Notes: generated by a model from the letters alone, not told the origin. DNA of 33,871 nt from Clostridiales bacterium DTU083 (GCA_001512915.1 LFTC01000030.1:13084-46954); one strand, 5' to 3'. Counted from the stretch's first letter, positions 1 to 33,871 are shown. Numbers and translations: made by a program.

Positions 1-513
1 GGAGTAACGGGTGCTACCGGTGCAACAGGTGTTACTGGACCGCCTGCTGCTGGTGTTGAGTGCTCATGTTTTGATCAAATGGCAAATTTAATTCAACAGG
101 TAATAGATAACTTCTCAGAATCGAATATCGGAGTCAATATAGAGAATGGTGGATCAGTTACCGGAAGGCCTAGTGAGATAGTAAACGGTACTGTATTTGT
201 ACTGACAAATGCAGCAGGCGACATTACTAACAGAATTAATATATGTAAGATAGCCTCTATATCACTTTCTGGTACCGACACATTTGAAGGTTTTACCTTC
301 CTACCCCCGCCTGATCCGCTTCCTACCGGTTGTGAGGCTGAGTGTGAAGCTGGCATAAGAGAAGTATTGGAATCATTGATGGGCGAAATGGTGAATATTA
401 GAGCAGGGGGTACTGACACTGGAAATATGATTGTTACGCAAGTAGAGTTTGGAATGGTTATACTGGATGATCAAATTGCTGTATCCACCTGCATGATCGA
501 AGACGTCCGCTAA
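1..513 (+). CDS. Collagen-like surface (spore?) protein, C-terminal part
   Basis: The reading frame is open from base 1, so the 5' end lies outside the window. The first codons give Gly-X-Thr triplets (GVTGATGATGVTGPP), typical of the collagen-like regions of exosporium proteins such as BclA. A non-collagenous C-terminal domain of about 150 residues follows. It seems to hold two related beta-rich modules: one with GGSVTG and ending in INICKIASI, the other with GGTDTG and ending in VSTCMIEDV, separated by a proline- and cysteine-containing linker (PPPDPLPTGCEAEC). In known proteins the Gly-X-Thr threonines carry O-glycans, which fits the large glycosyltransferase 69 bases downstream. A terminator-like hairpin follows the stop. 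The collagen-like nature is seen directly; a spore location is inference. Confidence 0.8.
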   Translation, partial: GVTGATGATGVTGPPAAGVECSCFDQMANLIQQVIDNFSESNIGVNIENGGSVTGRPSEIVNGTVFVLTNAAGDITNRINICKIASISLSGTDTFEGFTFLPPPDPLPTGCEAECEAGIREVLESLMGEMVNIRAGGTDTGNMIVTQVEFGMVILDDQIAVSTCMIEDVR

Positions 514-533
514 ATCAACTCTGACGCATTAAT

Positions 534-559
534 AGGGAAATGTCTATCATTTCCCTTTT
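534..559 (+). terminator. Rho-independent terminator after the collagen-like gene
   Basis: A 9-bp perfect stem (arms 534-542 and 548-556, loop TCTAT) is followed by a short T run. It lies between the collagen-like gene and the glycosyltransferase, so the latter is either read through or has its own promoter; I see no clear promoter in the short gap. Confidence 0.7.
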
Positions 560-582
560 ACATAAATGATGGAGGTATAAAA

Positions 583-3500
583 ATGATAACAATCAGCCTG
601 TGCATGATAGTAAAAAATGAAGAGGATACCCTGGCCAGATGCCTTAGGTCGGTTCATGATATTGTTGATGAAATTATTATAGTGGATACGGGTTCAACTG
701 ATAAAACAAAGGAGATTGCCCGTGATTTTACGTCAAAGATATACGATTTCGAATGGATTGACGATTTTTCCGCAGCAAGAAACTATTCATTTTCCAAAGC
801 CACCATGGACTATATACTTTGGCTTGATGCAGATGATGTAATTTTGCCAAATGATAAGAAAAAGTTAAAAAAACTAAAAGAAACATTGGATCCATCCGTA
901 GCTACGGTTATGATGAAATATAATTATGCCTTTGATGAATATGGCAATGTCACCCTTTGCTTCTACAGGGAGCGTCTCGTAAAAAGAAGCTGCAACCCTG
1001 TGTGGCATGATCCGGTTCATGAATTCATAGGAATTGAAGGTAAAACCATTAATTCCGATATCTGCATAACGCATAAAAGGATACATGATGCTTCCGACAG
1101 GAACCTGCGGATATTTGAGAAAATGATTGAGCAGGGCAGGCCTATGAGTGCAAGAAATTATTTCTATTATGCCAAGGAATTATACTATCACAACAGGTTT
1201 AAAAAGGCTGTTGAATATTTCAATAAATTTTTGGATTCAGGAGAGGGCTGGATTGAGGATAATATAAATGCCTGTTTTCACCTTTCAATCTGCTATGACA
1301 ATATGAAAGACAGGCAGAATATGCTTAAATCTTTACTGAGAAGTTTTGAATATGATCTGCCCAGGGCGGAAATATGCTGCCAGCTTGGCACCTATTATAT
1401 TGCAGCAGAAGATTATAAAAGGGCAATCTTCTGGTATGAGCTGGCCGCAAACCTAAGCAAACCTGAAGGCAGCTGGGGTTTCATTCTTGAAGATTATTGG
1501 GGCTTCATACCCAATATACAGCTGTGTGTCTGTCATTATAAACTGGGCAACATGGAAGAATCCTATAAATATAATGAAATAGCAGCAAAATACAAGCCCG
1601 ATTCTCCTCTGGTTAAACATAATAGGAACTTCTTTGAATCAATTATGAAACAAAAGGAAGAGCCTGAAAAATCCGCCAAGGCATTAAGTGAATCAGTTGC
1701 CGGGGATGCTAAACCCGGCAGCCAAGTACAAACCGGACAAGGTAAAGCACTCAGGATTGTTCAGGTTGCTCCGGATATTTATGCTCTTCCTCCTGAAAAT
1801 TATGGCGGAATTGAATTGGTAGTATATGAAATAACCGAGGAACTGGTGCGCAGAGGACATGAAGTCTGGCTGTACGCCCCAAAGGGGACACGTACCAGTG
1901 CCAATCTGATACCTTATGAGCATAATGAACCTTGGAATGAAGAGGCAATTATAAAGCAAGTTATCAGCACATTGCCGGATAGTATTGATCTGATTCATGA
2001 CCATACCCATCATTCCCTCATTGGCCGTCAGAAATTGAATATACCCACAATTTGCACCATTCATTGTCCAGTCAGCAATAATGTTAAATTTCCCGTGTAT
2101 GTAAGCAAAAGAGCCAGAAAGGTTTATGGCAGCAATAAAGGCTTTCATGTTTATAACGGCATCAACCTGGATGAATACCAGTTTTCCCAGGAAAAAGACG
2201 ATTACCTTTTATACCTGGGAGTACTGAACTATTATAAGGGTTCCCATATCGCACTTGATGCTGCAATAAGGACTAATCAAAGACTTATTGTTGCCGGCCC
2301 GGTACACGATCAGTCTTACTTTGACGCTGAGATAGCCCCCAGGCTTAAGAACAATCCCAATATAACTTATGTGGGGGCAGTCGGCGGACAGCAAAAACAG
2401 GATTTATTGAAGAAGGCAAAATGCCTCTTGTTTCCTACCTCCTTTGAGGAACCTTTCGGCCTGGTTATGGTTGAAGCCATGGCATGCGGAACGCCTGTTC
2501 TGGCATTTGATAACGGCGCCGTCAGTGAAGTCCTTGAAGGATTCCCGCAATTGATATGTTCTTCCCTGGATGATATGGCAGATAAGATTCTGAATCTGCA
2601 GATGCCTGCTCCTGAAGAATTGCGTCAATACGTAAAGCACAGGTTTACAACACAGAGGATGGCAGATGAGTATTTGGAGCTGTATCGCCGGGTTATGAAT
2701 AAAAAAGGGAAGCACCTGTCCAATGTTAATATACTAAACAAAAGCAAGCTGCTCCGCATAGCACAGGTATCGCCTGATTATTATCCTGTTCCTCCACCGA
2801 ATTACGGTGGTATCGAAAGGGTAATATATGACCTTACCGAAGAATTGGTTGAGATGGGGCATGAGGTTTATTTATTTGCCACGGGAGGCAGCAGGAGCAG
2901 TGCCCGGGTAATCAACTATGAGCATCATGGGTTCAGTCCCTATGAAATTTCAGAGTTTGTTAAGAAAAAACTGCCTCCGGATATTGATATAATTCATGAT
3001 CATACCCACTCCTCCGCAATAGGCAGACTGAACCTTGACATACCTACGGTGTGTACCATTCACACTCCTGTAAATAACCCTGTGAAATGTCCTGTATATG
3101 TAAGTAAAAGTGCCCGGGAATATCATGCCGGAGGCAAAGGCTGGTATGTTTATAACGGTATTAACCCAAATGATTTTGAATACAGCGAGGAAAAGGATGA
3201 TTTTGTACTGTATATGGGAATGCTGGCCTGGTATAAGGGCATTGTTCACACCTTGGAAGCAGTTGAAAAAACAGGAGATAATCTTATTCTAGCCGGACCT
3301 GTTTATGATGTGGATTATCATAAGCGTGAAATTGAACCCAGGATAAAGGCAAACCCCAGGGTAAAGTATATAGGCGAAGTTGGCGGCAAAAGGCGCACAG
3401 ACCTGTTAAAACATGCCAAATGCCTTTTGTTTCCCACTGTATGCAATGAACCATTCGGGCTGATTATGATTGAAGCAATGGTATCAGGCACTCCTGTTCT

Positions 3501-3705
3501 TGCTCTCTCCAACGGAGCAGTACCCGAGGTATTGGAGAGATTTCCCGAGCTTATATGCAGTACTCCGGAAGAAATGGCGGAAAAACTTATGCGCCAGGAT
3601 TTTCCTGATCCAAAAGAAATGCGCAGCTATGTACTTGGTAACTTTACCAGAGACAGGATGGCAAGAAACTACCTCAATATATACTATGAGCTTATTAAAG
3701 CTTAG
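583..3705 (+). CDS. Three-part glycosyltransferase (GT2, helical repeats, GT4, GT4)
   Basis: A 1040-residue protein, likely cytoplasmic, that transfers sugars. Residues 1 to about 100 form a GT2-type domain: start SLCMIVKNEE, nucleotide-binding IIVDTGSTD (about 32-40) and a DxD-like WLDADD (80-85). Residues about 185-345 are helical and TPR-like (YYAKELYY, ACFHLSICYDN). After a polar linker (about 355-388) come two GT4-type domains in tandem, about 389-705 and 724-1040. They are clearly duplicates: both have NYGGIE near the start, DHTH, VYNGIN and an E-x7-E motif (E623/E631 and E956/E964) followed by GTPVLA. The start is supported by GGAGG at 571-575. The gene follows a collagen-like protein gene, as sgtA sits beside bclA3 in Clostridioides difficile, so glycosylation of that protein is the likely role (inference). 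Sugar donors cannot be told. Confidence 0.88.
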   Translation: MITISLCMIVKNEEDTLARCLRSVHDIVDEIIIVDTGSTDKTKEIARDFTSKIYDFEWIDDFSAARNYSFSKATMDYILWLDADDVILPNDKKKLKKLKETLDPSVATVMMKYNYAFDEYGNVTLCFYRERLVKRSCNPVWHDPVHEFIGIEGKTINSDICITHKRIHDASDRNLRIFEKMIEQGRPMSARNYFYYAKELYYHNRFKKAVEYFNKFLDSGEGWIEDNINACFHLSICYDNMKDRQNMLKSLLRSFEYDLPRAEICCQLGTYYIAAEDYKRAIFWYELAANLSKPEGSWGFILEDYWGFIPNIQLCVCHYKLGNMEESYKYNEIAAKYKPDSPLVKHNRNFFESIMKQKEEPEKSAKALSESVAGDAKPGSQVQTGQGKALRIVQVAPDIYALPPENYGGIELVVYEITEELVRRGHEVWLYAPKGTRTSANLIPYEHNEPWNEEAIIKQVISTLPDSIDLIHDHTHHSLIGRQKLNIPTICTIHCPVSNNVKFPVYVSKRARKVYGSNKGFHVYNGINLDEYQFSQEKDDYLLYLGVLNYYKGSHIALDAAIRTNQRLIVAGPVHDQSYFDAEIAPRLKNNPNITYVGAVGGQQKQDLLKKAKCLLFPTSFEEPFGLVMVEAMACGTPVLAFDNGAVSEVLEGFPQLICSSLDDMADKILNLQMPAPEELRQYVKHRFTTQRMADEYLELYRRVMNKKGKHLSNVNILNKSKLLRIAQVSPDYYPVPPPNYGGIERVIYDLTEELVEMGHEVYLFATGGSRSSARVINYEHHGFSPYEISEFVKKKLPPDIDIIHDHTHSSAIGRLNLDIPTVCTIHTPVNNPVKCPVYVSKSAREYHAGGKGWYVYNGINPNDFEYSEEKDDFVLYMGMLAWYKGIVHTLEAVEKTGDNLILAGPVYDVDYHKREIEPRIKANPRVKYIGEVGGKRRTDLLKHAKCLLFPTVCNEPFGLIMIEAMVSGTPVLALSNGAVPEVLERFPELICSTPEEMAEKLMRQDFPDPKEMRSYVLGNFTRDRMARNYLNIYYELIKA

Positions 3706-3745
3706 TAAACGAGTTCTTGCATATTAAAAGTTATGCCGATTTATG

Positions 3746-3774
3746 TTGTAATAGGGTTGTATTTGGAATATAAT
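3746..3774 (+). promoter_or_regulatory. Promoter of purC
   Basis: TTGTAA (3746-3751), a 17-base spacer and TATAAT (3769-3774), about 70 bases before the purC start. No PurR box or riboswitch is obvious in the short leader. Confidence 0.6.
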
Positions 3775-3846
3775 CAGTGGTGAAAATAATTCTGCCTTCT
3801 TCCTAATTGATATGGAATGATGTGGTTTAGCAGAAAGGGGAATGGT

Positions 3847-4530
3847 ATGAAAAAAATATATGAAGGTAAAACCAAGGATGTTTATGCCCTGGAAAACGGA
3901 AATTACCGGCTTGTATTCAAAGATGACGTTACAGGCGAAGATGGGGTCTTTGATCCGGGTGCCAATCAGGTGGGCCTGTCTATTGAAGGAATCGGCAAAA
4001 CAAATCTGAAAGTATCTGTAAAGTTTTTTGAAATGCTGGAAAAAGAGGGTATTCACACGCACCATATAAGCTCTGATATTGACAGATCTTCCATGGATGT
4101 GCAAAAAGCAGAATTCTTTGGCAAGGGCTTGGAGATTATCTGCCGCTATCGTGCAGTAGGAAGTTTTTTGCGCCGTTACGGAGCTTATGTAAAAGAAGGG
4201 GACAAGCTCAATGCTTATGTTGAAGCTACTTTAAAGGATGATGAGAGAGGGGATCCGCTGGTTACGGCGGAGGGCCTGGAAGTTCTTGGCATCATGTCTG
4301 TTGAGCAGTTTGAACAGATTAAGGCAGATACACGAAGAATAGCTGGATTAATAAAGAAAGAGCTGGAAAAGAAAGGCCTGGAGCTTTATGATATTAAATT
4401 GGAATTCGGGCTGGATGAAGATGGAAGAGTGATGCTTATTGATGAAATTTCATCAGGTAATATGAGGGTTTACAAGAATGGAAAAATTATGGACCCCATG
4501 GAATTAAATAAAGCTTTGCTGGATGAATAG
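3847..4530 (+). CDS. purC: Phosphoribosylaminoimidazole-succinocarboxamide (SAICAR) synthase
   Basis: Joins CAIR and aspartate with ATP to make SAICAR in purine synthesis. At 227 residues it is near the family length of about 235. The N-terminus KKIYEGKTKDVY is the ATP-binding start of PurC, and YDIKLEFG near residue 182 matches the second family signature closely. Other signatures are altered: CRYRAVGS stands where R-x3-[TA]-G-S is usual, and DEISSGNMR where most have DE(I/L)SPDxxR. I place the start at 3847, with AAAGGGG at 3834-3840; the in-frame ATG at 3817 lies upstream of that site. It stands alone, with no other pur gene near and its own promoter, so it may be a second or relocated copy. 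The family is fairly sure; full activity is assumed. Confidence 0.85.
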   Translation: MKKIYEGKTKDVYALENGNYRLVFKDDVTGEDGVFDPGANQVGLSIEGIGKTNLKVSVKFFEMLEKEGIHTHHISSDIDRSSMDVQKAEFFGKGLEIICRYRAVGSFLRRYGAYVKEGDKLNAYVEATLKDDERGDPLVTAEGLEVLGIMSVEQFEQIKADTRRIAGLIKKELEKKGLELYDIKLEFGLDEDGRVMLIDEISSGNMRVYKNGKIMDPMELNKALLDE

Positions 4531-4854
4531 AAAAAGCTCCAACGAACCTTTATCGATCGGCCAACCTGACATCACCGTAAACTTCTGTTTCCCATTACCG
4601 ATTACTTCAAAAACCTTCGTCTGCCAGCCAGCTTCTTTTACTTACCCGATTTTCGCTTCGTTTCCGCTGCTTTCACACTGGATTATGTGATTGCAGCTTC
4701 CAGTCCGCTTCCACCGGCATAAATAAATTTCACTGACACTGTCAGATATAGCAGGGTACCAGCCCCTGCCGGTTTTTGCTAACCAGCAATGTTCTGTTTC
4801 CATTGTACGGTTCTGCAAGGTTTCCTCTCTTAGGGATTCCTTGGAGCTTGTAGC
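4531..4854 (-). pseudogene. Possible decayed reverse-strand reading frame
   Basis: Read on the minus strand, one frame is open for 70 codons (4854 to 4645), meets a single TAA (4644-4642), and stays open for at least 37 more codons in the same frame, running into the antisense of purC. An ATG lies at 4803-4801, without a convincing ribosome binding site. The peptide is rich in tryptophan (CWLAKTGRGWYP, AGWQTK, SGWPIDKG). I do not recognise a family. It could be the remnant of a gene or chance openness of non-coding DNA. Confidence 0.25.
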
Positions 4855-4965
4855 TTAATCCTACTATAAAGAAGCTGATGAGTCAAAGTTTGTACAGTTG
4901 CAAAAACTGTTATTATGCAAAAATATTCAGAATATTCATGCGTTAACTCCTTCATACTCTGTTTT

Positions 4966-4994
4966 TTGTCGGATATCATTTTTTTTAATATATA
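4966..4994 (+). promoter_or_regulatory. Candidate promoter of the kinase-like gene
   Basis: TTGTCG (4966-4971), a 17-base spacer and TATATA (4989-4994) in a strongly AT-rich stretch. Other -10 choices overlap, so the exact site is uncertain. Confidence 0.35.
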
Positions 4995-5045
4995 TAAGAT
5001 ATGATAATATCTATAATGTAGATTAATATGTAGCAGGTGAAAGAT

Positions 5046-5978
5046 TTGGCCTTTATTACTTTTTCCAGAGAATCGGGAAGTTTCGGAGAGGAAATAGCTG
5101 ACAAGCTGGCTATGAGCCTAAATATTCCGCTGATTTCACGTTCGGTGGCCATGGCCGAATGGTTTCCGGAAATAGCCGATAAGCATGAACTTCACATGCT
5201 GTCTGAAAGCCCCCGCTTTTATTTAAACAAATCCAGACTCAATATCACATTTGCCGCTTATTTGGAACAAAAGCTGAAAGAAATGGTTGAAAAGGGTCCG
5301 GCAATCCTGTTCGGCATGGGATCACAGGTTATATTTTCCGGCCATCCGGAAGCTATACATGTCAGAATTACAGCATCTCCCGAAACACGGCTGCAAAGGC
5401 TCAGCAAGATTCATCACTTGGGCCGGGAGGATGCCAGGCGCATGCTGCAGCTGACCGATAGGAAACACAAGCGCTATGTATCAACTATATACAAGCAGGA
5501 TATATCTGATCCTGCTCATTACCACCTTATTTTAAATACCGATTCTCTAAGCATTGATGAAAGCGTATCTATCTTAAAATTTGCTTTTGAAAACAAGCAG
5601 GCTAAAGTTGAAACAACAGAAAAACTGGAAGAAGAGTCAGCAAAACCCATTGTATTTAAAAACGAGTCCGAAGAAGAATTTGCAAGGATATTGGATATGT
5701 ACGGACTGGAATGGGAGTACGAACCACATACATTCCCCATCGAGTGGGATTCAGAAGGAAATATTACCGGAGCCTTTTCGCCGGACTTTTATCTGCCTCG
5801 TTTCGACACATATATAGAATTAACTACTATGAATCAGAAATATGTGTCAGGCAAGAAGAAGAAAATGAGAAAGCTGAAAGAGCTGTATCCCGGGATTAAT
5901 ATAAAAATGGTTTTCAAAAGTGATTTTCATTCTTTGTTGAGAAGGTTCGGACTGGATAAGGAGGCTCATGGCAAATGA
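5046..5978 (+). CDS. Cytidylate kinase-like protein with a C-terminal nuclease-like domain
   Basis: Using a TTG start at 5046 gives 310 residues. AGGTGA (5035-5040) sits 5 bases before this TTG, whereas the in-frame GTG at 5037 lies inside that site. Residues about 1-180 resemble the cytidylate kinase-like family: ITFSRESGSFGEEIADKLA at the P-loop position, ILFGMGSQVIF where relatives have GRG, and a lid/terminal segment DRKHKRY...INTDSL-like. The glycine loop is degraded (GSFGE rather than GSGGR). After an acidic linker (about 185-200), residues about 205-302 look like a PD-(D/E)XK-fold domain: an early helix SEEEFARILDMYG, then YEP, then SPDFYLP (D247) and YIELT (E258), followed by a lysine cluster (270-273). 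The usual E-x-K lysine is T260, so catalysis is uncertain. It overlaps the next gene by 4 bases, so both are probably made together. The fold of the second domain is inference. Confidence 0.65.
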   Translation: MAFITFSRESGSFGEEIADKLAMSLNIPLISRSVAMAEWFPEIADKHELHMLSESPRFYLNKSRLNITFAAYLEQKLKEMVEKGPAILFGMGSQVIFSGHPEAIHVRITASPETRLQRLSKIHHLGREDARRMLQLTDRKHKRYVSTIYKQDISDPAHYHLILNTDSLSIDESVSILKFAFENKQAKVETTEKLEEESAKPIVFKNESEEEFARILDMYGLEWEYEPHTFPIEWDSEGNITGAFSPDFYLPRFDTYIELTTMNQKYVSGKKKKMRKLKELYPGINIKMVFKSDFHSLLRRFGLDKEAHGK

Positions 5979-6508
5979 AGGAAAAAGGGATTGGCAGGAT
6001 AATTTTTACTGAGAGAGAGATACAAGAGCAGGTTTCAAAAATGGCAAAGATGCTCTCTCTCGACTATGACGGTAAAGACCCAATACTAATAGGAATACTG
6101 AATGGCTCATTTTATTTTATGGCAGATTTGACTCGCTATATGACCATCCCGTTATCAATAGATTTTTTGTCCATCGGTGTTTATCCGGAAGTAACCAAAA
6201 AAACGGGAATTGTCCGGTTTAACAAGGAACTCGATCTTTCAATAACCGGCAGGCACGTTTTATTGGTTGAAGATATAGTGGGAACGGGTCTGACCCTTGG
6301 TTATATTTATCAGCATATGGAAGCATTTAAGCCGGCCAGCCTGAAGATATGCACTTTACTGGACAATCCGGCAGAGCGTCTGCTTGATATAAAAATTGAT
6401 TACCGGTGTTTTGTAATGCCGGATGAATTTCTTGTAGGCTATGGCCTGGATTATGAGCAGAAATACCGGAATCTGCCTTATATAGCTGCATACAGACCTG
6501 AACCCTGA
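5975..6508 (+). CDS. Divergent hypoxanthine phosphoribosyltransferase-like protein
   Basis: A 177-residue protein of the HPRT type, which normally joins purine bases to PRPP. The overall pattern is clear: GILNGSFYFMADL (40-52), the PRPP loop VEDIVGTGLTL (98-108), KICTLLDNP (124-132), PDEFLVGYGLDY and KYRNLPYI near the end. Three positions that matter in known HPRTs differ: LKG is LNG (N43), the Asp of EDIIDTG is Gly103, and the Lys of DKP, which contacts the purine, is Asn131. This suggests a changed substrate or lost catalysis rather than an ordinary salvage enzyme. The ATG overlaps the stop of the kinase-like gene; AAGGAGG (5958-5964) supports the start. A different ATG at 5968 leads to a stop after 14 codons. 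Confidence 0.75.
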   Translation: MKEKGIGRIIFTEREIQEQVSKMAKMLSLDYDGKDPILIGILNGSFYFMADLTRYMTIPLSIDFLSIGVYPEVTKKTGIVRFNKELDLSITGRHVLLVEDIVGTGLTLGYIYQHMEAFKPASLKICTLLDNPAERLLDIKIDYRCFVMPDEFLVGYGLDYEQKYRNLPYIAAYRPEP

Positions 6509-6512
6509 TTTC

Positions 6513-6541
6513 TTTACAAAGATATATATATGTAGTACAAT
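6513..6541 (+). promoter_or_regulatory. Candidate promoter of the MATE gene
   Basis: TTTACA (6513-6518), a 17-base spacer and TACAAT (6536-6541), just after the stop of the HPRT-like gene. It would give a leader of about 90 bases. Confidence 0.45.
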
Positions 6542-6634
6542 TGTATAAGAAAAGTTAGAAAATTGAGAAATGGCTCGGCAAAATGGAATGTCTGAGTCTT
6601 TATATATTTTAAATAAAGGGATGCACGTTATAAG

Positions 6635-8005
6635 ATGTTTTTCAGAAAGCGACATATTGATATTGCCAACGGACCTCTGCTCAGCAACATGCTCTTGTTT
6701 GCCCTGCCCATTATGGCTATGAACATATTGCAGCTCATGTTCAATGCAGCTGACATGATTGTAGTCGGGCGTTTTTCAGGCAAAACTGCCCTTGCTGCTG
6801 TAGGGGCTACTGGCTCACTTATTAATCTGCTGGTTAACCTTTTCATGGGCTTGTCAGTGGGTACCAGCGTAATTGTCTCCCAGGATTATGGCGCCGGCAG
6901 ACATGTGGATGTAAGCAGGGCTGTGCACACTTCAATGACTCTCAGCATTATCGGCGGCCTGGCTGTTATGGTTACGGGCATTGTTTTCTGCAAGCCATTG
7001 CTGGAAATGATGGGAACCCCTATGGATATAATCAGCCTTTCCATTTTATATATGAAAATTTACTTTTTGGGAATACCGGGTACAATGGTATATAATTTTG
7101 GCTCGGCTGTACTGCGTGCCATAGGCGACAGCCGCCGTCCCACTTACTATCTTTTCATGGCTGGTGTTGTTAATGTTATATTAAACCTGGTATTTGTAAT
7201 TGGATTCCGCATGGGTGTTGCAGGTGTAGCCTGGGCTACAACTATTTCGCAATATCTGTCAGCCGTTCTTGTGGTAATATGCTTGTACAGGAGTCACGGC
7301 TCAATACGGTTTATTCCAAAACAGATGAAAATAAGCAAAGAAAAATTTTTGCCTATTCTAAGAGTTGGCGTGCCTGCGGGATTGCAGGGAGCACTGTTTT
7401 CCATTTCCAATGTGATGGTTCAATCGGCAGTTAACTCCTTTGGTTCAACCATGGTTGCCGGAAATTCAGCTGCTGTTAATGTAGAGGGTTTTGTATCAAC
7501 ATCAATGAACGCTTATTACAATGCAGCTATAACTTTTACCGGACAGAATATGGGTGCAAGAAAATATGACAGGATAGATAAAATCGCTTTGATATGTATT
7601 TTATTGATCATGTCTACCTGGTTTGTTATAGGTGGTGCCACTTTGCTGTTTGGCAGACAATTGCTCAGTTTGTACTCAACTGATGCCCAGGTTATTGAGC
7701 TGGGCATGAGACGCTTATTCATTATGATGTCATTTTATTTTCTATGCGGAATTATGGTTGTATTTCCTGGTATAACCAGGGCTATGGGCTATTCCATACT
7801 TCCTATGCTGGTTACTTTGGTTTGCGCCTGCCTGCTTCGGATTGTCTGGCTGGCAACCATATTTACATGGAATCCTACACCCTTGATGCTTTATGCTTGT
7901 TATCCGGTAACCTGGGCTTTGGCAGGGCTTGGCCAGGCAGCAATTTTCCTGTTTGGCCGCAGGCAAGTCCGCAAACAAAATGCGCCTGAAATGGAATTTG
8001 CATAA
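6635..8005 (+). CDS. MATE family multidrug/organic cation exporter
   Basis: A 456-residue polytopic membrane protein with about 12 membrane segments in two halves. The first half holds the typical [22 protein letters not shown] and [18 protein letters not shown] stretches (about 37-90); the second half repeats the pattern with [11 protein letters not shown] (about 304-314). MATE proteins swap Na+ or H+ for cationic drugs or metabolites across the cytoplasmic membrane. The start is not strongly marked: AAAGGG at 6615-6620 is 14 bases away, so expression may be weak. The next gene's ribosome binding site touches this gene's stop codon, so the two are likely co-translated. The substrate is unknown. 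Confidence 0.9.
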
Positions 8006-8019
8006 GAGGAGGGGTGAGC

Positions 8020-8523
8020 ATGCCTTTAAAAATTATCAAGGGAGATATAACAAAAATAAAAGCGGATGCCATTGTCAATGCAGCAAATAAAACCCTCCTG
8101 GGAGGCGGAGGGGTTGACGGGGCAATTCACAGGGCAGCCGGCCCCAAGCTGTTGGAGGAATGCCGCACCCTGGGAGGATGCGAAACCGGCGAAGCCAAAA
8201 TAACCAAGGGTTATAATCTGCCTGCCAGATATGTTATTCATACCGTTGGCCCGGTATGGAAGGGCGGAGATCATAAAGAGGAAGAACTTTTGGCCAGCTG
8301 TTACAAGGATTCATTAAAACTGGCCATAGAGCACGGACTGAAGAGTATAGCGTTTCCGCTGATATCAGCAGGGGCTTACGGCTATCCCAAAGACCAGGCT
8401 TTAAAGGTGGCTGTGAAAACTATTAATGAATTTTTGAAGGAACATGATTTGGAAGCCTGCCTTGTACTTTATGATGAGAAATCGTATCAAACAGCCAAGA
8501 AACTATTTGATTTTGTTGAGTAA
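8020..8523 (+). CDS. Macro-domain protein (probable O-acetyl-ADP-ribose deacetylase)
   Basis: At 167 residues it is a stand-alone macro domain of the MacroD/YmdB type. It has GDI (8-10), NAAN (20-23), the [14 protein letters not shown] loop (28-41), GEAKIT followed by IHTVGPVW (74-80), and ISAGAYGYP (115-123), so the ADP-ribose-binding and catalytic loops look intact. Relatives remove acetyl from O-acetyl-ADP-ribose or ADP-ribose from proteins. The ATG at 8020 is chosen because AGGAGG (8007-8012) ends 7 bases before it; an in-frame GTG at 8014 is too close to that site. It follows the MATE gene by 14 bases and converges with the glycerate kinase gene, only 6 bases from its end. Confidence 0.9.
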
Positions 8524-8529
8524 AAACTT

Positions 8530-9762
8530 TTATCTTTTAATCAGCAAAACCGACAGATCATTAACATTGGTCCCGGTAGGCCCTGTTATAATGAGGCCGT
8601 CGCAGGCTTTAAGGGCATTATATGCATCGTTGTTTTCCAGTACTTCAAATATGGATATGCCTTTTTCAGCCAGAATTTGCGCTGTACTGGCATCCACATA
8701 GCCTCCTGCCGCATCCGTCGGACCGTCTGTGCCGTCTGAGCCAAATGAAAAGACTGCGACATTATTTAATCCCGAAATGCCCTCAGCTGCTGAAAGGGCC
8801 AGCTCCTGGTTCCGTCCGCCCTTGCCTGTGCCTTTGACATGCACTACGGTTTCTCCTCCGGCTATAAAGGCAAGGGATTTTTCTGTGTTATTATGATATT
8901 GCGCAATTGATGCCAGAAAGCTTCCTGCTTCCCGTGCCTGGCAATTCAGGCTGGCAGTCAGTACAATAGGTTCATAGCCCAGCTCCCGGCATGTTTTCTC
9001 AGCAGCGGCACATAGCTGTGTTACACTTCCTGTGATCATTGTCTTTACATTGGTAATCTTGTCAGGTGTTTCGATTTTAAGCATTTCTTCTGTTTCTTTG
9101 GATATGGAAATACCGTATTTTCTTACTATTTCCAAGGCTTGTTCACTGGTTGAAGTGTCCGGATAGGCAGGTCCGGAGGCAATCATATCCAACGGGTCGC
9201 CTATAATGTCTGATAACACAACGGAGAATACTTGGGCAGGTTCACACAGCTTTGCAAATTTACCGCCCTTTACTGCCGATAACCGTTTGCGGATAGTATT
9301 GGTTTCTACAATATCCGCACCGGAAGCCAACAATTGTTTGGTTATATCCTCCAGCGTTTCCTTGGGCACCAGGGGTTTTTCAAATAAAGCGGAACCGCCG
9401 CCGGATATCAGAAACAATACAATATCTTCTGGTGAAAGGTTTGAAACAAGCTGTATGGCTTTCTCAGTAGCAGCAAAGGAATTTTCATCCGGTATAGGAT
9501 GGCCTGCTTCATAGATGCGGATATTGGGCAAATCTCCCTGGGAGTGGTCATACTTTGTTATTACAATGCCGTCATCGATCCTGCTGCCCAGAACATCGCT
9601 TGCAGCCTTCGCCATAGACCATCCGGCTTTTCCAATGGACACCAGAAGCAGCCTGCCTTTTGGCATTTCCAGTTCCTGCAGGGCCTTTTTAACTGCAGTA
9701 TCAGGCAGGGCAGAATTTATGGCAGCGTCAATTATTTTATAAGCATCTTTTTTTAAACTCAA
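8530..9762 (-). CDS. Glycerate kinase, MOFRL family (probable glycerate 2-kinase)
   Basis: A 410-residue cytoplasmic enzyme phosphorylating D-glycerate with ATP. It shows the N-terminal DUF4147-type domain with GKAGWSMAKA (44-53), HPIPDE (88-93) and ISGGGSAL (119-126), followed by SDIIGDPLDMIASGP (184-198), and a C-terminal MOFRL domain with AGGETVVHVKGTGKGGRNQE and GSDGTDGPTDAAGG. The start is a TTG at 9762, supported by an AGGAAGGTGG-type site about 7 bases before it; the first in-frame ATG would remove 32 conserved residues. It lies 115 bases after a GntP permease gene on the same strand, with a hairpin between them, which suggests the two serve uptake and phosphorylation of glycerate or a related sugar acid. 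Confidence 0.88.
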   Translation of the reverse strand: MSLKKDAYKIIDAAINSALPDTAVKKALQELEMPKGRLLLVSIGKAGWSMAKAASDVLGSRIDDGIVITKYDHSQGDLPNIRIYEAGHPIPDENSFAATEKAIQLVSNLSPEDIVLFLISGGGSALFEKPLVPKETLEDITKQLLASGADIVETNTIRKRLSAVKGGKFAKLCEPAQVFSVVLSDIIGDPLDMIASGPAYPDTSTSEQALEIVRKYGISISKETEEMLKIETPDKITNVKTMITGSVTQLCAAAEKTCRELGYEPIVLTASLNCQAREAGSFLASIAQYHNNTEKSLAFIAGGETVVHVKGTGKGGRNQELALSAAEGISGLNNVAVFSFGSDGTDGPTDAAGGYVDASTAQILAEKGISIFEVLENNDAYNALKACDGLIITGPTGTNVNDLSVLLIKR

Positions 9763-9808
9763 AGAAATCCCACCTTCCTGTGTGCATTACATTCCATAAT
9801 TTTTGCAA

Positions 9809-9836
9809 AAGCGCCAAAGCATATGCCTTGGCGCTT
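9809..9836 (-). terminator. Intercistronic hairpin between the permease and kinase genes
   Basis: A 9-bp perfect inverted repeat (arms 9809-9817 and 9828-9836) around a 10-base loop. Read on the minus strand it is followed by TTTTGC, like a weak terminator or an mRNA-stabilising stem. It may lower kinase expression relative to the permease. Confidence 0.55.
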
Positions 9837-9877
9837 ATATTATACTAGATGCTAGCTTACATTGCTGTTTATAAATA

Positions 9878-11260
9878 TCATCCGCCGAATAATTTGATAA
9901 ACAGGTAGATGATATAAACGTTAATTATAGATGCTATGCCTGCAACGAGAGTTCCCACTGTCTGCGTCTTATATCCATCTTCTACTCTCAGATCCCCAAA
10001 GTTTGTTACTACCCAGAAATAGCTGTCATTGGCATGGGAAACGGTCATGGCACCTGCACCGATTGCAATTACCGTCAATGCGGCTGATACTGGAGTATCC
10101 AAGCCTAATGTAGGCAGCAAAGGTGCTATAATTCCTGCGGTGGTGGTCAGAGCAACTGTTGAAGAACCCTGGGCAGTTTTCAGGATAGCGGACAACAGGA
10201 AGGGGAACAAAAGTCCGATCGCCTGAAGGGCTTGTGCGTTTTCTTTGATGTAATCCACCATGGTGGTATTTGCTATTACATTTCCGAGAACGCCGCCTGC
10301 TGCAGTAATGAACAATATGGGTCCTGCTATTTTTAGGGTTTCTTCGGTCAGTTCATAGAAGTTTTTACTGCGTTTTTGTGATACCAGTAAGTAAATTGCT
10401 ATTATAACTCCAACAGCTATGGCTATTATTGGAGTTCCCAGGAAGGTGATTACAGGTACGGATAGTTTAGCCATATTAAAGGCAGAAGACAGGCTCATGA
10501 GAATAATCGGAACAACTATGGGAGCAAATGACAGCCATGCGTTAGGCAGTTCACCATAGCTGGCAACCAGCTCTTCGTATGACTGTGTAATCTCTTCTTT
10601 TGTTTCACCCATTTCTTCTTTGGATTTTACTCTTTTGCCGACATTAATTGCAAAGAAGTAGCTGGCAATCAAAGGCAGAATAGATGCAAGTGCACCCATA
10701 ATAATGACCATCAACAGGTTGGCTTCTTGGTTCAGACCTGTTTCGAACAGGGTGTTAGCCGCAGCAATGGGACCTGGTGTTGGTGGAATAAAGCAGTGCG
10801 AAATGTAGAGCCCCAGGGATAGTGCTGCAGCACTTGCTACTGCAGATCTGCCTGTACGTTTTGCCAATGCCTTTCTGATGGGGTTGAGAATTACGAAACC
10901 ACTGTCGCAGAACACTGGAATGGATACTATCCAGCCCATGATCAGCATTGCCAGTTCAGGCCTTTTTTTGCCTACCGCACGTACCACAACGTCTGCCATT
11001 TTTAATGCAGCGCCCGTTTTTTCTAGTAATGTACCGATGAGTGCACCAAAAATAATGACGATTCCTATGCTCTTAAAGGTATTGCTGAATCCGGTTCCGA
11101 TAACATCTGGGATATCTGTCAGCGGAATTCCTGCAACCAGGGCAAAGAGCAGAGCAATCGCCATAATGGATAGGAATGCATGAATTCTTAGTTTGGAAAT
11201 AGCAAGAATCATAAGTACGATTGCGATAACAAAGGCGATAATAAGAGGAATACCAGACAT
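9878..11260 (-). CDS. GntP family sugar-acid permease (gluconate/glycerate type)
   Basis: A 460-residue membrane protein with about 12-14 hydrophobic segments. The GntP hallmark VFCDSGFVILNPIRKALAKRTGRS-like stretch is at about 116-139 (only part quoted), followed by ISHCFIPPTPGPIAAAN. These transporters import gluconate, glycerate, D-serine or similar hydroxy acids with protons. An AAGGAGGT site 7 bases before the ATG makes the start firm. Downstream on the same strand is a glycerate kinase gene, so glycerate is the likeliest substrate (inference from context). Upstream lie a good promoter and an 11-bp inverted repeat that may be an operator. Confidence 0.9.
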   Translation of the reverse strand: MSGIPLIIAFVIAIVLMILAISKLRIHAFLSIMAIALLFALVAGIPLTDIPDVIGTGFSNTFKSIGIVIIFGALIGTLLEKTGAALKMADVVVRAVGKKRPELAMLIMGWIVSIPVFCDSGFVILNPIRKALAKRTGRSAVASAAALSLGLYISHCFIPPTPGPIAAANTLFETGLNQEANLLMVIIMGALASILPLIASYFFAINVGKRVKSKEEMGETKEEITQSYEELVASYGELPNAWLSFAPIVVPIILMSLSSAFNMAKLSVPVITFLGTPIIAIAVGVIIAIYLLVSQKRSKNFYELTEETLKIAGPILFITAAGGVLGNVIANTTMVDYIKENAQALQAIGLLFPFLLSAILKTAQGSSTVALTTTAGIIAPLLPTLGLDTPVSAALTVIAIGAGAMTVSHANDSYFWVVTNFGDLRVEDGYKTQTVGTLVAGIASIINVYIIYLFIKLFGG

Positions 11261-11295
11261 GAATAATACCTCCTTATGAATTGAAGTATGAAAAT

Positions 11296-11325
11296 TGATA
11301 ATTCATTAACAAATATGAATTATCA
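11296..11325 (-). promoter_or_regulatory. Perfect 11-bp inverted repeat, candidate operator
   Basis: Arms TGATAATTCAT (11296-11306) and ATGAATTATCA (11315-11325) match perfectly around 8 bases. The repeat lies between the -10 box and the ribosome binding site of the GntP gene, so a repressor bound there would block transcription; it could also form an RNA hairpin. No regulator gene is adjacent. Confidence 0.5.
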
Positions 11326-11340
11326 GAATACTATACTTTA

Positions 11341-11369
11341 AATATACATTATTATATTTGCAAAGTCAA
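11341..11369 (-). promoter_or_regulatory. Promoter of the GntP/glycerate kinase genes
   Basis: On the minus strand TTGACT (11369-11364), a 17-base spacer and TATATT (11346-11341), about 80 bases before the permease start. Confidence 0.65.
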
Positions 11370-11370
11370 T

Positions 11371-11400
11371 TAAAATAAAACCTTCCCTGTTCCGGGAAGG
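11371..11400 (-). terminator. Terminator of the second permease gene
   Basis: A 7-bp GC-rich stem (arms 11381-11387 and 11394-11400, 6-base loop) followed on the minus strand by TTTTATTTT. It separates the upstream permease gene from the GntP operon. Confidence 0.8.
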
Positions 11401-11430
11401 CTTTTATCCAAGCTTCAGTGTCAGATTTTT

Positions 11431-12843
11431 TCAAATGAAAAATATTGCTGCTATGGTAGTAACCGCCAGGCCGATAATCACGGGTTTCATATTTCGCCTG
11501 ACCAGGTCAAACGGGCTGACTCCGCATATGGCAGCTGCAGGAATAACTGCCCATGGAACGATTGTTCCTCCACCCACCCATATGGCTGCAATCTGGCCAA
11601 GGGCAGTCAATGTAGCTATACCTCCGCCCAGGGCTGTAGAAAACAACCTGGCAACAGAACCGGCCAAGGTTATGCCGGAGAATCCGGAACCGTCCAATCC
11701 GGTAATTGCGCCTACAATTGTGGAAGTAACGGCGCTTATGGCGTTGTTTAAGGGAACAGTATTTGCCAGTGCAATCCCCAAATCATTTACCAATCCGTTG
11801 GAAGACTCAGGCAATATTTCTCCGAACAGATTAATAATTGCCATATCTCCCAGGTAAAAGAAAGCGGCAATAGGAATTACAGGCCCGAATACTTCAAAAC
11901 CGAATTTTAACCCTTCAATTAAATTAGATGTAATCTTTTCAAGCCCTTTGCCTTTGTAAGCAGCCATGGATAGTAATACGAGGATTATAAGGGATGTGCC
12001 GCCAATAAGAGCGGTGGCGTCTCCCCCTTGCAGTTTGAGCACCGACATTATTACCAGATCTGCTGTAAAGAGCACAGGTATTAAGACTGCAAAAAATACC
12101 TTGGCTTTCTTTGGAAGATCAATGTGATCCGTATTCTTGCTCCCTATCTGTGCATCCTTTGTTCCAGGCAATTCGAATCTTGATTCCGTTGAAATAGTGC
12201 CTTTCTTCATATCATTCCGCAGGAATAAAAAGGCAGCAATAGTAGTTACCACGCCCATAATAATAACCAATGGTATGCTGGCCGAAATCACATCACTTAC
12301 CGGTATGCCGGCACCATCAGCAGTCAGTTTAGGCGCTCCCTGGATGATAAAGTCACCTGAAAGAGCTATTCCATGGCCGAACAAATTCATTGCCATTGCT
12401 ACTCCGATAGCGGGCATCTTAACCCTGAGTGCAGCTGGAAGAAGTACTGCTCCTATCAGGGCAACTGCAGGAGAAGGCCAAAAGAACCAGGATATTATCA
12501 TCATCAGAATGCCTATTACCCAATAGGACATTGATGGGGTTCGGATTAGTTTTGTAAAGGGATAAACCATAAACTCATTGACGCCGGTCTTTAGCATGAC
12601 CTTGCTCATTCCGGTAATTACTGAGATGATCAATATGGTTCCCATAAGCTCTGTTATTGCCAGGATAAAGCTGTTGAATATCCCCATTACAGAAGCATAC
12701 AGCGATCCGGTGGCTATTAACCCGATTGCAAATACTCCCGCTATGGAAACCAGGCTGGTATCTCTTTTCATTATCATATTGATGATGATCAGCAATATTA
12801 GTGTCAAATATACCCAATGCAGGGCTGTTAATTCTATGTTCAA
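11431..12843 (-). CDS. Ion-transporter-superfamily permease, probably for an organic acid
   Basis: A 470-residue membrane protein with about 12 hydrophobic segments in two halves, joined by a polar cytoplasmic loop near residues 205-245 (NDMKKG, SRFELPGTKD). Features such as FFWPSPAVALIGAVLLPAAL (first half) and ANTVPLNNAISAV and WVGGGTIVPWAVIPAAAICGV (second half) recall the CitMHS/GntP/DASS-like carriers, but I cannot name the family with certainty. The start is a TTG at 12843 preceded by AAGGAGGGAG; no in-frame ATG is close. It has its own terminator before the GntP operon. Its position beside another hydroxy-acid carrier hints at a carboxylate substrate (inference). Confidence 0.65.
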   Translation of the reverse strand: MNIELTALHWVYLTLILLIIINMIMKRDTSLVSIAGVFAIGLIATGSLYASVMGIFNSFILAITELMGTILIISVITGMSKVMLKTGVNEFMVYPFTKLIRTPSMSYWVIGILMMIISWFFWPSPAVALIGAVLLPAALRVKMPAIGVAMAMNLFGHGIALSGDFIIQGAPKLTADGAGIPVSDVISASIPLVIIMGVVTTIAAFLFLRNDMKKGTISTESRFELPGTKDAQIGSKNTDHIDLPKKAKVFFAVLIPVLFTADLVIMSVLKLQGGDATALIGGTSLIILVLLSMAAYKGKGLEKITSNLIEGLKFGFEVFGPVIPIAAFFYLGDMAIINLFGEILPESSNGLVNDLGIALANTVPLNNAISAVTSTIVGAITGLDGSGFSGITLAGSVARLFSTALGGGIATLTALGQIAAIWVGGGTIVPWAVIPAAAICGVSPFDLVRRNMKPVIIGLAVTTIAAIFFI

Positions 12844-12950
12844 TTAAAGCTCCCTCCTTTCCAAAAATCCGCAATTCAGCGGCGCTATAGTATTACAGTA
12901 TGCAGGAGGAGTTGGGATGGTACGAAAAAAACAGATATGAGAAAATCAAG

Positions 12951-12979
12951 TTGACAATGCAGATTGAATTGGCTATAAT
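12951..12979 (+). promoter_or_regulatory. Consensus promoter of tRNA-Leu
   Basis: TTGACA (12951-12956), a 17-base spacer and TATAAT (12974-12979): a perfect sigma-A consensus, 14 bases before the tRNA. Confidence 0.9.
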
Positions 12980-12993
12980 AAGTTTGTCGATTG

Positions 12994-13080
12994 GCGGGAA
13001 TGGCGGAATTGGCAGACGCGCTAGATTCAGGTTCTAGTGGTCGCAAGACTGTGCAGGTTCAAATCCTGTTTCCCGCACCA
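12994..13080 (+). tRNA. tRNA-Leu, anticodon CAG
   Basis: 87 bases with CCA encoded. The acceptor arms (12994-13000 and 13070-13076) pair perfectly, with discriminator A at 13077. The anticodon stem CTAGA/TCTAG encloses TTCAGGT, giving anticodon CAG. The long variable arm (TGGTCGCAAGACT region) and GGTTCAAATCC T-arm are typical of class II leucine tRNAs. Confidence 0.95.
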
Positions 13081-13085
13081 CAACA

Positions 13086-13129
13086 GTGTTCCTTCAGCTT
13101 CAGCTTGCTGCAGGGACACTTATTTTTTT
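13086..13129 (+). terminator. Terminator of tRNA-Leu
   Basis: A long imperfect stem (outer arms GTGTTCC and GGGACAC, inner CAGC and GCTG) followed by TTATTTTTTT, directly after the tRNA. Confidence 0.75.
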
Positions 13130-13214
13130 GTCAAAACAGTATATGCTGTATAATATTTAGTGTATAATTTGTTTGTACGATTAATAACTGTATACATAAA
13201 TGGAGGAAGTATCA

Positions 13215-14963
13215 TTGAGGAAAACAAAGATTATCTGCACATTAGGTCCGGCAGTTGATGATCCGAAGATTCTGGAAGAATTGATGAAAAAGGGCATGGA
13301 CGTTGCCCGTATGAATTTTTCTCACGGTGATCGCGAAGAACACAAGAAACGGCTGGAAAATTTCAAGAATATAAGAGACAGATTGGGTTTGCCTATTCCT
13401 TTGCTGCTGGATACCAAAGGCCCGGAAATCAGAATCGGACGTTTTAAATCCTGCGAGGTGACATTGAAGGAAGGCTGCTCCTTTACGTTATTTCACGATG
13501 ATGTTATAGGGGATGAAAGCGGGGTTTCTGTTTCTTATAAGGATCTGTACAAGGATGTCAGCACAGGCACCCGGATTCTGATCAATGACGGCTTGATTGA
13601 ACTTAGAGTTGAGCGGATAAAGGATAAAAACATACACTGCACTGTTTTAAACGGCGGAGTAATAGGGGACAGAAAAGGCATTAATGTGCCGGATGTGGAG
13701 ATAAATCTGCCTTCTCTTACTGAAAAGGACATTGAAGATATTAAGTTCGGCATAGAAAATGAGTTCGATATTATTGCTGCGTCCTTTATCCGAAAAGCCC
13801 AGGACGTGCTGGAAATAAAAAAGGTGCTGGAAAAAAACGGCGGCCAGGACATAATGGTAATCGCCAAGATTGAGAATCGTCAGGGCGTTGATAATATAGA
13901 TGAAATATTAAAGGTTTCCGACGGAATTATGGTAGCCAGGGGTGATCTTGGTGTAGAAATTCCGGCAGATGAAGTTCCCATTGTTCAGAAGATGCTGATA
14001 GATAAGTGCTACCGAAATGGGAAACCCGTTATCACAGCCACACAGATGCTGGATTCCATGATTCGCAATCCCCGGCCCACCAGAGCGGAGGCCAGCGATG
14101 TTGCCAATGCCATTTACGATGGGACCAGCGTTATAATGCTGTCCGGTGAAACAGCAGCTGGAAAATATCCGCTGGAGAGCATGGAAACAATGTCAAGAAT
14201 TGCCTTGACAGCGGAAAAGTCTATTGATTATTGGAAAGAGTTTAAGGCAATGAGGTACAATGTAGACGTGAGCGTTACCAATGCTATCAGTCATGCAACC
14301 TGTACCACTGCTATGGATTTGAATGCATCTGCTATTGTAACGGTAACTCAATCAGGGCGTACCGCCAGAATGATATCCAGATTCCGTCCAAACTGTCCTA
14401 TAATTGCTGCTACACCATCACCCAGGGTACAGCGTCAGCTTAATATGTCATGGGGTGTAATTCCCTACCTGGTTAAAGTGGCAGAATCTACGGATGAAAT
14501 ATTTGATATGGGCATTGAAAAAGCTTTGGAATCCGGTATTGCCAGGCATGGCGATATTGTCGTAATTACTGCGGGAGTGCCCATAGGAGTCAGCGGCACA
14601 ACCAATATATTGAAAGTGGCTACGGTTGGAAAGGTTCTGGTCAGAGGCTCTGGAACCGGTACAGGAGCTTATACCGGCGAGATCTGTGTTGTCAGAACTC
14701 CTAAAGAAGCGGAGGAAATATTTGAAGACGGCAATATATTGGTAGCCCCTTATACATCCAACGAAATGCTTCCGGTAATGAAAAGAGCATCAGCAATCAT
14801 AGTTGAGGAAAGCGGGACCAACAACCATGCCGCCACTGTAGGGATGGCATTGGATATTCCTGTTATAACCGGTGCGGAAAATGCTACACAAATATTAAAG
14901 AGGGGCTCAGTTGTTACCGTAGATTCCGACAGGGGTATAGTGTACTATGGTTCCCTCAGCTGA
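13215..14963 (+). CDS. pyk: Pyruvate kinase with extra C-terminal PEP-utiliser-like domain
   Basis: Makes pyruvate and ATP from PEP and ADP in glycolysis. The 582 residues match the long Bacillus-type enzyme. Seen in order: NFSHG (34-38), LDTKGPEIR (65-73), the catalytic-lysine segment AKIENRQG (217-224), MVARGDLGVE (239-248), TATQMLDSM with RAEASDVANAIYDG (274-303), and the allosteric C domain (about 350-475). A last domain (about 493-582) with SGTNNHAAT resembles the phospho-histidine domain of PEP synthase, as in Geobacillus pyruvate kinase. The TTG at 13215 gives the usual start MRKTKIICTLGP and has GGAGG (13202-13206) at 8 bases; the ATG at 13200 overlaps that site. Confidence 0.95.
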   Translation: MRKTKIICTLGPAVDDPKILEELMKKGMDVARMNFSHGDREEHKKRLENFKNIRDRLGLPIPLLLDTKGPEIRIGRFKSCEVTLKEGCSFTLFHDDVIGDESGVSVSYKDLYKDVSTGTRILINDGLIELRVERIKDKNIHCTVLNGGVIGDRKGINVPDVEINLPSLTEKDIEDIKFGIENEFDIIAASFIRKAQDVLEIKKVLEKNGGQDIMVIAKIENRQGVDNIDEILKVSDGIMVARGDLGVEIPADEVPIVQKMLIDKCYRNGKPVITATQMLDSMIRNPRPTRAEASDVANAIYDGTSVIMLSGETAAGKYPLESMETMSRIALTAEKSIDYWKEFKAMRYNVDVSVTNAISHATCTTAMDLNASAIVTVTQSGRTARMISRFRPNCPIIAATPSPRVQRQLNMSWGVIPYLVKVAESTDEIFDMGIEKALESGIARHGDIVVITAGVPIGVSGTTNILKVATVGKVLVRGSGTGTGAYTGEICVVRTPKEAEEIFEDGNILVAPYTSNEMLPVMKRASAIIVEESGTNNHAATVGMALDIPVITGAENATQILKRGSVVTVDSDRGIVYYGSLS

Positions 14964-15084
14964 TATTCATTTATAAATTTTAACAATGCTGGATAAAGAT
15001 GTTCAGTATAAAGCATCACCTGCGTGATAATCTAATTTTGAAAGCATGCTGTGGCAGTTGCCAAGTTAACGAAAGGAGCAGGTG

Positions 15085-15789
15085 ATGCTGATGAAAAGAA
15101 TATTAACTGTGCTTACAGCACTATTATTTGCAATTATATTTTTTGTGCAGGTTCTTGCTTCAGAGGAGCTGAGCTCTGAGATAATCAGCCTCAGCTATAA
15201 GGGTTCTAATAAATATATGTCTTGGGATTTACAGATTCCCCAGGTGCAAGGGCTGGATAGCGCCAGAGTCGAAAGGAGTATAAACAGGCATTTATTGAAA
15301 ACAGTTAAACATCTTAAAAAGGAAGTGCTGGCTGAAGCTATAAAAGCTTACAGAGAGTCTAAAAAGGCAGAATATCCTTTCAGACCCTTCGAAGTCCATG
15401 TGGATTATAAGGTTCATGCTTTAAATCAGAAGCTGCTTAGTTTGACGATGGACCTATATAAATTTACCGGCGGAGCTCATGGTTTTACAGTTCGTAAGCC
15501 CTTTAATTATGACCTTAAGTCTGGGAAAGAGTTAGGATACAAAGATATATTTAAAGATTGTCCGAACTACAGTCAGGTTATTATACATCATATTACAGAC
15601 AAGATAATTAAGAATCCGGATGCTTATTTTGATGATGCTCTTGATAAAGTACGGCAGATGACAGATGAACAGCCGTTTTATATTACAGACAAAGGTATTG
15701 TAGTCATCTTCGGTTTGTATGAAATAGCGCCATATGCTTCGGGCATTCAGGAATTCTTTGTACCATTTTCCGCCTTCAAGTGTTCATAA
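15085..15789 (+). CDS. Secreted protein with DUF4163/DUF3298-type (RsiV-like) domain
   Basis: A 234-residue protein with a clear signal peptide (MKRI followed by a hydrophobic run to VLASEE), likely exported. The mature part recalls the DUF4163 plus DUF3298 extracellular module found in RsiV and related proteins: a helical ARVERSINRHL segment, then LYKFTGGAHGFT with the GGAHG hallmark, then FNYDLKSGKELGYKDIF. The protein ends with FYITDKGIVVIFGLYEIAPYASG, also typical. In RsiV this domain binds lysozyme, but here there is no membrane anchor beyond the signal peptide and no sigma factor gene next to it, so the role is unknown. AAAGGAG (15072-15078) favours the ATG at 15085; the ATG at 15091 is also possible. 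Confidence 0.8.
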   Translation: MLMKRILTVLTALLFAIIFFVQVLASEELSSEIISLSYKGSNKYMSWDLQIPQVQGLDSARVERSINRHLLKTVKHLKKEVLAEAIKAYRESKKAEYPFRPFEVHVDYKVHALNQKLLSLTMDLYKFTGGAHGFTVRKPFNYDLKSGKELGYKDIFKDCPNYSQVIIHHITDKIIKNPDAYFDDALDKVRQMTDEQPFYITDKGIVVIFGLYEIAPYASGIQEFFVPFSAFKCS

Positions 15790-15812
15790 TCTAACATACT
15801 GCGTATACTAAT

Positions 15813-15838
15813 AGCATCCTATTATTTGGATGCTTTTT
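15813..15838 (+). terminator. Terminator of the DUF3298-type gene
   Basis: A 7-bp stem (AGCATCC at 15813-15819 and GGATGCT at 15828-15834) followed by TTTT, 24 bases after the stop. Confidence 0.8.
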
Positions 15839-15894
15839 AGTTTTAAATTGTACTTGCCGCAGCTTGTATAAATATACATATTTTTAGAAATGTA

Positions 15895-15923
15895 TTGACA
15901 AATAGTTTTGGTCTGCGTATAAT
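15895..15923 (+). promoter_or_regulatory. Consensus promoter of the T-box operon
   Basis: TTGACA (15895-15900), a 17-base spacer and TATAAT (15918-15923): a perfect consensus driving the T-box leader. Confidence 0.9.
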
Positions 15924-15931
15924 ACTAGTCA

Positions 15932-16232
15932 ATATAGTACATTACAGTGATAAAGGATATTAAATGCGATGACCGGGAAGTAGTAGCGGAAGCTTGCATT
16001 CCTTACAGAGAGCCTTTGGTTGGTGAGATAAAGGCAGTGAATAGTTCCGTGAATTCATCCCGAGAGCTGCACACTGAACGGCATTTTGCCCAGTAGGCTG
16101 TGCCGGAATCCGGCCGTTAATTTCCGGAGGGGTAATTATTGTTACCCGCTGAGGTTGTTTTTATAAACAACGAAGACAAGGTGGTACCGCGAACCAAAAA
16201 TTCGCCCCTGTTATACAGGCGGCGATTTTTTA
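15932..16232 (+). ncRNA. T-box leader, apparent specifier UUC (Phe)
   Basis: A tRNA-sensing riboswitch controlling the ABC importer. Stem I can be followed: CGGGA (15974-15978) pairs TCCCG (16058-16062) and CGGAA (15987-15991) pairs TTCCG (16045-16049), leaving a specifier loop with AGTAGTAG on the 5' side and TGAATTCA (16050-16057) on the 3' side. After the usual GAA the codon is TTC (16054-16056), followed by A. The AG bulge (CAGAGAG, 16006-16012) and the GGTGAGA apical loop are present. The T-box proper, AAGGTGGTACCGCG, lies at about 16178-16191; its UGGU should pair with ACCA, meaning discriminator A. The terminator is the stem TCGCC-CCTG/CAGG-GGCGA with a T run (16202-16231). UUC is read by tRNA-Phe. 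Confidence 0.9.
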
Positions 16233-16286
16233 TACCTTATATTAATTTACTTAAATGCTTTATTATGATTTATGGAGGTAGGGAAA

Positions 16287-17297
16287 ATGAAAAGGTACTC
16301 TAAGATTCTTGCAATGGCATTAACTTTAGCTGTCATTATCCTGGCAGCAGGATGCGGCCCCAAAACCGAAACCGGGGCAAACGGCAGCCAAACAGATGCG
16401 GACAAAGTAACTATCGGCATAATCCAATATGCAGAGCATGTGGCGCTGGATGCAGCCAGGGAAGGTTTTATCGATTCACTTAAGGATCAAGGTTATGTCG
16501 AAGGTGAAAACGTAGTATATGACCTGCAAAATGCTCAGGGAGATCAATCCAATTTGTCAACCATCAGCGATCGCTTTATCAGCAACAAGGTTGATCTGGT
16601 TTTGGCAATTGCCACGCCTGCAGCACAGGCGATTGCAGGCAAGACTTCGGAAATTCCTATTTTAGGAACAGCAATTACGGATTACGTAGAAGCCCGTCTG
16701 GTGGATTCCAATGAAAAACCAGGCAAAAATGTAACCGGAACATCCGATATGAATCCAATAAAAGAGCAGATTGAACTTTTGGTTAAACTGGTTCCGGACG
16801 CCAAAACCATAGGGTTGATATATACAGGAAGCGAGCCTAATTCAGTTGTACAGGCAGAAATCGCTAAAGAGGCCATTGAGAATTTAGGGTTGAATCATAC
16901 AGAGGTAACCGTTACCAATACCAATGATGTACAGCAGGCAACACAGTCTTTGGTAGAACAATGTGACGCTATTTATATTCCTACGGACAACACCTTGGCT
17001 TCAGCCATGCCCACAGTTTACGGAGTTACTGCGGAAACAAAAACGCCTGTTGTATGCGGGGAGACCGGTATGGTCAAAAATGGCGGTTTAGCTACCCTTG
17101 GAATCAATTATTATGATCTGGGCTATCAGACAGGCCAGATGGCGGTTCCCATTCTTAAAGGAGAAGCCAAACCTGCTGATATGCCGATACAATTGCCTGC
17201 CGGATATGACTTTGCCATCAACGGCACTATAGCTGAGGAATTCGGCATTGAAATTCCTGAAGATTTACAGGAATACGTATTCGAAATGGAGCAATAA
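16287..17297 (+). CDS. ABC importer substrate-binding lipoprotein, TrpX-like
   Basis: A 336-residue lipoprotein: a signal peptide ends in LAAGC with the lipidated Cys at about 23, then a short acidic linker. The body fits the ABC_sub_bind family (PF04392), with VTIGIIQYAEHVALDAAREGF at the start (quoted in part), IATPAAQAIAG, KTIGLIYTGSEPNS and IYIPTDNTLASAM. Relatives in T-box-controlled TrpXYZ systems are predicted to bind tryptophan. Here the leader reads Phe, so an aromatic amino acid, probably phenylalanine, is likelier. The ATG at 16287 has GGAGGT (16274-16279) at 7 bases and gives a proper lipoprotein signal; the ATG at 16272 overlaps that site. First gene of the operon. Confidence 0.88.
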   Translation: MKRYSKILAMALTLAVIILAAGCGPKTETGANGSQTDADKVTIGIIQYAEHVALDAAREGFIDSLKDQGYVEGENVVYDLQNAQGDQSNLSTISDRFISNKVDLVLAIATPAAQAIAGKTSEIPILGTAITDYVEARLVDSNEKPGKNVTGTSDMNPIKEQIELLVKLVPDAKTIGLIYTGSEPNSVVQAEIAKEAIENLGLNHTEVTVTNTNDVQQATQSLVEQCDAIYIPTDNTLASAMPTVYGVTAETKTPVVCGETGMVKNGGLATLGINYYDLGYQTGQMAVPILKGEAKPADMPIQLPAGYDFAINGTIAEEFGIEIPEDLQEYVFEMEQ

Positions 17298-17327
17298 GTG
17301 TAAGATAAGGAGAATGGGTGAACCTTT

Positions 17328-18221
17328 ATGCTGGATATTTTAATGGGTGCAATCTCTTTAGGGTTGCTTTGGGCTGTCATGACAATAGGGGTATTTATCA
17401 CATATCGGATACTTAATATAGCTGATCTGACGGTAGAGGGCTCCATAGCAATGGGGGCAGCGATTGCCGCGCAGGGAATAACTTTGGGTATGAATCCCTA
17501 TGCGGCAACCCTGCTTGCTTTGATCGGAGGTATGGCAGCAGGCATGGCAACCGGATTATTGCATACTCAATTAAAAATTCCGGCATTGCTTTCTGGAATC
17601 CTGACTATGATCGCTCTCTGGTCGATTAATTTAAGAATAATGGGCAAAGCCAATATATCGCTGCTTCGCATGAATACGGTTTATACTTTGCTGGAAAATT
17701 CAGGTCTGGATAAGGCTTATGCCATCATAATTCTTGGGCTGATTGCAGTTTTTGGCATAATAACCTGCCTGTATTGGTTCTTTGGCACCGAAATCGGATG
17801 CGCAATCCGTGCTACAGGCAACAATCCCAATATGGCAAGAGCACAGGGAATAAATACCGATGTCACAATTATACTGGGCCTTATCATCAGCAACGGCTTG
17901 GTGGCTGTAAGCGGGGCTTTAATTGCACAAAGCCAGGGTTATGCTGATGTGCAAATGGGCACAGGTTCAATTGTGATTGGTCTGGCTTCTGTTATAATAG
18001 GCGAGGTGCTTTTTGGCAGGAAAAATTTCTACAGCCGGCTGGTCTCGTTGGCATTAGGCGCAGTAACCTATCGGATTATTATTGCCTTGGTGCTGAAAAT
18101 GGGTATGCCGGCCAATGATTTGAAACTGTTTACTGCCATTACTGTTGCAGTTGCGCTTTCTCTTCCGACATTAAAGGATTACTTGATTCCAATCCGCAGA
18201 TCATACAAGGGGGTGGACTGA
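17328..18221 (+). CDS. ABC importer permease, TrpY-like (BPD_transp_2 type)
   Basis: A 297-residue membrane protein with about 8-9 hydrophobic segments, of the LivH/BPD_transp_2 type. It starts MLDILMGAISLGLLWAVMT and has ADLTVEGSIAMGAA near 42-55, and the family stretch GCAIRATGNNPNMARAQGI (about 155-173), where the cytoplasmic coupling region lies. It forms the channel for the substrate delivered by the lipoprotein encoded 30 bases upstream, driven by the ATPase encoded next. AAGGAG is 14 bases before the ATG, which is long; no other start fits, because an in-frame TGA lies 9 bases upstream. Confidence 0.9.
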   Translation: MLDILMGAISLGLLWAVMTIGVFITYRILNIADLTVEGSIAMGAAIAAQGITLGMNPYAATLLALIGGMAAGMATGLLHTQLKIPALLSGILTMIALWSINLRIMGKANISLLRMNTVYTLLENSGLDKAYAIIILGLIAVFGIITCLYWFFGTEIGCAIRATGNNPNMARAQGINTDVTIILGLIISNGLVAVSGALIAQSQGYADVQMGTGSIVIGLASVIIGEVLFGRKNFYSRLVSLALGAVTYRIIIALVLKMGMPANDLKLFTAITVAVALSLPTLKDYLIPIRRSYKGVD

Positions 18222-19016
18222 TTGTTAGCAGTAAAAGATGTATATAAGTCCTTCAATCCGAATACAGTTAACGAGACAGTTGCTTTGTGCGATGTAAACT
18301 TTGAAATGAAGGAAGGGGAGTTTATAACCCTGATTGGAGGAAATGGTGCAGGCAAATCCACCCTGCTTAATTGCGTAGCTGGCGTCTACAGCGTCGACAG
18401 AGGCACTATTTTAATAGATAATGTTGACGTAACCAGGCTTCCGGAGCATAAACGGGCAGCAGTTCTTGGCAGAGTGTTTCAGGATCCCATGATGGGAACT
18501 GCTGCCAACATGGGCATTGAGGAAAACCTTGCTCTGGCTTACCGCCGGGGCAAAAGAAGAGGCCTGAGATGGGGAATTACCCGGAAAGAGAGGGAAATGT
18601 ACCGGGAACAGCTTAAATGGCTGGAACTGGGTCTTGAAGACAGATTGACCGATAAGGTAGGTCTTTTATCCGGAGGCCAGCGGCAGGCTCTTACCCTTTT
18701 GATGGCGACACTAAAAAAACCTAAGCTTTTGCTGCTGGATGAACATACAGCAGCCCTCGATCCAAAAACAGCACAGAAAGTGCTGGAAATTACCGATCGC
18801 CTGATTAGGGAGCATAACCTGACTACTATGATGGTAACCCATAATATGAGGGATGCCATAAAGTATGGCAATCGTCTTATTATGATGCATGAAGGACGGA
18901 TTATTTTGGATATAGAAGGGGAAGAAAAGAAAAAACTAACTGTTGAAAGCCTGCTCAAGCGTTTCGGCCGCATAAAGGGCGAAGAATTTGCCAATGACCG
19001 GGCTTTGCTTTCTTAA
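18222..19016 (+). CDS. ABC importer ATPase, TrpZ-like
   Basis: A 264-residue ATP-binding subunit. Walker A GGNGAGKST (39-47), Q-loop FQDP (86-89), signature LSGGQ (149-153), Walker B LLLLDEHTAALDP (169-181) and the H-loop THNM (H207) are all present. DEH in place of the commoner DEP is usual in this subfamily. The start is a TTG directly after the permease stop (TGATTG), with GGGGGTGG just before, so translation is likely coupled. It powers the importer formed with the two preceding gene products. Confidence 0.92.
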   Translation: MLAVKDVYKSFNPNTVNETVALCDVNFEMKEGEFITLIGGNGAGKSTLLNCVAGVYSVDRGTILIDNVDVTRLPEHKRAAVLGRVFQDPMMGTAANMGIEENLALAYRRGKRRGLRWGITRKEREMYREQLKWLELGLEDRLTDKVGLLSGGQRQALTLLMATLKKPKLLLLDEHTAALDPKTAQKVLEITDRLIREHNLTTMMVTHNMRDAIKYGNRLIMMHEGRIILDIEGEEKKKLTVESLLKRFGRIKGEEFANDRALLS

Positions 19017-19047
19017 TACTTATTGCAATTGTTAAAAAGGAGCATCA

Positions 19048-20244
19048 TTGGATATGGACAAAAGAGTTCCTTTATTGGAACTGCAGGGCAGAATGAACCG
19101 ATTTAGAAAAAGAATGGATTTATATTACCCAGATTGGAACTGGGTAATTATTTTCAGTAAAGTTAATCAGTACTATTTTACGGGAACCATGCAGGACGGC
19201 ATGCTGATAATTCCAAACGATGATGAGCCGGTATTCTGGGTTCGGCGGAGTTACGAAAGAGCCTTGGACGAATCATATTTTCCCGATATCAGGCCGATGA
19301 GAAGCTATAGTGATGCAGCCTCATCCATATCGAAGGTTCCGGATGTACTGTATACCGAAACCGGCATTGTGCCATATGCTATGCTGCAAAGACTGCAAAA
19401 ATACATTCCATTCAGGCAGATCAAATCGGCAGATAATGCAATAATGGCCGTCCGGGCAGTAAAAAGCGGGTACGAGCTTGGGATAATAAAAAAAGCTGGC
19501 AGAATACACCAAAGAATATTGGAACAGCGGGTTCCGGAACTGCTGGAAGAAGGAATGAGCGAAAGCGATCTGGCAATCAGGCTGTTTAATGTATTGATGG
19601 AAGAAGGACATCACGGATTTGCAAGGTTTGGAATGTTCGATACTCATTTGGGTATAGGGCAATTGGGTTTCGGTGAGAGTTCTTTGTATCCTACTTATTT
19701 TGACGGACCTGGCGGCAATTACGGCATGAGTCCTGCCATGCCTTTCTGGGGCAGCAAGGAAAGAAGGCTGAAAAAAGGGGATCTGGTATTTGTTGATGTG
19801 ACATTTGGCTTGGATGGATATCATACAGATAAGACTATGAACTATATGTTTGGTGCCCCTATAGCGGATGAAGCGGTAGAAGTTCATCAGCGCTGCATTG
19901 AACTTCAAAGGAAGGCTGCCTCTCTATTGGTGCCGGGAGCTGTGCCGGCAGATATATATAATGAAATAATTAAGGAATTGGATGCCGAATTTCTTGAACA
20001 TTTCATGGGCTATGGAAATCAGAAGGTGAGATTCATCGGTCATGGCGTCGGTCTGCAAATAGATGAAGCTCCTGTTATAGCAGCTGGCTTCACTGAACCC
20101 TTGGAGGAAAACATGGTCATTGCTCTGGAGCCTAAAAGAGGTGTTCCAGGTATCGGCCTTATGGGGACGGAAAATACCTGGCTGGTTACAAGTGAAGGAG
20201 GGCGCAGCATAACAGGAGACAGCCCAGGTTTGCTGCTCGTATAA
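19048..20244 (+). CDS. M24 family metallopeptidase (Xaa-Pro aminopeptidase-like)
   Basis: A 398-residue cytoplasmic protein with a creatinase-type N-terminal domain (about 10-135) and a pita-bread M24 domain (about 145-390). All five metal ligands are present: D250 (FVDVT), D261 (HTDKT), H332 (GHGVG), E361 (ALEPK) and E375 (GTENTW), so two-metal catalysis is likely. Relatives cleave X-Pro peptides or related bonds. It starts 31 bases after the ABC ATPase gene with no terminator between, so it probably belongs to the T-box operon and may help free amino acids from peptides. AAGGAG (19037-19042) is 5 bases before the TTG at 19048; the ATG at 19054 is an equally possible start. Confidence 0.88.
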   Translation: MDMDKRVPLLELQGRMNRFRKRMDLYYPDWNWVIIFSKVNQYYFTGTMQDGMLIIPNDDEPVFWVRRSYERALDESYFPDIRPMRSYSDAASSISKVPDVLYTETGIVPYAMLQRLQKYIPFRQIKSADNAIMAVRAVKSGYELGIIKKAGRIHQRILEQRVPELLEEGMSESDLAIRLFNVLMEEGHHGFARFGMFDTHLGIGQLGFGESSLYPTYFDGPGGNYGMSPAMPFWGSKERRLKKGDLVFVDVTFGLDGYHTDKTMNYMFGAPIADEAVEVHQRCIELQRKAASLLVPGAVPADIYNEIIKELDAEFLEHFMGYGNQKVRFIGHGVGLQIDEAPVIAAGFTEPLEENMVIALEPKRGVPGIGLMGTENTWLVTSEGGRSITGDSPGLLLV

Positions 20245-20282
20245 ATATTTTACTACTTGTATAATTGCTGATAAAGTGATAC

Positions 20283-20288
20283 TATAAT
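20283..20288 (+). promoter_or_regulatory. Possible -10 box before the pyridoxal kinase-like gene
   Basis: A TATAAT stands 45 bases before the gene, but no good -35 box is at the right distance (TTGTAT at 20257 is 20 bases away). A weak promoter for the following four genes is possible. Confidence 0.3.
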
Positions 20289-20333
20289 ACGAAAATGCTT
20301 TTTTAGTGGATACATATATCAGGGGAGGTAGTA

Positions 20334-21191
20334 ATGAACAGACAAAAAAGAGTAGCAGCCGTACATGACATATCCTGTTTTGGCAGGTGTTCCCTTACTG
20401 TGGCTTTGCCAATTATTTCAGCTGCAGGCATTGAATGCGCAGTGGTTCCTACTGCGGTCTTATCCACTCATACAGGGGGGATTGACGGCTATACATTTCA
20501 TGATTTGACCGATGAGATCATGCCGATTGTTCAGCATTGGAAACAGCTGAATCTCAGGTTTGATGCAATTTATACCGGTTATTTGGGTTCTTTTAGGCAA
20601 TTGGATATTGTATCAGCCATGTTTGATCTGCTGGGCTCCGGCAACACCTTTAAGATAGTGGATCCTGTAATGGCTGATAACGGGGTTTTATATAAATCCT
20701 TTTCCCCTGATTTCCCCAAGGGAATGAGGAAGCTTTGTGAAAAAGCTGATATAATTATACCGAATATAACTGAAGCTGTTTTTTTACTGGATGAACCTTA
20801 TAAAGAAGGCCCTTACACCCGGGAGTACATAGAGAGTTTGCTTAAAAAACTTGCAGAGATCGGAGCAAAGCAAATAGTGCTCACGGGAGTGTATTTTGAT
20901 AATGAGCAGCTGGGAGCTGCGGTTTATGATTGCAAAAGCGGTCAAATTGATTATTCCTTTGCCGGCTGGATAGAAGGCTACTATCATGGCACGGGCGACG
21001 TGTTTGGCAGTGCTTTCGTAGCAGCATTGCTCAGCGGCTGCAGTTTGGCCCAGGCCAACGCAGAAGCTGTTAAGTTCACGGTTGACAGCATCGCCAGAAC
21101 CAAAGCAGCCGGCACGGATATCAGGTTTGGGGTAGATTTTGAAAACGGGCTGGGAGAATTTGCAGCCAGACTGATGAAATGCAAGGGGTAG
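20334..21191 (+). CDS. Pyridoxamine/pyridoxal kinase (PfkB-like, PdxY/PdxK type)
   Basis: A 285-residue ribokinase-fold enzyme that phosphorylates pyridoxal-type vitamers with ATP. It begins with VHDISCFGRCSL (10-21) and has VVPTAVLSTHTGG (37-49), DPVMADNG (110-117), NITEA (144-148) and the anion-hole/catalytic HGTGDVFG (218-225, catalytic D222). These fit PdxY/PdxK rather than ThiD, which has a different N-terminus. A GGGGAGGT site precedes the ATG. The metN start lies 20 bases after the stop, so the kinase and metNIQ are probably one transcript; many methionine enzymes use PLP, but the functional link is inference. Confidence 0.88.
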   Translation: MNRQKRVAAVHDISCFGRCSLTVALPIISAAGIECAVVPTAVLSTHTGGIDGYTFHDLTDEIMPIVQHWKQLNLRFDAIYTGYLGSFRQLDIVSAMFDLLGSGNTFKIVDPVMADNGVLYKSFSPDFPKGMRKLCEKADIIIPNITEAVFLLDEPYKEGPYTREYIESLLKKLAEIGAKQIVLTGVYFDNEQLGAAVYDCKSGQIDYSFAGWIEGYYHGTGDVFGSAFVAALLSGCSLAQANAEAVKFTVDSIARTKAAGTDIRFGVDFENGLGEFAARLMKCKG

Positions 21192-21210
21192 GCAGGGGTG
21201 AAACTGATAA

Positions 21211-22227
21211 ATGAGCGATGATCTTCCAATAATTAAAATAGAAGGTTTGAGTAAGGCCTTTCAAGGGCCGGATGGAGAATTCTTTGCCCTGGAAGATATT
21301 AATTTAGAGATAAAAAGCGGTGAAATATTCGGCATAATTGGGATGAGCGGGGCCGGTAAAAGTACTCTTGTCAGATGTATTAATTTTCTGGAGCGGCCCA
21401 CTCAAGGCACCGTTTATTTTGATGGGCAGAATCTGTCAGATCTGACCAAAAAAGAGCTATATAAGATCAGGCAGTCTATCGGCATGATATTTCAGCAATT
21501 TAATCTGCTCATGCAAAGGAATGTTTTGGGAAATGTATGTTTTCCCCTGGAAATAGCCGGAGTGGAAAAGGATCAGGCTGTTGAAAGGGCAAAAGAATTA
21601 TTGTCCATGGTAGGGCTGTCTGACAAAACATATGCCTACCCTTCACAGTTATCCGGAGGTCAGCAGCAGAGGGTTGCCATAGCAAGAGCCTTAGCCACTA
21701 ATCCCAAGGTACTCTTGTGTGATGAAGCCACCAGCGCTTTGGATCCGGCAACCACAAAAGATGTACTAATGCTGCTTAAGGACATAAATAAAAATCTGGG
21801 AATTACGATAGTAATAATAACCCATGAAATGAAGGTTATTGAGGAAATCTGCAACAGAGTGGCTATAATCGATAAGAGCCGGATTGCCGAAGTTGGAAGC
21901 GTTGAGGAAGTATTCACCAGGCCTAAAACTGCTGCCGCAAAGCGGTTGGTATTTCCTGAAGAGCATTCCATTGAAATGGTTCCCGGCAAGCGATGCTGCC
22001 GGATCGTATTTAACGGCAATTCATCCTTCGAGCCGATTATAGCAGGAATGGTTCTGGATTTCCGTCAGCCTGTCAATATTCTATTTGCAGATACTAAGAA
22101 TATTGACGGGAAAGCATTTGGGCAAATGGTTATTCAATTGCCTGACAATGAACTTACCGCCAGCAGGATGATGGAATACCTGCGGGCAAAGAACCTGACA
22201 GTTGAGGAGGTAGATGGCTATGTTTGA
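21211..22227 (+). CDS. metN: Methionine ABC importer ATPase
   Basis: A 338-residue ATPase of the methionine importer. Walker A GMSGAGKST (44-52), Q-loop FQQF (94-97), signature LSGGQQQR (147-154), Walker B VLLCDEATSALDP (167-179) and TH in the H-loop (H205) are all present. The C-terminal part (about 262-335) matches the NIL domain, which binds methionine and gives trans-inhibition in MetN. AGGGGTG lies 10 bases upstream of the ATG. The last codons overlap metI. No S-box riboswitch precedes it. Confidence 0.93.
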   Translation: MSDDLPIIKIEGLSKAFQGPDGEFFALEDINLEIKSGEIFGIIGMSGAGKSTLVRCINFLERPTQGTVYFDGQNLSDLTKKELYKIRQSIGMIFQQFNLLMQRNVLGNVCFPLEIAGVEKDQAVERAKELLSMVGLSDKTYAYPSQLSGGQQQRVAIARALATNPKVLLCDEATSALDPATTKDVLMLLKDINKNLGITIVIITHEMKVIEEICNRVAIIDKSRIAEVGSVEEVFTRPKTAAAKRLVFPEEHSIEMVPGKRCCRIVFNGNSSFEPIIAGMVLDFRQPVNILFADTKNIDGKAFGQMVIQLPDNELTASRMMEYLRAKNLTVEEVDGYV

Positions 22228-22879
22228 TCCGGAAGTATGGATTATGCTTGGGCGCGGATTGCTGGAGTCCCTTTATATGACCCTGGTTTCCACAGCGTTG
22301 GCTTACCTGCTTGGGCTTCCGATGGGCATAGCCATGGTAGTAACAGATAAGGAAGGCATATACCCTCGTGAGAGGTTTAATTGGATTTTAGGATTAATAA
22401 TAAACTTATTCCGTTCCATACCATTTTTAATACTTCTGATAATGGTATTACCTGTAACCCGGGCGATTGTGGGAACGACAATAGGCACCAATGCTACTAT
22501 AGTGCCTTTGGTAATAGCAGCTGCTCCTTTTATAGCGCGGCTGGTCGAGTCTTCCCTCAAGGAAGTTGATAAGGGGGTGATCGAGGCCGCCCAGTCCATG
22601 GGGGCCTCATCTATGCAGATCATCACCAAGGTATTGCTGCCTGAAGCCCGCCCATCCCTTATTGTCGGTGCTGCCATAGCTGTTACTACAATTTTAAGCT
22701 ACTCCGCCATGGCTGGTTTTGTTGCCGGAGGCGGTTTGGGAGATATTGCCATCCGCTATGGCTACCACCGTTATCAGACCGATATTATGCTTGTTACTGT
22801 GGTTTTGCTTGTGCTTATTGTGCAAGTGCTGCAGGAGGCGGGCATGAGGCTGGCAAGGCTTGGTGATAAACGGAAATGA
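22220..22879 (+). CDS. metI: Methionine ABC importer permease
   Basis: A 219-residue membrane protein with five hydrophobic segments, the MetI size. The EAA-type coupling loop EVDKGVIEAAQSMGASS (quoted in part) is in the middle, and YSAMAGFVAGGGLGDIAIRYG near residue 160-180 is typical of MetI. The ATG at 22220 is preferred because GAGGAGG (22204-22210) is 9 bases before it; the ATG at 22214 would leave only 3. It overlaps metN by 8 bases, so translation is coupled. Confidence 0.92.
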   Translation: MFDPEVWIMLGRGLLESLYMTLVSTALAYLLGLPMGIAMVVTDKEGIYPRERFNWILGLIINLFRSIPFLILLIMVLPVTRAIVGTTIGTNATIVPLVIAAAPFIARLVESSLKEVDKGVIEAAQSMGASSMQIITKVLLPEARPSLIVGAAIAVTTILSYSAMAGFVAGGGLGDIAIRYGYHRYQTDIMLVTVVLLVLIVQVLQEAGMRLARLGDKRK

Positions 22880-22928
22880 TTTTGATATTATAAAATTCTG
22901 AATTCTAATAAGTTGGGGGTATAAGATA

Positions 22929-23738
22929 ATGAAAAGAACATTGGCTGTTATCCTGATAGCAATCCTGTCATTTTCACTTCTGGCAGGCTGCGGCAAATCA
23001 GGTGATGATAAAAAGATTGTTGTAGGAGCAACACCTACACCTCATGGAGAAATTCTGGAAGTTGCCAAGGAAGTACTGGCAGAGCAGGGTTATGAACTGG
23101 AAATCAATGAGTTTACCGAATATGCACAGCTCAACCCGGCATTGGATGCAGGGGATTTGGATGCAAATTATTTCCAGCATCAGCCTTACCTGGATGATTT
23201 TAATGCCAAGAATAACACCAACCTGGTATCTATCGGAGGCATTCATTACGAACCCCTGGGCCTTTATCCCGGCAAGACTTCCTCAATTGAAGAAATCCAG
23301 GACGGAGCCCAGATTGCTGTACCCAACGATACCACTAATGAAGCCAGAGCCTTATTGCTTCTGCAGGATGCAGGCCTGATCAAGCTGGATCCGGATGCAG
23401 GTCTGGAAGCTACCAAAATGGATATTATAGAAAACCCGAAAAACCTGGAAATTGTGGAAATTGAGGCAGCTCAGCTGGCCCGTGCTCTTGAGGACGTTGA
23501 CATGGCGGTTATTAACGGAAACTATGCTCTTCAAGCCGGATTGAACGCTGCTACAGATGCATTGGCCAAGGAAGAAAAAGACTCTTTGGCAGCCACTACT
23601 TACGTAAATATAGTTGCTGTAAGAGAAGAAGATAAAGACAACGAAAAACTAAAGGCCTTGGTTGATGCGCTGAAGAGTGATAAAGTAAAAGAATTCATAG
23701 AAGAAAAGTATAAAGGCGCAGTTGTAGTAATGGACTAG
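22929..23738 (+). CDS. metQ: Methionine-binding lipoprotein
   Basis: A 269-residue lipoprotein of the NlpA/MetQ family, anchored outside the membrane through Cys21 (lipobox LLAGC). Family stretches are clear: VVGATPTPHGEIL (about 31-43), EFTEYAQLNPALDAGDLDANYFQHQPYL (quoted in part, about 55-83), IAVPNDTTNEARALLLLQ and VINGNYA. It delivers methionine to MetNI. GGGGGT lies 8 bases before the ATG. It ends the metNIQ operon at a strong terminator. Confidence 0.93.
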   Translation: MKRTLAVILIAILSFSLLAGCGKSGDDKKIVVGATPTPHGEILEVAKEVLAEQGYELEINEFTEYAQLNPALDAGDLDANYFQHQPYLDDFNAKNNTNLVSIGGIHYEPLGLYPGKTSSIEEIQDGAQIAVPNDTTNEARALLLLQDAGLIKLDPDAGLEATKMDIIENPKNLEIVEIEAAQLARALEDVDMAVINGNYALQAGLNAATDALAKEEKDSLAATTYVNIVAVREEDKDNEKLKALVDALKSDKVKEFIEEKYKGAVVVMD

Positions 23739-23750
23739 GCATATAAAAGC

Positions 23751-23785
23751 AAAGAGCTGTGATTTTGAATCACAGCTCTTTTTTC
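23751..23785. terminator. Bidirectional terminator between metQ and citrate synthase
   Basis: A 14-bp perfect stem (23751-23764 and 23768-23781) with a 3-base loop, followed by T runs in both directions. It serves metQ on the + strand and citrate synthase on the - strand; the citrate synthase stop (23770-23772) lies inside the stem. Confidence 0.85.
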
Positions 23786-25152
23786 GTTCGTTTTTCTATG
23801 GGGATATATTCTCTTATGGGCATCACGCTCTTGTATGAAGGCCGGATTATCTTTCCGGAATTAATCAGTTCTTCAATGCGGTGAGCACTCCAGCCTGCTA
23901 TGCGGGACACTGCAAATATGGGAGTATATAATTCCAGCGGCAGACCCAGCATGCTGTAAACCAAGCCGCTGTAAAAGTCGATATTGGCGCTGACGCCTTT
24001 GTAAATTTTTCTCTTTTTTGCTATCAGCTCGGCTGCCAGTTTTTCCACCCTGTTATAGAGATCAAACTCTTCAGTTAATCCTTTCTCCTTGCTTAATTCC
24101 TCCAGAAAACCTTTTAATATATTTGCCCTGGGATCTGAGAGAGAGTATACAGCATGTCCCATGCCGTAAATCAGGCCGGAACGATCGAAGGCTTTTTTAT
24201 CCAGTAAGGCAGTGAGATATTCTATAATCTGTTCTTCATCATTCCAGTCGGAAACATTCTTCTTCAGGTCTTCAAACATTTGAACGACCTTTATGTTTGC
24301 CCCTCCATGCCGCGGACCTTTAAGCGAACCCAGTGATGCTGCTATGGTGGAATAGGTGTCGGTGGCCGATGAAGTCACCACATGGGTGGTGAAGGTGGAG
24401 TTATTGCCGCCCCCATGTTCTGCATGCAGCACCAATGCAATATCCAGAATACGTGCTTCCAGTTCGGTATATTTACTGTCCGGACGAAGCAGATGAAGGA
24501 TGTTTTCCGCAGTCGATAAATCAGGCCTTGGAGTGTGTATAACCAGGCTTTGGCCATCATGGTAATGCTTGTATGCCTGATACCCGTACACGGAAAACAT
24601 GGGGAACAGGGCAATCAGCTGAAGTGACTGCCTTAATACATTTGGTATGGAAATATCGTCGGCATATGTGTCATATGCATAAAGTGTCAGAACGCTGCGG
24701 GCCAGGGTATTCATCATATCTTTGCTCGGGGCTTTCATTATAATATCCCTGACGAAATTGGTAGGCAGAGTACGATAACGGGCCAGCAGCTGCTTAAAAT
24801 CATCCAGCTCTTCTGCCGTCGGCAGCTCGCCAAACAAGAGGAGATAAGCAACTTCCTCATAACAGGAATATCCTTTTTCAATTGCTCCTTTTACAATATC
24901 CTCTATATCATATCCCCGATAATATAGCTTTCCATGGCAGGGAACGGTTTCGCCTTTTTCATTTACGGCAGTAGCCACAATTTCGCTGATTTCTGTAAGG
25001 CCGGTCAATACACCTCTTCCCTTTAAATCTCGCAAACCTCGTTTTACATCATATTTTTCATAAAGTGATGTATCAATTGGTCCATTTTTCATACAAAGTT
25101 CCGAGAGAGCAAGAATTTCCGGAGTTATTTCTGAATAACGAGATTTAGACAT
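23770..25152 (-). CDS. gltA: Citrate synthase (citrate/2-methylcitrate synthase)
   Basis: A 460-residue enzyme joining acetyl-CoA and oxaloacetate. Catalytic positions are present: H282 in GPRHGGAN, H333 in GMGHAVY and D392 in IDFYSG; LHAEHGGGNNSTF (242-254) is the conserved helix start. It is the Si-type fold, not the unrelated Re-type enzyme of some clostridia. GHAVY has Ala where GHRVY is usual. The N-terminus has about 60 extra residues compared with short bacterial forms. AAAGGAG precedes the ATG. It stands alone, with its own promoter and terminator; no other TCA-cycle gene is near, so it may serve glutamate synthesis. A methylcitrate role is not excluded. Confidence 0.92.
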   Translation of the reverse strand: MSKSRYSEITPEILALSELCMKNGPIDTSLYEKYDVKRGLRDLKGRGVLTGLTEISEIVATAVNEKGETVPCHGKLYYRGYDIEDIVKGAIEKGYSCYEEVAYLLLFGELPTAEELDDFKQLLARYRTLPTNFVRDIIMKAPSKDMMNTLARSVLTLYAYDTYADDISIPNVLRQSLQLIALFPMFSVYGYQAYKHYHDGQSLVIHTPRPDLSTAENILHLLRPDSKYTELEARILDIALVLHAEHGGGNNSTFTTHVVTSSATDTYSTIAASLGSLKGPRHGGANIKVVQMFEDLKKNVSDWNDEEQIIEYLTALLDKKAFDRSGLIYGMGHAVYSLSDPRANILKGFLEELSKEKGLTEEFDLYNRVEKLAAELIAKKRKIYKGVSANIDFYSGLVYSMLGLPLELYTPIFAVSRIAGWSAHRIEELINSGKIIRPSYKSVMPIREYIPIEKRTKKEL

Positions 25153-25250
25153 AGAACACTCTCCTTTCAGCTTAGATTACAATTTATACGACAGTGAGAT
25201 TAAGAGGGGAAAGTTGACCGCCGATGAGTTCATAGTTTAAGATTTAATAA

Positions 25251-25280
25251 ATTATACTATTATTCAGGTAAATATGTCAA
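25251..25280 (-). promoter_or_regulatory. Promoter of citrate synthase
   Basis: On the minus strand TTGACA (25280-25275), an 18-base spacer and TATAAT (25256-25251), about 100 bases before the start. Confidence 0.75.
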
Positions 25281-25315
25281 AGTCTGTTTTTGTCGATTTA
25301 ACCTGCTGCTGTTCC

Positions 25316-25342
25316 TTGTATTCTTCTGCGTGTCATTATAAA
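25316..25342 (+). promoter_or_regulatory. Possible promoter of galE
   Basis: TTGTAT (25316-25321) and TATAAA (25337-25342) with a short 15-base spacer, about 48 bases before the galE start. Confidence 0.35.
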
Positions 25343-25389
25343 ATAGGAAATAATGCACATCAATGGCAGTAGTGAAAGGAATGTTTTAT

Positions 25390-26400
25390 ATGAGGGTACT
25401 GGTCACAGGCGGAGCAGGCTATATAGGCAGCCATACTTGTGTGCAGCTTATTAATTCAGGCTATGACGTTGTTGTGGTTGATAATCTGTGCAACAGTAAA
25501 ATCCAGGTGCTGGACCGTATAGAAAAAATTACCGGAAAGAAAGTAAAGTTTTATTGTGAAGATGTCCGCAATCATGAAGCATTAGATAAGATTTTCAGTT
25601 GTGAAAATATTGAGGCGGTTATACATTTCGCAGCCTACAAGGCGGTAGGCGAATCTGTTTTCAAACCTTTGGAGTATTACAACAATAATCTTATTTCCAC
25701 TATTACTCTTTTGGAAGTTATGCAAATGCATGGAGTAAATAACTTTGTATTCAGCTCGTCTGCAACGGTTTACGGTGAACCGGAAACAGGGCCCATACGT
25801 GAGGATTTTCCTACTTCTGCAGCAAATCCTTATGGACGAACTAAGCTCATGATTGAAAGCATTCTTAAGGATTTAAGCATAGCCCGTCCTGATATGAATA
25901 TAGTTATTCTGAGATATTTTAATCCAATCGGCGCACATAAGAGCGGCCTGATCGGCGAAGACCCGAATGACATTCCCAACAACCTGGTTCCCTATATTAC
26001 TCAGGTGGCAGTAGGAAAACTGAAAAAGCTGCAAATATTCGGCAATGATTATGAAACCAAGGACGGCACCGGCGTAAGGGATTATATTCATGTTGTGGAC
26101 TTGGCAGACGGCCATGTTGCAGCCTTGCAAAAGCTGAAGGAAAACTGCGGCCTTGTTATTTACAATCTGGGTACAGGCACTGGTTATTCAGTATTGGAAG
26201 TGGTACATACTTTTGAAAATGTCATCGGCAGGAAAATCCCATATGAATTTACTGAACGCCGTCAGGGGGATGTTGCAATATGTTACGCAGATCCGTCCAA
26301 GGCACGTGCCGAATTGGGCTGGCAGGCAAAGTATACATTGGAAGACATGTGCCGGGACAGTTGGAACTGGCAGAAAAAGAACCCCAATGGATATGAATAA
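25390..26400 (+). CDS. galE: UDP-glucose 4-epimerase
   Basis: A 336-residue NAD-dependent enzyme interconverting UDP-glucose and UDP-galactose. It shows the NAD loop VTGGAGYIGSH (5-15), AAYKAVGES (81-89), SSSATVYG (122-129), the catalytic Y148-x3-K152 in NPYGRTK, and RYFNPIGAHKSGLIGEDP, which is typical of GalE. The ATG at 25390 follows AAAGGA by 9 bases and gives the usual N-terminus; an in-frame ATG at 25363 would add nine residues without a site of its own. It sits 24 bases before a sugar nucleotidyltransferase gene, so both likely make activated sugars, possibly for surface polysaccharide. Confidence 0.94.
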   Translation: MRVLVTGGAGYIGSHTCVQLINSGYDVVVVDNLCNSKIQVLDRIEKITGKKVKFYCEDVRNHEALDKIFSCENIEAVIHFAAYKAVGESVFKPLEYYNNNLISTITLLEVMQMHGVNNFVFSSSATVYGEPETGPIREDFPTSAANPYGRTKLMIESILKDLSIARPDMNIVILRYFNPIGAHKSGLIGEDPNDIPNNLVPYITQVAVGKLKKLQIFGNDYETKDGTGVRDYIHVVDLADGHVAALQKLKENCGLVIYNLGTGTGYSVLEVVHTFENVIGRKIPYEFTERRQGDVAICYADPSKARAELGWQAKYTLEDMCRDSWNWQKKNPNGYE

Positions 26401-26424
26401 TGTATATGTTAGGAGGATGCAGAT

Positions 26425-27345
26425 ATGGACAAACCAGTTTTGGCAATTATGGCAGCAGGCTTGGGAAGCCGATATAAAGGCCTGAAACAGGTTGATCCTG
26501 TTGGGTTGAATGGAGAAATAATCATGGATTTTTCCATTTATGATGCCATGCAGGCAGGATTTGAAAAGGTAATATTCATAATAAAAGAAGAAATGGAAAC
26601 TACGTTTAAACAATCAATCGGGAACAGGATATCCAGATTCATGGAAGTGGAATATGCTTTTCAGCGGCTGGACGATTTGCCTGAAGGATATGCTGTGCCT
26701 GAAGGCAGAATTAAGCCCTGGGGCACAGGGCATGCAGTGCTGGCATGCCGAAATATCATAAAAGGTCCTTTTGCAGTTATTAATGCGGATGACTATTATG
26801 GCAGGAAAGCATATCAGCTGATCTATGATTTTCTGGTTGGTATACAGGATGATGAAAAGTACAGGTGCGCCATGGTTGGCTACAAACTTGAAAACACCAT
26901 GACTGAGTATGGCCATGTGGCGAGAGGAATTTGCCAGGTGAGCGAAGATGGATATCTTCACGACATCAAAGAGAGGACCCGTATTGAAAAGAGGAATGGA
27001 AAGCTTCAGTATACTGAAGACGGAGAAAACTGGGTTGATATTCCTGCTGGAGCCATTGTATCCATGAATTTTTGGGGCTTTACTCCTGGTTTTATGACTG
27101 AGCTGCAAAACAAGTTTCCGCTTTTTCTGGACCGTGCATTGGCAGAGGCTCCCCTAAAAGGAGAGTATTTTCTTCCCAATGTTGTGGGTTCTTTATTAAA
27201 GGAAGAAAAGGCAACAGTTAAGGTGCTGCATACACCTGACAAGTGGTACGGTGTTACCTACAGGGAGGATAAGCCTTCAGTGGCTGCGGCTCTGCAACAT
27301 ATGCAGCGGTCTGGCATTTACCCGGAAGAACTTTGGCAGGAGTGA
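26425..27345 (+). CDS. Sugar nucleotidyltransferase (NDP-sugar pyrophosphorylase-like)
   Basis: A 306-residue protein of the nucleotidyl transferase fold. It has the nucleotide loop AAGLGSRYKGLKQ (10-22), although the usual GxGTR is GLGSR, KPWGTGHAVL (97-106), and NADDYYG (120-126) at the metal-binding position. Further stretches such as MTEYGHVARG and SMNFWGFTP fit a large group of clostridial enzymes whose sugar is not settled. AGGAGG precedes the ATG. It is in an operon with galE, so UDP-glucose or UDP-galactose supply is plausible. Confidence 0.8.
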   Translation: MDKPVLAIMAAGLGSRYKGLKQVDPVGLNGEIIMDFSIYDAMQAGFEKVIFIIKEEMETTFKQSIGNRISRFMEVEYAFQRLDDLPEGYAVPEGRIKPWGTGHAVLACRNIIKGPFAVINADDYYGRKAYQLIYDFLVGIQDDEKYRCAMVGYKLENTMTEYGHVARGICQVSEDGYLHDIKERTRIEKRNGKLQYTEDGENWVDIPAGAIVSMNFWGFTPGFMTELQNKFPLFLDRALAEAPLKGEYFLPNVVGSLLKEEKATVKVLHTPDKWYGVTYREDKPSVAAALQHMQRSGIYPEELWQE

Positions 27346-27364
27346 TCCTCCTGCCTGCAAATTA

Positions 27365-27393
27365 TTGACAGTATTTGTTTTTAATTTTATAAT
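27365..27393 (+). promoter_or_regulatory. Consensus promoter of the DUF1538/PII-like operon
   Basis: TTGACA (27365-27370), a 17-base spacer and TATAAT (27388-27393): a perfect consensus about 85 bases before the DUF1538 gene. Confidence 0.85.
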
Positions 27394-27478
27394 TATTGAA
27401 AATGATTGTTGTAAATTCAATCGAACGGGATTATTGTCAAGTCTGCTGCAAGCTCATAGGTAAAATTGAGGTGATGGT

Positions 27479-28975
27479 TTGAATGAACTAATCAGTAAAC
27501 TGAAGGAAGTGCTGGCTTCAGTGCTGCCGGTTACTTTTATAGTATTAGCGCTTCATTTCACGATCAGTCCTTTGGAACCGAACATGCTGTATGCATTTCT
27601 TATAGGCTCTTTATTAGTAATAATAGGACTGACAATTTTTCTGTTTGGTATAGATCAGGGCATAGAGCCCGTCGGGCATAATATAGGAAATACCATGGCT
27701 CAATCCGGCAGTTTTGCAGCTATTACAACTGTCTGCTTAATTTTGGGCTTTTTTATTTCATATGCTGAACCAGATCTGCACATACTTGCAAACCAGGTAG
27801 GTAATGTTACCTCAGGCCGTTTTGACAAAACCTTGATGGTAGTAGTGGTTTCCATTGGCATTGGCGTAATGATGACCTTGGGCATGCTGCGAATCCTCAA
27901 AGAAATCCGGATCAAATATGTGTTTACTGCAGCATACGGCTTGATTTTTATTCTTTCCATTTTTTCTTCACCGGATTTTTTGGCAATTGCATTTGATGCA
28001 TCCGGAGCAACCACAGGGGCAATTACAGTGCCTTTTATGCTGGCTCTGGCAGCCGGAATTTCCGCCATGAAGAAAGACAGCAAAATGGGTGAAGCTGATA
28101 ACTTCGGACTTATAGGTATTTCTTCTACAGGCGCTATACTGGGAGTGTTGAGCGCAGGTCTTTTGCTTGGTATAAACAAAATGGAAGGAACACTGCCTGA
28201 GAATACTTATTTTGGATCAAGTCTGCTTGATATTTACGGTTCAATATTTCCAGGCATTGTTAAGGATTCTTTAGTTTCACTGCTTCCTATAATAATTGTA
28301 TATATCTTGTTTCAAATTTTTTCCTTTAAACATAAGAGGAGAAGGGTAATCGACATCTCTCGCGGGTTGATCATCACTTTTGTCGGGCTGGTAGTATTTA
28401 TGTTAGGTGTCTACGGCGGATTTATGGCGGTGGGCACGCATACTGGTATCAGGTTGGCTTCGATGGATTCCAATTTACCAGTATTGATTGTCTCTTTACT
28501 TCTTGGTCTGACAACAGTATTGGCTGAACCGGCTGTGCATGTATTAACTCACCAGGTAGAAGATGTTACAGGCGGATCCGTAAAAAGACGTTTGGTTTTA
28601 TTATTTCTGTCTGTAGCAGTGGGACTATCGATATTTATGTCTGCATTGCGGATACTAATTCCTGATATTAAACTATGGATGTTTTTGCTGCCCGGCTTTG
28701 GTATTTCAGTAATTCTTGGCTACTTTGTGCCGGATTTGTTTGTAGGCATGGCCTTTGATGCCGGGGGTGTGGCATCCGGCCCAATGACAGCCACCTTTTC
28801 TCTGGCGTTCGTTCAGGGAATAGCTGCACAGATTCCTACGGCTGATTTGGTGTCAGATGGTTTTGGCATGATTGCCATTGTAGCTATGATGCCTGTTATA
28901 GCGCTGGAACTGTTGGGCGCCTTATATCAGGCAAAGACACGAAGAGCAGCCAAAGCAATATTAAAGAGAGAATAA
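27479..28975 (+). CDS. Duplicated DUF1538 membrane protein (putative transporter)
   Basis: A 498-residue protein with about 12-14 hydrophobic segments. It is an internal duplication: AEPDLHILANQVGNVTSG (96-113) recurs as AEPAVHVLTHQVEDVTGG (349-366), and FDASGATTGAITVPF (172-186) as FDAGGVASGPMTATF (426-440), so the repeats are about 253 residues apart. I recognise this as DUF1538. The repeated acidic, His, Asn/Gln and small residues in or near membrane segments suggest a cation or small-ion pathway (inference). The start is a TTG at 27479 with GAGGTGAT just upstream; the nearby ATG at 27483 reads into a stop. The PII-like gene begins 11 bases after its stop, so it is probably the regulated partner. 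Confidence 0.82.
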   Translation: MNELISKLKEVLASVLPVTFIVLALHFTISPLEPNMLYAFLIGSLLVIIGLTIFLFGIDQGIEPVGHNIGNTMAQSGSFAAITTVCLILGFFISYAEPDLHILANQVGNVTSGRFDKTLMVVVVSIGIGVMMTLGMLRILKEIRIKYVFTAAYGLIFILSIFSSPDFLAIAFDASGATTGAITVPFMLALAAGISAMKKDSKMGEADNFGLIGISSTGAILGVLSAGLLLGINKMEGTLPENTYFGSSLLDIYGSIFPGIVKDSLVSLLPIIIVYILFQIFSFKHKRRRVIDISRGLIITFVGLVVFMLGVYGGFMAVGTHTGIRLASMDSNLPVLIVSLLLGLTTVLAEPAVHVLTHQVEDVTGGSVKRRLVLLFLSVAVGLSIFMSALRILIPDIKLWMFLLPGFGISVILGYFVPDLFVGMAFDAGGVASGPMTATFSLAFVQGIAAQIPTADLVSDGFGMIAIVAMMPVIALELLGALYQAKTRRAAKAILKRE

Positions 28976-28986
28976 CGGAGGTAACT

Positions 28987-29670
28987 ATGGAAAATCAAAT
29001 ACTGACATTAATCCTTAATGAGAATCAATGCCATAAATGTATCCGCTATGCAAGAGAAAAGGGTATTAAGGGCGTTATGGTTACAATAGGAAGGGGAACG
29101 GTAGACAGCGCCGTTCTGAACTTGCTGGGCATAAAGAGCCAAAAAAAGGAGATAGTACAATTTTTGCTGGAAAAAGAAAAAGCACCGGAGCTGCTGGAGT
29201 ACTTTACCAGTAAACTACAATTACATGAACCTGGCCATGGAATAGCATTTACTACTCCGGTTATTGCCATAGTCGGGCTGGGGCATCATGAAATGGAACA
29301 CATAGAGTCAGACAGTCACTTAGTTCAAAGTATGGAGGAAAAAGGTATGTTTCAAAAACTGACAGTGATAGTGGACCGAGGTATGGCAGAAGATGTCATG
29401 GATATAGCACGCAGGGCAGGAGTGCGGGGTGGTACAATCCTTCATGGGCGCGGTGCAGGTGCGGAGATGGCTACTAAATTATTCGGCATCGAGATAGAGC
29501 CTGAAAAAGAGCTGGTTTTAATTCTGGTTCCAAGTGAATTAATAAAGAAAGTGATAGAGGATCTGACCACTGAACTTCAGCTTGATGAACCTGGCAAAGG
29601 CATCTTGTTTGTGGAACCAATTCTGGAAACCCGCGGCCTGTTTGAGATGCACAACAAAAAAAGCAAATAG
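28987..29670 (+). CDS. Tandem PII-like signalling protein
   Basis: A 227-residue cytoplasmic protein made of two PII (GlnB-like) ferredoxin-fold units: about 1-97 and 122-218. Each has the beta-alpha-beta start (LTLILNENQCHKCIRYAREKG; KLTVIVDRGMAEDVMDIARRAG, quoted in part), a glycine-rich T-loop region (TIGRGTVDSAV; GGTILHGRGAGAEM), and a B-loop-like turn (LHEPGHGIAFTTPV; LDEPGKGILFVEPI). There is no uridylylated Tyr as in GlnB, so control by nucleotide or metabolite binding is likelier. Ordinary PII trimers control transporters such as AmtB; here the partner should be the DUF1538 protein encoded just before. GGAGGT precedes the ATG. The ligand is unknown. Confidence 0.82.
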   Translation: MENQILTLILNENQCHKCIRYAREKGIKGVMVTIGRGTVDSAVLNLLGIKSQKKEIVQFLLEKEKAPELLEYFTSKLQLHEPGHGIAFTTPVIAIVGLGHHEMEHIESDSHLVQSMEEKGMFQKLTVIVDRGMAEDVMDIARRAGVRGGTILHGRGAGAEMATKLFGIEIEPEKELVLILVPSELIKKVIEDLTTELQLDEPGKGILFVEPILETRGLFEMHNKKSK

Positions 29671-29752
29671 ACACTTCTTGCAATAGAATAAGCGCACCTT
29701 TATATATAACTTATATACAAATATGCTGTAAATTATTGTTAGGAGTTATATG

Positions 29753-29781
29753 TTGCAAATCAGGTAATTTATCGATATAAT
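29753..29781 (+). promoter_or_regulatory. Upstream promoter of the opp operon
   Basis: TTGCAA (29753-29758), a 17-base spacer and TATAAT (29776-29781). Confidence 0.6.
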
Positions 29782-29839
29782 ACACTAAGTGGCGGCTGTA
29801 TTAAAGCTTTATCACATTAAAACCATTGGAATAACCTAT

Positions 29840-29868
29840 TTGACAACCAGAATTCAGCCTGCTATACT
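29840..29868 (+). promoter_or_regulatory. Downstream promoter of the opp operon
   Basis: TTGACA (29840-29845), a 17-base spacer and TATACT (29863-29868), about 116 bases before oppB. Confidence 0.75.
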
Positions 29869-29901
29869 ATTAAATATTCTTAAATATATATAAAAACATA
29901 G

Positions 29902-29923
29902 CTTTGTTAACTATTTAACAAAG
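29902..29923 (+). promoter_or_regulatory. Inverted repeat in the opp leader
   Basis: Arms CTTTGTTAA (29902-29910) and TTAACAAAG (29915-29923) match perfectly around 4 bases, downstream of both promoters and before oppB. It may be a repressor site or a weak attenuator hairpin. Confidence 0.45.
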
Positions 29924-29983
29924 GTTTATATTTTATTATGTTCAATCTAGCTGGCAGATTAAACAAGGCGGGAAGGGTATTAT

Positions 29984-30913
29984 ATGAGTACAAAATTAAT
30001 GTCTTACATTTTAAAAAGGCTTGTCTTAGCTTTATTGACGGTTTGGGTAGTTGTAACTATCACTTTTTTTGTTATGCATGCTGTGCCGGGCGGTCCTTTC
30101 CTGGCAGAGAAAGCTATCTCTGAAGCTGTTACCAAGCAGCTGGAGGCAAAGTACGGCATGGACAAGCCGCTGATGACACAATATTTAACTTACCTGAGAG
30201 ATGTTGGAACCAGGTTTGATTTCGGTCCTTCATTAAAACAACGCGGACGTGAAGTGGCTGATATTATTTATGACGGGATGAAAACATCAGTGAAATTAGG
30301 TCTTATAGCTGCTTCAATTGCATTGTTTTTCGGCATTATATTAGGCACAATTGCTGCAATTCGCAGAAATAAGATTATAGATAAAGTAATTATGGTAATT
30401 ACAACAGCCTTTGTATCTATGCCATCATTTATAATGGGTTCATTATTATTGGTATTGTTTGCTTTAAAGCTTGAATTATTCCCGGCCAATGGTTCAACTA
30501 CAGCCGGCCTTGTTTTGCCCATAATAACATTAGCTCTCTATCCTTTGGCTTATATAACACGCTTGGTGCGCTCTTCCATGCTTGATGTTCTGGGGCAGGA
30601 TTATATACGCACTGCGCATGCAAAGGGCGTTTCACGCACAAAAATAATTTTTGGCCACGCATTGAAAAATTCCTTAATTCCGGTAATTACTTATGTCGGC
30701 CCTATGCTTGCTTATATCGTAACCGGTTCTCTTGTAGTGGAGAAAATTTTTGCAGTGCCAGGAATCGGCCGGGCTTTTGTGAACAGCATTACAGGGCGTG
30801 ATTATCCGCTTATTATGGGCACGACCATTGTTCTTTCAGTACTAATTGTAGTTATGAATCTTGTCAGCGATATTCTGTATAAAGTCGTTGATCCGCGAAT
30901 TACTTTGGAGTAA
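29984..30913 (+). CDS. oppB: Oligopeptide/dipeptide ABC importer permease B
   Basis: A 309-residue membrane protein with six hydrophobic segments. The N-terminus YILKRLVLALLTVWVVVTITFF is typical of OppB/DppB, with VPGGPF after it; the coupling loop with RSSMLDVLGQDYIRTAHAKG (about 197-216) and VVEKIFAVPGIGRAFVNSI near residue 250 are hallmark stretches. It pairs with OppC to form the peptide channel. GGAAGGG precedes the ATG. Dipeptide, oligopeptide or nickel-type use cannot be told apart from the permease alone. No oppA precedes it. Confidence 0.92.
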   Translation: MSTKLMSYILKRLVLALLTVWVVVTITFFVMHAVPGGPFLAEKAISEAVTKQLEAKYGMDKPLMTQYLTYLRDVGTRFDFGPSLKQRGREVADIIYDGMKTSVKLGLIAASIALFFGIILGTIAAIRRNKIIDKVIMVITTAFVSMPSFIMGSLLLVLFALKLELFPANGSTTAGLVLPIITLALYPLAYITRLVRSSMLDVLGQDYIRTAHAKGVSRTKIIFGHALKNSLIPVITYVGPMLAYIVTGSLVVEKIFAVPGIGRAFVNSITGRDYPLIMGTTIVLSVLIVVMNLVSDILYKVVDPRITLE

Positions 30914-30929
30914 AGGGGCAAATGAACAG

Positions 30930-31985
30930 ATGAGTAAAAAACTGCTAAGCCTCCAGTTGGACTTAGATGATTTTATTCCGGCAACGGATGAAGAAAAAAA
31001 GTATATGGTGCAGATGCGTCAAAGTACGACATTTTTTAGAGATGGCGTTAAGAGGCTGTTGAAAAATAAGGTTGCTACTGCAAGTTTTATTATAATTGTT
31101 TTGATTACATTATTGTCTATAATTCTGCCAATGATCTGGCCTTACTCTTATGATGCCATGCTTGGTGTGAGCCCGGGCAAACCGGTAGACGCTTCTTACA
31201 ATAACTTGCGTCCCTTTGAATATGGTGCTACCGAAAAGAAACTTATAGAGCAGGGAGAGAAGGTGTTTCCTCATATTCTGGGAACCGATTCTTCCGGCCG
31301 AGATTATTTTATCCGGGTTGTATACGGAACCAGGATTTCATTGGCAGTTGGTTTTTTTGCCAGCATAATAGTGCTTGTCATTGGCATGACAATAGGATCC
31401 ATTGCCGGTTATGCCGGCGGCAAAGTGGATCTTATTATCATGAGAATTGTTGATATAATTTACTCACTTCCTGACATGCTGATGGTTATTCTCTTGGCAT
31501 CAGTTCTCCGGGTAGCTTTGGGTGAGCAGATAGACAATTCAGCACTGAGTAAGATTGGCTCCAATATTATAAGCCTGTTCATTGTATTTGGAGTTTTATA
31601 TTGGGTGTCTATGGCCCGCCTTATCCGCGGTCAGATTTTATCCTTGCGTGAACAGGAATATGTACTGGCAGCACAATCAACAGGAGCTAAGGGAAGCTGG
31701 ATAATAAGAAAACACCTGATTCCGAATAGTATTAGTGTTGTTATTATCTCAACAGCACTTCAGATACCAAACGCCATTTTCACGGAAAGTTACCTTTCAT
31801 TCCTTGGTCTTGGTGTAAATGCTCCAATGCCGTCTCTTGGCTCTCTGGCTTCGGAAGCGCTTAATGGTCTAGCATCGTATCCTTATCGTCTGGTTGTCCC
31901 AGCTGTGGTGATATCGCTTATTGTTTTATCATTAAACCTCTTCGGCGATGGTTTGCGCGATGCCTTTGACCCGAAGCTTAACTAA
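30930..31985 (+). CDS. oppC: Oligopeptide/dipeptide ABC importer permease C
   Basis: A 351-residue membrane protein. It has the OppC N-terminal segment with its first membrane helix (about 50-75), a large external stretch up to HILGTDSSGRDYF, and the permease domain with the coupling loop LREQEYVLAAQSTGAKGS (quoted in part), then FTESYLSFLGLGVNAPMPSLG, which is very characteristic. The ATG at 30930 follows AAAGGGG by about 10 bases; an earlier in-frame ATG at 30861 lies inside oppB without a site. It starts 16 bases after the oppB stop. Confidence 0.92.
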   Translation: MSKKLLSLQLDLDDFIPATDEEKKYMVQMRQSTTFFRDGVKRLLKNKVATASFIIIVLITLLSIILPMIWPYSYDAMLGVSPGKPVDASYNNLRPFEYGATEKKLIEQGEKVFPHILGTDSSGRDYFIRVVYGTRISLAVGFFASIIVLVIGMTIGSIAGYAGGKVDLIIMRIVDIIYSLPDMLMVILLASVLRVALGEQIDNSALSKIGSNIISLFIVFGVLYWVSMARLIRGQILSLREQEYVLAAQSTGAKGSWIIRKHLIPNSISVVIISTALQIPNAIFTESYLSFLGLGVNAPMPSLGSLASEALNGLASYPYRLVVPAVVISLIVLSLNLFGDGLRDAFDPKLN

Positions 31986-32004
31986 TTAAGAAAGGTGAAA
32001 TTAT

Positions 32005-33039
32005 ATGGCATTGTTGGAAATAAAAGATTTGCATGTGTCTTTCTATACTGATGCCGGCGAGGTAAAGGCGGTAAACGGTATATCTTTTGACTTGGAACGC
32101 GGCAAAGTCCTTGGCATTGTTGGTGAATCCGGTTCAGGCAAATCAGTTACCGCATATTCTGTATTGCAAATCCTTGAAAATAACGGCAGAATTGTTTCTG
32201 GCTCCATCAGAATTGACGGGCAAGAGCTGGTCGGGGCAGGGGAAAAGGTAATGAAAACAATTCGTGGAAATAAAATCTCCATAATTTTTCAGGACCCGAT
32301 GACTTCTCTTAATCCTACCTATACAATAGGCAGGCAGATAATGGAGGCGATTTTGCTTCATACGGACAGGACCAAGGAACAAGCTTATGAACGTGCTGTA
32401 GAAATGCTGCGCCTGGTAAACATCAACGAGCCTGAAAAGCGGATGAAGCAGTATCCGTTTGAATTGTCAGGCGGTATGCGCCAGCGTGTAATGATAGCCA
32501 TGGCTCTGGCTTGTGAGCCTGATATCTTAATCGCTGATGAACCGACGACAGCTCTGGATGTTACTATTCAGGCCCAGATCCTGGAGCTTATGAAGTCTCT
32601 TCAGGAAGAGCTTGGCATGGCTATAATTCTGATAACGCATGATTTGGGTGTTGTTGCACAGATGTGTGACGAGGTAATTGTTATGTATGCCGGCTCTATT
32701 TGCGAGCAGGGTACAGTAGATGAGATTTTCTACAATCCACGGCATGAGTATACAAAAGGACTTCTTAATTCCATCCCCACTACTGCAACAAAGGACCAAA
32801 AGCTCAAGCCAATATCCGGTACACCTATAGATTTACTGAATTTGCCTAAAGGATGTCCGTTTGCACCTAGGTGTGAAAATGCTATGAAAGTGTGCATTAA
32901 CCATCCGGCTGAGCCTATGGTTATTAATGAAAACCATGTTGCAGCTTGCTGGATGAATGTTAAAAAGGGCATTGAGGATGGAAATATTGTATTGAACAGT
33001 AAAGCAGATGATATTAAGGAAGGCGGCGGACAGCTGTGA
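32005..33039 (+). CDS. oppD: Oligopeptide/dipeptide ABC importer ATPase D
   Basis: A 344-residue ATPase. Walker A GESGSGKS (40-47), Q-loop [10 protein letters not shown] (95-104), signature LSGGMRQR (154-161), Walker B ILIADEP (174-180) and the H-loop ITHDLG are present. The C-terminal oligopeptide-type tail holds GCPFAPRC with further cysteines (KVC and AACW), the cluster that binds an iron-sulphur centre in some Opp/Dpp ATPases. AAAGGTG precedes the ATG. Its stop overlaps the oppF start. Confidence 0.94.
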
Positions 33040-33871
33040 GTTCTAAGAATAATAATAATCCGTTGGTCGAAGTGAAAGACTTGAAGGTATATTTTGATAT
33101 AAACGTAGGGTTCTTGAAAACCAAGCCGCTTAAGGCTGTTGACGGAGTCTCTTTTTCTATAAATAAAGGGGAGACCCTGGGACTGGTAGGTGAATCCGGA
33201 TGCGGAAAAACTACCGTCGGCCGCACACTGTTGCATCTGTATAAGCCGACTGACGGTGAAATATGGTTTGATGGAAGAAAAATTGAAAATAAGGAAGACT
33301 TGCAGATTTTGCGTAAAAAGGCCGCAATGGTCTTTCAGGATCCATATTCCTCACTTAATCCGCGTATGACAGTTTCTGATATTATAGGCGAACCTCTTGA
33401 TGTACACAGAATGTATAGCAATAAACAAGAACGCAGAGAACGCATTCTTGAGTTGATGGACTATGTTGGCTTGAACAGCGAACATGCATCACGCTATGCC
33501 CACGAGTTTTCCGGGGGACAGCGTCAAAGAATCGGCATAGCCAGGGCTCTTGCAGTAAATCCTGATTTTATTGTGTGTGATGAGCCTGTTTCAGCCCTTG
33601 ACGTTTCGATACAGGCTCAGGTCATCAATATGTTTGTTGAACTGCAGGAAAAACTTGGACTGACCTATTTGTTCATAGCCCATGATATTCTGGTTGTTCG
33701 TCACATCAGTGACAGGATTGCTGTAATGTATCTAGGAAAAGTGGTAGAACTGGCAGATGCGAAAGAAATATACGATCAACCCCTTCATCCTTATTCCAAG
33801 TCTTTGCTGTCTGCTGTTCCTATACCTGATCCTGAAACTGCACGAAAGAGCAAGCGTATTGTACTTTCAGG
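33036..33871 (+). CDS. oppF: Oligopeptide/dipeptide ABC importer ATPase F, cut by the window end
   Basis: The first 278 residues are present; the 3' end lies outside. The GTG start overlaps the oppD stop (GTGA), so translation is coupled. Seen: Walker [10 protein letters not shown] (52-60), [11 protein letters not shown], signature FSGGQRQR, Walker [14 protein letters not shown], and an H-loop [13 protein letters not shown], where HDLSVV is usual. The C-terminal [12 protein letters not shown] stretch is typical of OppF. It drives peptide import with OppD. An oppA gene may follow beyond the window. Confidence 0.93.

Follow-up and report, generated by a model that had tools for sequence, protein, structure and literature searches.

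Conserved Pairing of DUF1538 Membrane Proteins, a Cation/H+ Antiporter Family, With Dedicated PII-Like Proteins in Bacteria

Introduction

Genes for DUF1538 membrane proteins, which form a cation/H+ antiporter family, are accompanied in bacterial genomes by a gene for a dedicated PII-like protein, and this pairing is real, strongly conserved and a variant of the known pairing of PII proteins with transporters. The case described here lies in a stretch of 33,871 nucleotides from Clostridiales bacterium DTU083 (GCA_001512915.1 LFTC01000030.1:13084-46954), referred to as the window, from the first letter of which all positions are counted. Few signalling proteins are as widespread as those of the PII type. 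PII trimers gate the transporters AmtB and SbtA directly: they dock on the cytosolic face, and the T-loop then obstructs the transporter or locks it (PMC10710835, PMC8352866). Among transporters, those documented as PII targets handle ammonium, nitrate, urea, or bicarbonate, and a review describes the targets as trimeric transporters, with cation/H+ antiporters not among them (PMC10710835). We consider it probable that the two proteins of the window are a UmpAB-type cation/H+ antiporter and a dedicated ligand-responsive PII-like regulator that docks on the antiporter and gates it. The pairing thus suggests a widespread and apparently unstudied switch for bacterial ion antiporters; no paper describing it was found in the literature searched, which mostly did not extend to subscription journals.

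The Two-Gene Locus

The locus consists of a promoter and two genes:

27365–27393, + strand: sigma-70-type promoter TTGACA-N17-TATAAT, perfect (12/12)
27479–28975, + strand: DUF1538 tandem membrane protein of the fused UmpA-UmpB type, 498 amino acids, TTG start
28987–29670, + strand: tandem PII-like protein, 227 amino acids, assigned by PF00543, AlphaFold2 and Foldseek

A reading made from the sequence alone had described a consensus promoter ahead of the pair and a spacing of 11 bases between the genes, and both descriptions hold. The promoter matches the consensus in all 12 positions and lies 85 bases 5' of the DUF1538 start codon; three perfect TTGACA-17-TATAAT sites occur in the whole window against 0.01 expected from shuffled sequences. 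The remaining two precede a tRNA (12994–13077; region 12951–13077) and a T-box leader (15960–16212; region 15895–16212). The TTG start codon is preceded by GAGGTGAT, and the 11 bases between the reading frames (28976–28986) contain a GGAGG Shine-Dalgarno sequence. The next gene, starting at 29984 and encoding an oligopeptide-type ABC permease according to Pfam, comes with a separate promoter-like site at 29840; with this site behind and the perfect promoter in front, the DUF1538 and PII genes look like their own two-gene transcription unit. Riboswitch control of the pair was considered and rejected, since no Rfam family was found upstream of it in the window, nor at 28 further loci.

The DUF1538 Membrane Protein

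Both proteins were proposed by the sequence-only reading to be internally duplicated, with repeats about 253 residues apart in the membrane protein. BLASTP aligns the DUF1538 halves with 31% identity over 210 amino acids (E 4e-26) at an offset of exactly 253, and the PII units with 34% identity over 96 amino acids (E 5e-17). The profile PF07556/DUF1538 matches the membrane protein twice (E 3.4e-123; 409 bits versus a cut-off of 22.6), and both halves evolve equally fast, with a mean pairwise identity of 69% each in the window's group:

27494–28183, + strand: DUF1538 half 1, UmpA-like, with the conserved motifs AEPDL (E97) and AFDASG (D173) and a charge pattern pointing to N-in/C-out
28253–28948, + strand: DUF1538 half 2, UmpB-like, with the conserved motifs AEPAV (E350) and AFDAGG (D427) and a charge pattern pointing to N-out/C-in

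The substrate had been called unknown, which is too cautious with regard to its class: for the DUF1538 pair UmpA and UmpB from Halomonas zhaodongensis, Na+(Li+,K+)/H+ antiport has been measured, with an optimum at pH 9 and with activity only as a heterodimer, and umpA and umpB jointly, neither of them singly, gave salt and alkali tolerance to Escherichia coli KNabc (PMC5484666). KNabc is a laboratory strain that lacks its main Na+/H+ antiporters. Moreover, DUF1538 is a listed feature in the machine-learning prediction of optimal growth pH (PMC13255231). Like UmpAB, the window protein has two homologous 7-TM units that both belong to PF07556, and its best NCBIfam matches are UmpA (E 4e-48) and UmpB (E 1e-38). 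Unlike UmpAB, its halves are fused in one chain and a PII-like gene follows, whereas UmpAB was described with no mention of PII or P-II (PMC5484666). The scores also lie far under the NCBIfam equivalog cut-offs (NF041627/NF041628; 163.9 versus 490 and 132.8 versus 500 bits), and we therefore regard the window protein as a member of the family rather than an established orthologue of UmpAB. This counts against the preferred reading to the extent that the substrate could differ; by family membership, the window protein would be an antiporter.

Across relatives the acidic residues E97, D173, E350, and D427 and the arginines R138 and R391 are invariant or nearly so, which makes them candidate ion-coupling residues. 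The AlphaFold2 model of the protein (pLDDT 86.6, pTM 0.87) found no convincing fold match in the PDB with Foldseek, the top probability being 0.21. A known fold was rejected on this ground together with an empty sequence search, and for the same reason neither an elevator nor any other fold is claimed, despite the helix-break pattern.

The orientation of the halves was assessed by the positive-inside rule, from the number of Lys+Arg in each loop of about 95 fused proteins and 42–44 split pairs. Half 1 carries on average 0.02 Lys+Arg in loop 1-2, 3.0 in loop 4-5, and 2.8 in loop 6-7, with 0.26 in the C-tail where half 1 is a separate protein. In half 2 the pattern is reversed, with means of 3.7 in loop 1-2, 1.3 in loop 4-5, 0.14 in loop 6-7, and 4.1 in the C-tail. 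These patterns indicate an antiparallel arrangement of 7+7 transmembrane helices, N-in/C-out in half 1 and N-out/C-in in half 2, in which one chain would hold two homologous but unlike membrane units. Such an arrangement fits the finding that UmpA and UmpB are both required. Single DUF1538 genes encode proteins with balanced loop charges (n = 3, too few for a claim), which suggests, within these three cases, that they could be dual-topology homodimers.

The Tandem PII-Like Protein

The second gene encodes two units of the PII type:

28987–29322, + strand: PII unit 1, evolving fast, 46% identical on average in pairwise comparisons
29341–29652, + strand: PII unit 2, conserved, 63% identical on average in pairwise comparisons
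29446–29511, + strand: T-loop region of unit 2, GRGAGAEMATKLFGIEIEPEKE, about five residues shorter than in E. coli GlnB and without Tyr

The P-II profile PF00543 exceeds its cut-off in the second half only (42.5 versus 25 bits), and it matches all 52 relatives of the protein examined (52/52). The profile searches proposed earlier thus return DUF1538 twice and P-II once above the cut-offs. A match of unit 1 to PF03479 (PCC) was under the cut-off and was set aside. The AlphaFold2 model (pLDDT 79.2) displays the order beta-alpha-beta-beta-alpha-beta twice, as two ferredoxin-like units, and Foldseek returns the PII-type proteins CPII, GlnK, SbtB, and PotN, with E values of 1e-4 to CPII, GlnK, and SbtB and per-domain TM-scores of approximately 0.6–0.77; a PII fold, as had been supposed, is therefore predicted for both units.

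Because unit 1 diverges faster, the two units of the tandem are unequal. In the window's group the identity of unit 2 exceeds that of unit 1 in 99.8% of pairs. Throughout the family the T-loop region carries the motif GRGTGIHE..KLLGIxIEPEKE, and the B-loop is Gly-rich, KPGxGIAF; unit 2 of the window keeps this signature as HGRGxG...KLFGxEIEPEKE and LDEPGKGILF, and unit 1 has lost much of it.

Residues on which canonical PII proteins depend are only partly recognisable. The Tyr51 of the T-loop is absent from the T-loop regions of both units and from the relatives' consensus, so that the earlier remark on the missing modified Tyr stands. Compared with the canonical B-loop TGxxGDGK, the glycines are kept (EPGxGI) and Asp and Lys are replaced. 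Gln39, a 2-oxoglutarate site of GlnB, aligns with Gly in the PII-like units, and the correspondence of the Lys in EPEKE to Lys58 of GlnB is ambiguous from sequence; the residues for ATP and 2-oxoglutarate are thus recognisable in part. With Tyr absent, Gln39 changed to Gly, and the B-loop Lys replaced, the product is best classed as a PII-like protein rather than as GlnB or GlnK, and sensing would rest on ligand binding. Adenine nucleotides are our best guess for the ligand, by analogy with CPII and SbtB; that nucleotide binding by the PII units is a guess counts against the preferred reading.

CPII from Thiomonas intermedia, which binds ADP/AMP and bicarbonate, is the top structural PII match to the window model (E 1.5e-4), and differs in its low identity (approximately 24%), its single unit and its other partner. 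The presence of CPII and SbtB, both linked to bicarbonate, among the nearest structural neighbours could suggest that DUF1538 moves another substrate such as ammonium, bicarbonate or an organic ion, and that the PII protein couples its uptake to nitrogen or carbon status. The distance of the window protein from the UmpA/UmpB equivalogs would agree with this, as would the observation that, where transporters are known to have a PII partner, it mostly serves nitrogen or carbon regulation (PMC10710835). We nevertheless regard such a role as unlikely, since the sole measured activity of a DUF1538 system is cation/H+ antiport (PMC5484666), GlnB Gln39 aligns with Gly, the modified Tyr is missing, and no nitrogen-assimilation genes recur beside the module in the neighbourhoods compared.

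Another candidate ligand, c-di-AMP, is less likely than adenine nucleotides, and that the protein is a c-di-AMP receptor adjusting a K+/Na+ antiporter seems to us very unlikely. The module occurs also in Alphaproteobacteria, in which c-di-AMP is, to our knowledge, not usual. Sequence and fold searches give GlnK, CPII, SbtB, and PotN and not PstA; PstA/DarA is absent from the structural and profile matches, and the B-loop of the window units is short, whereas PstA has a long B-loop and a short T-loop (PMC6516651). No scanned module has a c-di-AMP riboswitch upstream, and one has it downstream: in L134 (5491–5663; 102 bits) it lies directly 3' of a D+D+P+P module and is followed by an asparagine synthase-like gene (asnB). 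What speaks for such a receptor is a diadenylate cyclase domain in the window's genome, the control of potassium homeostasis by c-di-AMP in Gram-positive bacteria (PMC7857571), and the precedent of PstA/DarA as a PII-like c-di-AMP receptor (PMC4316997).

Co-Inheritance of DUF1538 and PII Genes

Searching public genomes with the DUF1538 protein of the window yielded 62 related loci, and a PII-like gene follows DUF1538 in essentially all of those with sufficient sequence. Cultured bacteria that carry the module include Caproiciproducens galactitolivorans (L046) and Thermoclostridium caenicola (L054). Co-occurrence was then counted within Bacillota, in 398 evenly drawn genomes, using for the tandem PII a profile cut-off of E < 1e-20 that separates the genomes cleanly. 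About one third of the genomes (135/398, spanning 99 genera) contain DUF1538. Both families are present in 133 genomes, the PII type only in 2, DUF1538 only in 2, and neither in 261, p-values on this co-occurrence being inflated by shared ancestry. One of the two genomes with DUF1538 only (G064) holds a degraded pseudogene with six stops (G064:C1:2161174-2161630), and the PII gene is gone too; in the other (G289) the match runs to the contig end. A genome of the same genus as the former (G101) keeps an intact DUF1538-PII pair, so that both genes were lost together in G064. Among modules of this sample uncut by contig ends, PII adjoins DUF1538 in 72 of 74, mostly with a gap of less than 50 bases or an overlap. 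The neighbourhood is thus conserved, and together with the predicted PII fold this bears out the proposal that a protein of a transporter family has a PII-type partner dedicated to it.

A genome of the window's own family (G012) encodes a natural DUF1538-DUF1538-PII fusion of 618 amino acids (L018 2093–3946, on G012:C143), with a separate tandem PII gene just 5' of the fusion and overlapping its start. By the charge pattern, the junction of this fusion would fall in the cytosol, as needed. Outside Bacillota, umpA-umpB-PII is found on alphaproteobacterial plasmids of Methylocystis rosea and Chelativorans, in which the PII is single and annotated merely as 'P-II family nitrogen regulator'. No viral homologues were confirmed in IMG/VR; the 'phage' matches are unannotated contigs from faeces or wastewater and are likely bacterial DNA, since the two inspected carry the same DUF1538-PII module.

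The window's genome, which is 89% complete, contains a second DUF1538-PII pair on contig C51, 37% identical in DUF1538. At this completeness, neither a PII protein over the cut-off besides the two DUF1538 partners nor an ammonium channel (AmtB) was found in it, and PII-type signalling in this organism therefore appears to be devoted to DUF1538. In one genome, the two paralogous modules, of the window type and of the C51 type, are arranged head to head (L088 2064–5733).

So close an association, even as a fusion, could also be expected if the PII-like protein were an assembly factor or a constitutive, structural part of the antiporter and not a gate under ligand control, and the loss of much of the family motif from unit 1 would agree with this. 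We give this possibility little credence, as E. coli given only UmpA and UmpB showed antiport (PMC5484666), which means that PII is not strictly needed there, and as unit 2 retains the conserved T-loop motif and the Gly-rich B-loop. Counting against the preferred reading of a gated antiporter, the tandem PII is retained unlinked from DUF1538 in one genus (G213, G298). In both genomes the unlinked gene lies divergent beside that of a 455 aa membrane protein (L236 4392–6897, L237 712–3381).

Other Partners of the Same PII Type

In four Bacillota genomes (G346, G393, G328, and G260) a PII of the same type lies beside a transporter of 442–445 amino acids with no adjacent DUF1538, and two of the four are without any DUF1538. 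A single PII directly precedes the ArsB/MamN/CitMHS-type transporter at these loci:

L217 4658–6592
L218 4890–6746
L219 4994–6858
L220 3328–5205

Three of the transporters were scanned and belong to CitMHS/ArsB/NhaB-type families, with MamN as the top NCBIfam match. In a further genome a single PII of the same subfamily is located directly behind the NAD(P) transhydrogenase genes pntA/pntB (L221 423–5050, on G108:C13). Its PntB has extra repeats of the NADP-binding domain, with three PNTB stretches. The position of PII beside an ArsB/MamN-like transporter and behind genes of a proton-translocating transhydrogenase suggests, as a lead and not as proof, that this PII subfamily is specialised for membrane proteins linked to ions or protons.

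A Proposed Model for Gating and Its Implications

In favour of the antiporter with a dedicated regulator stand the co-occurrence, the adjacency, the natural fusion, the alphaproteobacterial plasmids, and the second pair in the same genome, which has no further PII over the cut-off and no AmtB. The measured antiport of UmpAB, the listing of DUF1538 for growth-pH prediction, the ArsB/MamN-like transporter beside the same PII type, and the direct gating of AmtB and SbtA by PII trimers also speak for it. The antiporter would consist of two homologous 7-TM halves, antiparallel in the membrane and fused, that exchange Na+ (Li+, K+) for H+; the heterodimer requirement of UmpAB fits two such unlike halves. 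The tandem PII-like protein would bind a small molecule of the cytosol, for which an adenine nucleotide, the type of ligand found with SbtB and CPII, is the likeliest candidate. On binding or release of this ligand, the T-loop region of the protein would dock on the cytosolic face of the antiporter and keep the antiporter in a single state. Sensing and docking are probably the task of unit 2, and unit 1 may be a diverged companion that completes the oligomer. Ligand-controlled docking and gating of DUF1538 is proposed by analogy with GlnK-AmtB and SbtB-SbtA. GlnK-AmtB likewise combines a transporter gene and an adjoining PII gene, with a PII fold and a T-loop region, and differs in that DUF1538 is not of the ammonium channel family, the PII is tandem and has no uridylylated Tyr, and the genome is without AmtB. 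With SbtB-SbtA the pair shares the dedicated PII-like partner, SbtB being among the Foldseek matches of the window PII model, and we count it as a further likeness that SbtA is a Na+-linked secondary transporter of inverted repeats. The transporter fold differs (no Foldseek match of the DUF1538 model above probability 0.21), and SbtB, in contrast to the tandem PII here, forms a trimer of single units and has an AMP/cAMP switch. It counts against the model that the known PII-gated transporters are trimers (PMC10710835) and that a trimeric state of DUF1538 is conjectural.

Taken in its widest form, the proposal would be a PII-gated monovalent-cation/H+ antiporter spread across phyla, with an unequal PII ring of tandem or two-gene origin on an antiparallel 7+7-helix fold absent from the PDB; we put this forward tentatively, as possible rather than probable. 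If true, it would break the current rule by which all transporters under PII control are trimeric, and cation and pH homeostasis would join the processes under PII control. Should every DUF1538 antiporter come with a PII-like regulator of its own, the balance of sodium, potassium, and pH would also fall to the PII superfamily, and UmpAB, the only characterised DUF1538 pair, would deserve re-examination for a missing regulator.

Matched Duplications and Stoichiometry

From the duplication of both partners the sequence-only reading had derived a built-in stoichiometry, in which each of the two DUF1538 halves would have one PII unit as its counterpart. This part did not survive comparison across modules, and we consider such a correspondence distinctly unlikely. 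DUF1538 fusion and PII copy number were mapped on a tree of 91 modules. In the tree set, fused DUF1538 occurs with tandem PII in 49 modules and with two PII genes in 1, whereas split DUF1538 pairs have one PII in 20, a tandem PII in 15, and two PII genes in 9. Two PII domains thus accompany DUF1538 in 50/50 fused modules against 24/44 split ones, as one-to-one matching would have it. The fusion arose on the tree only once, against at least four changes in PII number, and a single event gives no independent evidence, so that a correlation of fusion with PII duplication is unsupported; the 20 split modules with a single PII also argue against it. Furthermore, the DUF1538 halves look antiparallel by charge and would turn unlike faces to the cytosol, leaving no two equivalent cytosolic sites for PII, and PII units 1 and 2 evolve unequally and are not equivalent. 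The single-PII, two-gene, and tandem versions form a natural series on how PII stoichiometry can change.

For one-to-one matching speak four loci with a single DUF1538 and a single PII gene (L173 3503–4300, L187 3962–4663, L198 3996–4775, and L222 3758–4444) and L189, in which a single+single arrangement lies beside a double+double one. The single DUF1538 gene of L187 (G204) is the only DUF1538 of its genome.
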